DNA of 64,000 nt. Origin: Acidobacteriota bacterium. Lineage in GTDB: Bacteria; Acidobacteriota; Blastocatellia; Pyrinomonadales; Pyrinomonadaceae. The stretch spans positions 1 through 64,000 of the forward strand of contig JAOAPX010000099.1 of the NCBI GenBank assembly GCA_025463125.1. Direction: 5' to 3'. Below are positions 1-64,000 of the stretch, one piece after another. A model generated the notes under the pieces. That model saw only the letters and a list, made by a program, of their open reading frames with translations, did no database searches and was not told the DNA's origin. The translations under genes were made by a program, and so were the position numbers. Positions within the stretch are counted from its first letter, which is position 1. Every line of letters starts with the position of its first letter.

Positions 1-404
1 AGATGCGCCGGGTTGTAATAATCGAAATCGGAAAGAGTTCCGCTCATAACGATCGCGTCCGGGTTGAAGGATTTAACCGCGTCGGACACTTCGGAAAGAT
101 GAACGGTTAAGGTTTTCGGCTGCTGTACTAGGCGAATCACGTTTTTCGCGATGTTGTCGCACGCCATTCCGGAAATCTTTCTTTCAAAACGCAATTTCGA
201 TTCGGTCGTGCCGTTCCATTCGGTTTTCGCCAGTTCGGACAAATCCGACGGATAGCGCAGAAGATTGTTGACGATCAATACCTTCGCGTGTTTTATTCGC
301 TTTTCTATCGGCTCGTAGCGACAAAAATTCTGATTGTTATACGGAAACGGCAGATTCTGCGATTCCTGCATTTCTTTTGTTATAACTGTTCCGGCATCCA
401 ACAT
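1..404 (-). CDS. Partial protein, possible class I glutamine-amidotransferase-like fold
   Basis: An open frame on the minus strand runs off the left edge. It starts at ATG 404 or, equally plausibly, ATG 371; neither has a clear Shine-Dalgarno. After a polar N-terminus it reads a beta-strand-like segment AKVLIVNNLLRYPSDL and then PDAIVMSGTLSDFDYYNP. That layout resembles the first strands of GATase1 domains, where a hydrophobic strand ends in (V/I)xSGG or similar before a loop. The catalytic Cys/His region lies outside the window, so the function is only a guess. Codon use matches the neighbours. It is separated from the next minus-strand gene upstream by a hairpin at 413-448. Confidence 0.5.
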   Translation of the reverse strand, partial: MLDAGTVITKEMQESQNLPFPYNNQNFCRYEPIEKRIKHAKVLIVNNLLRYPSDLSELAKTEWNGTTESKLRFERKISGMACDNIAKNVIRLVQQPKTLTVHLSEVSDAVKSFNPDAIVMSGTLSDFDYYNPAH

Positions 405-412
405 ATAATTAA

Positions 413-448
413 AAAGAACGCCGCGTTTATATTTCGACGGCATTCTTT
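413..448 (-). terminator. Hairpin downstream of the 538-1011 gene
   Basis: Arms at 413-423 and 438-448 pair in 10 of 11 positions with a 14-base loop. Read on the minus strand the hairpin is followed by a T-rich run, as expected for an intrinsic terminator of the gene ending at 538. Confidence 0.55.
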
Positions 449-450
449 AC

Positions 451-481
451 ATATTAACATTTTTTTAAATCGGCGCGTCAA
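451..481 (-). promoter_or_regulatory. Weak candidate promoter for the partial left-edge gene
   Basis: On the minus strand TTGACG (476-481) is followed after 19 bases by TAATAT (451-456), preceded by TG in extended -10 position. The spacing is long and the transcript would include the 413-448 hairpin, so this is only a candidate. Confidence 0.3.
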
Positions 482-537
482 AGACAAAGTTTAGATGCCG
501 TTTATTCTCCGCCTTTTGCCTTTTAGCTTGAGCCGGA

Positions 538-1011
538 TTATTCTCGCTGTTTCGTGCTTTGCCTGAACTCCGGCATCAACGCGCCCGCGCCGATTTCTTC
601 GATTTCCTGCCGCAAATCTTTTATCAAATTAGCGCGCATACGTCCGCGCGCCGAAGGGGTTTTATCGAACGTTTTTTCTTCAAACAGTAAAAGCGTTTTA
701 TGCCATGAGACTTCGAGCTCGTCAGCCAGCGTTGAAATTTTTGTGATGTCGTAGGGAATCGCCACGTCCTGGCAGCCGATGCGCGCGAAAACCTGTAGAT
801 ACCTGGCGGTTGATAAATCGGGGCAGGTGAAGCGGTAATTGCCGACTTTTAATTCGATGCCGAGAAGCGTGTGAAGGATTTCAGCGTGATTTTCTTTTTT
901 CGGAACGTTGATGTGATACGACCGCGTTCTCTGCGTGCGAACCCGTTCGCGATAAATCAGCGGAATCCATTCTTCGCTTATTTGTTCCCGAATCTCGACT
1001 GTCGTTTCCAT
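538..1011 (-). CDS. Conserved-looking hypothetical protein, 157 aa
   Basis: A soluble 157-residue protein with no signal peptide or membrane segment. I do not recognise the family. The middle contains two Cys residues (CPDLSTARYLQVFARIGCQDV), then a helical stretch and a basic, Arg/Lys-rich C-terminal helix rich in Glu. Codon use and third-position composition match the surrounding genes. It is transcribed in the same direction as the nuo operon but is separated from nuoN by a strong hairpin (1053-1110), so it is probably its own unit. The start is ATG 1011. It could be a small regulatory or adaptor protein; no function can be assigned from sequence alone. Confidence 0.7.
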   Translation of the reverse strand: METTVEIREQISEEWIPLIYRERVRTQRTRSYHINVPKKENHAEILHTLLGIELKVGNYRFTCPDLSTARYLQVFARIGCQDVAIPYDITKISTLADELEVSWHKTLLLFEEKTFDKTPSARGRMRANLIKDLRQEIEEIGAGALMPEFRQSTKQRE

Positions 1012-1052
1012 ATAGAAAAACCGTTTTACAGATTAACACAAAAAAAATCGTA

Positions 1053-1110
1053 AAACTGAAAATGGATAATGGAAAGTATAAAATTAATTTCCATTATCCA
1101 TTTTCAGTTT
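1053..1110. repeat. 23-bp perfect inverted repeat; nuo operon terminator, built of 7-base units
   Basis: Arms 1053-1075 and 1088-1110 are exact reverse complements with a 12-base loop. Read on the minus strand the hairpin lies 17 bases past the nuoN stop codon and is followed by T-rich sequence, so it probably terminates the nuo transcript. The left arm divides into 7-base units (AAACTGA, AAATGGA and so on), like other intergenic segments in the window. Confidence 0.75.
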
Positions 1111-1126
1111 CAAATTATAAAGCTTC

Positions 1127-2674
1127 TCAGGGGCGCGTTCCGGCTTTGAAAACCGTGCCGACCGAGGATTTCGAAAATTTTTCGATCACGCCGTCGCTGA
1201 ATATTCCGAAATATAAAACGCCGAGAACCGTTATTAATAATGCTGCGGTAAGCGCGGTCGGAATGCGCGGCGCGAGCCAATCGGTCGTGCGTTCGCGGAA
1301 AAACATAACGACGATCAGGCGCAGGTAATAATACGCCGAAATCGCCGTGTTGACGGCGGCGGCGATAACCATAACCGTTAAAAGCAGGTTGTTGGCTTCG
1401 AGCGCCGGTCGGAAAACCATTACTTTGCCCATAAAGCCGGCAGTCAAAGGCAATCCGAGCAGACTGAGCATAAACAGCGAAAGCGTAAATGCGAGAGCCG
1501 GAGCGCGAAAACCGATGCCGTTATAATCTTCAAAAGCGGTGCGGCGGTCGTTTTTCTGTCCGAGCAAAGTAACGATTGCGAACGCTCCCAAATTTGTTAC
1601 CGCGTACGTCAGCATATAAAAAGCGACGGCGGCAATCGCTGCGTCTCTCTGCTGCATGTTTTTCGCCATTCCGGCGCCGATAAATCCGACCATCGCGTAG
1701 CCCGCGTGAGCGATCGAAGAATACGCGAGCATTCTTTTGACGTTGTCCTGCAAAATCGCCGCGATGTTTCCGACGGTCATCGTCAAGATCGCCATTACGG
1801 AAAGCGCCGTAACCCAGGATTCGTGCAAAAATTCCGATGCCTGAACTCCGGCGATCAGCGGGAATCCGAGAACGAAAACTCTGAGAAACGATGCGAAAGC
1901 GGCTGATTTAGAACCGACCGCCATAAAAGCCGTAACCGGCGTCGGCGCGCCTTCGTAAACATCCGGCGTCCAGACGTGAAACGGAACGGTCGCCACCTTG
2001 AAGCCGAAACCGACGATCATCATCGCGCCGCCGACCAGAAGAAGAGCCGGGAAGTTCGGGTTAGCCACTTTCAGAGCGATTTCGGTGATGTTGGTCGATC
2101 CGGTCGCGCCGTAAATCAAAGCCATCCCGTAAAGCAGAAACGCAGACGCGAACGAACCTAGAATGAAATATTTCATTGCCGATTCGTTTGACTTTAAATC
2201 TCCGCGGCGAAGCCCAGCCATTACGTATGTCGCGATTGAAAGCGTTTCGAGCCCGAGAAATATAATCACCAGATCGTTTCCCGAAGCCATAAACATCATC
2301 CCGAACGTGGCGAAAAGCAGCAGCGCGTGATACTCGCCGATCGGAACGTCTTCATTGTCAGCCCAAACGCTTGAGATCAGAATGGTTACTGCCGAAACCA
2401 GCAGAAAAACGATCGTAAAACTCAGTCTCAAACCGTCGCTGGCGATCATTCCGTTCCAACCGGTTTGCGGAGCGTCATTCCACATCGATACCAGGAAGAA
2501 GGCGGAAATCGCCAGACCGATCAAAGAGATAGCGCCTGTGACGCTGCGCTGGCGCGGCACGAAGCTGTCGTAAAGCATTACGATAACGCCCGTCAGTGCG
2601 ACAATCATTTCCGGTAAAACAATCGGGAGATTGACGTTCGGATTAACTAAATTCTGCAATAAAATCGTGTTCAT
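1127..2674 (-). CDS. nuoN: NADH-quinone oxidoreductase subunit N
   Basis: A membrane subunit of respiratory complex I, one of three antiporter-like proton-pumping subunits (L, M, N). The 515-residue protein is a string of about 14 hydrophobic helices with the proton-antiporter domain in the centre. Recognisable segments are the broken-helix motif KVATVPFHVWTPDVYEGAP, where the Lys is the conserved pumping residue, and LAYSSIAHAGYAMVGFIGAG. It is the last gene of the operon, 45 bases after nuoM, and is followed by a strong hairpin. Length and order match the family norm. Confidence 0.97.
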   Translation of the reverse strand: MNTILLQNLVNPNVNLPIVLPEMIVALTGVIVMLYDSFVPRQRSVTGAISLIGLAISAFFLVSMWNDAPQTGWNGMIASDGLRLSFTIVFLLVSAVTILISSVWADNEDVPIGEYHALLLFATFGMMFMASGNDLVIIFLGLETLSIATYVMAGLRRGDLKSNESAMKYFILGSFASAFLLYGMALIYGATGSTNITEIALKVANPNFPALLLVGGAMMIVGFGFKVATVPFHVWTPDVYEGAPTPVTAFMAVGSKSAAFASFLRVFVLGFPLIAGVQASEFLHESWVTALSVMAILTMTVGNIAAILQDNVKRMLAYSSIAHAGYAMVGFIGAGMAKNMQQRDAAIAAVAFYMLTYAVTNLGAFAIVTLLGQKNDRRTAFEDYNGIGFRAPALAFTLSLFMLSLLGLPLTAGFMGKVMVFRPALEANNLLLTVMVIAAAVNTAISAYYYLRLIVVMFFRERTTDWLAPRIPTALTAALLITVLGVLYFGIFSDGVIEKFSKSSVGTVFKAGTRP

Positions 2675-2719
2675 TTTACTCTTAAAAAAATGCTTCTAAA
2701 GCTTTTTCCGCTGTTCAAT

Positions 2720-4327
2720 TTAATGTGCCGCCGGTTTCGCGGTTTGAATTACGGCTTTCGGAACGGATTCGGCGTGTTCGATTGTTCCGCCCGCCTGTTT
2801 TGTCAGTCTCTCTTCAATCGCGACGATCGATTCGCGCGAGCGATCGAGAAACGGCGCAGGGTAAACGCCCATATAAACCATCAAAAACAAAAGCGGGGCG
2901 ATCAGACCGATTTCGCGCCAGCTCAAATCTTTCAGAGTTTTGTTTTTCGGATTCGTAACTTTGCCGAAAAACACGCGCTGAACCATCCACAAAAGATAAA
3001 CCGCCGCGAAAATCACGCCCGTTCCGGCAAACATCGTCGCGAGCCGCGGATACGAAACCGCCGTCGAGTTCCACATTCCTATCATCGTCAGAAACTCGCC
3101 GACGAAACCGTTTAAGAAAGGCAGACCGATCGAAGACATCGTCGTAAAAACGAAAATCGTCGCGTAAATCGGCATCACGCTCGCCAGACCGCCGTATTCG
3201 GTGATCGCTCGCGTGTGCCGGCGCTCGTATATAAAGCCGACGAGCAAAAAGAGCGCGCCGGTCGAAATTCCGTGGTTGAGCATTTGATAAAGCGCGCCCT
3301 GCATTCCCATTTCGGTAAACGAGAACATTCCGAGCATGACAAAACCCATATGCGCGACCGACGAATAAGCGACAAGTCGTTTAATGTCCGGCTGAACCAT
3401 CGCGACGAGCGCGCCGTAAATAATGCCGATGATCGAGAGAATGATGAAAATCCACGCCAGCTCGCGCGAAGCCTCGGGAAAAAGCGTAAAGTTAAAACGC
3501 ATTAACCCGTAAGTTCCCATTTTCAAAAGCACAGCCGCCAGAATAACCGAGCCTGCGGTCGGCGCTTCGGTGTGCGCGTCCGGCAGCCATGTGTGAAACG
3601 GGAAAAGCGGGACTTTAATCGAAAAGGCGAGCGCAAAAGCGAGAAACAAAAGCAATCCGGTTTGATGCGAAAAGACCATCGTTCCGGTTTTCAGCGAATT
3701 GAGAAGCGTTACGAAATCGAATGTTCCCGTTCCGGTCTGATCGGCGTGAATATAATACAAGCCGATGATCGCGACGAGCATCAGCAAACTGCCGAGCGCC
3801 GTGTAAATAAAAAACTTGACCGCCGCGTAGATTCGATTTTCGCCGCCCCAGATTCCGATCAAAAAGAACATCGGAACGAGCGAAGCTTCAAAGAAAAGAT
3901 AAAAAACTAAAAGGTCGAGCGAGCAGAAAACGCCGATCATCGCGCTTTCTAAAAGAAGCAGAAAAACGTAAAAAGCATTCGAGCGCTTTTCGACCGCGTG
4001 CCACGTCGAGAGAACGGCAATCGGCATTATAAAAGTCGTCAAAACGACCAGCCACAGCGAAAGCCCGTCAACGCCGATATGATAATTCGTATTGATCGCC
4101 TGTATCCACGGCACGTTTTTCTCAAAGAAAAACCCGTTTGCCGAAGCCGCGCTTTTATCTAAAATCAGGAAAAGCGACAGCAAAAAGTTTACAGCCGTCC
4201 AAAAAAGCGTTACCCATTTCAGGTGACTTTCCTGCTTCCAGAACATCTGGTGTCCGATGATGGAAACTGCACCGATGACGGGAAGCAAAATTAAAATCGT
4301 TAAAAGATTCTCTGCTATAAAATCCAT
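2720..4327 (-). CDS. nuoM: NADH-quinone oxidoreductase subunit M
   Basis: The antiporter-like membrane subunit M of complex I, 535 residues and about 14 transmembrane helices. The conserved Glu of helix 5 is in YLFFEASLVPMFFLIG, and the pumping Lys and discontinuous helix are in FSIKVPLFPFHTWLPDAH. The C-terminus ends in a short Ala/Lys-rich cytoplasmic tail. It lies between nuoL and nuoN in the expected order. The 83-base gap from nuoL contains an inverted repeat and 7-base repeat units rather than a clear terminator. Confidence 0.97.
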   Translation of the reverse strand: MDFIAENLLTILILLPVIGAVSIIGHQMFWKQESHLKWVTLFWTAVNFLLSLFLILDKSAASANGFFFEKNVPWIQAINTNYHIGVDGLSLWLVVLTTFIMPIAVLSTWHAVEKRSNAFYVFLLLLESAMIGVFCSLDLLVFYLFFEASLVPMFFLIGIWGGENRIYAAVKFFIYTALGSLLMLVAIIGLYYIHADQTGTGTFDFVTLLNSLKTGTMVFSHQTGLLLFLAFALAFSIKVPLFPFHTWLPDAHTEAPTAGSVILAAVLLKMGTYGLMRFNFTLFPEASRELAWIFIILSIIGIIYGALVAMVQPDIKRLVAYSSVAHMGFVMLGMFSFTEMGMQGALYQMLNHGISTGALFLLVGFIYERRHTRAITEYGGLASVMPIYATIFVFTTMSSIGLPFLNGFVGEFLTMIGMWNSTAVSYPRLATMFAGTGVIFAAVYLLWMVQRVFFGKVTNPKNKTLKDLSWREIGLIAPLLFLMVYMGVYPAPFLDRSRESIVAIEERLTKQAGGTIEHAESVPKAVIQTAKPAAH

Positions 4328-4335
4328 TTTAGTAA

Positions 4336-4390
4336 TTTGGTTTTTGGTTCTGGTTTCCGGTTTTTACTAAATGTTAGTAAAAACCGGAAA
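4336..4390. repeat. Inverted repeat with 7-base phased units between nuoL and nuoM
   Basis: Arms 4355-4370 and 4376-4390 pair perfectly except for one extra T in the left arm. The flanking 4336-4370 segment repeats GGTT-rich 7-base units (GGTTTTT, GGTTCTG, then GTTTCCG). On the minus strand no U-run follows the hairpin, so it looks like a processing or spacer element rather than a terminator. Confidence 0.6.
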
Positions 4391-4409
4391 TCAAAGTTCA
4401 AAAAGCTTT

Positions 4410-6731
4410 TTATCCAATCAACCTAAATCCGTAATAAATAAAATATCCGATGACGATCAGCGCGCCGAAAAGAATGAACGCGGCGTAGCTTCGAACGAAT
4501 CCGACCTGAATTCCGCGCGCGACGCCGCCGAGCGCGGCGACAAAATGACCGACGCCGTTTACGATACCGTCAATAACGCCGATGTCGATGCCTTTCCAAA
4601 GCGCGTTGCGCGATAAATTGGTAATCGGATCGACGATATAGCCGTTATAAAGTTCATCGACGCGCCATTTTTCCGCGAGAATCTTCGGCATTCTCTTAAG
4701 CGGGCTTTTTTGAAAAATCATCCATCCCGTGCCGATGCCGAGGGCTGCTAATAAAACCGATAGCCCCGCGAGAAGACGTTCGTTGCGGACTTCTTCGGGT
4801 GAATGTGCGTCGTGCGCCGCTTCGGTCGCTGCGGCGGAAGCAGCGTGCCCGGCACCCGCCGCATTTGTGGCGGCAGGCGCGTGTTCGCCTGTCGCTGCCG
4901 TTGAATGACCGGCTTCTTTGTGTGAAACTTTCGCAATGATCGGCTCAAGCGTGTGTTCGAAAACATTCGCGTCCTTGATGCCGACGAGCGAGCTCAAAGC
5001 ATACGGAACGCCCATCAAGCCGCCGAATGTCGAAAGAATAGCAAGAACGATCAGCGGAACGGTCATCACCCAGGGCGATTCGTGCGGCTTGAAATCGTGT
5101 GCAAGCGCGTGGTGATGTTCGTCTTCGTCATCGTGCTCGTCGTGCGCCGCGCCGTGCCCGTCATCATAATGATGCGCAGCGGCGTGCGCGTCTCCGTGCG
5201 GTTCGACCGCGTCCGAAGCGTCGCCGAAAGCGTATGCGTTTTCTTCTGCGCGTGCTGCATCGTGCGGATGCTCGGCGACCGGCAATTCCTCATGAAATCT
5301 TTCTTCGCCCCAGAAGGTCATAACCATCATTCTGGTCATATAAACGGCGGTCAAAACGGCTGTTACAAGCCCGACAATCCACAAAACGTAATTCCACGGC
5401 TCGGGAATATTCGGCGAAGCGAATGTTTTATAAAGAATTTCGTCTTTCGAGAAAAATCCCGCGAAAATGGGAATTCCCGAAATCGCCAGCCAGCCCGTCA
5501 GCATCGTCGCAAACGTGATCGGCATATATTTTTTCAAATTGCCCATTCTGCGCATATCCTGTTCGTGGTGCATTCCGTGAATGACCGAACCGGAACCGAG
5601 GAATAAAAGAGCTTTGAAAAAGGCGTGCGTCATAACGTGGAAAATCGCCGCCGTGAAAGCGCCGACGCCGCACGCCAGAAACATATAACCCAATTGCGAA
5701 ACGGTCGAATAAGCGAGAACCTTTTTGATGTCGTTTTGCGCCAGACCGATTGTGGCGGCGAAAATCGCCGTCGCCGCGCCGATGATCGCGACGATAAACA
5801 TCGCCGTCGGCGCGTTTTGAAAAATCGCGTTCGAACGAACCACCAAGTAAACGCCCGCCGTAACCATCGTCGCCGCGTGAATCAAAGCGGAAACCGGAGT
5901 CGGACCAGCCATCGCGTCCGGAAGCCACGTGAAAAGCGGAATCTGCGCTGATTTACCGGTCGCGCCGACAAATAAAAGAACGGCGATCGAAGTCAGTCCG
6001 CCCGCGAAAATCGCTGCCCCGGCGAACGATTCGGGCGCCATTACGTTTTGCGAAACCCACGTGAAAACGCTCTGAACCTGCGCCCCGTCGACGGTTTTGT
6101 CGAAAAAGGAAATCGAGCCCGTCATCGAGTACATCAGGAAAATCGCCATCAAAACGCCCCAGTCGCCGATGCGGTTCATGACGAAAGCTTTTTTCGCCGC
6201 TTTTCTCGCTTCGTCGCGCTTGATGTAGTAACCGATGAGCAAATATGAGCAAAGACCGACGCCTTCCCATCCGACGAACATCAGCAGATAGTTATCCGCG
6301 AGAATGAGCGTCAGCATCGAGAACATAAACAGGTTTAAGTAAGCGAAAAAGCGATAGAAGCCTTTATCGCCGTGCATATAACCGGTGGCGAAAACGTGTA
6401 TCAAAAGTCCGACGAACGTGATGAAACAGACGTAAATTCCCGAAAGCCTGTCCATTCCCAAGCCGAAATCGGCGCGGAAGCTTCCAACCTGAATCCACGT
6501 CCAAATATGGTCGAGAACCGGTTTGCCTTCGGGCGCGGACAAAGCGCCGATATGAGGCGTTCCGATGCCGAAAGCGATCATAAACGCGACCACGCACGAA
6601 ACGCCGACAGCCGCACAAGCCACAACGCCGCTGAACAATTCATTTTTCAGTCGTCCGCCGATCAGCCAGTTGATTACAGCACCGACGAGCGGCGCGAAAA
6701 TTATTAGACTTAAAAGATTGTTTTCAGTCAT
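4410..6731 (-). CDS. nuoL: NADH-quinone oxidoreductase subunit L with two His-rich insertions
   Basis: The largest antiporter-like subunit, carrying the lateral helix of complex I. The core motifs are intact: Glu156 in GWEGVGLCSYLL, and Lys260 and the broken helix in GKSAQIPLFTWLPDAMAGP. At 773 residues it is about 160 longer than E. coli NuoL (613). The excess lies in two inserts. Residues 478-550 are rich in His, Asp and Glu, with about 15 His. Residues 600-645 are Ala/His-rich. Both separate hydrophobic segments and should be exposed loops. The ATG overlaps the TAA of the upstream GNAT gene by one base, suggesting translational coupling. Confidence 0.97.
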   Translation of the reverse strand: MTENNLLSLIIFAPLVGAVINWLIGGRLKNELFSGVVACAAVGVSCVVAFMIAFGIGTPHIGALSAPEGKPVLDHIWTWIQVGSFRADFGLGMDRLSGIYVCFITFVGLLIHVFATGYMHGDKGFYRFFAYLNLFMFSMLTLILADNYLLMFVGWEGVGLCSYLLIGYYIKRDEARKAAKKAFVMNRIGDWGVLMAIFLMYSMTGSISFFDKTVDGAQVQSVFTWVSQNVMAPESFAGAAIFAGGLTSIAVLLFVGATGKSAQIPLFTWLPDAMAGPTPVSALIHAATMVTAGVYLVVRSNAIFQNAPTAMFIVAIIGAATAIFAATIGLAQNDIKKVLAYSTVSQLGYMFLACGVGAFTAAIFHVMTHAFFKALLFLGSGSVIHGMHHEQDMRRMGNLKKYMPITFATMLTGWLAISGIPIFAGFFSKDEILYKTFASPNIPEPWNYVLWIVGLVTAVLTAVYMTRMMVMTFWGEERFHEELPVAEHPHDAARAEENAYAFGDASDAVEPHGDAHAAAHHYDDGHGAAHDEHDDEDEHHHALAHDFKPHESPWVMTVPLIVLAILSTFGGLMGVPYALSSLVGIKDANVFEHTLEPIIAKVSHKEAGHSTAATGEHAPAATNAAGAGHAASAAATEAAHDAHSPEEVRNERLLAGLSVLLAALGIGTGWMIFQKSPLKRMPKILAEKWRVDELYNGYIVDPITNLSRNALWKGIDIGVIDGIVNGVGHFVAALGGVARGIQVGFVRSYAAFILFGALIVIGYFIYYGFRLIG

Positions 6732-7216
6732 TATTTTTCTATATCGGTCAAACCCAACATCATTTCCAGCATCGTAGTTTCAAAACCCGCGCGCTCAAAT
6801 AATCGGCGCGCGTTTTCGTTTTGAACGGCAACGCTTAATATCAATTTCGACGCTCCAAATTCCTTTGCCGCTTCGCTTGCGGCGGCGAGCAAACTCTTTC
6901 CGGCGTTGCAGCCGCGAGCCGCTTCGTCAACGTACAAATCATGTATCCGAGCGGCTGATTCTAATAAGTCTGCGTAGTTTTTCAGTTCAAACCCGACAAA
7001 CGCGAATCCGACGACTTTTCCGTCCAATTCCGCAACCAATACAGCCGAATCTTCCGCGCTCGTTTGTCTTTCGTAAAACGCCGCTGCCTGCGCCTGACTG
7101 CCGAGCGGCGAGAAACGCCGCTCATCGTAATCCAGATGCTGCTGCGCAAGCCGCCGCGCGAAAACGGCAATCGTTTGCGCGTCTGCGGCGGTGGCTCGAC
7201 GAATGACGAGAGCCAT
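6731..7216 (-). CDS. GNAT-family N-acetyltransferase inside the nuo operon
   Basis: A 161-residue acetyltransferase-like protein. The N-terminus (IRRATAADAQTIAVFARRLA) is the typical GNAT strand 1/helix 1. The acetyl-CoA pyrophosphate loop appears as LYVDEAARGCNAGKSLL, where the usual RGxGxG has Asn in place of the middle Gly. The C-terminal strand NENARRLFERAGFE is also characteristic. It sits between nuoK (9 bases downstream of its start) and nuoL (TAATG overlap), with an AAGGA Shine-Dalgarno 6 bases before ATG 7216. The substrate is unknown; context permits a respiratory-complex target, but that is inference. Confidence 0.85.
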   Translation of the reverse strand: MALVIRRATAADAQTIAVFARRLAQQHLDYDERRFSPLGSQAQAAAFYERQTSAEDSAVLVAELDGKVVGFAFVGFELKNYADLLESAARIHDLYVDEAARGCNAGKSLLAAASEAAKEFGASKLILSVAVQNENARRLFERAGFETTMLEMMLGLTDIEK

Positions 7217-7225
7217 ATAAAATCC

Positions 7226-7531
7226 TTAATTTTTCAAAATGCTCGCGTCGTCAACGTCAACCGAAACGCGGTTGCGGAAAAACGAGATGATAATTCCGAG
7301 TCCGACGGCAGCTTCAGCCGCCGCGACGCTCATTACCATAAACACGAAAAGCTGCCCGGTGACGTCGGCGTAATAACGCGAAAAGGCGACGAACGTTAAG
7401 TTTACGGCGTTGAGCATAAGCTCGATGCACATAAACATTCCGATGGCGTTGCGCTTAAAGATCACGCCGACCGCGCCGATGGTGAATAAAATTCCTGAAA
7501 GTGCCAGATAGCTTGCTAAACTCGGTTCCAT
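7226..7531 (-). CDS. nuoK: NADH-quinone oxidoreductase subunit K
   Basis: A small 101-residue membrane subunit with three helices. The two conserved buried Glu residues of the proton path are visible in [12 protein letters not shown] and [12 protein letters not shown]. Length is standard. It follows nuoJ after about 100 bases and precedes the inserted GNAT gene instead of directly abutting nuoL. Confidence 0.96.
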
Positions 7532-7631
7532 TTTTTTAGTAGAAGCAGACGGTAAACAGCAACGTGCGGAAAATCTTTCGCCCGATTACTTTCTACTGCC
7601 CGCGTAGTAATTTAACTTTTTCAATTCCGCC

Positions 7632-8216
7632 TTAAAGCGCGATCCGGTAATCGTCTTTATCTTCGCCTTCGTGTCGTCTTTCAAGCTCGCGCTCGACCAT
7701 AGATTCCATTTGCGGCTGGCTTAATTTTCGCACGAGAATAACGCCGCCGATTATCGCCATCAAAAGCAGGATTCCGACGATTTCGACCGGCAAAAGATAT
7801 TCCGTGTACATCGCCGTGCCGATGCTCATAGTTTTTCCGATTGTTTCTTCGGTGTTGACCGCTTGTTTCGGCGCGCGCATTACCGCGTAGAAAACGAAAA
7901 ACGTCTGCACAAGTAGTATCAAGCCGAGCCCGCCGCCGATCGCATACAAATAACGCAGGCGGTTAAGCGGTTTGTCTTCTTCCATATTGAGCAGCATGAT
8001 AACGAAGACCACCAAAACCATGATCGCGCCCGCGTAAATCAGGATTTGCACGGCGGCAATAAACGGCGCGGCAAGCGTCACGTATAAAACCGAAAGGGAA
8101 ACGAAAACGCCGATCAGTGAAATCGCGCTGTAAAGCGGGTTTTTGTGGTAAACCATCGAAATCGCGCAAGCGATAGCGAGTCCGGCGAAAACGAAAAATA
8201 ATGCGGTTGTAGCCAT
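7632..8216 (-). CDS. nuoJ: NADH-quinone oxidoreductase subunit J
   Basis: A membrane subunit of 194 residues with five predicted helices. The conserved helix with the pi-bulge region reads QILIYAGAIMVLVVFVIMLL, which identifies the family. The C-terminal tail is charged and cytoplasmic. The gene directly follows nuoH, although nuoI normally lies between the two; the 87-base gap leaves no room for it. Confidence 0.96.
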   Translation of the reverse strand: MATTALFFVFAGLAIACAISMVYHKNPLYSAISLIGVFVSLSVLYVTLAAPFIAAVQILIYAGAIMVLVVFVIMLLNMEEDKPLNRLRYLYAIGGGLGLILLVQTFFVFYAVMRAPKQAVNTEETIGKTMSIGTAMYTEYLLPVEIVGILLLMAIIGGVILVRKLSQPQMESMVERELERRHEGEDKDDYRIAL

Positions 8217-8303
8217 AGAAAAGTTTTCGGATGTTCCGATGCCAGATAATTAGTAAAAGGCTCGACGCCGGTTTTGGCGCTGAGCTTTCTGACATCTCTT
8301 AAC
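8217..8303 (-). other. nuoH-nuoJ spacer with a small hairpin; nuoI expected here but absent
   Basis: Arms 8260-8269 and 8276-8285 pair in 8 of 10 positions. The spacer encodes nothing I can recognise. In the canonical order nuoH-nuoI-nuoJ, the roughly 150-180 residue ferredoxin-like NuoI would be here. No 4Fe-4S double CxxCxxCxxxCP frame exists in the gap on either strand. Confidence 0.6.
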
Positions 8304-9392
8304 TTACCTGTTCAAAAAGAAAACGATAATGATCGTCAAAATTACATTTGCCAACGCGAGCGGCAGAAGAAACTTCCAGCCGAAATTCATCAACTGGTCG
8401 AAACGAAAGCGCGGCAGCGTTCCGCGAATCCAAATATACAAAAATAAGAACGCGCAAATTTTACCGATAAAAGCGACGTGGCTGACGAGCGCGTAGGGAA
8501 CCGAGCCGGGCTCAAGTAAATGTCCGAGCCCCGGAACGTACCAGCCGCCGAGGAACAATACCGTCACCATCACGGAAACCGTAAACATGTTGACGTATTC
8601 CGCCATAAAAAACAGCGCGAATTTGAGCGCCGAATATTCGGTATGGAAACCGGCGACGAGCTCCGTTTCAGCTTCCGGCAAGTCGAACGGAACGCGGTTC
8701 GTTTCGGCAAATGCCGAGATCAGAAACACGATGAAACCGATAAACTGCGGAATGATAAACCATTTGAACGGCGAATTTATCTGCGCGTTGATGATCCCGT
8801 TTAAATCGAGCGTTCCGGCGAGCATAACGACGCCGATAACCGACGCGCCCATCGCTAATTCGTAAGAAATCATCTGCGCCGACGAGCGAAGCCCGCCCAT
8901 CAAGCTGTATTTATTGTTTGAAGACCAACCGGCGAGCGCGATGCCGTAAACACCGACCGACGTGATTCCGAGCACGAACAAAACACCTACGTCGATCTGC
9001 GCGATCGTCATCGGAAGCTGGCGAATATTATCGCCCAAGCCGTAGGGCAGAAAGCTCCAGTCGATCGTCGTAATCACGGGACCGAACGGGTAAACCACGA
9101 TCGGCAGCAGCGCGCACGTCAAAGCGACGATCGGCGCGAGAAAATAAACGAATTTCGTTGATTTGTCGGGAACCAGGTCTTCTTTGAAGATAAATTTCAG
9201 AAGGTCGGCGAACGGCTGCAAAACGCCCCAGGGTCCGACGCGATTCGGTCCGATACGACCCTGAATCCAGCCCAAAACCTTGCGTTCAGCCAGAACGGTG
9301 TACGCGACAATCATCAAAACGCCCTGAAATGCGAGCAGAATTGCTATCGAGAAAACAATAAAAGGAAAAGCAGTTTTAATTACGGATTCCAT
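8304..9392 (-). CDS. nuoH: NADH-quinone oxidoreductase subunit H
   Basis: The membrane subunit at the quinone-binding junction, 362 residues from ATG 9392. A longer frame from TTG 9422 adds ten residues that do not look like the family. Conserved signatures include [19 protein letters not shown] near the N-terminus, the charged loop [20 protein letters not shown], and [16 protein letters not shown] near the C-terminus. About eight transmembrane helices. Upstream, the gap to nuoG holds a strong hairpin (9489-9526), so expression may depend on read-through or a second start site. Confidence 0.96.
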
Positions 9393-9488
9393 AAATGTAA
9401 AAGCAGATTCGCTGCTGCACAAAGCGAAAACGCCGCAAAAATATTAATTTTGCAAACTTAAAAGTTTAATAAATTACGGCGGTAAAGC

Positions 9489-9526
9489 AAAATGTTTGGA
9501 CGGTTTTATTTCCGTCCAAACATTTT
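9489..9526 (-). terminator. 15-bp perfect hairpin between nuoG and nuoH
   Basis: Arms 9489-9503 and 9512-9526 are exact reverse complements with an 8-base loop, beginning 12 bases after the nuoG stop. On the minus strand the stem ends in TTTT and continues ...GCTTT. It would act as a partial terminator or mRNA stabiliser inside the operon. Confidence 0.65.
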
Positions 9527-9537
9527 TTCGAGAAATA

Positions 9538-11844
9538 TTATTTTAGAACCACTTTGCTCGCGACGGTTTCTTTATCGTCAATTCGATCTTTGACGTTGAC
9601 CGAAGCGGCTTCCGCCATTTCGACCAGTCGCGGCGTTCCGTCGAGATTAAACTGAACGAGCGGCGAAACCAGAAGATTTTCCGGCTTCGGATTGCCGGCT
9701 GCAAGCAAATGAAACTGATCGGTTTTTCCGGTCATCGTCGTTACGCGGTGCAGTTTATGCCCGACGCGCGGCGTTTCCGTGATTTTCTCGCTCGTTTCCG
9801 GCAATGCTTCGACTTTGCGGCGCAGCGCGGCGAATTCGTTTGATAAATCACGTTTGGCGACCGGAGAATATTTAGCCTGGACCGGTTTTGATTCGTCTTT
9901 GAGCAGCGGGTAACGAAGTCCTTCGTAAGCCGGAACGCTGTCGGCGATGGCTTTGAAAACCATCGTTGACGAAAAATTGTAACCGAAATCGGCGCCCAAT
10001 TCGCGGGCGATCATCGAAGCGATAACCCAATCGGGTTTTGATTGATGAATCGGTTCGATCGCTTTACGAACGCGCTGAACGAATCCGGCGTTGTTCGTAA
10101 ATGTGCCGTCAACTTCGGCGAAACTAGCCGCGGGCAAAACCACGTCGGCGTATTCGGTCGTCGCGGTTTCAAACAATTCCTGTACGACGACGAAATCTTT
10201 ATTCGCCAGGAGATCGGTTTTATCTTCGGGCAGGCTTCCGGCGATAAGCAGCGCTTTTGAAGTTCTCAAAACTTCTTCAAGCGGCTTTTTGCCCGCCATC
10301 ATATCGTTTGCGCCGACCGAGTTGTTGTAAAGCGGCAGCGGATGAAGCAGGGCGCGCCGTGTATCCGAAGCGAAACTGCCCGCGACGTTCGCTAAAACCG
10401 CCTGCGCTTCGGCAGACAAATCGCCGCCGAACATAATAATAAAATCGCCTTCGGTTTCGCCGATTGTTTTCAGCAAATCGTCGATCTCCGTTTGAGCCGC
10501 GCCAAGCTTTTTAGTGATTGTCGCGTCGGATTGATCGGCAAAAGCCAGTGCGAAAGCGTCGAGCGAGCCTTTATTAACGTGTATAAACTGGCTTGCCTGC
10601 GCCGCGAGGCGGATTGGCGTGTCGTGAACGACAATGAATTTCGCTCCGCCGTTGCGAACCGCCTGGCGAATTTGTTTGGCTGTAAATGTCTGTTCTTCTT
10701 CGGGCTCGCCGCCGATAAGGAGAATCGTTTTCGCGTGGCGAATTTCTTTATGCGTGCACAGCGGCGCGCTTAAATTGTCGAAAAACGGAGCCAGATCGTA
10801 AGCGTCGGAAACCGCGTAATTGTTCGAATTAACCGCTTCGGTCGCAAAACGCTTGAGCGTGAAAATCGATTCGTTCGTCAGACGCGAAGACGCGACAACG
10901 CCGACGTTGTTTCCGCTTTCTTTTAATTTACTGCCGACAAAATGAATCGCCTCGTCCCACGTCGAGGGGATAAGCTTTCCGCCTTTTTTATAACGAATTA
11001 AAGGGGTTTTAATGCGGTCTTTCGAATTGATGAAACCGTGAGCGAAACGAGCTTTTACGTCGAGAAACTCGCCGTTCAAGCCGTTGACGTAGCGATCACG
11101 CGCAACGATTCGATGAACTTCGCCGCCGCGCGAGCCGATGCTCAATTGCATCCCGTCCGACGAATAAACGTCGGTCGTGCGCGTTTGATCCATTTCCCAG
11201 GGGCGCGTTTCGTGGCGATAAACGCCGTCGAGAAGCGTTCCGGTCGGGCAAACTTCGATACAGTTTCCGCACTGCGAGCAGCCGAGCCATCCGCCGTAAG
11301 TTCCGATCACCGTGTTAACCCCGCGATTTCCGGCTTCGATGGCTTCTTCGCCCATCCATTCGTCGCAAACTCTCGTGCAGCGTTTGCATAAAATGCAGCG
11401 CTGCGGATCGTTGGCGACAATCGGCGAAAGAAATTTTTCCGGCTGAGCGTTTTTGCGCTCGACGAAACGCTCTTCCAAATCGCCCCAGTCCATCACCATT
11501 TCCTGCAATTCGCATTCGCCGCCGCGGTCGCAAACCGGGCAATCAAGCGGGTGATTGGCGAGCAGAAACTCACTCATCGCACGCTGCGCTTTTTCGATTT
11601 CTTCGCTTTGCGTGGTGACGATCATTCCGTCGGTGCAGGTGATTGTGCAGGAAGTTTGCAGCTTCGGCATCTTTTCGATGCGAACCAGGCACATACGGCA
11701 TGAAGCCTGCAATGCCAGGTCTCCGTAATAACAAAAAGACGGGATTCCGAAGCCTTTTTCGCGGCAAACTTCAATCAGCTTCGCCCCTTTTTCGACTTCA
11801 AATTCCTGCTCGTTAATTGTAACTTTAATAAGTTCTGTTGACAT
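9538..11844 (-). CDS. nuoG: NADH-quinone oxidoreductase subunit G
   Basis: The large Fe-S subunit of the complex I NADH-dehydrogenase arm, 768 residues from ATG 11844 (the longer frame uses TTG 11850). Visible clusters: a [2Fe-2S] ferredoxin domain (C38, C49, C52, C66), the HisCys3 cluster (H98, C102, C105, C111), and two [4Fe-4S] sets (C150, C153, C156, C160 and C189, C192, C195, C199). A molybdopterin-oxidoreductase-like domain follows from about residue 230. It is preceded by the small bTHX gene rather than directly by nuoF. The full cluster set suggests a functional electron chain up to the missing NuoI. Confidence 0.96.
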   Translation of the reverse strand: MSTELIKVTINEQEFEVEKGAKLIEVCREKGFGIPSFCYYGDLALQASCRMCLVRIEKMPKLQTSCTITCTDGMIVTTQSEEIEKAQRAMSEFLLANHPLDCPVCDRGGECELQEMVMDWGDLEERFVERKNAQPEKFLSPIVANDPQRCILCKRCTRVCDEWMGEEAIEAGNRGVNTVIGTYGGWLGCSQCGNCIEVCPTGTLLDGVYRHETRPWEMDQTRTTDVYSSDGMQLSIGSRGGEVHRIVARDRYVNGLNGEFLDVKARFAHGFINSKDRIKTPLIRYKKGGKLIPSTWDEAIHFVGSKLKESGNNVGVVASSRLTNESIFTLKRFATEAVNSNNYAVSDAYDLAPFFDNLSAPLCTHKEIRHAKTILLIGGEPEEEQTFTAKQIRQAVRNGGAKFIVVHDTPIRLAAQASQFIHVNKGSLDAFALAFADQSDATITKKLGAAQTEIDDLLKTIGETEGDFIIMFGGDLSAEAQAVLANVAGSFASDTRRALLHPLPLYNNSVGANDMMAGKKPLEEVLRTSKALLIAGSLPEDKTDLLANKDFVVVQELFETATTEYADVVLPAASFAEVDGTFTNNAGFVQRVRKAIEPIHQSKPDWVIASMIARELGADFGYNFSSTMVFKAIADSVPAYEGLRYPLLKDESKPVQAKYSPVAKRDLSNEFAALRRKVEALPETSEKITETPRVGHKLHRVTTMTGKTDQFHLLAAGNPKPENLLVSPLVQFNLDGTPRLVEMAEAASVNVKDRIDDKETVASKVVLK

Positions 11845-11869
11845 TTTCAACTATATGTAAATCCGTAAA

Positions 11870-11995
11870 CTATTCTTTTGACTTGTTGTTGTTGGCTTTC
11901 GCATTAGCAACTTTCTTTTTGTTTTTAGGACGAGTCTTACCATAACTGCCCGCAAAAATTTTTCCTCGTCGTGTTCTTTTATCGCCTCTACCCAT
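11870..11995 (-). CDS. thx: 30S ribosomal protein bTHX, 41 aa, inside the nuo operon
   Basis: A short gene starting at ATG 11995 and stopping with TAG at 11870-11872, preceded by a textbook GAGGAG Shine-Dalgarno 9 bases upstream. The peptide begins MGRGDKRTRRGKIFAGSYGK and continues with a Lys/Arg/Asn-rich tail. The MG(K/R)GDK(R/K)TRRGKI...GxYGKxRP pattern is diagnostic of the THX family (bTHX), a small basic protein at the top of the 30S head in Thermus and in various other bacteria. It lies 27 bases after nuoF and 25 bases before nuoG, same strand, so it should be co-transcribed with complex I. Confidence 0.9.
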   Translation of the reverse strand: MGRGDKRTRRGKIFAGSYGKTRPKNKKKVANAKANNNKSKE

Positions 11996-12021
11996 AAGTA
12001 TTATCTCCTCAAAATTAAAAT

Positions 12022-13332
12022 TTAAACGTTGGCTGTATAACCATTATCGTTCGTTTTGTTCAAAAGCCATTTTTTGAAATCCTCGGGAAAGCGTTTAACC
12101 GCGCTTTGGATCGGCCACGCTGCCGCATCGCCAAGCGGGCAAAACGACTTTCCTTCAATATTGTCGCAAATATCTAGCAGCAACTGCGCGTCTTCGGGAC
12201 GCCCTTCGCCAATTGAAATGCGATTGAAAATCTTCACCAGCCAATCGGTTCCTTCACGGCACGGCGTACACCAGCCGCAAGATTCGTGTTTGTAGAATTC
12301 GGTTAAATTTTTTGTGGATTCCACCACATCGACCGTTTCGTCCATCACGATAAATCCGCCTGAGCCGACCATCGAACCGGCTTCGACTAAACCTTCATAA
12401 TCAAGCGTAACATTTTTGCCGATAATTTGTTCGGCGTTCATGATATAAACCGACGAACCGCCTGGAATAACCGCCTTTAATTTTTTATCCGGTCTCCGCA
12501 TTCCGCCGCAGTCCTCCATGATAAACTTTTCCATATCGGCGTAACCCATCGGAAGTTCGTAAACGCCGGGTTTTTTGACGTGACCGGAAACCGACCAGAG
12601 CTTTGTGCCGCCCGATTTTTCCGTTCCGAGTTTTTTCCATGCTTCGCCGCCCATTTCGATGATTTGCGGAACGCTTGTCAAAGTTTCGACGTTGTTAACG
12701 ACCGTCGGGCTTGCGTATAAACCTTCAATTGCCGGAAAAGGCGGTTTCATGCGCGGATGTCCGCGATAACCCTCGAGGCTCGACAAAAGCGCGGTTTCTT
12801 CGCCGCAAATGTAAGCTCCGGCGCCTGTGTGCGTGTAAACTTCGCACGAAAAATCAGAACCTAAAATGTTTTTGCCGACGAGATTTGCCGCGCGGGCTTC
12901 TTCGATGGCTTTGTCCATTATATCGATCAAATAGCGGTATTCGCCGCGATAATAGATGTAGCAAGCCTGCGAGCCAAGAGCGAAAGCCGCGATCAGCATT
13001 CCTTCAATCAGTGAATGCGGATCGAGTTCGAGCAGATAACGGTCTTTGAAAGTTCCGGGTTCCGATTCGTCGGCGTTACAGACAATATATTTCTGTTTCG
13101 GCGATTGGCGCGGAACGAAACTCCATTTCATTCCGGTCGGAAAACCCGCGCCGCCGCGACCGCGCAGCGCAGACGCTTTGACTTCATTAATAATATCGTC
13201 CTGCGTCATGTTCATCGCTTTTTTCAGCGATTCGTATCCGCCGGTTTCCTGATAAACCTTGAGCGTGTGCGAGTCTTTCATGCCGACGCGCTTAAGCTGT
13301 AAAGGTTCACATCCGATTGCTTTGATTTCCAT
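12022..13332 (-). CDS. nuoF: NADH-quinone oxidoreductase subunit F
   Basis: The NADH- and FMN-binding subunit, 436 residues. The glycine-rich nucleotide-binding segment [17 protein letters not shown] is at 57-72, followed by the FMN-contact [13 protein letters not shown]. The C-terminal [4Fe-4S] ligands are C352, C355, C358 ([11 protein letters not shown]) and C398. Standard length. It follows nuoE by about 30 bases and precedes the bTHX gene. Confidence 0.97.
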
Positions 13333-13361
13333 ACTTAGAAACTTAGAAAACTTTTAATAAA

Positions 13362-13892
13362 TTACTTTAACGAATCTAAAATTTTATCTACTTTTTCGAC
13401 GGTCAAATCTTCGTAATAATCGAATCCGTTTTGCATCATCGGCGCTGTTCCGCAGCTTCCAAGGCATTCAACTAACGAAACCGTAAATTTTCCGTCGGCG
13501 GTCGTTTCGCCCGGATGTATGCCCAATCTGTTGCAAACGTGCTCGGTAATTTCCGGTTCGCCCATGATTTTGCACGAAAGCGTTTTGCAAATCTGCAAAT
13601 GATGCCGACCGACCGGGCGCAAATTGAACATCGAATAAAACGTCGCCGTTTCCCAAACGTCCGTTACTTCAAGGTCAAGAAAATCCGCTAAAAAATTCAC
13701 GCCCGGATTGTCTATATAACCGCGCTCGCGCTGAATGACGAAAAGCAGCGGAATCAGCGCTGAACGCTTTCTTTCCTCCGGATATTTCGTTAAATGCGAA
13801 CGCATTTCTTCGATAACTTCCGGCGAAAACGTCGCCGTTTCTTCGGTAAAAACAACCTGGTTTGTAAAATCAGTTGGAACTGCTGTTGCCAT
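13362..13892 (-). CDS. nuoE: NADH-quinone oxidoreductase subunit E
   Basis: A thioredoxin-like [2Fe-2S] subunit with cluster ligands C102, C107, C143 and C147 (CKTLSC and CLGSC). I chose ATG 13892, giving 176 residues beginning MATAVPTDF. A longer frame from 13955 only adds a Phe-rich translation of the adjacent A/T-rich repeat, which is not plausible protein. It forms the NADH-dehydrogenase module together with F and G. Confidence 0.95.
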   Translation of the reverse strand: MATAVPTDFTNQVVFTEETATFSPEVIEEMRSHLTKYPEERKRSALIPLLFVIQRERGYIDNPGVNFLADFLDLEVTDVWETATFYSMFNLRPVGRHHLQICKTLSCKIMGEPEITEHVCNRLGIHPGETTADGKFTVSLVECLGSCGTAPMMQNGFDYYEDLTVEKVDKILDSLK

Positions 13893-13898
13893 ATATAA

Positions 13899-13961
13899 AA
13901 ATGGAAAATGAAAAATAAAAAGTGGAAAGTGGAAAATCAAAAACAAACTTTCCATTTTCCG
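13899..13961. repeat. 7-base phased A-rich array upstream of nuoE
   Basis: From 13899 seven successive 7-base units can be read, including AAATGGA, AAATGAA and two copies of AAGTGGA. They are followed by a partly complementary CTTTCCATTTTCC at 13948-13960, so the element can fold. It occupies almost the whole gap between nuoD and nuoE. Confidence 0.65.
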
Positions 13962-13976
13962 TTCGATACCTTTCGC

Positions 13977-15197
13977 TTATCTATCGATTTCTCCCAAAAC
14001 AATATCAAGCGAGCCGATAATTGCCACGACGTCGGCGATCATTTCGCCTTCGCTCATCACGGGTAAAGCCTGCAAATTAATAAAGCTCGGTCCGCGAACG
14101 TGAACGCGGCTCGGTTTCGGCGTCCCGTCGGATTTCATATAAACGCCGAGCTCGCCTTTCGAGCCTTCGATGGCGTGATAAACTTCGCCTTCGGGAATCG
14201 AAAAGCCTTCGGCGACGATCAAAAAGTGATGAATCAGCGAATCCATGTGTTTTCGCATATCGTCGCGATCGGGCAGAACGACTTTCGGCGCGTCGGCTTT
14301 GATCGGTCCGGGCTTTAAGCGGGCAAGCGCCTGACGAATGATTTTATGTGACTCGTAAAGTTCGCGCATACGAACGCGATAACGCGCCCAGACGTCGCCG
14401 TCCGTTTCGACCGGAACGTCAAAATCATAAGTTTCGTAACCCGAATACGGATTGTCGCGGCGCAAATCCAGATCGACGTTGCTTGCGCGCAGGCACGGAC
14501 CGGTCAATCCCCAGTCAATCGCTTCTTCCCTGGAAATAACTCCGACGCCCTGCGTGCGGCTTTGCCAGATCGTGTTTCCGGTAGCAAGCGTTTCGAATGT
14601 GTCCAGGGCTTCCGGGAAACCTTCGATAAACTGTTGACACCGACGTTCAAAGCCTGCGGGCAAATCCATCATCAAGCCGCCGATGCGAAAATAGCTCGGC
14701 GTCATTCGTCCGCCCGAAGCGGCTTCAATCAAATTTAGAATTTTTTCGCGCTGACGGAAACAGAAAAAGAAAACGCTCATCGCGCCAAGGTCGAGCGCGC
14801 TCGTTCCGAGCCAAACCATATGCGATGCGATTCTCTGCAATTCGCAAAAAAGCACGCGGATGGTTTGCGCCCGTTCCGGAATTTCCAGATCAAGCAATTT
14901 CTCAGCCGCCATTACATAAGCCAGATTGTTTCCGAGCGGATTAAGATAATCCATCCGGTCTGTGATGACGATGCCTTGCTGATATTTTTTGTATTCAAAA
15001 AGCTTTTCCATTCCCGTGTGCAAATAGCCGATATCGGGAATGGCTTTGACGACGAGTTCGCCGTCGAGTTTTAGCTCAAGACGCAAAACGCCGTGCGTCG
15101 AAGGATGCTGCGGACCCATCGAAAGCGTCATTTGCGACTCGAGCGACTGATCGAGATCGTCGAATTGACCGGGAATATTTTCTACTGCAACGCTCAT
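13977..15197 (-). CDS. nuoD: NADH-quinone oxidoreductase subunit D
   Basis: The 49-kDa-type subunit forming the quinone site with NuoB, 406 residues. The N-terminal signature MGPQHPSTHGVLRLELKLDG carries the His residues that line the quinone cavity; the conserved GYLHTGMEKLFE, LDLGAMSVFFF and C-terminal SLDIVLGEIDR are all present. It is a separate gene from nuoC, not a CD fusion as in E. coli. Confidence 0.97.
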   Translation of the reverse strand: MSVAVENIPGQFDDLDQSLESQMTLSMGPQHPSTHGVLRLELKLDGELVVKAIPDIGYLHTGMEKLFEYKKYQQGIVITDRMDYLNPLGNNLAYVMAAEKLLDLEIPERAQTIRVLFCELQRIASHMVWLGTSALDLGAMSVFFFCFRQREKILNLIEAASGGRMTPSYFRIGGLMMDLPAGFERRCQQFIEGFPEALDTFETLATGNTIWQSRTQGVGVISREEAIDWGLTGPCLRASNVDLDLRRDNPYSGYETYDFDVPVETDGDVWARYRVRMRELYESHKIIRQALARLKPGPIKADAPKVVLPDRDDMRKHMDSLIHHFLIVAEGFSIPEGEVYHAIEGSKGELGVYMKSDGTPKPSRVHVRGPSFINLQALPVMSEGEMIADVVAIIGSLDIVLGEIDR

Positions 15198-15202
15198 ATT
15201 TA

Positions 15203-15242
15203 ATATTGGTAAATGATAAACGGTGAATGACGAATGAAAGAA
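15203..15242. repeat. 7-base phased segment between nuoC and nuoD
   Basis: Units such as ATGATAA, ATGACGA and ATGAAAG follow each other in a 7-base register from about 15211. The segment lies in the 82-base gap between nuoC and nuoD and encodes nothing recognisable. Confidence 0.5.
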
Positions 15243-15279
15243 AATTTATCAATCATCCCATCACGATTGCTTCAGACGT

Positions 15280-15765
15280 TTATGACAAACTGTACGGCTC
15301 GTATCCGCGTAACGGGAAATCCTTTCTTAATGCGTGCCCGTCAAAATCCGACGGCAATAGAATTCGGCGCAAATCCGGATGTCCATCGAAAATTACTCCG
15401 AACATATCGTAAGTTTCGCGCTCGTGCCAATCGGCGGTTTTCCAAACTCCGGTTACCGTTTCGACATTCGGTTCGTCTTCGCTCAAAAGCACCTTTAGGC
15501 GCAAGCGATTAAAATGTTTGGTCGAAAATAAATGATAATTGATTTCAAAACGCGGATCTTCTTCCGGTCCGCGATCAGCGCCGCACAAATCGGCAAGCAT
15601 ATCAAAACCGTGTTCGAGTTTCAAAACGCGGCAGACTTCTGTGATCGAACCGCGCGGAACTATAATGGTAACTTCACCGCGCGCATCCTTGAAATCGCTT
15701 ACCCAATCGGCATTCGCCGCTTTTAATTTTTCTACGTAACCGAGCAAAACTGTTGTATCAGCCAT
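15280..15765 (-). CDS. nuoC: NADH-quinone oxidoreductase subunit C
   Basis: The 30-kDa-type hydrophilic subunit, 161 residues. The family signature near the C-terminus is clear: WHERETYDMFGVIFDGHPDL followed by RRILLPSDFDGHALRKDFPL. It packs against NuoD in the peripheral arm. Shorter than many homologues but complete at both ends. Confidence 0.96.
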   Translation of the reverse strand: MADTTVLLGYVEKLKAANADWVSDFKDARGEVTIIVPRGSITEVCRVLKLEHGFDMLADLCGADRGPEEDPRFEINYHLFSTKHFNRLRLKVLLSEDEPNVETVTGVWKTADWHERETYDMFGVIFDGHPDLRRILLPSDFDGHALRKDFPLRGYEPYSLS

Positions 15766-15815
15766 AATTTAACGAAAAAGTGGCGAAGTCATCAAAACTG
15801 CACCACTTAAGATAT

Positions 15816-16463
15816 TTACGATGATTTGCGTCTTTCGTGACGTGACGGAATCGTATAAGGTCGCGAAATTTGATTTTGAGCCACAAGCTCTTTAGTTTCC
15901 TGTTCGAGCGATGTCCCTTCGCTGACAGGTAATGTGCCGGGAACAATCGAATGACGCGATTCTTCTTCAAATGTATCGCGGCGGTCTTTGACCGATTCGC
16001 TCATGATTTTTTCCTGCAGCATCATGATGGCGTGAACCAGCATTTCCGGTCGCGGCGGGCAGCCCGGAACGTACACGTCAACCGGAACGATTTTATCGAC
16101 GCCCTGAACGATCGCATAATTGTCGAAAACGCCGCCCGACGTTGCGCATGCGCCCATCGAAATAACCCATTTAGGTTCCGGCATCTGATCGTAAATGCGT
16201 CGTAAGACCGGAGCCATTTTTCTCGAAACGCGTCCGGAAACAATCATTACATCAGCCTGTCTAGGGCTGGCGCGAAACGTTTCAGCGCCGAAACGAGAAA
16301 GATCATGACGCGAACTTACTGTATTCATCATTTCAATCGCGCAGCAGGCAAGACCGAACGTAGCCGGCCACAATGATGATTTTCTTGCCCAGTTAACGAC
16401 CGCGTCGAGCTTAACGGTGATAACGTCGGGTAATGATTCAAAAAGTGTATTCTCTAATCCCAT
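15816..16463 (-). CDS. nuoB: NADH-quinone oxidoreductase subunit B
   Basis: A 215-residue subunit holding the terminal [4Fe-4S] cluster N2, which reduces quinone. Ligands C40 and C41 (the unusual adjacent pair in [10 protein letters not shown]), C106 and C135 (PGCPPRPE) are present. The C-terminal 55 residues are a polar extension beyond the conserved domain. It sits 16 bases after nuoA. Confidence 0.97.
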
Positions 16464-16479
16464 TTTTCAACTCCAAATT

Positions 16480-16968
16480 CTAAGCAACACGCTGCGTTTC
16501 TCTGATGCGTCGGTTTTTTTCTTTCACCATTTCTTTGGCTTCGGCGCGGGCTTCGGCGCGAGCCTGTAATCCCCATTCAAATGTGCCTTTTCTCCAAACG
16601 TAGATATAACCGACTACGAGCGTGCTGATAAAGATCATTATTTCCACAAAAGCTATCGTGCCGAAGGCGATTGTGCTTATTTTTTCCTGCGCAAGTAATT
16701 CCTTAAAAGCCACGGCGAAAGGAATCATAAACAATACTTCTATATCGAAAAGCAGAAAAATTACGGCAACCGTGTAAAATTTTATCGAAAATCTATCGCG
16801 TGCCGAACCGACCGGATCTTTTCCCGATTCATACGGCATCAACTTGGTTGCTGTGCGTTTCCGCGGTCCGATTAATTGCGTTACCAAAATTTGGCTCGCC
16901 GCAAATCCGATTGCTACCAGAAACATCACGCCTATCGGCGCATAATCCAATAAACTAAATTCAGACAT
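16480..16968 (-). CDS. nuoA: NADH-quinone oxidoreductase subunit A
   Basis: A membrane subunit, first gene of the operon. Three helices and the conserved PYESGKDPVGSARDRFSIKFY loop region can be seen. At 162 residues it is longer than usual, with a charged C-terminal coil rich in Arg, Glu and Ala (about residues 128-162). A GAGG lies 14 bases before ATG 16968. A strong promoter candidate is found about 100 bases upstream. Confidence 0.95.
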   Translation of the reverse strand: MSEFSLLDYAPIGVMFLVAIGFAASQILVTQLIGPRKRTATKLMPYESGKDPVGSARDRFSIKFYTVAVIFLLFDIEVLFMIPFAVAFKELLAQEKISTIAFGTIAFVEIMIFISTLVVGYIYVWRKGTFEWGLQARAEARAEAKEMVKEKNRRIRETQRVA

Positions 16969-17064
16969 TGTTTGATAAAATTTCCTCTGTTGGAGTTGTC
17001 CAAAACTACGAAATCCCGCGTTTAGAGCTTCCGTCTAAAGATTGAGAATTTTGGCACAAACTCA

Positions 17065-17093
17065 ATCGTAAGTTAACCTACATTGAGAGTCAA
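17065..17093 (-). promoter_or_regulatory. Sigma-70-like promoter of the nuo operon with an overlapping dyad
   Basis: On the minus strand TTGACT (17088-17093) and TACGAT (17065-17070) are separated by exactly 17 bases. A dyad covers 17061-17087: outer arms CTCAAT/ATTGAG, inner GTA/TAC, and a central GTTAAC, symmetric apart from a single-base bulge. The dyad fills the spacer and overlaps the -10, a classic repressor or activator position. Transcription would start near 17057, leaving a 5' leader of about 90 bases. Confidence 0.65.
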
Positions 17094-17252
17094 GAGGCTA
17101 GAGTAGAGAGTTCGATTGCGGATTAAAACTTTCCGGCGCGCAATCTTCCGTTTTATTTATTGACCGTTATTCTTTGCCTGTGCTAACTTCATACATGGCG
17201 GATCGTGCCTTGAAAATCTACTGTTTTTCTCGCCCTTTGATTAAAGAACTTT

Positions 17253-18293
17253 GTGATAACCGGATTCAATACAGATGTTGAGTATGAAGGCGTAACCTAT
17301 CATATCCAGACCGAGGATAAAGGTGTGGAGACGCCTCTGATTTTGTCGCTCGTTTATAATCGCGGCACGATTCTGGCTAGCAAGCGATCGCCTTACGATG
17401 ATTTACTGAGCAGTGAATTCGACGAAAAAGTTCTGGCGGCTCGCCTTCAAAAACAGCACAAATTAATGTGTGCTGCGGTCAGAACCGGTCGCATAGAGGA
17501 TTTAAAGCGGATGACGCTGAAAGACTCTGCGGCGAAAAGGGAAGTTAAGAACGAGAATTCAAGCCGTGTTTCAACAGAAACTAAACCTCAAAACAATAAT
17601 GCAAAGTTTCCGCTTGAAAAAACTGAACTAAAAGCTCCGCGCGCCGAACCGAAAACTTCATTTATTGAAAATATTGAAAAACCGGTAACTTCGCATAAAA
17701 TCGCGGAAAAGATTGATCTGGCAAAAGCCGAAATCAATCTTCCATTTTCGCGAAATCCGCAAAATGCGCCGAAAAACGAAACACCAAAATTAAATCAGCA
17801 GAAACCTGTAAGCGCCGCAAATCCACTGCCTTCGATTCCAAAGCCGAAACGCGAGCTTGAATGGGAGCTTTCGACAAGATCGGTTGAAAGTGAAGTCATC
17901 ATCGAAGCCGTTCGAATTATCGAAGACGAGGTAATCTTGCCGGCTGAAGCGGTCGAGATCGTCACCGAGCCCGCGCATAGCTCCGAATCAAAAGCCAATA
18001 AATTAAAAATAGAGCTTTTGCAGGAAATCAACTTAAAAGGCGGCGATCGTAAAACGATAAGCGTTTTGATTCGCCGCGGCGCGAGCGCCGGAATCGGCGG
18101 CGCTCAGATTATGGTCAAAGTTCTCGGTTCGAGCTTTCGCCCGCTGATTTTTCACGCTAAATCCGACAAAAACGGCGTCGCCTCGATTCATCTGCAATTG
18201 CCGCATTTTCGCGAAGGACGCGCCGCTTTGCTCATCAGGGCGATGAACGCGGGCGAACAGGTCGAGCTTCGAAGAGCGATTTTACACGGCTGA
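17253..18293 (+). CDS. Hypothetical protein with conserved N-terminal domain and Ig-like C-terminal domain
   Basis: Starts with GTG at 17253. Residues 1-75 form a compact domain (VEYEGVTYHIQTEDKGVETP, then LVYNRGTILASKRSPYDD) of a type I have seen at the N-terminus of otherwise diverse proteins in delta-proteobacteria and Acidobacteria. The middle (80-235) is low-complexity, Lys/Glu/Pro/Asn-rich and probably disordered. The last 95 residues are beta-rich (ISVLIRRGASAGIGGAQIMV, then DKNGVASIHLQLP), resembling a carboxypeptidase-regulatory or Ig-like fold. No signal peptide. Divergent from nuoA. Function unknown. Confidence 0.75.
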   Translation: MITGFNTDVEYEGVTYHIQTEDKGVETPLILSLVYNRGTILASKRSPYDDLLSSEFDEKVLAARLQKQHKLMCAAVRTGRIEDLKRMTLKDSAAKREVKNENSSRVSTETKPQNNNAKFPLEKTELKAPRAEPKTSFIENIEKPVTSHKIAEKIDLAKAEINLPFSRNPQNAPKNETPKLNQQKPVSAANPLPSIPKPKRELEWELSTRSVESEVIIEAVRIIEDEVILPAEAVEIVTEPAHSSESKANKLKIELLQEINLKGGDRKTISVLIRRGASAGIGGAQIMVKVLGSSFRPLIFHAKSDKNGVASIHLQLPHFREGRAALLIRAMNAGEQVELRRAILHG

Positions 18294-18311
18294 TTCGATT
18301 GGCAATTGGAC

Positions 18312-18340
18312 AAAGATTTTCCGAATAAGCGAAAATCTTT
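18312..18340 (+). promoter_or_regulatory. Hairpin ending 5 bases before the thiS start
   Basis: Arms 18312-18321 and 18331-18340 are exact 10-base reverse complements with a 9-base loop. It could terminate the upstream gene, or occlude ribosome entry at thiS, which has no Shine-Dalgarno of its own. No TPP-riboswitch core was found around it. Confidence 0.5.
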
Positions 18341-18345
18341 AAAGT

Positions 18346-18546
18346 ATGAAAGTTTTCATTAACGGCGAAACGAAAGAAATTCCGGCTGAAGTAAATCTTG
18401 CGGAGCTTCTGAAATATTTGGCTTTGCCCGACGAACGCATTGCTATCGAATTAAACAAGCAAGTCGTCAGAAAAAAAGACTGGAAAGACATAAAGGTGAG
18501 CGACGCCGATAAGATCGAGGTGATTCACTTTGTCGGCGGCGGGTAA
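18346..18546 (+). CDS. thiS: Sulfur carrier protein ThiS
   Basis: A ubiquitin-like 66-residue protein. As a thiocarboxylate at its C-terminal Gly it donates sulfur for the thiazole ring of thiamine, acting with ThiG. The strand MKVFINGETKEIP, the helix with AELLKYLALPDERIAIELN and the C-terminal VIHFVGGG (ending in the required Gly-Gly) are typical. thiG follows after a terminator-like hairpin. No thiF, thiH or thiO is visible in the window. Confidence 0.93.
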   Translation: MKVFINGETKEIPAEVNLAELLKYLALPDERIAIELNKQVVRKKDWKDIKVSDADKIEVIHFVGGG

Positions 18547-18596
18547 AAAACGTTAGGAATTAAAATTGTAAATTAACGAATCGAACAAATTAAAGG

Positions 18597-18627
18597 AATG
18601 CGGATTGAGAAAATTTCAGTCCGCATT
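18597..18627 (+). terminator. Terminator-like hairpin between thiS and thiG
   Basis: Arms 18597-18604 and 18620-18627 are complementary (AATGCGGA/TCCGCATT), extended by inner TGA/TCA, and followed by a T-rich run. It may reduce read-through from thiS into thiG. Confidence 0.6.
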
Positions 18628-18694
18628 TCTTTTGCGCGTTTTTTTGTTAGAATTTAATTTTGAATTTCTGAATCTTAAGTTTTGGATTTTTTAT

Positions 18695-19465
18695 ATGACT
18701 GATTCGTTTAATCTAGCCGGAAAAATCTTTAATTCGCGGCTCATCATCGGAACCGGAAAATATCGTTCGTTCGCAGAAATGCAGGCGGCGCACGCGGCGT
18801 CGGGCGCGGAAATGGTGACGGTTGCCGTCAATCGCGTTCCGCTCGACAGAGCCGTCGAATCTTTTCTCGATTACCTTAACCCGCAGATGCAGATTTTGCC
18901 GAACACGGCTGGCTGCTACGATGCCGAGCACGCGATTCGCACGGCGCGTCTGGCGCGCGAAGCGCTCGAAACCGATTGGATCAAGCTCGAAGTGATCGGC
19001 GATAAAGTAACGCTTTTGCCCGACAACGAGCAAACGCTCGAAGCCGCGCGCGTTCTCGTCAAAGAAGGTTTTATCGTAATGCCTTATTTTTCTGACGATT
19101 TGATTATGGCTAAAAAATTGCTCGACATCGGCTGCGCGTGCGTTATGCCGCTTGCCGCGCCGATCGGTTCCGGATTAGGCGTGCAAAATCCTGCGAATTT
19201 AAAGATTATGCGCGAGCAATTGCCCGACGCCGTCATTATCGTTGACGCGGGCGTCGGCGTGCCTTCGGACGCGGCGATCGCGATGGAACTCGGCGCTGAC
19301 GCGATTTTGATGAACACGGCAATCGCCGAAGCGCGCGAGGCGGCGCAAATGGCGGAAGCGATGAAACTCGCTGTTCAAGCCGGAAGATTGGCTTATTTGT
19401 CAGGCAGAATGCCGAAGCGTTTGTATGCGAGCGCGTCAAGTCCGATTGAAGGCGCGATAAAATAA
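18695..19465 (+). CDS. thiG: Thiazole synthase ThiG
   Basis: A TIM-barrel enzyme forming the thiazole phosphate from 1-deoxyxylulose 5-phosphate, dehydroglycine and ThiS-thiocarboxylate. I start at ATG 18695 (256 residues, [20 protein letters not shown]); a longer frame from 18605 adds an unconvincing Phe/Leu-rich leader. The Schiff-base Lys region is in WIKLEVIGD and the phosphate-binding loops are in [15 protein letters not shown] and [20 protein letters not shown]. Normal length for the family. Confidence 0.96.
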
Positions 19466-19487
19466 TTGAAAGCAGATATTTATCTTA

Positions 19488-19865
19488 ATGTCTGAAGAAA
19501 TAAAAAAATATCAGCGTCAATGGGAACATTACCAAGATAAAAAAGGGCAAGGATGTCTTATGGCTATAATTATCCTGCCTGCTCTTGGAGCATTAGTTTA
19601 TATTTCAAGAAATTTTCCACATTACAGCAGCGAGGCTTTATTCGGAATAATTGTGGTATTTGGTATTTCGGCGGTCGTCTATTTTTATATGGAAAACTTT
19701 AAATGCCCTCGCTGTAAAATGAATTTTGATTACAGAAAAACAAATACTCCGACTGAAAAATGTATCAATTGTAAGTTGCCGATCTTTTATGGATCTTCTT
19801 ATTTTTTCGATTATTGGGGAATGGAGCGTGGCAGCAATTTAATTGAAGAAAACAAAAATAAATAA
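19488..19865 (+). CDS. Small membrane protein with C-terminal zinc ribbon
   Basis: 125 residues. A charged N-terminal helix (EEIKKYQRQWEHYQDKKGQG) is followed by two transmembrane segments at about 24-40 and 49-68. The soluble C-terminal part has two CxxC pairs (CPRCKMNF and CINCKLPI) spaced like a zinc ribbon. It is more AT-rich than its neighbours. The stop overlaps the moaD start by one base, so it is co-translated with moaD. I do not recognise a specific family. Confidence 0.75.
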   Translation: MSEEIKKYQRQWEHYQDKKGQGCLMAIIILPALGALVYISRNFPHYSSEALFGIIVVFGISAVVYFYMENFKCPRCKMNFDYRKTNTPTEKCINCKLPIFYGSSYFFDYWGMERGSNLIEENKNK

Positions 19866-20104
19866 TGAAAGTTCAAGTTTTATTTTTCGGCGCGACGGCT
19901 GATGAAACCGGCGAAAGGGAAATCGAGTTTTCGCTGGCGGAAAATACCAATGCCAATCAGGCTTTTGCCGAAATCGTCGAAAAATTCCCGCGTCTCAAAA
20001 ATCACAAACTGCTTTTTGCCGTTAATCAGGAATACGCGAGCGGCGGCGAAATCGTCAAAGGCGGCGACGAACTCGCGGTTTTTACGGCGGTTTCGGGCGG
20101 CTGA
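19865..20104 (+). CDS. moaD: Molybdopterin synthase sulfur carrier subunit
   Basis: A ubiquitin-like 79-residue protein, the small subunit of molybdopterin synthase. It carries the sulfur as a thiocarboxylate on its C-terminal Gly. The N-terminal strand VQVLFFGATADETGERE, the segment LLFAVNQEYASGG and the C-terminal end AVFTAVSGG are diagnostic. It is coupled by TAATG to the gene before it and lies 34 bases before moaE. Confidence 0.95.
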   Translation: MKVQVLFFGATADETGEREIEFSLAENTNANQAFAEIVEKFPRLKNHKLLFAVNQEYASGGEIVKGGDELAVFTAVSGG

Positions 20105-20138
20105 TTTTTCTTAAGGGTTTTTCTTATGGGGTTTTCTT

Positions 20139-20567
20139 ATGGATTTCTTTGAAATTACAAACGATCCTTTAGACGTCGGCGCGATTGCGCGGCGCGTCGT
20201 TCCGGCAAACTGCGGCGCGACAATTACATTGGACGGCTACGTGCGGCAATTCACAAAGGGGCGCGAAACGCTGCATCTCGTTTACGAAGCTTACGAGCCG
20301 ATGGCGCTCAAAGAAATGGAAAAATTAATCGCAAAGGCGCGCGAGCGATTTGAAATAGAAAACGTCGGGATTGTTCACCGCCTCGGAAAGCTCGAAATCG
20401 GCGAAACGAGCGTCGTCGTAACCGTTGCCGCGCCGCATCGCCGCGCCGCTTTCGAAGCCTGCGAATGGCTGATAAAAGAATTGAAACGCACCGTTCCCAT
20501 CTGGAAAAAGGAAGTTTACCGAGGCGGCGAAATCTGGATTGAAGGCGAACCGGCAATTAAAAACTGA
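20139..20567 (+). CDS. moaE: Molybdopterin synthase catalytic subunit
   Basis: The large subunit of molybdopterin synthase, 142 residues, which adds the dithiolene sulfurs to precursor Z. The strand GATITLDGYVRQFTKGRETL, the VHRLGKLEIGETSVVVTVAAPHR segment and the catalytic Lys cluster PIWKKEVYRGGEIW are present. The bases before ATG 20139 contain an imperfect direct duplication of GGGTTTTCTTATG that creates a second, out-of-frame ATG at 20125. Other molybdenum cofactor genes are not in the window. Confidence 0.95.
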   Translation: MDFFEITNDPLDVGAIARRVVPANCGATITLDGYVRQFTKGRETLHLVYEAYEPMALKEMEKLIAKARERFEIENVGIVHRLGKLEIGETSVVVTVAAPHRRAAFEACEWLIKELKRTVPIWKKEVYRGGEIWIEGEPAIKN

Positions 20568-20724
20568 AAATAAACAATAGATTTTCAAACAAGATCAGTT
20601 AGGGTAATCACTTGTCCCAAACTCAAAAAAGATGCCGTAGTTTTGAGATTTTAGTTATGAGATGAGTTTTGACACAGTTTTTGAAACATTGAATCGCGTT
20701 TTTGTGGGTTTTAATTATTATTTA

Positions 20725-21193
20725 TTAAGGTGAAAAGTGTGTCAAAAACCCGGATTTTTGAGATAAAATATATTCGTTTCCGCTTTGCCAAGACCAAAGA
20801 TTTTCTCCAAATTCGACCTCTATAAAATAATCTCTGTTTATTTGCCACTGACCTTTTGTCTCAGTAGTGCCGAATAGAAAATCTTGCTAGAAATTTCCAA
20901 TCACCACATCAAGATTATGTTTAACAAAATCGCGAGTAAACACCGATAATGGACGTTTCGTGCTGTATAAGACGACTATTTTAAGAGCACTTTTTCCAAA
21001 ATGAGCGCTCTATAAAAACTTTAATTTGTTTTTCAGAGTCGGAATCCCAATCTATCCGCTTATGTTCTAACTTTCCCCGATCAAGATGAGTTCCAGCCCA
21101 TGGAAATTTTGTGGAGAGAAAATGGTTTAATTCGACGGCAAGAAAAGTATCCGGCATTAAGATGACATTTTCATCAATTTCATCTTTTAACAT
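20725..21193 (-). pseudogene. Degraded gene with a frameshift and an in-frame stop
   Basis: An intact frame of 70 codons starts at ATG 21193. It meets a stop at 20981, but a shifted frame continues the same kind of protein (SALKIVVLYSTKRPLSVFTR and on) down to 20725, interrupted by one TAG. Joined, the product would be about 155 residues, acidic and Trp-rich at the end (GENLWSWQSGNEYIL). The continuity of codon sense across the break, against random sequence around it, supports one frameshift and one nonsense mutation in a former gene. The family is not recognised; the size and make-up resemble small immunity-type proteins, a guess only. Confidence 0.65.
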
Positions 21194-21292
21194 AATATAC
21201 GGAAAAAAATTCCTTTATTAGATTAATCGATGTCAAAAAAGGTCGTTTATAAAACCGGCAATAGAAACGATTTACCTGTTAGAAAACATTTG

Positions 21293-21844
21293 TCATCTGT
21301 TTCTCAACTGGATTTCCGCTTTCGCCTTTTCGATTAAATCGTCAAAATGCTTTTCCAGTTTCGCGTTTGTTCCGCGCAATCCGTCAACAACTTTCGTGCC
21401 CCATTCAATGTATTCGAGCCGCCTTTCGATTGACCAACCGGCGGGCGGATTGTTCATAACGTCCGTGATATTGCTGATTTTATCTCCGAGCTTGATAAGC
21501 TTCGCGCCTTTTGAGAGATGCGGCGCGTGTTCGATTTGCAGTTGTTTTCTCACGTCTTTCGGCAATTTTTTATCGTCGGTCACTTCCAAAACCATCTCGG
21601 CTACTTCTTTCCCGAATTTTTCAGCAATTTCCTCTTTGCTGGTTTCGGTGTCTTCGACCGTGTCGTGAAGCGCGGCGGCTGTCAAAACGTCGTAATCTTC
21701 GACGTTTCCAATGTCCGTCAGATAATTTAAAACTTCCAGCGGATGATTAATATAAGGCTGTGTGTCGGCACCTTTGCGTTTTTGATCGCGGTGTTTTTGA
21801 GCGGCGAAATTGATTGCTCGGATGAGCGTTTTTGTATTGTTCAT
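21293..21844 (-). CDS. MESH1-like HD-domain small alarmone hydrolase
   Basis: A single HD domain of 183 residues. Metal-site residues of the (p)ppGpp hydrolase family are visible: His34 (YINHPLEV), His60-Asp61 and Glu64-Asp65 (ALHDTVEDTE), and Asp121 (LGDKISNI). With no synthetase or TGS domain it matches the MESH1/HDDC3 group, which hydrolyse (p)ppGpp or NADPH. It stands alone between two terminator-like structures. Substrate choice cannot be told from sequence. Confidence 0.85.
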   Translation of the reverse strand: MNNTKTLIRAINFAAQKHRDQKRKGADTQPYINHPLEVLNYLTDIGNVEDYDVLTAAALHDTVEDTETSKEEIAEKFGKEVAEMVLEVTDDKKLPKDVRKQLQIEHAPHLSKGAKLIKLGDKISNITDVMNNPPAGWSIERRLEYIEWGTKVVDGLRGTNAKLEKHFDDLIEKAKAEIQLRNR

Positions 21845-21866
21845 ATTTCAGTTTACCCGCAAAAAG

Positions 21867-21905
21867 AAAAAGGTCAAGAGCAAATTCGGCGCTCTCGACC
21901 TTTTT
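21867..21905 (-). terminator. Terminator of the S55 peptidase gene
   Basis: Arms 21867-21881 and 21891-21905 pair in 14 of 15 positions with a 9-base loop, and a T-rich run follows on the minus strand. It lies 24 bases after the stop at 21929, just before the alarmone hydrolase start. Confidence 0.8.
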
Positions 21906-21928
21906 CTCTTTTATAACTTTACTAGAGT

Positions 21929-23806
21929 TTATTTGATTACTTCGATCGTCAAAGTCTGCTGTCCCGAAACGATAAAATCGGCAGGCGCAATCGGCTCTTC
22001 TGTCACGACGGTTTGCACGGTCGGTTTAAAGCCGCCAGCCGTTCGGTCGTTATTTAGCGTAGCCATTACCGACGGCGGCAGATTCGGCAGCTCGCTCGCG
22101 CCGATCACCGCGCCGTTTGTTACGCGGTAAGTCTGCACGTATAAACGATCGCTTTTTTTGACTTTGTTGATAACCGAAACGAGTTCGCTCACATCTTTCG
22201 GCACAAATTGCAGCAATGCGGAGTTTTGCTGAATCGCCATTCCGTCGCCGACGGAAACGGTTAAAGTTCCGGTCGGCGTATCGGTCGGAATTTTAACGGG
22301 AATTTTCTGCACGAAAACCTTTCCCGCATCTGTGCGGACAAACGCCTGAACTTCAAAAGTTTCGCCGGCGCGAACCTGTGTTTTGTCAACTGAAATCCGA
22401 TCGAGATTGGCTGTTCGGCGACCTTCGGACGAAGATATATTGAGTTTTATCCCGCTGATTTCCAGATCGTCAAAACGGCTGCGCAAAAGTGTGTTAACCG
22501 GCGCGGCAACGGAAATTCCGGCGTATTGCGATGCCTGACCTCCGGCAAAACGATTTTCGAGTTTGATCGGCTGCTGATTTTTAATGTTTATTTCGCCGCT
22601 CAATGAAATCATCGATTCGCCCATGCCGCGCTCGTTGGCGACAATCGTGTTATAAATCGAAATATTCAGCAGAAGCGGGGTCAGAAATTCGTCTTTCGCT
22701 ACTTCGAAATTCAATGTTTCCGTTTGTCCGCGGCTGGTTTCGAGATTTATCTGGACGGGAATCATTTTCGGCGCCTGTCCGAGCTTGCCGAAAACGCCGG
22801 TCGCGCGATCCTGCGTCATACTTCCGACCATTTCATTCGGGACAGCGAGCTTGAACGAATTATTGACGTTCGGAATAACCGTCACGACGCTCGATTCCGA
22901 CATCGGCAAATCCGACGAACCGAGACTTAAAAACGGGTGACCGAAAGCGTAAATCTTGTCGCCGTCGCGATAAGTAACGGTTCCGGCGGCGGCAAGCGAA
23001 TAATCGCCGCGCGTCAATTGCATCGAAACCGAATCGCCGCCGACGAGCGTGGTTTCGTCAGCCGCTTTCATAGATGTGATTCGCGCCGCACCGCCGACGG
23101 CTGAGACAGGAATTAAGCCGACCTGCATTAATTGCGGCGCGAAAAGATTAAGAGTTTCCTGCGAAAAACCGCTGAAAGCCATCGGCGTGGCAATCGGTTG
23201 AAACGATTGTCCGGCGATCGAAGCGAGCGGCGAATTTGCCGACGCGCCCGTTAAGATCGAACCGGCGATGGTCGCGTTTTTCGGAAACTCGGGTTTCCAG
23301 GTCGTTGCGGCGAGTTCTGCGAAAGAAACGGCGCGCGGTTCCCCGGGTGTTGGTTTTGAATTTTGATTCTGCTCGAAAATCGAAAGCATTTGTTCGATCG
23401 GCGTGATCCCGCAGATCGGTTCTTTTGAAAAAGGAAAACTGTATGAAATTGCCCCGACCAGCTTGCCGTTAATATAAACCGGAGAGCCGCTCATCCCGGC
23501 AAAAACGCTCGTTCGATCGGCGCTGCCGCCGGAAATTCGCCCGACGATCATATCCTGATGCGGACCGATCGCGCCCGGCACAATGCCTAAAATTTCGACT
23601 TGAAATTCTTCCGGTTCGCTGCCGCGAAAAACCGTCCGCGCCGTTCCTTTCATCCCTTCTTTTAATTCCGAAAGCGGAAAGAATTGGGCTTTGGAATTTT
23701 TTGTCGACGCGGTCCGAATCGTGTTTTCAGCTTGCGTTTGCGCGAAAGCTCCGAAACAAAAAGTTAAGCTAAGCAGAAATGCGGCGGTGAACTTTGCTTT
23801 TGTCAT
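21929..23806 (-). CDS. Secreted SpoIVB-type peptidase S55 domain protein
   Basis: 625 residues with an N-terminal signal peptide (hydrophobic 4-22, AFAQ cleavage). Residues 45-125 carry the SpoIVB S55 signature: LKEGMKGTARTVFRG, then a stretch with GPHQDMIVGRISGG, and the nucleophile loop AGMSGSPVYINGKLVGAISY (residues 103-122). The remaining 480 residues are beta-rich with no known motif. In Bacillus SpoIVB acts in sporulation; long secreted homologues in non-sporulating Acidobacteria probably have envelope roles. Monocistronic, with a good terminator downstream. Confidence 0.9.
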   Translation of the reverse strand: MTKAKFTAAFLLSLTFCFGAFAQTQAENTIRTASTKNSKAQFFPLSELKEGMKGTARTVFRGSEPEEFQVEILGIVPGAIGPHQDMIVGRISGGSADRTSVFAGMSGSPVYINGKLVGAISYSFPFSKEPICGITPIEQMLSIFEQNQNSKPTPGEPRAVSFAELAATTWKPEFPKNATIAGSILTGASANSPLASIAGQSFQPIATPMAFSGFSQETLNLFAPQLMQVGLIPVSAVGGAARITSMKAADETTLVGGDSVSMQLTRGDYSLAAAGTVTYRDGDKIYAFGHPFLSLGSSDLPMSESSVVTVIPNVNNSFKLAVPNEMVGSMTQDRATGVFGKLGQAPKMIPVQINLETSRGQTETLNFEVAKDEFLTPLLLNISIYNTIVANERGMGESMISLSGEINIKNQQPIKLENRFAGGQASQYAGISVAAPVNTLLRSRFDDLEISGIKLNISSSEGRRTANLDRISVDKTQVRAGETFEVQAFVRTDAGKVFVQKIPVKIPTDTPTGTLTVSVGDGMAIQQNSALLQFVPKDVSELVSVINKVKKSDRLYVQTYRVTNGAVIGASELPNLPPSVMATLNNDRTAGGFKPTVQTVVTEEPIAPADFIVSGQQTLTIEVIK

Positions 23807-23947
23807 ATATATAAAAACATCTTCCTTTCTCGCTGCCGTTTATGGTAACATTTATGACAGCATACCGAAAGCCTAATTTTCAAGGGCTGTCAACCTAAGA
23901 CTCGCTAAATCATTTCAAAGTTGTATTGCATTTTCTAATTTTTCATT

Positions 23948-24910
23948 ATGCCAAAAATCAAACGTCTTTTTAAAAGTTTTTCCAGACTTTTGCTGCCCGT
24001 TATCCTGTTGCTCGTAACGGCTGCCGCTGCCGCTTCCGTCTGGCTTATCTACAAAACCGCTCACGCGCAAAGCTCCGTTTACCTGGTGACGCCCGCAAAA
24101 TACGGGCAATTAAGCTCGCGCGCCGCGCAGGTGACAGACGAAACCTGGACAAACAACGATAAAACTCAGTCGCGCGGCTGGCTTCTGAGAGGCTCGGAAA
24201 ATGCGCCCGCCGTTATTTTGCTTCATCGCTACGGCGCGGATCGCTCGCATGTCTTGAATATGGGCGTAAAATTAAGCGAATCTTCAAATTTTACAGTGTT
24301 AATGCCGGACGCGCGCGGTCACGGAGAAAATCCAAGCTTTAAGAACACTTCGTTCGGCGGCTGTGAGTCCGAAGATATCCTAGGCGCGATCGAATTTCTG
24401 CGCGGCTTGAAAGCTTCGACCGGCAATTACCTGGTCGGGCGGAACATCGGCATTTACGGCATTGAGATGGGAGCGCTTTCGGCGCTTTCGGCGGCGGCGA
24501 ATGTGGAAACGGTAAAAGCTTTAGTGCTTGATTCGGTGCCGCAAAATTCCGATGATTTGCTTGTGTCGGTAATCGAACGGCGTTTTCCTTTTGCCAGCTC
24601 GATCACCTCGAGATTTGCCCGGACTGGAACTTACCTGTACTTTTTCGACGGCTGCTACCGACGCGAATCTTTGTGCGAAACGGCGAAAACTCTCGCCGAC
24701 CGAAAAGTTTTACTGCTTGCCGGTTCCGACGCTTCGCGTTTTCAGGATTCGACAACTCGTCTCGCAAGTTGTTTTCCAAATTCGACCAAAGTTCAAAGCA
24801 AAACCGACCTGAGCCCGTCCGGTTTCAGTATTATCAATGCTTCTTTGGAACAATCCGAAGCCTACGACCAGAGAATTATCGAGTTTTTCAAAGCAAGTCT
24901 CGGAAACTAA
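23948..24910 (+). CDS. Membrane-anchored alpha/beta-hydrolase-fold protein lacking the catalytic Ser
   Basis: 320 residues with an N-terminal transmembrane anchor (12-36). The fold is clear: AVILLHRYGADRS oxyanion strand, LMPDARGHGENP, a helix-strand at 165-185. But the nucleophile elbow reads YGIEMGA (Gly171-Ile-Glu173-Met-Gly175), with Glu in place of Ser. No His follows in the C-terminal 35 residues where the catalytic His is expected. It therefore looks like a non-catalytic relative, perhaps a binding protein, unless the active site is rearranged. It is divergent from the S55 gene. Confidence 0.85.
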   Translation: MPKIKRLFKSFSRLLLPVILLLVTAAAAASVWLIYKTAHAQSSVYLVTPAKYGQLSSRAAQVTDETWTNNDKTQSRGWLLRGSENAPAVILLHRYGADRSHVLNMGVKLSESSNFTVLMPDARGHGENPSFKNTSFGGCESEDILGAIEFLRGLKASTGNYLVGRNIGIYGIEMGALSALSAAANVETVKALVLDSVPQNSDDLLVSVIERRFPFASSITSRFARTGTYLYFFDGCYRRESLCETAKTLADRKVLLLAGSDASRFQDSTTRLASCFPNSTKVQSKTDLSPSGFSIINASLEQSEAYDQRIIEFFKASLGN

Positions 24911-24912
24911 TT

Positions 24913-24947
24913 ATAGTGAAAAACGAATAGTGAGAAACGAATAGTGA
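24913..24947. repeat. Five perfect 7-base units (ATAGTGA alternating with AAACGA-type)
   Basis: ATAGTGA occurs at 24913, 24927 and 24941; AAAACGA is at 24920 and GAAACGA at 24934. The register is exact over 35 bases. It fills the gap between two convergent genes. The pair AAAACGA-ATAGTGA reappears on the minus strand at 59089-59102. Confidence 0.8.
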
Positions 24948-24954
24948 AAGGATT

Positions 24955-25653
24955 TTACAAGTCGATTTTCTTTTCGCTGTGACCGTTTGACTGTGCGACT
25001 TTGTGGATATCGGCGCTTTCTTCCATTTTAACGACGGCTTCCCGCAAAACTTTTCGCAGTTTTTCCAGTCTTCTGATCGTTGAGCGCGTCGCGAGCAGGC
25101 GATATTTCAGATCGTTTTCAAAATTAAAAGCCGCCGTCACGAGAAAGGAAAATTGTTCGGGATTGGTTCGCGGAATTTCCGGGGTTTTGCCGCGCTGACC
25201 GCTTAATTTATGAGCGGCTAGCGCGGTTCGTTCAAATAACTGGAAAACTTCTTCGGCAAGCGGTTCTAAAATCGCCTGGTCCTGCGGCTCGTCTTCGAAA
25301 AACTCGACTTCACCGACCAGATAAGGCTCGCCCGCGTCGATATAATCAAGCAAACGAAAGCGAATTACGCCGATCGTCAGGATATTCGAGCGACCGTCGG
25401 GCAATTCCTGAGCTTCGCGAATTTCCGCAACGCAGCCGATCGAACCGACCGGAGGTTTTTCCGCTAAAGCATCCGACGGCTCGAACAGCGTCACGCCGAA
25501 CATATTTTTGCCGAGAGCCACGTCTTTAAGCATCTGACGATAACGCGGCTCAAAAATATGAAGCGGCAAAAGCTCGTTCGGGATCAGGACAAGCGAGAGC
25601 GGAAACAGCGGCAGGTGCTTGATGCCTAATACTTTTTCGGATGCTTCGGACAT
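24955..25653 (-). CDS. Lon N-terminal (substrate-binding) domain protein
   Basis: 232 residues. The PUA-like LON domain spans about 10-205: LPLFPLSLVLIPNELLPLHIFEPRYRQ at the start, and GSIGCVAEIREAQELPDGRSNI in the middle. There is no ATPase or protease domain, so this is the stand-alone form found in many bacteria, whose exact role is unknown. The C-terminal helix (RRLEKLRKVLREAVVKM) is charged. Monocistronic, 60 bases downstream of the SbcD-like gene. Confidence 0.9.
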   Translation of the reverse strand: MSEASEKVLGIKHLPLFPLSLVLIPNELLPLHIFEPRYRQMLKDVALGKNMFGVTLFEPSDALAEKPPVGSIGCVAEIREAQELPDGRSNILTIGVIRFRLLDYIDAGEPYLVGEVEFFEDEPQDQAILEPLAEEVFQLFERTALAAHKLSGQRGKTPEIPRTNPEQFSFLVTAAFNFENDLKYRLLATRSTIRRLEKLRKVLREAVVKMEESADIHKVAQSNGHSEKKIDL

Positions 25654-25712
25654 AACTTTTAATTGTCTAAAGTCCCAACTCCGCGCTCCAAAGTCAAGTT
25701 TTTTTCGAAAAT

Positions 25713-26966
25713 TTAAGCTTCGGTTAATTTCAGCGCTATAAAATCGACGATTTTTTCCGGTTCTTCGTCGCTTAAAACCATTCTTTTCGCGCCGATAACA
25801 GCTTCAGCCATTTCCGCCGAACGCGTTTTATAACGATTGTCTCGAACGATTAAATCTTCTATCACGCGGCGTTCGAGCTTTTCGCGCGAAGCGTCTTCTT
25901 CGAGGTCTGCGGCGACGGCGTATTCGACCGGTGCCGAGTGGTTTTTGATGCGAACGTGCAGCGCGCCTGTCATTTTCCGCGCTTCTTCGCGAATTTTTCC
26001 GAGCTCTAGCAGCGAATTCGGAAATCCGAGATGCCCGCGCAGAGTGATTTCGATGATCGGCTGCGATTCGTTTTCTTCGGCGGAGCGCGCCTCGAATTTT
26101 ACTTTTTCCAAAACTCCTTCGGTAATTTCCGAAGCGTTTTCGTAGCGCGAAACGTCGAACGAAAGACGCTGAAACGGGCGCTGCTTGTAATTCGTCATAT
26201 GGCGCGCGTTTACTTGATTATTTTCATCGACTTCGACGAGCCATGCGCCGCGCGTTTCGCGATAATCGTCGATGCTCGTGATTTCGAGCGAGCCGGGATT
26301 AAACGCCCAGTTGTCTATCTCGTAAGCTTTATGCGTGTGTCCGAGGGCGACGTAATCGGTGACGGATTTTAATTCCTTCAAATTTGCGATCGAAAGCGCC
26401 GGAATCGGATGCGTTTGATGACCTTCAACGTCGGTGTGAAGCAGCAAAATGTGAAAAGCGCCTTCGCGCCGGTTGTTTTTTATCGCTTCGGTCAGCATCG
26501 GTATCGCCCAGTTTGCCGAAGCGCCGTACCAGTGCGAGCCGAAAATGCGCGCGTTTCCGATGTCTGCGTAACCGCCTTTGCCGTATTCGGCGTCCCATGG
26601 CTCGTAAACGACTTTCCCTTCAACGTTTTGCGGTTCGAGCAGGTATAAAAGATTCCAGTTGGCGAGCGAGCGCAGCCAGCTGTGTTCGCTGTCGTTGTGT
26701 TTCTGGTCGTGATTGCCCTCGATGGTCAGAATCGGAATTCCGGCGTCTTTCAAAAGACTCAAACCGGCGAAAGCGTAATTCATCGTTTCGGGCGGCACGT
26801 TGCGTTTGTGAAAGAAATCGCCGCTCATAATAACGAAATCGACCTTCTCGCCGATGGCGTATTTCTGCAAAACGTCGATCCACGCATCGAAAAAATCGCG
26901 CGGAGATTCGTTGAGCTGGTAGCGCGTGCAGCCTAAATGAATATCGGAAATGTGCAGGAATTTCAT
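25713..26966 (-). CDS. SbcD/Mre11-like DNA repair exonuclease
   Basis: A calcineurin-like metallophosphoesterase of 417 residues. All five metal motifs are seen: HISDIHLG (5-12), SGDFFHKR (48-55), EGNHDQKH, LLHTDVEG and LGHTHK. The C-terminal capping region follows. These match the SbcD/Mre11 nuclease family that processes DNA ends, usually with an SbcC/Rad50 ATPase. No sbcC is adjacent, so the partner, if any, is encoded elsewhere. Confidence 0.88.
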   Translation of the reverse strand: MKFLHISDIHLGCTRYQLNESPRDFFDAWIDVLQKYAIGEKVDFVIMSGDFFHKRNVPPETMNYAFAGLSLLKDAGIPILTIEGNHDQKHNDSEHSWLRSLANWNLLYLLEPQNVEGKVVYEPWDAEYGKGGYADIGNARIFGSHWYGASANWAIPMLTEAIKNNRREGAFHILLLHTDVEGHQTHPIPALSIANLKELKSVTDYVALGHTHKAYEIDNWAFNPGSLEITSIDDYRETRGAWLVEVDENNQVNARHMTNYKQRPFQRLSFDVSRYENASEITEGVLEKVKFEARSAEENESQPIIEITLRGHLGFPNSLLELGKIREEARKMTGALHVRIKNHSAPVEYAVAADLEEDASREKLERRVIEDLIVRDNRYKTRSAEMAEAVIGAKRMVLSDEEPEKIVDFIALKLTEA

Positions 26967-27235
26967 AACTTTATTTTACCATACGGGCGAAGCGTGAAAA
27001 CATTTTGAAAAGCGCCCGCAAAAGGCTTTCGTTAAAAGCATTTTGCCTTGAAATTCAGTGTGAGAACCTGTAAGTATCGTTCGAATTTTAATTGCGAAAA
27101 ACGATCGTTTAAAACGCTTCAAAAAATAAAAATATCTTAATAAAGCCGCCAAAATAAAGCCGCGAAAATAAACGCCCTCGCGCCTTAACTTCTTTGCCGG
27201 AACTTCTTCTTGTTTTTTTACAAAACCAAAAAACG
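26967..27235. other. Gene-free stretch with a 14-base tandem repeat
   Basis: No coding frame is convincing. Three tandem 14-base units at 27139-27152, 27153-27166 and 27167-27180 begin AATAAAGCCGC or similar, the third diverged. A 12-base perfect palindrome AAACGATCGTTT lies near 27102-27113. AATAAAGCCGCC occurs again at about 47030. Confidence 0.55.
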
Positions 27236-28096
27236 CTAGTTCGCTTTAGCTTTAACCCGCAAACGACCGAATTCGTTTAATATCGGTTTTAATTTAAGCA
27301 GAATCTCTTCGTGCGAAACGGCGTTTGTCGCCAGGATGCCGTTGTGATTCTGCACGTCCAGGATGTCGTATCGCAGCGGAAATCCGAAAAGATCGGTCAT
27401 ACGCCCGCCCGCTTCTTCGAGAATAATCTGCGGCGCGCATGTATCCCAGAATTTTGTGCGCGGCGAAAGGTGAACGTATAGATCGCAAACGCGGTCAACC
27501 ATCAAGCCGATTTTCAGCCCGACCGAACCGCGCTGAATTTCCTGCCTGATGCCGAAATCTTCGATAATGCGGTGCATTCGAGGGCTTCTGTGATTGCGGC
27601 TCGAAGCGAGATTCATCTCCGTAAGATTTGTTTTGTCGGAGACCTGAAGGCGTTCGGGCGCTTTGCCGCCGATTGCGCGAAACGTGCCTTTTCCTTTCGA
27701 TGCGAAATACAAAATATCGTGAACCGGAATGTAAACGACGCCGACGACGACTTCGCCGTTTTCGGTTAAACCGATCTGAACGCCGAAATCGCCGTCTTTT
27801 TTGATGAAACCCCACGTTCCGTCGATCGGGTCGATAATCCAGACGCGTTTTCCCAAAAGACGATTTTCCGCATCGTCCGATTCTTCCTCGGACAAAATCG
27901 CGTCGTTCGGGAAATTTTTCTCCAAACCGTCGACGATGATCCGGCTCGCCGTTTTGTCGGCGATCGTCACGGGTTCGCTGAAATTGTCGGCGCCGAGCTT
28001 TTCTTCGGCGATGATTTCGAGGGCGTAAAATTCCAAAATTCTGGCACCCGCCTCGCGTGCGAGCGCTACGGCAGTTTCAAGTTCTTTTTCGTACAT
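27236..28096 (-). CDS. Inositol-monophosphatase-family phosphatase (CysQ/histidinol-phosphatase-like)
   Basis: 286 residues of the Li-sensitive phosphatase fold. Metal ligands: Glu in LSEEESDD, the DPIDGTWGF motif and the second metal motif FWDTCAPQIILEEAGGR, where the usual Ala-Ala is Thr-Cys-Ala. It could act on 3'-phosphoadenosine phosphate, inositol phosphate or histidinol phosphate; sequence alone does not decide. Upstream of it, same direction, is a small zinc-ribbon gene. Confidence 0.88.
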   Translation of the reverse strand: MYEKELETAVALAREAGARILEFYALEIIAEEKLGADNFSEPVTIADKTASRIIVDGLEKNFPNDAILSEEESDDAENRLLGKRVWIIDPIDGTWGFIKKDGDFGVQIGLTENGEVVVGVVYIPVHDILYFASKGKGTFRAIGGKAPERLQVSDKTNLTEMNLASSRNHRSPRMHRIIEDFGIRQEIQRGSVGLKIGLMVDRVCDLYVHLSPRTKFWDTCAPQIILEEAGGRMTDLFGFPLRYDILDVQNHNGILATNAVSHEEILLKLKPILNEFGRLRVKAKAN

Positions 28097-28164
28097 TACT
28101 TGTAATTTATCACAACCGTAAATTAATCCGTAACAATCGAATATTTATGATTCAATCGTCGAAA

Positions 28165-28404
28165 TTAAAATTTATCAGCCAATTCCGTGATTCCGCAGCG
28201 CGGGCAAACGAGCGTTCGCTGCGCCGGATCAGCCCATTTTGCCAGGGCTAGATTGGAAAAACTCGGGCTTTTGCTTTCCGCCTCGCCTTCGCGCATCAAT
28301 CGCGAATGCCCGGTTTCGGCGTTTGTTTCCGCCTTCAGCTCGCGCTCGCAGGCTTTGCAGATCCATCCGAAGCCGTCGTTGTAAAAATCGTTTAGTTCCA
28401 TCAT
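28165..28404 (-). CDS. Small zinc-ribbon-like protein, 79 aa
   Basis: A soluble 79-residue protein with two CxxC pairs: WICKACEREL near residue 15 and LVCPRCGITELADKF at the end, consistent with a single zinc site. The middle is polar (Glu/Ser/Asn). The codon pattern agrees with neighbouring genes. Start ATG 28404 follows directly after another ATG-like Met (MMEL). Lies between the phosphatase and the HtrA gene, on the same strand. No family assignment. Confidence 0.65.
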   Translation of the reverse strand: MMELNDFYNDGFGWICKACERELKAETNAETGHSRLMREGEAESKSPSFSNLALAKWADPAQRTLVCPRCGITELADKF

Positions 28405-28413
28405 AAAAAAATA

Positions 28414-28452
28414 AAAATGCAGTAAGCTGAAAAATCTAACTTACTGCATTTT
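28414..28452 (-). terminator. Terminator of the HtrA gene
   Basis: Perfect 13-base arms at 28414-28426 and 28440-28452 with a 13-base loop. The minus-strand T-run TTTTTAT follows the stem, which begins 19 bases after the htrA stop at 28471. Confidence 0.8.
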
Positions 28453-28470
28453 ACTGTTTATTTACAGGCT

Positions 28471-29667
28471 TTATTCCTGCAATCGTCTCGTCGAGGGCTG
28501 CACCTGCTGCTGCTGCTGCTGCGAAGGCAGCAATCTGAGCGGAACAGTCACCGTATTGCCCTGACGGTAAACTTCCACGTTAACCGTGTCGCCGATTTGT
28601 TTTTTATCGAGCAAGCGGTAAAGATCATCGAGACTATTCATTTTCTGATTATCAACCGAAAGAATAATATCGCCGATCTCGCCCCCGTTACCGATGCCTT
28701 GCAAACCTGCGCGCTGCGCCGAACCGTTCGGAACAACCTGATAAACAACTAAGCCCTGACGAACCGGCAGCGGATAGCCGCGCTCGATTAAATCAGCCAC
28801 GCTCGGCAAAGAAGCGCCTAATTTCGGACGATTTACCGCGCCGTATTGAATAAGCTGCGGCACGACGCGCTTCGCCGTGTTGACGGGAACCGCAAAACCT
28901 ACGCCGACCGAACCGCCCGAGCGCGAAAAAATCTGCGAGTTGATGCCGATCATGCGACCGTATTTATCGAGAAGCGGACCGCCTGAATTTCCCGGGTTAA
29001 TCGAAGCGTCGGTTTGAATCGCCGCGTCGATCGGGCGACCGTTTCTGGCTCTGAGCGGGCGCTGCAAACCGGAAATCACGCCGGTCGTCAAAGTCCTGTC
29101 GAGACCGAAAGGGTTGCCGATCGCCAGAACTTTCTGCCCGACCGAAAGCTGATCGGAATTGCCGAGCGGGATAACCGTTAAACCGGTCGACGGCGGATCG
29201 ATTTTAATAACCGCCAGATCCGTGTCCGGGTCGCCGCCGACGAATTTTGCCGGGTAAACCTTTTCGCCGCCGAAGCTTACGGTTAATTTCGTGGAGCCTT
29301 CGACGACGTGATAATTCGTTAATATATGACCTTGATTATCGATAACCGAGCCGGAACCGTTTCCGCTTTCGCGTTCGAGTTCTTCGCCGTAATAATTTTG
29401 CACCGTCGAGCTGGTGGAAATAAGAGCCACGCCGGGCGAAAGAGTTTTATAAATTTCGATGCTGTTTTGCTCGTCGCTCACAGCCGAGGGTTCCGAGATG
29501 CCTTGCGGCGCGTCTTCTGCAGAAGCGATACTGGCAGTTTCCCTGAGTTCTAAAGCACTGCCGAAATTCAAAAGGGCAGCCATTGCGCCGACGGCGATCA
29601 TTGCCGAGGCGAACGCCAGAAATAAAATTTGTCGCGCTGATAATTGATATACCGATTTTTTTGCCAT
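28471..29667 (-). CDS. HtrA/DegP-type periplasmic serine protease
   Basis: 398 residues from ATG 29667, chosen because AGGAAG lies 8 bases upstream; GTG 29676 is the longer option. An N-terminal transmembrane anchor (14-34) is followed by a trypsin-like domain with the full triad: His120 (LTNYHVV), Asp150 (DTDLAVIKID) and Ser228 (NPGNSGGPLLD). One PDZ domain follows (about 275-375) and a Gln-rich tail. It probably degrades or refolds damaged envelope proteins. Confidence 0.95.
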   Translation of the reverse strand: MAKKSVYQLSARQILFLAFASAMIAVGAMAALLNFGSALELRETASIASAEDAPQGISEPSAVSDEQNSIEIYKTLSPGVALISTSSTVQNYYGEELERESGNGSGSVIDNQGHILTNYHVVEGSTKLTVSFGGEKVYPAKFVGGDPDTDLAVIKIDPPSTGLTVIPLGNSDQLSVGQKVLAIGNPFGLDRTLTTGVISGLQRPLRARNGRPIDAAIQTDASINPGNSGGPLLDKYGRMIGINSQIFSRSGGSVGVGFAVPVNTAKRVVPQLIQYGAVNRPKLGASLPSVADLIERGYPLPVRQGLVVYQVVPNGSAQRAGLQGIGNGGEIGDIILSVDNQKMNSLDDLYRLLDKKQIGDTVNVEVYRQGNTVTVPLRLLPSQQQQQQVQPSTRRLQE

Positions 29668-29758
29668 AGTTTCCACTTCCTGATTATGTATTATTTTTTG
29701 CAGTTATTTGATGCAGTACAGCAAAACCTGCGTTGTGTATCTATTTTACGAAAAAAAC

Positions 29759-29790
29759 GGGCTGCCTGTTCCGTAGAAAACAAGCAGCCC
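29759..29790 (-). terminator. Terminator of the DUF5658-like gene
   Basis: Arms GGGCTGCCTGTT (29759-29770) and AACAAGCAGCCC (29779-29790) pair with one mismatch. On the minus strand the stem is followed by CGTTTTTTT, a strong intrinsic terminator. Confidence 0.85.
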
Positions 29791-29826
29791 TTTATTATAA
29801 ATACAAAATTATTCAGTTGAAAATAC

Positions 29827-30192
29827 TTAAATGAAAGCGGCAAAAAAGGCGCTTGACCACGCGCTTGCGTCCTGAATAAAGCTTTCCGAAACCAGCCCGA
29901 ACGCCGAAAGTCCCGTAAATAGATGGATTCCCATTAAACCGATATAAAGCGTTAAGGCGAGCGTCAGCCCGTAGCGAGCGAGGCGCAGATTTCCCCAATG
30001 CCAGAGCACGACTGCCGCCGTCGCTCCGATAGCGATTTTAACGGCTAGAAACGGGAGATCGCCGATGTCCAGAAGCGTCGCCATCAGGTGGTTGCCTTCG
30101 GTCGCGAAACCGTTACGCACCCAGTAAATAGTTAGCACCGCGTCAATCAGATTGAGCGCAAACAAAAGAAATGTCTGACGGAAAAGTTGCAT
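29827..30192 (-). CDS. DUF5658-like four-helix membrane protein
   Basis: 121 residues with four hydrophobic segments and a conserved Asn-Asp pair in the first helix (FALNLIDAVLTIYWVRNG), followed by EGNHLMATLLDIGDLPFLAVKI. This arrangement of a helix with LxDAxxT and a second with N-x-x-M is typical of DUF5658. Function unknown. Has its own terminator at 29759-29790. Confidence 0.7.
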   Translation of the reverse strand: MQLFRQTFLLFALNLIDAVLTIYWVRNGFATEGNHLMATLLDIGDLPFLAVKIAIGATAAVVLWHWGNLRLARYGLTLALTLYIGLMGIHLFTGLSAFGLVSESFIQDASAWSSAFFAAFI

Positions 30193-30513
30193 CGCGTTAA
30201 AAAGCCTCTTGCAAATCTTTATTATTTGTTTTTATCTCAAAGCAACTCGCATACCATTGCCATACCGGCTCGAAGCGAGACGTTTAAGATGAATTTGATT
30301 TTTAATTGACTTAAATATACGACTAATAAAACGTATTTTCAATTTTTTTCAAAAAAAAATAATTTTTCATCCGCCTGCAGCGAAAGGCTTTTTCCTTATA
30401 ACCGGCGCTGAATTAATTTCGGACAACGGTTCAAAGCCGCAAACCGTCTTAACTCCGACTAAGATCGGCAGTTTTTGAGCTTAGTTTCAAAAAAACGGAG
30501 AGGACAAGGGAAA
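30193..30513. other. Divergent intergenic region
   Basis: About 320 bases between a minus- and a plus-strand gene with no coding frame. It has an A/T-rich core (30290-30375) and an inverted repeat (GACAACGGTT...AACCGTC) near 30422-30450. TTTGAT and TATACG near 30294-30318 form a weak promoter. A GGAGAGGA Shine-Dalgarno lies before ATG 30514. Confidence 0.4.
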
Positions 30514-31245
30514 ATGAAAAAAATATTAAACTTCAGTATCTTGACAGCGATTTTAGGAATGATGTTTGTGCTCGGCTCGGTCGATACGTTCGCGCAAAAA
30601 CGAAAACCGGTTGTGCGCCGCGCGGCGGTTAAAAGAAAGGTTGTAAAACCTGTTCCGAGACCTGTAGCCAGGCTTTATCAAGTAGACAGAGGCAGCACGG
30701 TGCGCGTTCGTATGAACGGCACGATCAACTCGAAAACCGCGAGAATCGGCGATAGATTTACCGCAACGGTTACCGAACCGGTCTATTCGAACACGGGCAT
30801 CGTCGTCATTCCGGTCGGAAGCACCGTCATAGGACGCGTCGATTCGGTCAAAGCCGCAAGAAAAGGCGGCGATCCGGGACAAATCAGCGCAAGCTTTGTT
30901 TCCGTCCGGCTGCCGAACGGCACGACGCGCGCCATCAACGGCTCTTTAACCGATTTGAATACGAAAACCGCTAAAAGCGACAACGAAGGAACCGCTTCCG
31001 GCGACGATAGAAAAAATGACAAATTAATCTTTATCGGCGGCGGCGCGGGCGGCGGCGCGATTTTAGGCGGCTTGATCGGCGGCGGAAAAGGCGCGGCGGT
31101 CGGCGCGATTTTAGGCGGCTTGGGCGGTTTTGCCGGCGAAAGATATACGAAAGGCGAAGAAGCCGAAGTCAGATCGGGAACCGAATTCGGCGTTTACTTG
31201 AATCAGACGATTTCAATGCCGCGATTTGCCGAACCGAACAATTAG
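30514..31245 (+). CDS. Secreted protein with a beta-rich domain and Gly-rich (glycine-zipper-like) C-terminus
   Basis: Start at ATG 30514 (243 residues) with a GGAGAGGA Shine-Dalgarno; the longer frame from 30475 is unlikely. A signal peptide (1-27, ending TFAQ) is followed by a basic stretch, a beta-rich domain (about 50-145: STVRVRMNGTINSKTARIGD, then VVIPVGSTVIGRVDSV), and a glycine-zipper-like segment IGGGAGGGAILGGLIGGG at about 169-205. Likely attached to or inserted in the envelope. Followed by a strong terminator. Confidence 0.8.
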   Translation: MKKILNFSILTAILGMMFVLGSVDTFAQKRKPVVRRAAVKRKVVKPVPRPVARLYQVDRGSTVRVRMNGTINSKTARIGDRFTATVTEPVYSNTGIVVIPVGSTVIGRVDSVKAARKGGDPGQISASFVSVRLPNGTTRAINGSLTDLNTKTAKSDNEGTASGDDRKNDKLIFIGGGAGGGAILGGLIGGGKGAAVGAILGGLGGFAGERYTKGEEAEVRSGTEFGVYLNQTISMPRFAEPNN

Positions 31246-31283
31246 TTTTTACATAATTAGTTTTTTCACGCTGGAAATAATTC

Positions 31284-31321
31284 GAGCCTGTTCAGTTTTT
31301 TTATATAAACTGAACAGGCTC
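31284..31321 (+). terminator. Strong terminator after the 30514-31245 gene
   Basis: Perfect 15-base arms (31284-31298 and 31307-31321) with an 8-base loop, followed by TTTTTTT. Confidence 0.9.
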
Positions 31322-31397
31322 TTTTTTTACTTTTTTTACTTGAAAAAAAATATTAGAAAAAAAAGAAAGAAATTGAAAAAAGTGAAAAATGCGAACC

Positions 31398-32267
31398 TTA
31401 ATTCAGGACAGCTTCGCTTTTTAATTTCTCGCCGATTTCTTTGAGATGCCTGGTTACTTTTTCGATCAGCCAGTTCGGCGTCGAAGCGCCTGCCGTGACG
31501 CCGACCGTTTCCGCGCCGATCAAATCCTGCGGATTTATTTCGTCTTCGGTCTCAATCAGAAAGCTTTTTTCACACTGCTCTTTGCAAACCGTCAAAAGCT
31601 TTCGGCTGTTTGATGAATGACGACCGCCGATAATATAAAACGCATCGACTTCGCCGGCTAAAGCCCGCGCCGCGTCCTGCCGGTCGCGGGTCGCCGAGCA
31701 GATCGTGTTGACAATCTGCACTTCGTCGTCGGTTTTCAGTTTTACGGCTTCAGCCGCGTCGAGAAAATTTTGCAGCTTAATCGTCGTCTGCGAAACCACG
31801 AGCGGATTTCTCAGGCGCGGCAGATTTTCAATCTCGGAGGCGTCCTTGACGACAAAAGCGTGTCCGGGCGCGTAGCCGTGAACGCCGATCATTTCCGGGT
31901 GATCCGGGTTGCCGACGACGACGACGTGCCGGTCTTGAGCCGCAGCGCGAGCTGCGAGCTTTTGCACGCGCGTCACGAACGGGCATGTCGCGTCAACGAC
32001 TTTCGAGGCTTTTTCTTCGAGTTCGCGCTGTACCTGCGGCGTTACGCCGTGGGCGCGTATGACGGCGGTTTCGCCGCGCTTTATCTGAACCGGTTCGCTG
32101 ATGGTCGAAACGCCGTGTGTTCCGAGCCGCTGCATTTCCTGTTCATTGTGAATCAGCGGACCCAGAGTGCGAACCGTGTCGCCTTCGGCGAGCGCTTCCT
32201 CGACCATTTCGACGGCGCGTTCGACGCCGAAACAAAAACCGAATTCGTCTGCGAGTAAAACTTTCAT
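31398..32267 (-). CDS. ispH: 4-hydroxy-3-methylbut-2-enyl diphosphate reductase
   Basis: The last step of the MEP isoprenoid pathway, giving IPP and DMAPP; an Fe-S enzyme of 289 residues. Cluster ligands Cys12 (FGFCFGVERAV), Cys95 (VDATCPFVTRV) and Cys190 (NTICSATRDRQ) are in place, as are the substrate-binding HGVTP, HPEMIGVHGYA (Glu125) and the HSSNSRKL motif. Length and motif order are standard. It converges with the strong terminator at 31.3 kb. Confidence 0.97.
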   Translation of the reverse strand: MKVLLADEFGFCFGVERAVEMVEEALAEGDTVRTLGPLIHNEQEMQRLGTHGVSTISEPVQIKRGETAVIRAHGVTPQVQRELEEKASKVVDATCPFVTRVQKLAARAAAQDRHVVVVGNPDHPEMIGVHGYAPGHAFVVKDASEIENLPRLRNPLVVSQTTIKLQNFLDAAEAVKLKTDDEVQIVNTICSATRDRQDAARALAGEVDAFYIIGGRHSSNSRKLLTVCKEQCEKSFLIETEDEINPQDLIGAETVGVTAGASTPNWLIEKVTRHLKEIGEKLKSEAVLN

Positions 32268-32422
32268 AGTTTTTTTATTACTTTATTTATTGCTTTATAA
32301 AGCCGGGTTCATTTTAGCAAATAAAGATTTTAGATGCGAAAATTATCGCGCTTTATTCGCTAAAAGATTCGGCAGCTCTTAAATAACCGCTAAATTTTTC
32401 AAAAATCGCAGCCGGAATTTTC

Positions 32423-32453
32423 TTAACTGAGGCGCCAAAAATAATGTTATACT
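32423..32453 (+). promoter_or_regulatory. Candidate extended -10 promoter for the 32483 gene
   Basis: TATACT at 32448-32453 is preceded by TG one base further upstream (extended -10). A weak TTAACT lies at 32423-32428, spaced 19 bases. The start codon is 30 bases downstream, with a GGGATAAAAAAG leader. Confidence 0.5.
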
Positions 32454-32482
32454 GAATAAAAAAATCCAGGGATAAAAAAGTT

Positions 32483-33286
32483 ATGAAAAAAAGATTACTG
32501 TTTGTCTTGGTTCTCGGTTTCATCGCTTACGGTTCGACACTCGCTCAAACCAAAACCGTCACTAACGCCGATCTGGAAAAATACCGGCAGAAACGTTTGC
32601 AAAGCGAGCGCGAATATCGCGAAAATTACGAAAAACTGGGCTTTCCTTCACCGGAAGCATTAGACCGCGAGCGGCGGCAAAAACAAGCTGAAAACGAAGA
32701 AACGATAATGCGCAGGCAGCAGGAAAGGCTTGAAAACGAAACGGATTTTTCGGCGCGGGCTTATGCTTTGCGCTCGGAAATCGCTTCGGTCGAAGCGCAG
32801 ATCAGTTATCTCAATTCGCTGCTTCCGGCAAATCAGTCGCCGACCGGTTATTTTACGGGCGGAGTCGCGCCGTTCGGCTACGCGCGGCGCGGTCAGTCAA
32901 ACAGCATCTGGCGCGGCGACGCGACGGGCAGAGTTTTTCTCGGCGGAAATTATAATCGCTACGGGCGTCGCGGTTTCGGAAACGTTACAGCAATTCCGCG
33001 GCTCGGAAATCCGTACGGGTATAATAACGGCGGAATCAATTTAAACGTCGGCATCGGATTCGGACGAGTTCGCCCGCGCGCGAACTTAAATCACAACGCA
33101 TACCCATACGCTCGCGGGCGCAATCAAATATACGGTTATGCGCCGCTTGTGGTCGAAAAATACGATTACCCGCAGGACGACATCTCCGCGCAGCTTACGG
33201 CGCTCGAACAGCAGCGCGCAGGGCTTTACGCTGAATGGCAGCTTTTGCGGGAAAACGCGAAACGGGCGGGCGTGAAAATTGACTAA
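32483..33286 (+). CDS. Secreted protein with coiled coil and Gly/Arg/Tyr/Asn-rich region
   Basis: A 267-residue protein with a signal peptide (1-21, TLAQ). Residues 25-80 are a charged, Arg/Glu-rich coiled coil (RQKRLQSEREYRENYEKL), then RQQERLENETDF. The middle (110-225) is rich in Gly, Arg, Tyr and Asn without recognised motif. The C-terminal 35 residues form another helical region (DDISAQLTALEQQRAGLYAE). No family recognised. Own promoter and terminator. Confidence 0.75.
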   Translation: MKKRLLFVLVLGFIAYGSTLAQTKTVTNADLEKYRQKRLQSEREYRENYEKLGFPSPEALDRERRQKQAENEETIMRRQQERLENETDFSARAYALRSEIASVEAQISYLNSLLPANQSPTGYFTGGVAPFGYARRGQSNSIWRGDATGRVFLGGNYNRYGRRGFGNVTAIPRLGNPYGYNNGGINLNVGIGFGRVRPRANLNHNAYPYARGRNQIYGYAPLVVEKYDYPQDDISAQLTALEQQRAGLYAEWQLLRENAKRAGVKID

Positions 33287-33315
33287 ACAAGCGCTGAAAT
33301 TTTGAATTTATCGGC

Positions 33316-33349
33316 AACGCGGATTAAGATACTTTCATAAATCCGCGTT
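33316..33349 (+). terminator. Terminator after the 32483 gene, just before gatB
   Basis: Perfect 10-base arms 33316-33325 and 33340-33349, followed by TATTTTG. It ends only 17 bases before the gatB start, so gatB translation must begin from a transcript passing through or starting within it. Confidence 0.7.
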
Positions 33350-33366
33350 TTATTTTGTACAAAATT

Positions 33367-34842
33367 ATGAAAAATGGTTGGGAAGCGATTATTGGAATGG
33401 AAATTCACGCGCAATTGGCGACGGAAACAAAGATTTTCTGCGCCTGCGCGACGAGCTTCGGCGACGAGCCGAACGCAAACACTTGCCCGGTTTGTCTGGG
33501 ACTTCCGGGCGCGCTGCCGGTTTTAAACCGGCGGGTCATCGATCTGGGCGCGAAAGCCGCGCTCGCATTAGGCTTAAGCGTTAACGAAACTTCGATTTTC
33601 TCGCGTAAAAATTACTTTTACCCGGATTTGCCGAAAGGTTATCAGATTTCGCAGTACGACAAGCCTTTCTCGTCGAACGGCGAGCTGACGATTATGACGA
33701 GCGAGCGCGACGAACAGGGACGCGCCGTCGAATGGAAACCGATGACGATTCGCATCGAGCGAATGCACCTTGAAGAAGATGCCGGAAAAAACGTCCATGA
33801 AGGTTTGCCCGACGTTGATAAATATTCTTACGTCGATTTAAATCGCGCCGGAACTCCTTTAGGCGAAATCGTGACGGCTCCGGATTTCAGAAGCTCATGG
33901 CAGGCTTACGATTACGTCAATCACGTCCGAAGAGTTTTGCAGTGGGTCGGCGCTTCGGATGCGGATATGGAAAAGGGAAATCTGCGCTGCGAAGCAAACG
34001 TTTCGGTTCGCAAAATCGGCGAAGAAAAATTCAGAAACAAGGTCGAATTAAAAAACTTAAATTCCGTGCGGTTTATGCAAAAAGCCATCGAATACGAAAT
34101 CGAGCGGCAGATCGAGGCGCACGAAGCGGGCGAGCCGGTCAATCAGGAAACGCGTCTCTGGGACGATAAAAACAACCGCACGCGCATGATGCGCTCGAAA
34201 GAAGACGCGCACGATTATCGTTATTTCCCCGAGCCGGATTTACAGCCTTTAACCGTTTCAAACGAATTCATCGAGAAAGTGAAAAGCGAGATGCCCGAGC
34301 TTCCGGACGCGATGCGCGATCGTTTTATGAGCCGGTACGAGCTTTCCTACAACGATGCTTCGCAGCTCGTTTTGGAAAAAGATTTAGCCGAATTTTACGA
34401 AGCGGCGGCAAAAGCTTCGAACAATCCGCGCGTTACGGCAAATTACGTTTTGGGCGATTTGACGCGCGAGCTGAATAATTCGAACAAACCGGTTTCGGAT
34501 TCGCCGGTTTCGCCCGGCAATTTAAGCGAGCTCATAAAAACTCTGGACGCCGGAAAAATAAACAACAATCAGGCGAAAGAAGTTTTAATCGAAATGTTTC
34601 AAGCCGGGAAAACCGCCGATGAAGTCATCAGGGAAAAAGGATTCGAACAAATTTCCGACACGGGCGCGATCGAAAAAATCGTTGACGAAATAATCGAAAA
34701 GAATCAAAATCAAGTAAACGCGTATCGCAGCGGGAACGAAAAGCTTTTCGGCTTTTTCGTCGGGCAGACGATGAAAGCCTCACAGGGCAAAGCGAATCCG
34801 AAAATCGTTAATGAGATATTAAAAGAAAAGCTTTCTCAATGA
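33367..34842 (+). CDS. gatB: Aspartyl/glutamyl-tRNA amidotransferase subunit B
   Basis: The tRNA-binding kinase subunit of the GatCAB complex, which converts Glu-tRNA(Gln) or Asp-tRNA(Asn) to the amide. I start at ATG 33367 (491 residues); the frame opens at TTG 33355. Visible: GWEAIIGMEIHAQLATETKIFC, CPVCLGLPGALPVLN and the DLPKGYQISQYDKP loop. The C-terminal YqeY-like tail ends with GQTMKASQGKANPKIVNEIL. No gatA or gatC is adjacent. Confidence 0.96.
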   Translation: MKNGWEAIIGMEIHAQLATETKIFCACATSFGDEPNANTCPVCLGLPGALPVLNRRVIDLGAKAALALGLSVNETSIFSRKNYFYPDLPKGYQISQYDKPFSSNGELTIMTSERDEQGRAVEWKPMTIRIERMHLEEDAGKNVHEGLPDVDKYSYVDLNRAGTPLGEIVTAPDFRSSWQAYDYVNHVRRVLQWVGASDADMEKGNLRCEANVSVRKIGEEKFRNKVELKNLNSVRFMQKAIEYEIERQIEAHEAGEPVNQETRLWDDKNNRTRMMRSKEDAHDYRYFPEPDLQPLTVSNEFIEKVKSEMPELPDAMRDRFMSRYELSYNDASQLVLEKDLAEFYEAAAKASNNPRVTANYVLGDLTRELNNSNKPVSDSPVSPGNLSELIKTLDAGKINNNQAKEVLIEMFQAGKTADEVIREKGFEQISDTGAIEKIVDEIIEKNQNQVNAYRSGNEKLFGFFVGQTMKASQGKANPKIVNEILKEKLSQ

Positions 34843-34880
34843 TTTATAAGTCTTTAATGATTTATTAAGAGGAAAAAGAC

Positions 34881-35705
34881 ATGCAGTATCGGGCTTTTAT
34901 ATTTTGTGGTTTGGCGCTGTTCCTCACGCACCAGACTTTCGCTCAAAGTTCGCAATCCGAAGGAACAAGCGCCGCAAAATTCACTTTTGGAAACCGAAGT
35001 TATTTCCCGATTCGCAAAAAGCCGACGAAAGAGCAAAAAAGGCGGCTTCAGCCAAGCCCGGAAGACGCGCAGGCTTACGCGTCGTTTCTACAGCAGCCGA
35101 ATACCGGAATTTTTCGGCTTTTGCCGGATTCGGGCTGCGAAACAAATTCTCTGGTAATTAAAGCGACCGAAGATTGTCTGAACGCCGTTCCCGAAAGCTC
35201 GTTTTATTCGTTTCGTGAAGAAGAGCACACGCAGAATATTTTAGCCGATATTCGCCTCAAAGGTAATTATTTAATCAGTGACGGAATTTTATCGCAGGGA
35301 ATTTTGGTAGCGCTCGGCGATTTTCCGCTCGAGAGCGTGACGCTGCAACACGAAGGTTTGAAATTCTTGAACGATTATTCGCCTCCAACATCTACTAAAG
35401 AAATACAAAAACAATTTCTGCAAATAAACAATGGCGTAAGGTCAGGCGGATACGAATATAGAAAAATTATTCCCGCGCAGTCTGACACAACTTACGGGCT
35501 GCGCGTCGTCGCTTACAAAGGTAGGATTCTTCGCAGTTTTCGCGGATTTAATTTCGATTTGCTCGCAGGCGATAAAAGAGTCGATTTAACTTTAGCCTTT
35601 CGCATCGTAAGGCGGGATAAGAGCGGCGCCGTAACCTTGATATGGAAAGAGTTAACGCGCAAGGAAGCGCCGAAAATCAAGTTTGAAAGAAAAAGAATCA
35701 GATAG
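34881..35705 (+). CDS. Secreted hypothetical protein, 274 aa
   Basis: A signal peptide (1-21, HQTFAQ) is followed by about 250 residues with no recognised domain. Two Cys residues (SGCETNSLVIKATEDC) could form a disulfide at residues 79-93. The region 105-235 looks beta-rich (LKGNYLISDGILSQGILVAL). The C-terminus is strongly basic (KFERKRIR). Its last codons lie inside a 30-base tandem duplication (35682-35741), so the present C-terminus may be recent. Starts 38 bases after gatB. Confidence 0.75.
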   Translation: MQYRAFIFCGLALFLTHQTFAQSSQSEGTSAAKFTFGNRSYFPIRKKPTKEQKRRLQPSPEDAQAYASFLQQPNTGIFRLLPDSGCETNSLVIKATEDCLNAVPESSFYSFREEEHTQNILADIRLKGNYLISDGILSQGILVALGDFPLESVTLQHEGLKFLNDYSPPTSTKEIQKQFLQINNGVRSGGYEYRKIIPAQSDTTYGLRVVAYKGRILRSFRGFNFDLLAGDKRVDLTLAFRIVRRDKSGAVTLIWKELTRKEAPKIKFERKRIR

Positions 35706-35767
35706 AATATATTTGAAAGAAAAAGAATCGGATAGAATATAAAAGATAAAATATGAAAGATAAAATA
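35682..35767. repeat. 30-base tandem duplication continuing into 7-base phased units
   Basis: Two 30-base copies (35682-35711 and 35712-35741) differ at one base. From 35733 the sequence continues in 7-base units (TAGAATA, TAAAAGA, TAAAATA, TGAAAGA, TAAAATA). The array contains the stop codon of the upstream gene and runs through the ATG (35753) of the SDR gene, encoding its first five residues. Confidence 0.8.
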
Positions 35768-36463
35768 GCTGTTGTAACGGGCGCGAGCAAGGGAATCGGG
35801 TATGCGATTGCGGAAAGCTTACTGCAAAACGGGGCAAAGGTTTTTATTTGTTCGCGCAATAAAGCGGATTTGCAGCAGGCGCTTGAAAAGCTTTCGGCTT
35901 TCGGCGAAGTCGGCGGCGAAGTTTGCGATGTTCGCAGCGAATCGCAGGTGCAGATGATGATCGAAGAATGCGCCAGGGTTTTCGGCGGCGTCGATATTCT
36001 GGTAAACAATGCGGGAATCGGCATTATAGGCAAAACGGTCGAAGAAATGTCCGCCGAGGAATTTGAGCAGACGCTCGAAACGAATCTTTTCGGCGTTTTT
36101 TACGCCTGTCATCACGCGATTCCGCTGATGCGCTCGCGCGGCGGCGGTTATATTATTAATATTTCCAGCCTCGCCGGGCAAAACGCGCATCCGAGAATGG
36201 CGGCTTACAACGCTTCAAAATTCGGGCTCAACGGTTTCACCGAAGCCTTGATGCTGGAAGTTCGCGAACACAATATTAAAGTTACGGCGATTTGTCCGGG
36301 CTCGGTCAACACTTATTTCGGCGGCGACGAGCCGTCGGAAGATCAGATGTGGCAATTACAGTCGGAAGACATCGCGCAAATTGTTTTGGATTTACTGAAT
36401 ATGCACGAGCGCGCCTTGCCGAGCAAAATCGAAATTCGCCCCGCCAATCCGCCGAAAAAATAA
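35753..36463 (+). CDS. Short-chain dehydrogenase/reductase
   Basis: A classical SDR of 236 residues. The NAD(P) loop TGASKGIG (10-17), NNAG (87-90), catalytic Ser in INISSLAG and the YNASKFG Tyr-x-x-x-Lys pair are present, with PGSVNT after strand 6. An FabG-like 3-oxoacyl reductase is possible, but many substrates share this pattern. The first codons come from the 7-base repeat, so the start has little sequence constraint. Confidence 0.92.
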   Translation: MKDKIAVVTGASKGIGYAIAESLLQNGAKVFICSRNKADLQQALEKLSAFGEVGGEVCDVRSESQVQMMIEECARVFGGVDILVNNAGIGIIGKTVEEMSAEEFEQTLETNLFGVFYACHHAIPLMRSRGGGYIINISSLAGQNAHPRMAAYNASKFGLNGFTEALMLEVREHNIKVTAICPGSVNTYFGGDEPSEDQMWQLQSEDIAQIVLDLLNMHERALPSKIEIRPANPPKK

Positions 36464-36692
36464 ATAGAAAAGATAAATCGAGAAGGTAAAAAGAAAATGC
36501 CGGTAAAGATGTTTTTGTTGTTTGTTTTATTCTCTCCCGCCGCGTTTCAGGCTGCGGCGAGAGACGACTGCCGCTGCGCCCGCTTTGCTGGAAGCTCAAA
36601 AATTGAGCACCGAAACCTGTAAAACTTTCGGGCACAGCAACTTACAAATTCGTGCCTTAAAACTTAACGAAAATCCTTTATATTGATCCGAA
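36464..36692 (+). other. Gap with a doubtful 41-codon secreted peptide frame
   Basis: From ATG 36497 a frame encodes MPVKMFLLFVLFSPAAFQAA followed by a Cys/Arg-rich end, stopping after 41 codons. A second frame continues to TGA 36685. It could be a frameshifted remnant of a small secreted protein or chance. The preceding 36455-36500 is A-rich in 7-base units. Confidence 0.3.
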
Positions 36693-37652
36693 ATGAAAAG
36701 AAATTTTATCGTCCTCATCGTTTTGCTCGCCTGCGCGAATCTGCAAGCTTATTCGGTGACGTTTTGCCAGAATACGAAGATCAGTTCTGCGCCGGGCAAA
36801 TTGGAAAAATACGTCTATAAACGATATACGAGCGAAAAGGGAAAGGAAAAAGAGCTTTCCATCGGCTTGACGCGACCGGTCGATGATTTTCCGCTTAAAA
36901 AACGCCCTTTGATAATCGGCGTTCACGGCGGCGGTTTTGTGAATTTCTGCCCGTTCGAGCCGTGTTATCTGAAATACAGCGAAAGAATTCTGACGCCGAA
37001 TTTCACTCCGCGCGGATACGCGACCGCCACGGTTCAATATCGCTTAACCGCTCCTTTCGATTTTAAGCCGCCTAAGATCAGCGATCAGGTGTTAAAAGAA
37101 ACGCATTACAAAGCGGCGCAGGACGTGCGCGCGGCGATTAAATATATTTTCGATAACGCCGACGCGCTGGGCGTCGATACGGAAAACGTTTTTCTGATCG
37201 GAACGAGCGCGGGCGCGATAACGGTTTTGCACGCCGCTTTTCTCGATGATGAGGAAGTGCCGAAAGATTTGTTAAAAGAATACGGCGTGCTTGCAAAGCG
37301 CGAAAAGATTCGCGGCGTCATAAGCCTTTCCGGCGCGCTTTACGATTTATCTTATCTTTCGGGCGGCGATAAAGTTCCGGTGATGGTCGTTCACGGCAGG
37401 GAAGACGGCATCGTACCTTTTGAAAAAGGTTTCTATCTCGGGCAGAAACACCTGACGCCGGTTTACGGCGGCAAAGCCGTTTTCGACGAAGCCGAAAAAC
37501 AAGGTTTTCGCGCCAAAGGTTTTTTCTATGATTTCGGACACGATTACCCGAGCCGTTACATAAACGATATTTTCAAAAACGCCAATGATTTCGTCCGTTC
37601 AAACTTAGACTGCGCCGGCGAAAATCTTGACGGCGGCGATTCCGGGCATTAA
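36693..37652 (+). CDS. Secreted alpha/beta hydrolase (carboxylesterase-like)
   Basis: 319 residues with a signal peptide (1-19). The oxyanion HGGG in IIGVHGGGFVNFC, the nucleophile elbow GTSAGA (GxSxG) and the helix after it are clear. The acid is in GREDGIVPFEKG and the catalytic His probably in DFGHDYPSRY. A structural match to the carboxylesterase or feruloyl-esterase-like group with an oxyanion HGGG. Substrate unknown. It converges on the chemosensory operon. Confidence 0.88.
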   Translation: MKRNFIVLIVLLACANLQAYSVTFCQNTKISSAPGKLEKYVYKRYTSEKGKEKELSIGLTRPVDDFPLKKRPLIIGVHGGGFVNFCPFEPCYLKYSERILTPNFTPRGYATATVQYRLTAPFDFKPPKISDQVLKETHYKAAQDVRAAIKYIFDNADALGVDTENVFLIGTSAGAITVLHAAFLDDEEVPKDLLKEYGVLAKREKIRGVISLSGALYDLSYLSGGDKVPVMVVHGREDGIVPFEKGFYLGQKHLTPVYGGKAVFDEAEKQGFRAKGFFYDFGHDYPSRYINDIFKNANDFVRSNLDCAGENLDGGDSGH

Positions 37653-37671
37653 ACCGCAGAAAAGGATTCGG

Positions 37672-40566
37672 TTAAGCCGGGCGCGTCAGCGTGCGGATTC
37701 TTTCCAGCAGAACCGAATCTTCGAAAGGCTTGGTTAAATATTCGGAAACGCCCAAATCCAGAGCTTTCCGGCGATGTTTTTCGCTCGCGCGCGACGTTAT
37801 CATAATAACCGGAATCAGCTGCGTTTCCCGATTCCTTTTCAGCGAAGAAAGCAGCTCGTAACCGTCCATTCTAGGCATTTCCACGTCGGTCAAAATCACG
37901 TCCGGCAAATTTTTCGACGATTGCAGAATTTCCAGCGCTTCGAGCCCGTCTTTTGCGACAAGCGCTTTAAAACCCGCGTTTTTAATAATATTCGACATTA
38001 AATGCCGGACGCTCGGGCTGTCATCGACAATCAATACGTTTGTAATTTTCGCCTTTCGGTTTTTGATTTGCGCCTGTTTTGCATTCCGCGCGATCGTTTG
38101 CGGCTGGAGATGGCTTTGAACTTTAATTTTCGAACTTTGAACTTTGTGATTGAACAAATAAAACAAATCTAAAACCGGCGCGACCTGACCGTCGCCGAGA
38201 ATCGCCGCGCCGGTAAATTCGCCCAGGTTTTGCAAAGGCGCGCCGAGCGGTTTGATAACGATTTCTTCGGGTTTGATAATATCGTCAACGAGCAGCGCGT
38301 ACGAAACTTCCGAAACATTGAGCAGCAGAATCCGCACGTGTTCCTTGCTCGAATCGTCAATCGTCAATCCTAAAAGCTCGTTTAAATGAATCAGTTCGTA
38401 TTTATTACTGCCGAATTGCAGACGCTTTTCGTTCTTGGCTTTTTCGAGACTCGCGCCGGAAATTTCCGTGATTTGTTTGACGAGACTTAAAGGAAAAGCG
38501 AAAGTTTGCTCGCCGGCTTTGACCAGAAGGGCGCGCGTGACGGCTAAAGCCATCGGCAGGCGAAGCGTAAACGTCGTGCCTTTTTGCGGTTCGGACAAAA
38601 TGGAAATCGTGCCCTGCTGTCTTTCGACGGCGGTTTTGATGATATTCATCCCGACGCCGCGCCCCGACGTCTGGCTGAGTTTATCCGCCGTCGTCAAGCC
38701 CGGCAAAAAGATTAATTCGAAAGCTTCTTCATCGCTCATCGAAAGAGCGCGCTCGCGGCTGATAATGCCGTTTTGCACGGCTTTTTCTTTCAAAGCCGGA
38801 GCCGAGATGCCTCGACCGTCGTCGGAAATGGTCAAAACGACGTGCATTTCTTCGTTGGCGACGCGCAAATCGATTTTACCTTTTTCGGGTTTTCCGAGCA
38901 GCCGTCGCGTATCGGGCAGTTCGATGCCGTGCGCGACGGCGTTTCTTAAAAGATGCAGCAGCGGCTCGATCAATGAATCGAGAATCTGCGTGTCCACCTC
39001 CAGATTTTTGCCTTCGATGTAAAGCTCGGCTTGCTTGTTTTCTTCTTCGCAGGTGACGCGCGTTGTGCGAAGCAAGCGAGCTGAAAGCGAACCGAAATTG
39101 ACCATTCTGATGCGCAGAAGCTTGTCCTGCATTTCTTCGATCAAGCGCCGCTGCGTATCGAAAAGCATTTCCAGATTTCCGCGCAAACCGTCGAGCGCCG
39201 TGTTTATGGCGAAAGCGTCGCTCGCCGTTTCGGCAAGCTCGCGCGTCGATTGGTGAAAATCCGTGTAGCGGTCGAATTCGAGCGTGTCGAATTCGGGTCG
39301 AAAATCGGCGGTCGGCGCCGGGAAAACAACTTCCGCCCACGGTTTTCGATGTGTAAATCTTGAAATTTGATTGTCGAGCGTGTTGGCTTCGAAATCGGTT
39401 TCGAGCTTGGTCGTCGAGCGCTGCAAACGATTCGTGATGTGATGAAGTTCTTCGATATCGCGGTCGAGTTCGCCGAGGCGCTGCTCGAAAACCGAGCGGC
39501 TGAGAACCAGACCGTGAACGATTTTCACTAAATCATCGAGTCGTTCGAGCGAAACGCGAACGACGGTTTTCGCGGGTTGCGTTTTCTGATTTGGATCGGC
39601 AGCTTGCTCCGGTTCGTCGGCGGAAACGGCTTTTAGCGGTCCGGTTCCGGTTTTAGCCGATTCGATTTCGAAGGCGTCGGCTTCCGTCTTCGGCGCGGCG
39701 AGCGCCAGCATAATCTCGTCAAAATCCTTGTATATCCGCGTAACTTTTTTTACGGTTTGACGCGAGTTTTCGCCGCCGGTCATTGCGCTCAGGCAATCGG
39801 TCGAGGCTAAAAGAATTTCGAAAATTTTCCGGTTTCCGGCAATTTCGTGCTCCGCCATATAATCGAGCAGATCTTCGACGCGGTGCGACAATTCGGAAAG
39901 TTTTTTGAGCCCGACAATCCCGGCAGAGCCTTTAAAGGTGTGCGCGCTGCGGCGGATTTCCAAAAGCGCTTCGCGGCTTTCCGGCTCCTTGGCTAAAATC
40001 TCCAAATTCGTGTTGATGTTGCGCAGAAGGTCTTCGGCTTCGAGCGCGAAAATCTCCAGCATTTCTTCGTCTATTTCAAATTCGTCTTCGCCGGTTTCCG
40101 AAGTTTCATCGTCAGCCGGCTCTTCCGCCGTTTCGTCTTTCGCCGTTTCGAATTCCGTCGTTTCAGTCTTTTTCGGAGCGGGCGCGACCTGCAGATTTTC
40201 AAAGGATTCATCGATGAAAGCGTTAAAATCAATCGAAAAATCATCGGCTTTCATTCTTTCTTCGAGCAAAAGAGCTTCGATGCCGGAAATCTGATCCAGC
40301 AGATTGCGCGCTTTTTCTTCGGTCAGCGGATATTCTTTGCCCGCGGCAAGCGAAAAATCCGCTTCAAGTTCGGCTGCCGCGTTCCCGAGTTCCTTAAAGC
40401 CGATCGCGAGCGCCGCGTTTTTTATCGTTTTGAGTTTAAGAATGGAAGTTTCCATCTCGCCGTGAGTTTTGTTTTCGCTTTGCAAACCGATCAGAATGCC
40501 GCCGCGAATCGCCGGCAGGTAACTTTCGATTTCATCGATAAAAACTTGTAAAACTTCTGGTTCCAT
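37672..40566 (-). CDS. CheA-type hybrid histidine kinase with C-terminal receiver (ChpA-like)
   Basis: 964 residues. Two HPt domains: the first (about 1-105) has Lys46 where the phosphorylated His should be and looks dead; the second (165-265) has H209 in SAHTFKGSAG. After a linker come the dimerisation/HATPase domain (LLRNAVAHGIELPD, DDGRGISAP and GRGVGMNIIKTAVERQQG), a CheW-like domain (AGEQTFAFPLSLVKQITEIS) and a REC domain (about 842-960, TDVEMPRMDG). This resembles the ChpA kinase of twitching motility, with fewer HPt domains. Last gene of the chemosensory operon. Confidence 0.93.
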   Translation of the reverse strand: MEPEVLQVFIDEIESYLPAIRGGILIGLQSENKTHGEMETSILKLKTIKNAALAIGFKELGNAAAELEADFSLAAGKEYPLTEEKARNLLDQISGIEALLLEERMKADDFSIDFNAFIDESFENLQVAPAPKKTETTEFETAKDETAEEPADDETSETGEDEFEIDEEMLEIFALEAEDLLRNINTNLEILAKEPESREALLEIRRSAHTFKGSAGIVGLKKLSELSHRVEDLLDYMAEHEIAGNRKIFEILLASTDCLSAMTGGENSRQTVKKVTRIYKDFDEIMLALAAPKTEADAFEIESAKTGTGPLKAVSADEPEQAADPNQKTQPAKTVVRVSLERLDDLVKIVHGLVLSRSVFEQRLGELDRDIEELHHITNRLQRSTTKLETDFEANTLDNQISRFTHRKPWAEVVFPAPTADFRPEFDTLEFDRYTDFHQSTRELAETASDAFAINTALDGLRGNLEMLFDTQRRLIEEMQDKLLRIRMVNFGSLSARLLRTTRVTCEEENKQAELYIEGKNLEVDTQILDSLIEPLLHLLRNAVAHGIELPDTRRLLGKPEKGKIDLRVANEEMHVVLTISDDGRGISAPALKEKAVQNGIISRERALSMSDEEAFELIFLPGLTTADKLSQTSGRGVGMNIIKTAVERQQGTISILSEPQKGTTFTLRLPMALAVTRALLVKAGEQTFAFPLSLVKQITEISGASLEKAKNEKRLQFGSNKYELIHLNELLGLTIDDSSKEHVRILLLNVSEVSYALLVDDIIKPEEIVIKPLGAPLQNLGEFTGAAILGDGQVAPVLDLFYLFNHKVQSSKIKVQSHLQPQTIARNAKQAQIKNRKAKITNVLIVDDSPSVRHLMSNIIKNAGFKALVAKDGLEALEILQSSKNLPDVILTDVEMPRMDGYELLSSLKRNRETQLIPVIMITSRASEKHRRKALDLGVSEYLTKPFEDSVLLERIRTLTRPA

Positions 40567-40580
40567 CTTTTAATCGGCGT

Positions 40581-42095
40581 TTAATTCAAAATCACGTTCG
40601 CGTCCCGATGCGCCGGTTTCCGCGAATTCGTATCGTTCGGCAGCTTAAACGGCGCGACCGAACCGCGCAGCTCTTCGGAAAGCTTGACAAGAATTTTTAC
40701 CGAATCAGCCGCGCTTTTTGTTCCGGTCTGCACTTGTTCGGTGATTTTCGAGATGTTTTCCATCGCGCTCGAAATGTCTTCAGAGCTTTTTGCCTGCTGC
40801 TTGGCTGATTCCGAGATCGACTGCAAAAGCTCGGCTAAACGCTGCGAAACCTGTTCGATTTCGATCAAAGCCTGACCGGCTTTATCAGCCAGGGTCGAAC
40901 CGACGACGACTTCGTGAATCGTTTCCTCCATCGAGGCGACGACGTGTTTCGTTTCGTTTTGAATCGTTTGAGCGAGCTGCGCGATTTGCTGCGTCAAACG
41001 GTTCGAGCGTTCGGCGAGACGTTCGATTTCTTCAGCGACGACGGCAAATCCGGTGCCCGATTCTCCGGCGGCTGAAGCCTGCAACGAAGCGTTTAGAGCC
41101 AGGAGACTGGTGCGGTCGGAAAGATCGTCGAGCAATCCGACAATTAAGCTGATTTCCTGCGAGCGCTCGCCGAGCTTCTTGATTCGCTTGGCGGTTTCCT
41201 GCACCTGTTTGCGAATCGAGTTCATCGCATTGATGTTGTCCTGCACGGCTTTTGTGCCGTAGCGCGCGCTGCCGAGACTGTCGCCGGCGACCTGCGCCGA
41301 AAGCGAAGCGTTTTGCGAAACTTCCTGAATCTGCACAGCCATATTCGCGATCGCCGAAGTCGTGCGCGTTATTTGCGCGCCCTGCGCTTCGCTTCCGCTC
41401 GTCAATTGCTCGGTCGTGTCGTTGATTGCGTTGGCTGAAACGCTGACTTGAAACGTCACGTTTTTAACCTGCCGGATTAAAGATCGAAGCTCGCGCGTCA
41501 TTAAATTAAAAGCGTCGGCAATCGCTCCGGTCATTTCCGGCGAAACTTCCGCCTGCACGGTCAAATCTCCGGCTGCCACTTCGGAAACTTCGTTTAATAA
41601 TTTTCTGATCGAATTTTCCAGGCGGTCGCGTTCGTCCTGCGTTTGAACGAGCGAGCATAATTTGTCGATCATTTCCTGAAAAGCGTGTCCTGCGTCGTCG
41701 GCGTCCGAACGCGGTTTGACACGAGCCGATAAATCGCCCGCCGCGATCTGCCTGGCAATCGCCGCTTTTTCCTGCAAATAAACGGAAATTTCCGCGAGCG
41801 AATCGAGCAGCTCGCTTTGCGTTTCGTCTGCGAACGGTTCGCCGAGCGAGATTTGATGCGCGATTTCCGCCGCTTCTCTGATCTCTGCGGCAAGTCTTAT
41901 GTTTGAGTAATTTGCCATTAAAAGCGAGAAAATCGCTAAAACGGCGGCAAAAGAAACGGTTAAAACGCCAGCCGCCTCGTTGTTCGTAAAATCGAAATAC
42001 GCCGCGGCGACCAGCCCTGCGCCGAGCAGCAGAAAAAAGACCGCCAGCAGCGAGAAAAGTTTTGTGATTAAGTTCCAGATACGGTTGTCGAGCAT
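40581..42095 (-). CDS. Membrane methyl-accepting chemotaxis protein without a sensor domain
   Basis: 504 residues, two helices (11-34 and 40-62) with only a few residues between them, so there is no periplasmic ligand domain. HAMP-like segments follow. The signalling hairpin has the tip RTSLLALNASLQASAAGESG and VVAEEIERLAERSN, close to canonical MCPs. The form is like PilJ without its extracytoplasmic part. It sits 14 bases after cheA in the operon. Confidence 0.92.
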   Translation of the reverse strand: MLDNRIWNLITKLFSLLAVFFLLLGAGLVAAAYFDFTNNEAAGVLTVSFAAVLAIFSLLMANYSNIRLAAEIREAAEIAHQISLGEPFADETQSELLDSLAEISVYLQEKAAIARQIAAGDLSARVKPRSDADDAGHAFQEMIDKLCSLVQTQDERDRLENSIRKLLNEVSEVAAGDLTVQAEVSPEMTGAIADAFNLMTRELRSLIRQVKNVTFQVSVSANAINDTTEQLTSGSEAQGAQITRTTSAIANMAVQIQEVSQNASLSAQVAGDSLGSARYGTKAVQDNINAMNSIRKQVQETAKRIKKLGERSQEISLIVGLLDDLSDRTSLLALNASLQASAAGESGTGFAVVAEEIERLAERSNRLTQQIAQLAQTIQNETKHVVASMEETIHEVVVGSTLADKAGQALIEIEQVSQRLAELLQSISESAKQQAKSSEDISSAMENISKITEQVQTGTKSAADSVKILVKLSEELRGSVAPFKLPNDTNSRKPAHRDANVILN

Positions 42096-42112
42096 CGATT
42101 TTTCCTTGTTCT

Positions 42113-43708
42113 TCAGACGGAAACGATTTCCTCGAAATCTACGATCAAATCGGTGTAATCGGCTTCCTGCGCGGCATTTACAATTTCCGTCCTCGGCGGC
42201 TCGCTTTCAATCGTTTTAGACTGCGTCGTAAAAGCGTTTGTCGAGCTGCGCAGATTTTCGAGCAGCACATTCATTCCGTTAATAGACGCTTCCGATTGCT
42301 TTAGATTTTCGATGGCTTTTGCCCGCATCTTGATCGATTCGAGAAAAACCTGAAGCGATTTTTTGTTTTCCGCCGATTGCTCCGAAGCGTGTAAAACCAG
42401 TTTTGACTGAAGGCTGAGAAAACGCCCGGCGTCTTTTTCCAGCTCGCTTAAACAAACACCGTTTTCAGCGGCGAATTTTGAAAGGTTCGCCGCTTCGCGC
42501 GAAGTCGCTTTCAGGGAATTTTCGATTTCGACGATTTCCGCCGCGATCGATTTATTCAGCGAGGAAATTTCGTTGTTAGTGTTTCCCGCTCTTGCCGAAA
42601 GTCTTTCGACTTCTTCGGCTAAAACGGAAAAACTAAAGTTTTTGTCGGTGTTTTCGACCGTTTGAATCGAAGCGTTAAGCGCGATCAAGTTTGTTCGGCG
42701 AGCTAAATCTTCGACCGTCTTGGCGATTTTTGTGATTTCAAGCGAATATTCCGCAAGACTTCCGGTTCTTTTTAAAGCTTCCTGCAATTGAGCGCGAAGA
42801 ACGGCTATCGAATTAAGGCTTTCGTGCGCGGTTTGTTTTCCTCTGCGCGCTTTTTCGATCGAATCGTTGACGACCGAAACCGAGCCGGAAAGCTCGCCGG
42901 AAATTTTTTCCGCGCCGTTCGGCATTTGTTTTAACGCGAGCGCGGCTTGATCCATTTGCAGAATCACGTTTTCATCGGTTTGAATCGCGGCGCGAATCGT
43001 TTTCGCGGCTTGTCCCGCCGCGCTCTGCGCTTCGATTGTGTCTTGCCTGACCTGCCGGATAATATCGTTCAGACTGCGCACCAAAAATTTCAAAGAATCG
43101 GAAATGTCGCGCGTTTGCGTAAAATCCCTGGAAAATTCTCCCTGCAAAATGCCTTTGCGAACGCGAACCGCGTCTTCGGAAATTTGCCTGACCGCCGTTT
43201 CGAGTTTTTCCAGTTCCTGCTTGGCGTGGATCGATTCGGAAACCTTTGCCAGAAGTTTTTGGAACGAGCTGCTCAAACGGTCGGAGTTTTGCAAAGGCGT
43301 CAGCGCCACGTCGATGTTCCCGGCAGCAACCGTTTCCATCAGCCCGACAATCGTTTGCATCTGCTGGCTGTTTCGATGAAGCGTTTCAAGCAGCTCGTCG
43401 GTTTCGGTCGAGCCCGTGGTTTTCGGCAGGCTGACGAGCGCGCTTCTTTCGAGACTTTTCGCCAGAAGCGAAACTTTTTCAATCGGGCTGACGACTTCGT
43501 TTGAAAGCCACCAGCCGAAAATCATCACGGTAAAAGATAAGATCAGAAACGGAATGAAAACGACGTAAAACGTATCGGCGATAAAAAATGAAACAAGCAG
43601 ATATGAAATCAAGCCGAACGTGCAGATAAAAAACGCGAGCGCGCTGGTCGCCAGCCAGATTTTGCTTCTCAGCGAATTTAATAATGAATTGGCGGAACGA
43701 CGAGTCAT
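42113..43708 (-). CDS. Second membrane MCP, divergent signalling tip
   Basis: 531 residues from ATG 43708 (GGAG 8 bases upstream); a longer frame to 43780 is unlikely. Two membrane helices (17-40 and 43-66) with no loop for a ligand domain, a HAMP-like region and a long coiled coil. The tip reads RRTNLIALNASIQTVENTDK and then FSFSVLAEEVERLSARAG. The usual Gly-rich turn is lost, so its coupling to the kinase may be altered. It is paired with the MCP gene at 40.6 kb. Confidence 0.88.
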   Translation of the reverse strand: MTRRSANSLLNSLRSKIWLATSALAFFICTFGLISYLLVSFFIADTFYVVFIPFLILSFTVMIFGWWLSNEVVSPIEKVSLLAKSLERSALVSLPKTTGSTETDELLETLHRNSQQMQTIVGLMETVAAGNIDVALTPLQNSDRLSSSFQKLLAKVSESIHAKQELEKLETAVRQISEDAVRVRKGILQGEFSRDFTQTRDISDSLKFLVRSLNDIIRQVRQDTIEAQSAAGQAAKTIRAAIQTDENVILQMDQAALALKQMPNGAEKISGELSGSVSVVNDSIEKARRGKQTAHESLNSIAVLRAQLQEALKRTGSLAEYSLEITKIAKTVEDLARRTNLIALNASIQTVENTDKNFSFSVLAEEVERLSARAGNTNNEISSLNKSIAAEIVEIENSLKATSREAANLSKFAAENGVCLSELEKDAGRFLSLQSKLVLHASEQSAENKKSLQVFLESIKMRAKAIENLKQSEASINGMNVLLENLRSSTNAFTTQSKTIESEPPRTEIVNAAQEADYTDLIVDFEEIVSV

Positions 43709-43748
43709 GTTTTTCTCCAAAAAAAAGCTTTGAGAAATTAATCGGTTT

Positions 43749-44276
43749 TTACGCGAGAGATTGCAGCAATCTCTCGGCATCTATAAGACGAATTATGTTT
43801 GATTGATACGTGAAATTTGCGTAAATATACGGCGAATCTCCGGCTTCGGCGGCTTTTTTGTTTTTTTCGTTCGACGTGATGATTTCGCTTAATTTATCGA
43901 CCGGAAAAGCGATCGCCGTATCGAAGTTTTTTGTTTTCAAAACGATGAGCTTTGTTTTTGCCGCTTCGATTGCCGCGTTTTCACCGAGGATAAACGGCAA
44001 ATTGGCGACGGCGATGATTTCGCCGCGCAGATTGCCGATTCCGAGAAGCCATTCGGGGGCGTTCGGCAAAACGGCTATCGGAACCGGCTGCGAAATTTCC
44101 GCTACGCGCTGCGCGGAAATGCCGTAAAGATTGCCGCTTAAAAAGAAAACGACGAGCTTTTCGCCCGGCGCTTGAGCGCTTTTTTCGCCGATGTAAAGCC
44201 CGTTTGCCGAATCGGAAAAACCAATCGGAGCGCGAACACTCTCGCCGATTGGTTTTTCCTCAATGAAATCATCCAT
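43749..44276 (-). CDS. CheW-domain coupling protein
   Basis: 175 residues. A polar 35-residue extension precedes a single CheW domain (about 40-172): KLVVFFLSGNLYGISAQRVAEIS, then WLLGIGNLRGEIIAVANL with the conserved RG(E/x)I pattern. It should link the MCPs to the kinase. Second gene in the operon. Confidence 0.92.
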   Translation of the reverse strand: MDDFIEEKPIGESVRAPIGFSDSANGLYIGEKSAQAPGEKLVVFFLSGNLYGISAQRVAEISQPVPIAVLPNAPEWLLGIGNLRGEIIAVANLPFILGENAAIEAAKTKLIVLKTKNFDTAIAFPVDKLSEIITSNEKNKKAAEAGDSPYIYANFTYQSNIIRLIDAERLLQSLA

Positions 44277-44292
44277 TTTTTTGTGTTGTTTT

Positions 44293-46806
44293 TTACGCTT
44301 CTACAGGTACGGTTTGTTCCTCTTCGGAAAAAGCGTTTACGCCGTTTTTAATATAAACATCGAGCGCTTTCATCAGCGTTTCCGGTCCGAAAGGCTTTGT
44401 GATATAGCCGGTCGAACCAGCCATGCGCCCGCGAACTTTATCAAAAAATCCGTCTTTTCCGGAAATCATCACGACCGGGATGTCTTTTGTTAAAGGGTTG
44501 TTGCGAATCAGCTTGCAAACCTGGTAGCCGTCCATTCGCGGCATATTGATATCGAGCAGAATCAAATCCGGCGAGATTTCATTTAACTTGGCGAGCGCGT
44601 CCATCCCGTCAAAGGCGCAGACTACTTCGTGACCGGATTTTTCCAGTTTACCGGAAATCAATTTGCGAACCGTCGCGCTGTCGTCAACGACCAGAATTTT
44701 TCTGCCCTTTAACTGCGTGTCCTGCGCTTCTTCTTTTCTTTCGATTTCTTCGACGCGAATCGCCAGCGCGTTAACCTGAGAGCTTAAAAGCACGTCGTTC
44801 GGATTCGCCTGCGAAGCTTGCTGCAAATAAGAAAATCCCTGGCGGAAATTTTTCAGATTAAGATGACCGATGCCCAGATCGACCAGTTCTCTATGACTAA
44901 AATTACGGGTCTTTCCGGTAAACTCCATTCGTTCGACGGTACGACCGATCAATTCTCTGTCAGGATATTGGTTTGCCAGAATCAATTCGAGGTCAGAGAG
45001 CGAAAGCACGGCGCGGCACTGCCGGCAGACAAAAGCCTGCGTATCGTTTTCGGCGCTGCAAAACGGGCAATCGACGGCATCGGAATGAAATTTCCGGGAG
45101 ATGTTCAGAATCGGTTCTTCGGGAAATTCAAGAGGCTCGCCCGAATCGAGCGGATAATCTTCAACTTCAAGTAAATCCGTTTCTTCGATAAGAATTTCAT
45201 CGTTCAAATCTGCATTGTTTGAGAAATTATTTGTCGTTTGATAATTTTCAACTTCTAACATATTGTTTTCCTTATAAGAGTTATTTACTGAGCTGCCGTC
45301 AACGGGTTGCGCAAATAAATTTGTCGCGGGCAACCCATTCACAGCGAAAACGTCTTCTTCCGAATACGTCTCTAAACTCGTCTCAATATTTTGCCCTGAT
45401 TCGCTTTCCGCAATGTTATATTCGTCCGCAATTTTGTATTCATCTGAAACGGCGTTTTCAAATTGAAAATATTTCTGGTTTTCGACCTTTTCTTCCGCTG
45501 AATCGGCGCCGGGCGCGCTTGGCTCGAGCGGTAAGATCGAAAATCCATTTTCTGCGGCAGCTTCGAACGATCCGGATTCATTTTCCGGATAGCTTTCCTT
45601 AACCGTAAAAATCGTTTCCGAATCGTCAAACGAGAAAACCCCGGATTCGTTTTCCGCGCGGATGTTTTTCGCGCCTTCGCCTTCGATTTCAAATTCCGTC
45701 TGCGGCGTTTCAGGCGGCGCGACGGTAAATGTTTCTTCCTGAATTTCGACTGCGCCGGCGAAAACAAATTCTTCTTCTTCAGATTCGGATTCTTTGGTAA
45801 AAATCGTTTCTCCGGCTGCAAACAAACGATTTTTGTTTTCGGCTTCAGTAGAAACTTCGCCGTTTTCGCTTAAAGCATCCGCGCGCGCAAAATTTTCTTC
45901 GATGTTCTCCGAGCCTGCTTGCCCGTGTGTAAAAAGTTCTTCGTGATATTCGTTTTGTTCGATTGTGAAAACTTCTAAATCTTCCGCCGGAAACTCCGCG
46001 GTTTGAGGCGCGATCGTTAAGGCATATAACGACTGCAAACCTGCATTTGCGGTTTCGTGCGCCGGTTCCATCTCGATGACTTTTTCAAAGCATTTGATCT
46101 TTTCTTTAAAATCGTCGGTCAGTTCGGCTTTCAAAAGCCACGCCGCGACCAGATTCGGCGCTTTGCGCAGCGATTCTTCGAGCAATGCGAGTGCCGCCGC
46201 CGGATCGTCGGCGCAAATCTCGCAGGCTTTGTCGAAAAGATTTCGAGCCATCGCCTGGTAAACGTCGTTTAATGCTTTCCGGGCGTCTTCGTTTTCCGGG
46301 TTCACGCTCAGAACTTTTTCAAGATGCGCGCGCTTTTCTTCGTGCGGCTCGGAAACGAAAGCGAGCCAAAGCCAGGCTAATTCATTTTTCGCGTCGTAAT
46401 CGGCGGCTTGAAAAAAGCACTGTTTGGCAAAATCTTTTTGCTCGGCGTTGACGGCTTCGATGCCGCGCTGAACGAAATTTGAAGCGAGCAGCGATTTCGT
46501 CGCTTTCAGCCATTCATGAGCGCGCGCGTTATCCGGGTTAATGTCTAAAACGCTGTTTAGAAAAAATAATAATTCCTCCGGGTATTCGCTGGTCGATGCG
46601 AGCCAGAACCACGCCGTTTCGTTTCGCGGATCGATTTCGGCGGCGCGCATCAGCAAACGACGCGCTTCGGCGCGATTGCTCGCCTGAGCCGCTTTTATTC
46701 CAGAACGAAGAAAATCTTGCGCCTGCGCGACATCAACATTATCATCGAAAAAAACGGCGGTATTTAAAGTCTGTGTTAACGCGTTCGGCTCAAATTCCAA
46801 TCTCAT
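44293..46806 (-). CDS. TPR / zinc-ribbon / receiver-domain protein (PilG-like output)
   Basis: 837 residues, first gene of the chemosensory operon. TPR-like repeats run from about 28 to 260 (each with AWFWLAS or AWLWLAF). A long acidic linker (265-560), rich in Glu, Phe, Ala and Asn, follows. A zinc ribbon has C580, C583, C594 and C597, then one more TPR pair, and a CheY-like REC domain (702-825) with Asp752 (ILLDINMPRMDG). I infer a PilG-like output combined with a scaffold. The architecture is one I do not recognise. Confidence 0.88.
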   Translation of the reverse strand: MRLEFEPNALTQTLNTAVFFDDNVDVAQAQDFLRSGIKAAQASNRAEARRLLMRAAEIDPRNETAWFWLASTSEYPEELLFFLNSVLDINPDNARAHEWLKATKSLLASNFVQRGIEAVNAEQKDFAKQCFFQAADYDAKNELAWLWLAFVSEPHEEKRAHLEKVLSVNPENEDARKALNDVYQAMARNLFDKACEICADDPAAALALLEESLRKAPNLVAAWLLKAELTDDFKEKIKCFEKVIEMEPAHETANAGLQSLYALTIAPQTAEFPAEDLEVFTIEQNEYHEELFTHGQAGSENIEENFARADALSENGEVSTEAENKNRLFAAGETIFTKESESEEEEFVFAGAVEIQEETFTVAPPETPQTEFEIEGEGAKNIRAENESGVFSFDDSETIFTVKESYPENESGSFEAAAENGFSILPLEPSAPGADSAEEKVENQKYFQFENAVSDEYKIADEYNIAESESGQNIETSLETYSEEDVFAVNGLPATNLFAQPVDGSSVNNSYKENNMLEVENYQTTNNFSNNADLNDEILIEETDLLEVEDYPLDSGEPLEFPEEPILNISRKFHSDAVDCPFCSAENDTQAFVCRQCRAVLSLSDLELILANQYPDRELIGRTVERMEFTGKTRNFSHRELVDLGIGHLNLKNFRQGFSYLQQASQANPNDVLLSSQVNALAIRVEEIERKEEAQDTQLKGRKILVVDDSATVRKLISGKLEKSGHEVVCAFDGMDALAKLNEISPDLILLDINMPRMDGYQVCKLIRNNPLTKDIPVVMISGKDGFFDKVRGRMAGSTGYITKPFGPETLMKALDVYIKNGVNAFSEEEQTVPVEA

Positions 46807-47201
46807 AGCATTAAAAGAAAAAGTTAAAAGAAAAAGTTAAAAGAAAAAAGTTTTTTGAAAATATGTTTACGGGAAAGATTTTAAAGACAATACGACGACT
46901 GCCTGAATCTGAAATTAGCTCAACTGCAAGACCGGTGCCATATGAGGGAGCCGGGCGGGAATAATTTATAAATGTAGGTTTAATAATAAAATACGCGTTT
47001 TCGCCGGTATTTAGGGTAAAATAAAATTAATAAAGCCGCCCGGCAAGTGACAAAATTTGACAGGCTTTATTGACAAAAAGTAGCAATTTTACGAGCTTTT
47101 GAAAGCTTGCTGAAAAGAAATTCAAGCCGCTTTCGGGCGTCTGAACGAGGCGTGTGTAAGCAGCGCTTTTCGGGTTTTTCCGGATTGTTTGGTTTTTAGA
47201 A
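46807..47201. other. Divergent gap with simple repeats
   Basis: Immediately before the operon start are about three 13-base units (AAAAGAAAAAGTT). Further right are two TTGACA-like boxes at about 47058-47083 that could serve the plus-strand flavoprotein. No coding frame or RNA gene is convincing. Confidence 0.4.
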
Positions 47202-48137
47202 ATGAATAAAAGCGAAAAAGACTTTGACGTGATTGTTATCGGCGGCGGCGCAGCCGGGCTTTCCGCCGCTTTGTGGTGCGACGAGCTCGGTCTTTCCGCT
47301 TTGCTGCTCGAAAAAGAAAACGAGTTTGGCGGGCAACTGCGAAGAGTTTACAATCGGATTGAAAATCACCTCGGCGTTGAAACCGAAAACGGGCGCGAAA
47401 TGAGCGAAATCTTCGTTCGGCAAACCGAAAAGCGCAGTTTTGCAAAACGCCTCAAAGCCTGCGTTTCATTTGTCGATTTAGAAAGAAAATCAATTATTTT
47501 GCAAACGGGCGAAGAGTATACGGCACGTGCTTTGATCGTCGCGACCGGCGTCAGGCGCCGCCGGCTCGGCATCGAAAACGAAGAGGCTTTTTTAGAAAAA
47601 GGCATAATCGATTCGGGAAAAAAGAACGCCGAACCGGCTCGTGAAAAAAATGTCTTAATAGTCGGAGGCGGCGACGCCGCGCTTGAAAACGCTTTGATTT
47701 TGGCTGAAACCGCGCGCAAGGTTTTTCTCGTTCATCGCCGCAAAGATTTTCGCGGCAGAGCGGAATTTCTCGAAAAAGTCCGGGTTCATCCGAAGATTGA
47801 AACCTTTACAGGCTTTATAGTTCGGCGCCTTATCGGTAAAGAATTTATCAGCGAAATTGAAATCGAAAATCTGCAAACCGGTAAATTACGCCGCGTTCCG
47901 GCGGAAATTCTTTTAATCCGCATCGGTGTCGAGCCGAACACGGAACTTTTGCGCGGGCAAATCAGCCTCGACGCTGAAGGCTACATAAAAATCGACGGAA
48001 ACTGCGAAACCAGCTTGAAAATGGTCTTCGCCGCCGGCGACGCGGCAAATCCAGCCTCTCCAACCGTCAGCAGCGCCGTAGGCATGGGCGCGACCGCCGC
48101 CAAAGCAATTTATGCGTCGCTCAATTCCGGTTTGTAA
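47202..48137 (+). CDS. Thioredoxin-reductase-like FAD/NAD(P) flavoprotein without redox CxxC
   Basis: 311 residues with both dinucleotide folds: FAD site DVIVIGGGAAGLSAALW (9-25) and NAD(P) site VLIVGGGDAALENALIL. The C-terminal FAD contact VFAAGDAANPAS is conserved. Where thioredoxin reductases carry CxxC the sequence reads GIIDSGKKN, so no redox disulfide exists. A ferredoxin/flavodoxin-NADP reductase type 2 or a distinct oxidoreductase is more likely. Monocistronic. Confidence 0.87.
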   Translation: MNKSEKDFDVIVIGGGAAGLSAALWCDELGLSALLLEKENEFGGQLRRVYNRIENHLGVETENGREMSEIFVRQTEKRSFAKRLKACVSFVDLERKSIILQTGEEYTARALIVATGVRRRRLGIENEEAFLEKGIIDSGKKNAEPAREKNVLIVGGGDAALENALILAETARKVFLVHRRKDFRGRAEFLEKVRVHPKIETFTGFIVRRLIGKEFISEIEIENLQTGKLRRVPAEILLIRIGVEPNTELLRGQISLDAEGYIKIDGNCETSLKMVFAAGDAANPASPTVSSAVGMGATAAKAIYASLNSGL

Positions 48138-48347
48138 TTATAATCAGCAAACATTTGCCCGAAAAAATGAATTTTATCCAAAAATTTTCTTTAACTTTAT
48201 CTTCTTTAGAAACTTTTTTATAAATCTCACCCACTATTTACCGATATCAAAGGGCTTTTAATAAAACTGGAACAAAAAATGCATTAACTCTTCTAAATTT
48301 ACTCTTCAAGCAGTTATCTTTATTTATAAAATCCTATAGGAGAAGCA

Positions 48348-51300
48348 ATGAAATTTAGCATTCTGAGAACAAAAGTTCTTTTGACTTTGGTTATGATGCT
48401 GTGTTCGGTTGTTTTTATCGGAACCATCTATGCCCAATCAGGCACATCAACACTAAACGGAACCATCACGGATCAGGCGGGAGCCGCCGTTCCGGGAGCC
48501 TCCGTAAGATTAGTCAATCCGATAACCGGGTTTAATCGCACGGTAACAACAAATGAGCAGGGCGTTTACAGTTTTCCGTCGATTCCGCCTGCCACTTATC
48601 AAATTGAAGTGGTGTCTGGCAATTTTAAGAAAACCATTAATTCAAATGTTCAGGCGTTAGTCGATAAAACAACTGAAATCAATATCGCGCTTGAGCCCGG
48701 CGATGTTTCGGTAGTCGTCGATGTTACCACTAATACGATCGATGCGGTTGTTAACACGCAGGACGCCACGATCGGACACAACTTTGTGCCCGAACAAATT
48801 ACGCAGCTTCCCACGGATTTACGAAGAGTTGCCGATCTTTTAAGCCTTCAACCGGGCGTTACAAAAGAAGGATATGTCGCAGGCGGTCGCAGCGACCAGG
48901 CAAACGTTACATTGGATGGCGTGGATATAAACGACCAGCAAACAGGCGGACGAACCAACCAATTTCAAACCAGCCAGGGAACTGTTCTGCGCTTGACGAC
49001 CGAAGCGGTCGAAGAATTTCGCATTACGACAACCAATGCGAATGCTAATCAAGGACGCTCTTCAGGTGCGCAGGTTTCGCTGATTACGAAAAGCGGAACA
49101 AATGAATTTCGCGGCTCGGCTTTTTATTTTTATCGACCGACGGCTTTTTCAGCAAATTCATTTTTTAACAATTTAGCGGGAGTGGCGCGACCAAGTTTAG
49201 CGCGCGATACCTTCGGAGGCTCGATCGGCGGACCCATTGTTAAGGACCGAGCATTTTTCTTTTATTCCTATGAAGGACAAAGAGAACAGCAGGACGTTTC
49301 AGTCGTTAGAATAGTGCCGCTAGCCAGCCTGGGCATGGGGCAATTGAAATTTATGGGAGCCGCGCCGGGCGACCCGGCTGGTACTAATCGTCTTATAACA
49401 CTTTCGACCGCGCAGTTAAATTCAATTTATTCCGGTGTCGGAATAAATCCGGCGGCAGTAGCCGTTTTCTCCGGGGCGGCTTCACGCTATGCGGCAAATG
49501 ACACCTCTGTCGGTGACGGATTAAATACCGGCGGATTTCGTTTTAACGCGGCGACGACAGTCGATGAAAATACTCACATTGCACGTTTTGATATCAATTT
49601 AACGAGCACGCAGGCTCTTTTCGTAAGAGGAAATTTTCAGAATGATTTGATCAAAGGCGTTTCGGCTTTTCCTGACACTCCGGCTACAGGCGAGTGGAGC
49701 CATCCGTATGGATACGTTGCCGGGCATACGTGGACGATTAATAATAGCCTGGTCAATAATTTTCGTTACGGAATGACTCGGCAGGCATTCAGCACGCAGG
49801 GAGATTCAAACGAAAATTCCATCAGTTTCCGCTCCGTTTATTCACCGTATCTTTATACAAGAACTTTAAGCCGCGTCACTCCGATTCACAACTTTACGAA
49901 TGATTTGACATGGATTAAAGGAAATCACACGTTTCAATTCGGCGGCAATGTCCGAATAATTCGTAATAAACGTGTAGACTTAGGCAATGCTTATGATGAT
50001 GCCGTGACAAATCCTTCGTTTTACGCTGCATCAGGTCGAGTTATTGACCAGGCATTAACCGCTGCCGGTTATACTGTGCCTGCAAGCCAGCGCACAAATG
50101 TGCAAAATGCCGCAACAGCTTTGATCGGACGTTTTTCTCAATATAGCGGAAATTTTACGTTCGATTTAGACGGAAGTGTTTTGCCGCAGGGCACGCCGAC
50201 CACACGAAACTTTTCGACCGAAGAATATGACCTTTACGGACAGGATATCTGGAAGCCGTTTCGCAATTTGACTCTAACTTTAGGGCTTCGTTACGGTTTG
50301 AGCCGTCCGGTTTATGAAAAGAACGGATTTCAGGTCGTGCCGAAAGAAAGACTCGGCGACTTCTTCGAGCGTCGCGCAGCGAGCGCGGCTCGCGGCGTTC
50401 CGCTTAACGATTTAATCGAATTCGAGTTAGCCGGACCGAAAAACGGCGGGCAGGGTTTTTACAGCATGGATTGGAACAATTTCCAACCGCGCGTCGCCGC
50501 CGCCTGGACGCCTAATTTCGACAACAAATATTTAAGAGGTTTGTTCGGCAAAGAAGGCGAATCGGTCATTCGCGGAGGTTTTGCCATTACCAACGATTAT
50601 TTCGGACAGCAGTTAGCCGTTTCCTTTGACGCTTTATCGTCAATCGGCTTCACTTCCCAGAGCACGATTTCCGCAAACACTTACAACATTACGACCAATC
50701 CCGCGCCGCGTTTTACTGGTTTCGGTCAAAATATTCGTACGCTGCCCGGAGTTCCGGCACCGACTCAGCGATTTTCGACTGAAGTAACTGCCGGATGTTT
50801 AGCCGGAACCGAAGATTGCCCGCAGCGCATCGAAAGTTCACTCGACGGCACGATTGTCTCGCCGACGAATTACACCTGGAACGTTTCATACGGTCGGCGG
50901 CTTCCGGCGGGAATGTATTTTGAAGCCACTTACACGGGACGCAAAGCTCGCAACTTGCTGGCGGCGCGCGACGTAAACGCTCTTAATAATCTGGTTGACC
51001 CGCGTTCAGGAAGCGATTGGTACACCGCCGCCGGAATGCTGCACGATTTACGAGCCAGAAACGTTCCGATTACTTCGGTTCCGAATATCCCGTATTTCCA
51101 GAATCTGTTTCCCGGAATCGGCGGAGTTTACAGCGGAAACAACGCGCTTACATCAACGCAGGAAATTTACAATCTGGTTTCGAGGGACGGTTTCGATATC
51201 CTCGACTGGACTTATGTTCAATTGCTGATCGATGACTTGGGAACGACGCCGAATCTGTTTTTCCATCCGCAATACGCCGCCTTTTCGGCTTTCAGCAGCG

Positions 51301-52097
51301 TCGCCAAATCCGATTATCACGGCGGAGCGTTCAGTTTGCGTCAGAGACTCGGAGAAACTTTGTCGTATGACGTCAACTATACGTTTTCCAAATCAATGGA
51401 CAACGCTTCGGGTTTGCAAACCGGCAGTTCTTACGGCTCGCAGTTTATCTTAAATCCGCTCCGCCCGCAGGATAACTACGCGGTTTCGGATTTTGATATT
51501 CGGCACGTTGTTAACGCAAATTTTCTTCTTCAGGCTCCGATCGGCAGAGGACGTCAATTTTTCAGTAATATGAACCGCGTCGCCGACGCCTTTTTAGGAG
51601 GATGGCAATTGAGCGGCGTTTATCGCTGGAACAGCGGATTACCGCTTACGGTTCCGTTTGACGCCGCGCAATGGGCGACAAACTGGAATGCTCAATCAGC
51701 CGGAACCCGTATTCGTAATGTCGATGCGCCCACAGTCCGTTCAACACGGAATTTATTCAGTGATCCGGTTGCCGCTTTTGCTTCATTTCGTAACGCGCGA
51801 CCGGGTGAAACCGGCGAACGAAATGCTCTTCGTCTGCCCGGTTATTCGGCTCTGGATTTAGGCTTAGGCAAGTCCTTTAAAATGCCCTGGCGCGAAAATC
51901 ATAAACTACAGGTTCGCTGGGAAGTGTTTAATGCGCTAAACCATCAATCATTTGACGCAGATAATATTACCCGAGCGACATTCGGATTACCGCAGGACCC
52001 GGATCTCAGCCCGGTTAACCGTGAATTCGGTAAAATATTTACCGGTATTCAAGGAGCCCCTCGCCGCATGCAGTTTGGTTTGCGTTACTCTTTCTAA
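48348..52097 (+). CDS. Oar-like TonB-dependent receptor with carboxypeptidase-regulatory domain
   Basis: 1249 residues. The signal peptide (1-30) is followed by a CarboxypepD_reg domain (about 33-118: GTITDQAGAAVPGASVRLVN), a plug domain (130-240: GVTKEGYVAGGRSDQANVTL, then DGVDINDQQTGGRTN) and a 22-strand-type barrel. The protein ends in Phe (FGLRYSF), as outer-membrane proteins do. AGGAG lies 5 bases before ATG 48348. Such large receptors are abundant in Acidobacteria; the ligand is unknown. No SusD partner is next to it. Confidence 0.95.
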   Translation: MKFSILRTKVLLTLVMMLCSVVFIGTIYAQSGTSTLNGTITDQAGAAVPGASVRLVNPITGFNRTVTTNEQGVYSFPSIPPATYQIEVVSGNFKKTINSNVQALVDKTTEINIALEPGDVSVVVDVTTNTIDAVVNTQDATIGHNFVPEQITQLPTDLRRVADLLSLQPGVTKEGYVAGGRSDQANVTLDGVDINDQQTGGRTNQFQTSQGTVLRLTTEAVEEFRITTTNANANQGRSSGAQVSLITKSGTNEFRGSAFYFYRPTAFSANSFFNNLAGVARPSLARDTFGGSIGGPIVKDRAFFFYSYEGQREQQDVSVVRIVPLASLGMGQLKFMGAAPGDPAGTNRLITLSTAQLNSIYSGVGINPAAVAVFSGAASRYAANDTSVGDGLNTGGFRFNAATTVDENTHIARFDINLTSTQALFVRGNFQNDLIKGVSAFPDTPATGEWSHPYGYVAGHTWTINNSLVNNFRYGMTRQAFSTQGDSNENSISFRSVYSPYLYTRTLSRVTPIHNFTNDLTWIKGNHTFQFGGNVRIIRNKRVDLGNAYDDAVTNPSFYAASGRVIDQALTAAGYTVPASQRTNVQNAATALIGRFSQYSGNFTFDLDGSVLPQGTPTTRNFSTEEYDLYGQDIWKPFRNLTLTLGLRYGLSRPVYEKNGFQVVPKERLGDFFERRAASAARGVPLNDLIEFELAGPKNGGQGFYSMDWNNFQPRVAAAWTPNFDNKYLRGLFGKEGESVIRGGFAITNDYFGQQLAVSFDALSSIGFTSQSTISANTYNITTNPAPRFTGFGQNIRTLPGVPAPTQRFSTEVTAGCLAGTEDCPQRIESSLDGTIVSPTNYTWNVSYGRRLPAGMYFEATYTGRKARNLLAARDVNALNNLVDPRSGSDWYTAAGMLHDLRARNVPITSVPNIPYFQNLFPGIGGVYSGNNALTSTQEIYNLVSRDGFDILDWTYVQLLIDDLGTTPNLFFHPQYAAFSAFSSVAKSDYHGGAFSLRQRLGETLSYDVNYTFSKSMDNASGLQTGSSYGSQFILNPLRPQDNYAVSDFDIRHVVNANFLLQAPIGRGRQFFSNMNRVADAFLGGWQLSGVYRWNSGLPLTVPFDAAQWATNWNAQSAGTRIRNVDAPTVRSTRNLFSDPVAAFASFRNARPGETGERNALRLPGYSALDLGLGKSFKMPWRENHKLQVRWEVFNALNHQSFDADNITRATFGLPQDPDLSPVNREFGKIFTGIQGAPRRMQFGLRYSF

Positions 52098-52119
52098 AAT
52101 ATTGAAAGGTAACTTTTTT

Positions 52120-52145
52120 AAGGCTGGGGCAAATGCTCCAGCCTT
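52120..52145 (+). terminator. Terminator of the TonB receptor gene
   Basis: Arms 52120-52130 and 52135-52145 pair with a single mismatch, 4-base loop, followed by a run of T. Located 22 bases after the stop. Confidence 0.85.
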
Positions 52146-52215
52146 TTTTTCTTTTTGTTAAATTAAAATTAGCCGGAAAGGTTGCGATGTGGTTAATCAA
52201 TTTTTAATCGCCGGC

Positions 52216-53178
52216 TTAATTTCGGAAGTTTTGTGTAATCATTAAGCCTCTTCTGCCGCCGTCGAGAACGCCGATGCCGAGGCGTCCGAATCTTGGCTCG
52301 AGGATGTTTGCGCGGTGACCGGGCGAATTCATCAGCCCGGTGTGAGCGATTTCGAGCGTCGGCGCGAGGGCGAGGTTTTCGCCTGCGGTTCTAAAGCGCA
52401 CATCGGATTCGCGCATGCGGTCAAACGGGGTTTTGTTTTCCGGCGTATTGTGCGAAAAATATCCGCGAACAAACATATCGGCTGAATGACGGCGGGCGAC
52501 TTCGGTCATTTCCGGGTCGGGCGCGAGCGGCGGCAAGCCGTTTGCCGCGCGTTCGCCGTTAACCATTTCGAGCATTTGAGCTTCGAGGTCGGGGCGAGCG
52601 CGAAAATTTTCCACCCTGAACGGCAGCTCGACGCGCTCGTTTGATTCGGGCTTGATCGTGATGCGGTTAAACGTCTGCTCGACGGCTTTGTCGAAAATCG
52701 GCGAAAGCGCCGTTTCGATTTGCTCGGTATAGACTGAAAGACGATTGGCTATCGGGCTTTCGCGGGCGTTTTCGTAAATCGTGTCGGAAAACGGCACGGA
52801 TAAAAGCAAAGCCGAAACAATCGCCGCCGTGATCAAACCGTTTGCCGCGCCGGGCAGAACGCCGAAAAAATGATTGAGGCGATGCTCGTGAACGTGTTTG
52901 GGAATGCGTTTAAGCAGCGCGCCGCCGATCGATTGAACAATTAAACCGACGATAACAATAATTAAAATAAACGCGACCGGCTGATTCCAGGTCGAAGACC
53001 AGCCGGTAAGTTGCCCGAGCCAGCCGGCGACTGGCTGATAAAAATAAAGCCCGGCGAGAAAGCTTAAAATCCAGCGCGCCAGATCGAGCAAGCCCAGGAT
53101 AAAGCCGCGCCGCCAGCCGCCCCAAACGCTCAGCAGCACGATTAAGATGAGAAGAATATCAATCAGATTAAAAGCCAT
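52216..53178 (-). CDS. CvpA membrane domain fused to a CAP/SCP-like extracellular domain
   Basis: 320 residues. The CvpA part (1-165) has four hydrophobic segments, with IDILLILIVLLSVWGGWRRG at the start. From about 195 follows a CAP domain (LEAQMLEMVNGERAANGLPP, then RHSADMFVRGYFSHNTPENK and AGENLALAPTL), the YkwD/SCP-like type, ending in GVLDGGRRGLMITQNF. The CAP His/Glu metal site residues look present. The fusion would place the CAP domain outside the cytoplasmic membrane. Confidence 0.9.
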   Translation of the reverse strand: MAFNLIDILLILIVLLSVWGGWRRGFILGLLDLARWILSFLAGLYFYQPVAGWLGQLTGWSSTWNQPVAFILIIVIVGLIVQSIGGALLKRIPKHVHEHRLNHFFGVLPGAANGLITAAIVSALLLSVPFSDTIYENARESPIANRLSVYTEQIETALSPIFDKAVEQTFNRITIKPESNERVELPFRVENFRARPDLEAQMLEMVNGERAANGLPPLAPDPEMTEVARRHSADMFVRGYFSHNTPENKTPFDRMRESDVRFRTAGENLALAPTLEIAHTGLMNSPGHRANILEPRFGRLGIGVLDGGRRGLMITQNFRN

Positions 53179-53281
53179 AAACGCAGCCTCTTGAACAAAT
53201 TTCCGATTTTTCTAAAAACTTTTGCTTCTTTGATTGCATTTAAGGCTTGGCGGTTTGTAAAAAAAAACTTTCAATCTAAAC

Positions 53282-53337
53282 TTGAAACAGTTACGGCTGC
53301 AATTTAATAATCTAAATCTGAAATTTGTAATTACAAA
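53282..53337 (+). promoter_or_regulatory. Candidate acs promoter and downstream palindrome
   Basis: TTGAAA (53282-53287), a 17-base spacer and TAATAA (53305-53310) form a moderate promoter. A perfect 14-base palindrome TTTGTAATTACAAA is at 53324-53337, just after the likely start point, where an operator could be. A GGAG lies 9 bases before ATG 53385. Confidence 0.4.
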
Positions 53338-53384
53338 GCATCTGTAAAGGCTTAGCGCCCGATCAATATTACGGAGAAATAATA

Positions 53385-55343
53385 ATGTCAGAAAATAACC
53401 GAAGTTCAATTGAATCTACTTTAAACGAAATCAGAGTTTTTCCGCCGCCCGCCGAATTTGCCGAGCAGGCACATATCAAAAGTTTCGAGGAATACGAGCG
53501 CATCTACGACGAAGCTGCTAAAAACCCTGAAGAATTCTGGGCTTCGGTTGCCGAAAACCTGCATTGGTTCAAAAAATGGGACACAATTCTGGAATGGAAC
53601 GAACCGCACGCCAAATGGTTTGTCGGCGGCAAGATAAACGCCGCATACAATTGCGTTGACAGGCATCTGGAAACGTGGCGAAAAAACAAAGCGGCGATCA
53701 TCTGGGAAGGCGAGCCGGGCGAAGTCAGGACTTTGACTTACCAGCAATTGCACCGGCAGGTTTGCAAATTCGCCAACGTGCTGAAAAAAACCGGCGTCAA
53801 AACCGGCGACCGCGTAGCGCTCTATATGCCGCTCGTGCCCGAACTCGCCATCGCGATGCTCGCCTGCGCCCGCATCGGCGCGACGCACACCGTGATTTTC
53901 GGCGGCTTTTCGGCTGACGCGATTCGCGACCGCGTCAATGACGGCGGATGCAAAGTAATCGTGACGGCTGACGGCGGTTATCGTCGCGGAAGCGAAATAA
54001 GATTAAAAGAAACGGTCGACAGAGCCGTCGAGCAAACGCCGTCGGTCGAAAACGTCATTGTCTTTCAGCGCACCGAAACGAAAATCAATATGAAGGTCGG
54101 GCGCGATTACTGGTGGCACGAATTGATGGAAACCGTCGACGACGTTTGCCCGGCTGAAGAGCTCGATTCCGAGCATCCGCTTTACATTCTTTACACGTCG
54201 GGCACGACCGGAAAGCCGAAAGGCATTCTGCACACGACCGGCGGCTATCTTGCGGGAACTTATATTACGAGCAAATGGGTTTTTGATTTAAAGGACGAAG
54301 ACACTTACTGGTGCACGGCTGATATCGGCTGGGTGACCGGGCATTCCTACGTCGTTTACGGACCTTTGGCAAACGGCGCGACGGTTTTTATGTACGAAGG
54401 CGCGCCGAATTACCCGGATTACGATCGTTTCTGGCAGATTATCGAACGCCATAAAATCAATATTTTTTACACCGCGCCGACGGCGATTCGCGCCTTTATC
54501 AAATGGGGCGAGCAGTATCCTTTAAAACACGATCTGTCGAGCTTAAGATTGCTCGGAACGGTCGGCGAGCCGATCAACCCGGAAGCGTGGATGTGGTATC
54601 ACACGATTATCGGGAAAAAGAAATGCCCGATCGTCGATACTTGGTGGCAGACCGAAACCGGCGCGATTATGATTTCGCCGCTGCCGGGCGCGACGCCGAC
54701 CGTTCCCGGAACGGCAACCCGTCCTTTTCCCGGAATTGCGCTTGATATCCGCACGCGCGACGGTGAATCGGTCGGAACGAATGAAGGCGGCTACCTGGTT
54801 GTGACAAAACCGTTCCCGTCTATGCTGAGAACGATCTGGGGCGACGACGAAAGATATAAAAAGCAATATTGGTCGGATATTCCCGGCGTTTATTTCGCCG
54901 GCGACGGCGCGCGGCGCGACGAACGCGGCTATTTCTGGATTATGGGCAGAGTCGACGACGTGATCAACGTCAGCGGGCATCGTCTCGGAACCGCCGAAGT
55001 GGAATCCGCTCTCGTTTCGCACGAAGCGGTTGCCGAAGCCGCCGTTGTCGGGCGCCCGGACGAACTGAAAGGTCAGGCGATCTCGGCTTTCGTCACTCTG
55101 GAAGGCGGCAGAAAGGGAAACGAACAGCTGAAAAACGATCTTCGCGCGCACGTCGCGAAAGAAATCGGCGCGCTTGCCAAACCCGACGACATTCGTTTCA
55201 CCGACGCTTTGCCGAAAACGCGTTCGGGCAAAATTATGCGCCGCCTTTTAAGAGAACTCGCTTCAAGCGGAACGGTTGCCGGCGATACGACAACGCTCGA
55301 AGATTTTTCCGTGTTGGAAACTTTGCGACAGGACGAGGAATAA
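53385..55343 (+). CDS. acs: Acetyl-coenzyme A synthetase
   Basis: 652 residues, converting acetate, ATP and CoA to acetyl-CoA. The AMP-binding P-loop [16 protein letters not shown], the [10 protein letters not shown] motif, [20 protein letters not shown] and the C-terminal [11 protein letters not shown] are present. Lys616 in the last motif is the residue acetylated by Pat-type acetyltransferases and freed by sirtuins in other bacteria. Full-length and intact. Convergent with the phosphatase gene through a long palindrome. Confidence 0.97.
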
Positions 55344-55368
55344 TCGACGAGAAGCGGAAATAACTTAG

Positions 55369-55420
55369 TAAAAGTAAAAAGGATTAATAAAAACGTTTTT
55401 ATTAATCCTTTTTACTTTTA
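55369..55420. repeat. Perfect 52-base palindrome, bidirectional terminator
   Basis: Positions 55369-55394 and 55395-55420 are exact reverse complements with no spacer. It separates convergent acs and the phosphatase. The last three bases are the stop codon of the latter, so the gene end lies inside the palindrome. Confidence 0.85.
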
Positions 55421-56074
55421 TCTGGCGGCAAAAGAATCGTTGCCGGTTATATTATGCAGATGGCGCGTGTCGTTGATCGCCAAAACCCGGATGTTGTTGC
55501 GACCGCGAATTTCAAAACGATTGATGCCGCAGTTTGAAGTAACGAGCCAGGGCGTCGTTTTTGTTTTCGGGTGAATCGCGCCGAGCAGGTAAAGCGTTAA
55601 AAAACAGATCGCTCCGGTATGAGAAAAAACGGCGATTTTTTCGCCTTGATGGATGCGGAAGATTTCTTTTAAGGCTCCGGTTGCGCGCTGCAATAAATCG
55701 CTGTAGCTTTCGCCTTCGGTAATAACGTGATTGACGTTTCGGTTAACGAGCGCGTAATAATCTCTCGGAAAAGCCGCTTTCGATTCGTCAAACGTTAATC
55801 CTTCCAAAACGCCGACGTGCCTTTCGCGAAAAGCGGATGTTTTGATAATCGGCAAGTCCAGAAGTTTGGCGAGCGGTTCGGCGGTTTGCACGGCGCGCAG
55901 CAGATCGCTCGAATATATGGCTTGAATTTTTTCTTTGGCGAGCGCCTGCGCCGCCAGTTTTGCCTGTTCGAATCCGAGCTCGGAGAGCGGCGTCGGGCTA
56001 TGTCCGCCGAAACGCCCTTCGGCGTTTCCGGCAGATTGTCCGTGTCGGATTAAATAAAGTCTTGTAACAGGCAT
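55418..56074 (-). CDS. Histidine phosphatase (phosphoglycerate-mutase-like)
   Basis: 218 residues. The catalytic motif is LIRHGQSAGNAEGR (8-21), with the acid/base and second His at FSHTGAICFL. ERHVGVLEGLTFDE resembles the PhoE/GpmB and CobC types. Substrate cannot be read. Downstream of prfA on the same strand, in the position prmC often has elsewhere. Confidence 0.9.
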   Translation of the reverse strand: MPVTRLYLIRHGQSAGNAEGRFGGHSPTPLSELGFEQAKLAAQALAKEKIQAIYSSDLLRAVQTAEPLAKLLDLPIIKTSAFRERHVGVLEGLTFDESKAAFPRDYYALVNRNVNHVITEGESYSDLLQRATGALKEIFRIHQGEKIAVFSHTGAICFLTLYLLGAIHPKTKTTPWLVTSNCGINRFEIRGRNNIRVLAINDTRHLHNITGNDSFAAR

Positions 56075-56087
56075 TGCACAAAAAACC

Positions 56088-56194
56088 AGAGTGAAAATTC
56101 AGAGTGAAAATTCAGAGTAAAAAAATCAAAATGCAAAATTGATAAAAATTCATTCTGCCAATCTTTAATCTTACATTTTACATTTTGATTTTTT
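56088..56194. repeat. 13-base tandem repeat and 7-base phased inverted repeat after prfA
   Basis: AGAGTGAAAATTC occurs at 56088-56100 and 56101-56113 with a partial third copy. Exact 14-base arms follow at 56120-56133 and 56181-56194. Between them, AAAATGC, AAAATTG and, in complement, CTTACAT, TTTACAT are in 7-base register. It probably terminates prfA. Confidence 0.7.
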
Positions 56195-56199
56195 CATTT

Positions 56200-57276
56200 T
56201 TAAGCGGTGACGGTATCGGCTTTTAATTTTTCGGCTTGATAATGCGTCGTCAAAGCTTCGATGAATTCATCGAGTTGTCCTTCCATTACCAGATCGAGCT
56301 GGTGAACCGTTAAACCGATACGGTGATCGGAGACGCGATTTTCTTTAAAGTTGTATGTGCGAATCTTTTCAGAACGATCGCCGCTTCCGACCTGCGATTT
56401 GCGTTCGGCTGATTGCGCGTCGTGAACTTTTTGTTCTTCGATTTCCTGCAATCGCGCGCGAAGAACGCGCATCGCCTTTTCGCGGTTTTTGATCTGCGAT
56501 TTTTCGTCCTGCATCGAAACGACGACGCCCGTCGGCAAGTGCGTTAAGCGAACCGCCGAATACGTCGTGTTAACCGATTGTCCGCCCGGACCCGACGAGC
56601 AGAATGTGTCGATGCGCAAATCGTTTTGATTGATCTGAACGTCGACTTCTTCGGCTTCGGGCAAAACGGCAACCGTTATCGCAGACGTGTGTATGCGACC
56701 GGAAGTTTCGGTTTGCGGAACGCGCTGAACGCGGTGAACTCCGGATTCGTAGCGAAGTTTCGAATAAACCTTGTCGCCTTCGATCATTGCAAAAGCGTCT
56801 TTTAATCCGCCGACGCCCGTGTCGGAAGCGTCCATCACTTCCATTCTCCAGCCCTGGCGCTCGGCGTACCGTGCGTACATTCTTAGAATTTCCGCCGCGA
56901 AAAGCGTCGCTTCGTCGCCGCCGGTTCCGGCGCGGATTTCCAGAATTACGTTTTTCTCGTCGTTCGGGTCGCGCGGAATCAGCAGAACTTTTAAGGCTTC
57001 ATCGGCTTTTACAAGATTAGCTTCGATTTCGGAGATTTCCATCTCGGCAAGCTCGCGCATTTCAGCGTCGTCGGAAAGCGCGAGAACTTCGCGCGCGCCG
57101 GCTAAATCCTCGTTCATTTTTTTGACTTCGCGATATTTTTCGACGATTTCGCCCAAACTGCGATGCTGTTTCATCAGTTTCGTGTAGGACGAAATATCCG
57201 ACATAATATCGGGCGAAGAAAGCTGTTCGGTGATTTCCTCGTAATTTTTTTCAATCTGTTCAAGTTTGTCCAACAT
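56200..57276 (-). CDS. prfA: Peptide chain release factor 1
   Basis: Release factor for UAA/UAG codons, 358 residues. The GGQ loop is in [18 protein letters not shown]. The RF1 type is shown by [20 protein letters not shown], where the PxT-type codon recognition region lies close by. An acidic N-terminal helical domain precedes it. It starts 12 bases after the DUF1385 gene and follows the order rpmE-DUF1385-prfA seen in many bacteria. Confidence 0.96.
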
Positions 57277-57288
57277 AAAATTATTTTA

Positions 57289-58416
57289 TCAAACGGCTGC
57301 TTCCGGTTTTCTTTCAAAAACATGCGCCGTTTCACCTTCGCTCGGCTCGAGCTTGAGAGATTCCTTTAATGAAACAATCGCGACTTCGAGTTGATCGCCG
57401 TCGGGTTCCTGCGTCGTGATATTTTGCAGCCAAATGCCCGGAAGCGTCATAAATTTGAAAATCGCGCCGCTTTCCTTTTTCGCCGCATAGCGAATGATTT
57501 CATACGAAAGTCCGGCAACGAGCGGCATCAGAGCGATTCTGACGACCAGGTTCATCCACATCGCGTCGAATTTGATAACTGAAAACAAAACGATCGCGAC
57601 AATCATGACGACCATTAAAAACGACGTTCCGCAGCGCGGGTGCTGGCGTTTTTGAACGCGCGCGTTATCGATTGTCAAATCCAAGCCTTTTTCCCAGTTG
57701 AAAACTGTTTTATGCTCGGCGCCGTGATATTCGAAAACGCGGCGAATATCTCTCTGATACGACATCGAAAAAATCATCGTAATAAAAAAGATCATTCGAA
57801 CGATTCCGTCGATCAGGTTAAAAGCGACCCACGAATCGGGCTTGATTTCCCAAACGTACGCTTTCACCGTTTGCCAGAAACCGGCGTCTGTTGCGAGAAC
57901 GGGAGCCTGCGCCCATCCGAGCACGATAAATAAAACGTTTGTCAAAATCAGCGGGGCGACGACGAAAAGCAAAACGTTAAAAGCGAGCGCGAAAATAATC
58001 GAACCGACGGCGCTCGCCGACTGCGAAGACTTTTTCGCTTTCGACGCTTCGGGCATCGTCACTTTCGCTGGCGCTTTCGTGAAATTTTCGTCCGCCGTGC
58101 CTTCGGCGTAAACCGCCTGAGTCTGCGCCGCTTTCGATTTTGCCAGCGCTTTTTCCGCTTCTAAATCTTCTTCATAGATGCGCGCCGAAAAATTCAAAGC
58201 CTTGACGCCGAGCGCCATCGATTGAATCAAAGTCGCGCCGCCGCGCAAAACCGGCAAATTGAGCCACTTGTGTTTGTCGCTCCATTTCGGCAGCTTTTCC
58301 GCCGTGTGAATGATCGTGCCGTCTTTTTTGCGGCAGGCAATCGCGTAAGCCGAAGGCGTGCGCATCATAACGCCTTCCATTACGGCTTGTCCGCCGACAA
58401 TCAAATCGCGCTGCAT
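57289..58416 (-). CDS. DUF1385 (YqhQ-like) membrane protein
   Basis: 375 residues from ATG 58416 (MQRDLIVGGQAVMEGVMMRT, matching the family N-terminus); a frame from 58467 adds 17 residues, with another ATG at 58446. Family motifs GGQAVMEGVMMR, EYHGAEHKTVFNWEKG and QKRQHPRCGTSFLMVVM are seen. About four transmembrane helices. A DUF1385-prfA pairing is common in bacteria, but the biochemical role is unknown. Confidence 0.93.
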   Translation of the reverse strand: MQRDLIVGGQAVMEGVMMRTPSAYAIACRKKDGTIIHTAEKLPKWSDKHKWLNLPVLRGGATLIQSMALGVKALNFSARIYEEDLEAEKALAKSKAAQTQAVYAEGTADENFTKAPAKVTMPEASKAKKSSQSASAVGSIIFALAFNVLLFVVAPLILTNVLFIVLGWAQAPVLATDAGFWQTVKAYVWEIKPDSWVAFNLIDGIVRMIFFITMIFSMSYQRDIRRVFEYHGAEHKTVFNWEKGLDLTIDNARVQKRQHPRCGTSFLMVVMIVAIVLFSVIKFDAMWMNLVVRIALMPLVAGLSYEIIRYAAKKESGAIFKFMTLPGIWLQNITTQEPDGDQLEVAIVSLKESLKLEPSEGETAHVFERKPEAAV

Positions 58417-58519
58417 ACTAAAAAATAAGGAAAGAGATTTTTTCATAATTTTCAAATTGGATTTCAAATCTACTTTTATAGATGTCTAATCCTTCGTAAT
58501 TTGCAGAGCAAAAATAAAA

Positions 58520-58597
58520 AACACCGACTTTTTTGTGCGTGCCGCCGGGAGTGAAAATTTTACACCCATAGCGAACGGCGCATAAAAGCGTCGGCGT
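58520..58597 (-). terminator. Long hairpin after rpmE
   Basis: Imperfect arms (about 58520-58545 and 58575-58597) pair over 20 or more bases and are followed on the minus strand by TTTTTTATTTTT, about 50 bases past the rpmE stop. Confidence 0.65.
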
Positions 58598-58646
58598 TTG
58601 ATTTGTCGGCTAATGTATGAAATTTGTTAATTTCAAAGCGTTAGAA

Positions 58647-58865
58647 TTATTTTGATTCCTGCGCGCTGCGTGCGTAGCGCTTGTTAAAGCGATCGACGCG
58701 TCCGGCGGTATCAATTAATTTTTGTTTGCCGGTAAAAAATGGATGACATTCCGAGCAGATTTCGATGTGTAAATCTTCGCCGGTTGTCGAACGTGTTTTG
58801 AAGTTGTTTCCGCAAGCGCAAACAACAGAGATTTCATTGTATTTTGGATGTACTTCAGGTTTCAT
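58647..58865 (-). CDS. rpmE: 50S ribosomal protein L31, zinc-binding type
   Basis: 72 residues. CACG in the first third and CSECHPFF in the centre give the four-Cys pattern of the zinc-containing L31 form. The C-terminal part [13 protein letters not shown] is conserved. An AGGAG is 11 bases before ATG 58865. Starts the conserved rpmE-DUF1385-prfA block, though separated by a terminator. Confidence 0.97.
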
Positions 58866-59016
58866 TGTTAAATGGTCTCCTATCTTTAAAAAAGCGGTAA
58901 AAGAGCAAACTGTAATAATATGTGTTATTCAGATGAAAAGGCAAGTCGAAAGGTTCGCCGGTGCGATTTTCGGAACCTTCGCCGCCGCTTTACCCGAACA
59001 ATCACAGCGCAAAATT

Positions 59017-59102
59017 AAAAGCGAGTAGAGAAAAATTATTCATTATCAGTTTTTCTCTACTCGCTTTTCTTTATTGGTTATTTATTTTTCACTATTCGTT
59101 TT
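59017..59102. repeat. 19-bp perfect inverted repeat in a longer 7-base phased array
   Basis: Arms 59017-59035 and 59050-59068 are exact complements with a 14-base loop and terminate the methyltransferase gene. Reading the minus strand from 59102, at least nine 7-base units follow without a break (AAAACGA, ATAGTGA, AAAATAA and on through the arm). The first units lie within the coding region and supply its last codons. Confidence 0.8.
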
Positions 59103-60287
59103 TAGTTGTATTTTAGTTGTATTAATGAGCTTTTCCAGTTTTTGTTCCTTGATGCCGTAAAAATCTTTTATCGATTGAATTTCCTTTTCGAGTTCTTCGT
59201 CATCAATATTTTTAGCCGAGCGCGTGCCGACGATCATATTGTTTTTCGGCGTGTGTTCGGTGGAAATAAACTCGAAAAGCTTGGTCGAGTAGCCGCTTTT
59301 TTCGAGCAGCAAAGCGCGAAGCCCGTCGGTGATCGATTCGGCTTCGCGCTCGAGCATAATTCCGTGCTTGAGAACGTTTTTCAGCATTTCCGGCGGCGTA
59401 ATCTGCGGGCGAATTTCCTGGTGACAGCACGGCGCGACGACGATCAGATCGGCGTTCGCCTTGATTCCTTTGAAAATAGCGTCGTCGGTCGCCGTGTTGC
59501 ACGCGTGAAGCGCGATCAAAACGTCGGCTTTTTCGACGTCGTACTCTCCGATCGTGCCGTTAACGAAACGCAGATTTTCAAACTCCGACGCTTTGGCGAT
59601 GTCGTTGCAAAGTTCGACGAGCTCTTTTTTCGTGTCAACGCCGGTGATTTTCGCATCGATTCCGCGCGCGTTTACAAAATAATCGTAAGCGGCGAACGTC
59701 AAATAACCTTTGCCCGAACCCATATCGAAAATGTTCAACTCTTTGCGGTCTTTTAAATCGGATTTGTCGAAAAGATACCCGAGCGTTTCGACGAACTTAT
59801 TGATTTGCCGCCATTTGTCCTGCTGCTTGTCTCGAATTTCGCCGGAATCGGTCGTGATGCCGAGAGCTTTCAGGTAGAAGCTTTTCGGATCGATCTGCAA
59901 AGTTTTTTCGCGGTCGTGTTCGAGCGCCGGTTTCGTCTTAAACGTCGGTTTCGCAACGTTTAAACGCGCCTTTCCTTTTTTGCCGACGTCGAGCTGAAAA
60001 TCGTTTTCGGTCGTAAAAAGATGACCGCTGAAAAAATCCGCGCCTAAATAATCGCGAACGATTCGCACTCCTTCGGTAAAATCGAAATTCTTCGCCGTAT
60101 CGCGCGTGTCCTGCCTGTACAGAAAGAAAAGACGCGTTCCTTTTTTAGTTTTGATCAGGCGAATCAATAATTTTTGCAGATGCGGGTCATCGCCTTTATA
60201 ATGACCTAAAGTCATTTTTACAAAAGAACTTTCCGCAAGACTGCGGGCAAACTCAGAAACGAATTTTTCGATGTTTTCGGTTGACAT
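59082..60287 (-). CDS. SAM-dependent methyltransferase, METTL25/Methyltransf_32-like
   Basis: 401 residues. An N-terminal domain of about 165 residues precedes a Rossmann methyltransferase: motif I NIFDMGSGKGYLTFAAYDYF, motif II ITGVDTKKELVELCNDIA, and the family hallmark ALHACNTATDDAIFKGI and VVAPCCHQEIRP. Target unknown; related proteins have been linked to RNA methylation. The last residues (TNSEK) are encoded by the 7-base repeat. Confidence 0.88.
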   Translation of the reverse strand: MSTENIEKFVSEFARSLAESSFVKMTLGHYKGDDPHLQKLLIRLIKTKKGTRLFFLYRQDTRDTAKNFDFTEGVRIVRDYLGADFFSGHLFTTENDFQLDVGKKGKARLNVAKPTFKTKPALEHDREKTLQIDPKSFYLKALGITTDSGEIRDKQQDKWRQINKFVETLGYLFDKSDLKDRKELNIFDMGSGKGYLTFAAYDYFVNARGIDAKITGVDTKKELVELCNDIAKASEFENLRFVNGTIGEYDVEKADVLIALHACNTATDDAIFKGIKANADLIVVAPCCHQEIRPQITPPEMLKNVLKHGIMLEREAESITDGLRALLLEKSGYSTKLFEFISTEHTPKNNMIVGTRSAKNIDDEELEKEIQSIKDFYGIKEQKLEKLINTTKIQLKTNSEK

Positions 60288-60332
60288 AAATCAGGAACTC
60301 ACAGGTTAACACAGTTGAATACGGATAAAAAT

Positions 60333-60824
60333 ATGGACGACAATACCGACAAAAAAATAATACAGCGCGACGATTTTCTAAAAGACGTTTTGTTTATTTT
60401 AGCCGAAACTTTTGAAGGTTCGCCAGACGGGCAGGGAAGCGCGTATCTCGACCGCGGCATCGGAGTTTTCCCGACGCTCGCTAAACTTTCGGCTGAAGAC
60501 GTTTCGCGTTATTCGGGAGCGACGACGATTGCCGCGCACACCGAACACGCAAAATTTTATCTCGATCGCTTGTGCGAATTGATGAACGGCAAAACGGAAA
60601 AGGTCAACTGGGAACAAAGCTGGCTGATCGAAACCGTCAATGAAACTGAATGGAACCACCTGCGCGAAGGAATGCGGAAATCTTACGAAAACGTGCTGCA
60701 TTGCTTTGCCGGGATCGAAACCTGGAATCAGGATAATATCGGCGAAGCAATCGCGATTATCGCTCATTCGGCTTATCATTTAGGCGCGATTCGGCAGATT
60801 GTTAAATCAAAATCTGAGGCGTAA
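60333..60824 (+). CDS. DinB-like four-helix metal-binding protein
   Basis: 163 residues from ATG 60333; a TTG at 60315 would add 6 residues. Four-helix layout with a probable metal triad: His in AHTEHAKFYLDRL, then in the third and last helix (AHSAYHLGAIRQI). This is typical of the DinB/YfiT superfamily; the activity (thiol transfer, or unknown) is not clear. Confidence 0.75.
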   Translation: MDDNTDKKIIQRDDFLKDVLFILAETFEGSPDGQGSAYLDRGIGVFPTLAKLSAEDVSRYSGATTIAAHTEHAKFYLDRLCELMNGKTEKVNWEQSWLIETVNETEWNHLREGMRKSYENVLHCFAGIETWNQDNIGEAIAIIAHSAYHLGAIRQIVKSKSEA

Positions 60825-60938
60825 AAGCCGCGTTCCCGGTCTTTTTACGGGCAGCAGAACTTCGATATTAATCTTTATTTATCGGAAGCAAACGCGCAAA
60901 ATTCGTGTTTGCCCGCTTGTTAATTTCTTGAAAAAAAT

Positions 60939-61355
60939 ATGAATAATTTATTTCACCTGGCATTTCCCGTTAAAAACTTAGAAGACTCGCGGCGTTTTTA
61001 CGGCGAAATTCTCGGCTGCGAAGAAGGCAGAAGCTCCGACGAATGGATTGATTTCAATCTTTTCGGTCACCAGATCGTCGCTCATCTCGCGCCCGAAGCT
61101 GCGGGCGTTCGCCATCGAAACGAAGTTGACGCCGACCACGTTCCGGTTCCGCATTTCGGCATCGTTTTGCCGATGGAAGAATTCCACTCGCTTGCCGAAA
61201 GACTGAAAAATAAAGGCGTCAAGTTTATAATCGAGCCGAAAATCCGCTTTCAGGGCGAACCGGGCGAGCAGGCGACGATGTTTTTTCTAGACCCGAGCGG
61301 AAACGCGCTCGAATTTAAAGCCTTTGCCGATTTTTCGCTGGTTTTCGCTAAATAA
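60939..61355 (+). CDS. VOC/glyoxalase-family protein
   Basis: 138 residues with two beta-alpha-beta-beta-beta units. N-terminal [20 protein letters not shown], and [17 protein letters not shown] with a metal-ligand Glu. His6 and the second-half His in PHFGIV may complete the metal site. A dioxygenase or resistance-type substrate is possible. ATG 60939; a small hairpin lies in the gap before it. Confidence 0.88.
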
Positions 61356-61377
61356 TCTAAGCCGGATAATTTAATAA

Positions 61378-61551
61378 TCTCAAGCGGTTAGTAATATTTA
61401 TGAAAATTTCAGGACTTTTCTTTTTAATCGAAAAGCGGGAATTTTCTGGCTGCATCGCCGGGCTCTGGCGAAAGGCGGAGAAAATATTCTGCCCGACGAG
61501 CCGAAAACGCCGGATTTTGTGATGAAAGCGGCTGGCGTAGATTCCGAATAA
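61378..61551 (+). pseudogene. Gene-tail remnant lacking a start codon
   Basis: An open frame of 57 codons runs from 61378 to TAA 61551 with no usable initiation codon near its beginning. Its last 35 residues (WLHRRALAKGGENILPDEPK, then TPDFVMKAAGVDSE) have the codon style of real genes in the window. I take it as the 3' end of a deleted gene; a chance frame is the alternative. Confidence 0.35.
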
Positions 61552-61587
61552 AAAAAATTTTCGCTGAAAATCTTTTATCAAATCCTT

Positions 61588-62751
61588 ATGAAAAATGCCG
61601 AAATCATAATCATCGGCGGCGGCGTTGTCGGCGCGAGCGTGGCTTATCACTTGACGGAAAGCGGCGCGAAAGATGTTTTGATATTGGAGCGCGAAAATCT
61701 TCTCGGGAAAGGCTCGACCGGAAAAGCGACGGGCGGCGTCCGCGCCCAGTTTGAAACCGAAATCAATATTAAAATGTCGCTTTATTCGCTCGACGTTTTC
61801 AAGCATTTTAAAGAATTAACCGGCTTCGATTGCGATTACGAGCCGCGCGGATATTTATTTGTCGCGACCGACCAGGCACAGCTCGATTTCCTGAAGGTCA
61901 GCGTCGAGAGACAAAAATCGCTCGGCGCAGAGGGCGTTGAAATCGTCGATACGCAAACGATTTCGCGAAGGATTGAAAATCTAAATTGCGCGGACATCGT
62001 CGGCGGAAGCTTCGGTGAGCGGGACGGGTTTATCAATCCGCTCGGAGTTTTGGAAGGTTTCGCAAAAAAAGCACAACAAAACGGGGCGCGGATTTTGAAC
62101 GAAACCGAGGTTTTTTCCATCGAAACGAGAAACGGGAAAGTTTCGGCGGTTGCAACGAATTACGGAAAGATCGAATGCGAAAAAATCGTTTTGTGCGCCG
62201 GAGCGTGGGCGCGAAAATTAGCGCGGAGCGCCGGAATCGATTTGCCCGTCGAGCCTCTAAAACGTCAGATCGTCTGGGCGAAAAGCAAGACGAATTTTCA
62301 AAACGACTTGCCGATGGTCATCGACCTGTCAACCGGATTCCATTTTCGCCCGGCGAAAGATTCGATCAACGAAATTCTTTTCGCTTGTTCCGACCGGAAT
62401 GAAACGCCGAATTTCAGCACCGATTTTGAAGAATCTTTTATCGCTGAAGTTTACGAAAAAGCGAAACACCGCGCACCTTTTTTGTGCGAAACAAAAGTAG
62501 TAAGAAGCAAATGCCGCGCCGGGCTTTATGAAAATACGCCGGATCATCATGCAATTTTAGGCGGCTGCCAGATCGAAAACCTGTATTTCGCCAACGGCTT
62601 CTCCGGTCACGGCGTTATGCATTCACCGGCGACCGGACGCGCTTTGAGCGAAATTATGCTCGGCGGCAAAGCGGAGTTTTTAGACGTTTTATGTTTGAGC
62701 CTCGATAGATTTGCGAAAGGCGAACTGCTTCGCGAAACCGCTTTTATTTGA
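61588..62751 (+). CDS. FAD-dependent oxidoreductase (DadA/sarcosine-oxidase-like)
   Basis: 387 residues. The N-terminal FAD fold is EIIIIGGGVVGASVAYHLTE; then GKGSTGKATGGVRAQF and, near the C-terminus, NGFSGHGVMHSPATGRALSE. Members oxidise amino or N-methyl groups (D-amino acids, sarcosine, glycine, proline); substrate unknown. Preceded by the probable gene remnant. Confidence 0.92.
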   Translation: MKNAEIIIIGGGVVGASVAYHLTESGAKDVLILERENLLGKGSTGKATGGVRAQFETEINIKMSLYSLDVFKHFKELTGFDCDYEPRGYLFVATDQAQLDFLKVSVERQKSLGAEGVEIVDTQTISRRIENLNCADIVGGSFGERDGFINPLGVLEGFAKKAQQNGARILNETEVFSIETRNGKVSAVATNYGKIECEKIVLCAGAWARKLARSAGIDLPVEPLKRQIVWAKSKTNFQNDLPMVIDLSTGFHFRPAKDSINEILFACSDRNETPNFSTDFEESFIAEVYEKAKHRAPFLCETKVVRSKCRAGLYENTPDHHAILGGCQIENLYFANGFSGHGVMHSPATGRALSEIMLGGKAEFLDVLCLSLDRFAKGELLRETAFI

Positions 62752-62907
62752 AACCGCTTTTAACCGCCGAAACCCGGAAATCGCGGGTTTTTCATCGAAA
62801 CGGTTTCCGTAAAACGGACGCGGCGCGCTCATTTCATTCTTTACAGCTTTAAGGTAATGCTTTTTTATAACTCTGTATTTCGCACGTCTCTGTGGTAAAT
62901 TTTTATA

Positions 62908-63852
62908 ATGAAAACAGCACTTATTCATCATCCGATTTATCAGAAACACGATACGGGCATCGGGCATCCGGAAACGCCGAAGCGTTATGAAGTCGTGATG
63001 AACGCGCTCAAAAACGATAAGAAGTTGTGGGCGAATTTAACGGAAATCACGCCGGAAAAAGCTTCGAAAGGGATTATTCAAGCCGCGCACACAAAGGAAC
63101 ATTTCAAACGAGTCGAAGGCGCTTTTGAAAACGGTCAGGAGAGGCTCGATGCCGATACGATTATTTCGATGAATTCGTTTGACGCTTCGCTTTACGGCGT
63201 CGGCGGCGCTTGCCGGGCGGTCGATATGGTGATGGCGGGCGAAGCTAAAAACGCTTTTGTCGCCGTTCGCCCGCCCGGACATCACGCGACCGCAGAACAC
63301 GCGATGGGTTTTTGTCTGTTTAATAACGTGGCGGTCGCGGCTCGTTACGCGCAAAGAAAATATAAGGAAATCGATCGCGTCGCGATTGTCGATTGGGACG
63401 TTCATCACGGCAACGGGACGCAGGGAATTTTCTTCGACGATCCGAGCGTGTTTTTCTTTTCGATACATCAATACCCGTGGTATCCGGGAACGGGTTCATG
63501 GGGCGAAAAAGGCTTCGGGCGCGGCAAAGGCTACACGCTGAACGTTCCGGTCAAGGCGCGCACTTCGGCGCAGGATCAAAAGCGAATGTTCGAATCGGCG
63601 ATCGGCGATATTAATCGTGATTTCAAGCCTGATTTGATTATCGTTTCCGCCGGATTCGACGCGCATCTGTCCGATCCGCTCGGTCAATTGCGGCTCGAAG
63701 ATTCCGACTTCGTTTCAATGACGAAAACGATGAAAAAATGGGCTGACGAAGTTTGCGGCGGGCGGCTTATTTCGTGTCTCGAAGGCGGTTATAATATCGA
63801 CACTTTAGGCGAATCGGTCAGAAGCCACGTCGCGGAATTGAGCCGTAATTAA
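62908..63852 (+). CDS. Histone deacetylase/acetylpolyamine amidohydrolase family protein
   Basis: 314 residues of the class II HDAC/AphA-type fold. [20 protein letters not shown] has the paired catalytic His. Zinc ligands are in [12 protein letters not shown] (Asp and His) and [12 protein letters not shown] (Asp). The C-terminal [15 protein letters not shown] is conserved. It removes acetyl groups from amines (acetylpolyamines or protein lysines); substrate not determined. The gene has its own unit; the following gene has a candidate promoter. Confidence 0.95.
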
Positions 63853-63857
63853 AACAA

Positions 63858-63886
63858 TTGCAAAAATTTACGCGGTTTATGATAAA
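63858..63886 (+). promoter_or_regulatory. Candidate promoter for the right-edge gene
   Basis: TTGCAA (63858-63863), a 17-base spacer and GATAAA (63881-63886). The start codon lies 47 bases further, with an AGGAG. Confidence 0.4.
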
Positions 63887-63933
63887 CTTTCCGACAATAC
63901 CCGCTAGGACTTAATAAAAAAGGAGAAAAAACG

Positions 63934-64000
63934 ATGCCGGATATAGAAATTCCGTGTGTTCAATGCAAGGAAATCTTTATTTTCACTGAAAAAGAACAGG
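63934..64000 (+). CDS. Partial zinc-ribbon protein
   Basis: The frame starts at ATG 63934 with AGGAG 9 bases upstream, and reads MPDIEIPCVQCKEIFIFTEK before the window ends. The CxxC followed by an (I/F)-FTEKEQ helix matches the short probable-zinc-ribbon proteins (zf-trcl type), which have a second CxxC not visible here. Function of that family is not known. Confidence 0.7.
   Translation, partial: MPDIEIPCVQCKEIFIFTEKEQ

Follow-up and report, generated by a model that had tools for sequence, protein, structure and literature searches.

An old displacement of nuoI from the main complex I operon in the class Blastocatellia

The operon studied here is the main NADH-type operon for a 14-subunit complex I of a Pyrinomonadaceae bacterium, from which nuoI is displaced. 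The gene is missing from its usual place because an intact copy sits elsewhere in the genome. Since the displacement is common to the whole class Blastocatellia, it is an old inherited rearrangement and not a missing or replaced part of the complex. The new part is this class-wide extent; the relocation itself is mechanistically ordinary, and so is the function of the protein.

Results

The nuo operon and the gap between nuoH and nuoJ

The window, that is the whole analysed stretch of 64,000 nucleotides, encodes thirteen nuo genes, nuoA to nuoH and nuoJ to nuoN. All of them are located on its minus strand. Their order is canonical, just as the preliminary description of this DNA had stated. 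The features are given below, together with nuoI, which lies outside the window.

1127-2674, minus strand: nuoN, open reading frame, orthologue in the same position in relatives
2720-4327, minus strand: nuoM, open reading frame, orthologue in the same position in relatives
4410-6731, minus strand: nuoL, open reading frame, orthologue in the same position in relatives
6731-7216, minus strand: GNAT acetyltransferase gene between nuoK and nuoL (PF00583, 65.8 bits)
7226-7531, minus strand: nuoK, open reading frame, orthologue in the same position in relatives
7632-8216, minus strand: nuoJ (PF00499, 133 bits)
8217-8303, minus strand: nuoH-nuoJ spacer, the canonical nuoI site, 87 bases with a hairpin and without a NuoI remnant
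8304-9422, minus strand: nuoH (PF00146, 409 bits), start probably the ATG at 9392
9538-11850, minus strand: nuoG, with its own Fe-S domains and a molybdopterin-type domain (Pfam)
12022-13332, minus strand: nuoF, open reading frame, orthologue in the same position in relatives
13362-13955, minus strand: nuoE, open reading frame, orthologue in the same position in relatives
13977-15197, minus strand: nuoD, open reading frame, orthologue in the same position in relatives
15280-15765, minus strand: nuoC, open reading frame, orthologue in the same position in relatives
15816-16463, minus strand: nuoB, open reading frame, orthologue in the same position in relatives
16480-16968, minus strand: nuoA, open reading frame
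contig C155, 1922-2443 (L001, 1450-1971), plus strand: nuoI, 173 aa, TIGR01971 match

The GNAT gene, which interrupts the nuoK-nuoL order, had been overlooked before. Other nuo junctions of relatives, e.g. nuoL-nuoM in L215, nuoK-nuoL in L216 and nuoF-nuoG in L214, likewise have extra space or inserts, and insertions into this operon are thus tolerated.

The nuoH stop and the nuoJ start are indeed only 87 bases apart, and no remnant of NuoI could be found in any of the six frames of this gap. The canonical position of nuoI between these two genes is therefore not occupied, and the same junction is seen in relatives. The small hairpin that had been noticed in the gap is also borne out, with a folding energy of -26.6 kcal/mol against -15.5 kcal/mol in shuffled sequences (z -3.6). 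The genome has only one copy of it, and the nuoH-nuoJ spacers of relatives, which range from 3 to about 190 bases within the class, are unrelated to that of the window. We thus rejected the idea that the hairpin is a conserved or a dispersed element.

The displaced nuoI gene and its product

From the gap it had been proposed that nuoI has either moved elsewhere or been replaced by another ferredoxin, and that a NuoI profile search of the complete genome could tell which. This search, with the TIGR01971 profile and its curated family cut-off of 113.05 bits, gave exactly one match above the cut-off (134.8 bits, contig C155), a distant and intact copy that supports relocation. Both CxxCxxCxxxCP motifs, for the clusters N6a and N6b, are present in this protein as well as in every displaced NuoI we examined. 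Its top matches among solved structures are Thermus Nqo9, mycobacterial NuoI and mitochondrial TYKY; the closest of them is Nqo9 (E 1.2e-37), with which eight of eight cysteines align. Because a single true NuoI is identified by its score against the family, by its cysteine motifs and by the solved structures closest to it, the first half of the proposal stands and replacement is not needed.

All of nuoA to nuoN are thus encoded in the genome, thirteen genes in the window and nuoI on C155. The G+C content of this contig (0.46) is somewhat below the 0.48-0.50 of the window, and its gene order agrees with that of relatives. Only one nuoH and one NuoI were found in the window genome, and no second complex I; the genome is a metagenome-assembled one of 201 contigs and 94% completeness, such that a further NuoI could sit in the missing piece.

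The same junction in relatives

Within the family Pyrinomonadaceae, 55 of 60 genomes have a NuoI above the cut-off, and by eye comparison of the listed coordinates it never adjoins the main nuoH. In the only case where both are on the same contig (G041) they are about 78 kb apart. All main operons of the family that could be fully read show the order H-J-K. The pattern of nuoH followed by nuoJ without nuoI is present in the isolate Pyrinomonas methylaliphatogenes K22 and in assemblies of only 2 to 8 contigs (G067, G039), in which NuoI lies far from the main operon. It extends to the Blastocatellia families f3 and f35-f39, where the main operons read have nuoH and then nuoJ, with the orthologous NuoI elsewhere; in two f3 genomes of two contigs each (G141, G149), no other nuo gene was seen near the main nuoH in the stretch read.

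Two cases deserve separate mention. Family f2 (L192, L199) also has H-J-K-L-M-N without nuoI; its NADH-side genes B-C-D-E-F-G are clustered apart from these, and the last gene of that cluster is a divergent nuoI-like one. One Pyrinomonadaceae genome harbours, besides the usual displaced NuoI, an additional H-I-J-K cluster (L068, G075:C28), whose NuoI groups with Thermus Nqo9; this cluster is either a horizontal gain or a contamination.

Many relatives possess a second operon with the order C-D-H-I-J-K-L-M-N, apparently without E, F and G. Its NuoIs form a separate clade (100/95 in the maximum-likelihood tree), and their genes are mostly placed between H and J. The second operon of f3 and f39, too, is without nuoI: in four genomes (L193, L197, L209, L211) the second nuoI is found in tandem, before the first displaced one, and in others (L218, L219) it stands alone, off its operon.

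Age and descent of the displacement

The displaced NuoIs of Blastocatellia fall into a single clade of the maximum-likelihood tree (support 95/96), and the branches of this clade match the families. Closest to it is the displaced NuoI of f10, a family that does not belong to the class (94/93, the deeper order being unsure). Displaced NuoIs are also known from f6, f8, f24, f26 and f32, and nuoI is kept between H and J in f5, f12, f20, f23, f30, f31 and others. By parsimony, about four changes between the operonic and the displaced state are required on this tree. Within the phylum, nuoI was therefore displaced repeatedly or went back into the operon.

NuoI distances correlate with those of the main-operon NuoH (r 0.79 over 37 genomes, 0.69 within Blastocatellia), and none of 2000 permutations gave a correlation as high. 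This would be expected if both proteins descend together; the correlation shows shared descent and bears only indirectly on whether NuoI sits in the assembled complex, being no proof of contact. A single clade of displaced NuoIs in the class, with distances parallel to those of NuoH, indicates that nuoI was probably displaced before the class arose. No description of a displaced nuoI in Acidobacteria, nor of its class-wide extent, turned up in the searchable literature.

Discussion

A vertically inherited subunit that probably acts in trans

In the window genome a match to the promoter consensus (11 of 12 positions) has its end 25 bases upstream of the ATG of nuoI; by chance, 1.2 such matches would be expected in the stretch searched. 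Such a near-consensus promoter suggests that nuoI is probably expressed separately, apart from the nuo operon, and that its product is assembled into complex I in trans. There the displaced NuoI would link NuoG and NuoB through N6a and N6b, as NuoI does in every complex I. By its title, a study from 2022 listed among the references of PMC12361115 reportedly found the order of the nuo genes to be dispensable for the assembly of E. coli complex I. In several relatives a DUF4190 gene lies close upstream of nuoI on the same strand.

We are highly confident of the explanation as a whole, namely that an intact nuoI was displaced, probably before Blastocatellia diversified, was inherited vertically and would now be transcribed separately and act in trans. 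Directly observed are the gap, the single intact gene elsewhere, the pattern across the class, the common ancestry of the displaced NuoIs and their divergence in parallel with NuoH; separate transcription, assembly in trans and the neutrality of the displacement are inferred.

Is the displacement neutral?

The displacement is most likely a neutral rearrangement, tolerated since NuoI can be provided from another locus. In the alternative, nuoI repeatedly leaves the complex I operons of Acidobacteriota under selection, either for an expression level of its own or for a second electron partner (such as KorAB in one family). We regard this as improbable, and as slightly more so that the displacement seen here is functional in one of these two ways. 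KorAB is a 2-oxoacid:ferredoxin oxidoreductase, and in four genomes of f37 (L196, L200, L202, L207) nuoI follows korA-korB in the same orientation, with only 19-35 bases between korB and nuoI in two of these loci (L196 and L200). A functional reading would also suit the position of nuoI downstream of sucD and ndk in Pyrinomonadaceae, the NuoI of the second complex in f3 and f39, which is off its operon too, and the clusters of free NuoI, for which potentials below those in the complex have been reported (Yano et al. 1999, cited after PMC3578206). However, there is no match to KorB in the window genome or in several relatives, and in the families other than f37, wherever KorB occurs, its gene is not adjacent to nuoI. 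We therefore rejected KorAB as a general partner of NuoI, adjacent as it is only in f37. Moreover, the solo nuoI has no neighbour that is common to the class, all shared neighbourhoods being confined to single families. Because of this, and of the missing KorB match in the window genome, we treat the displacement as most likely neutral.

In one f37 genome a gene for an Mrp/NUBPL-type Fe-S carrier (L210, 869-1960, minus strand) lies divergent from the displaced nuoI. NUBPL helps in the Fe-S assembly of mitochondrial complex I.

A replacement of NuoI by another ferredoxin is very unlikely in this complex I. It would account for the absence of nuoI from the operon, and other Fe-S proteins do give weak matches in the genome, but these three remaining NuoI-profile matches reach only 21-23 bits within larger proteins, one of which is NuoG itself, and a bona fide NuoI is present that belongs to the class-wide orthologous clade. 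Least credible of all is an artefact, either a nuoI lost in assembly at 8.2-8.3 kb, which had been named as the case that would overturn the absence, or a contig C155 binned from another organism: although the genome is a fragmented one, the nuoI-less junction recurs in many independent genomes of the family, including the isolate and near-closed assemblies, which excludes an assembly error, and the displaced NuoI has similar neighbours in those genomes (NDK, DUF4190, NuoI, M78 peptidase), so that for the pattern this reading is already refuted.

Meaning for annotation and operon evolution

With the displaced nuoI, what looked like a gap in a core respiratory operon is accounted for. It also calls for caution with annotation based on linkage: one pipeline clusters nuo hits within 250 bp (PMC12361115), and this would put the displaced nuoI of the class into a separate cluster. 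A displacement that is class-wide, and in some families accompanied by a paralogue, is a natural case for studying what keeps the genes of an obligate complex together.

Comparison with known systems

Compared with the canonical 14-gene nuo/nqo operon, e.g. that of Thermus Nqo, the window genome likewise encodes all fourteen subunits, with A-H and J-N in canonical order, and its NuoI is closest to Thermus Nqo9 among solved structures; it differs in that its nuoI is located elsewhere and that nuoK and nuoL are separated by a GNAT gene. As a member of the NuoI/Nqo9/TYKY family (TIGR01971) the protein is normal in score, in its two CxxCxxCxxxCP motifs and in its length of 173 aa, and only the location of its gene is different. 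With the second acidobacterial operon, which is without E, F and G and of the complex-I-like type sensu PMC12361115, the window operon shares homologous core subunits, and both have a NuoI homologue. Unlike that operon it includes E, F and G, and the window genome has no such second operon. Split or scattered nuo operons occur in other bacteria, for instance in Rickettsiales and Aquifex. There, as here, the subunit genes of one complex are found at more than one place, whereas in the present case a single gene is off an otherwise intact cluster, and this consistently across a class.
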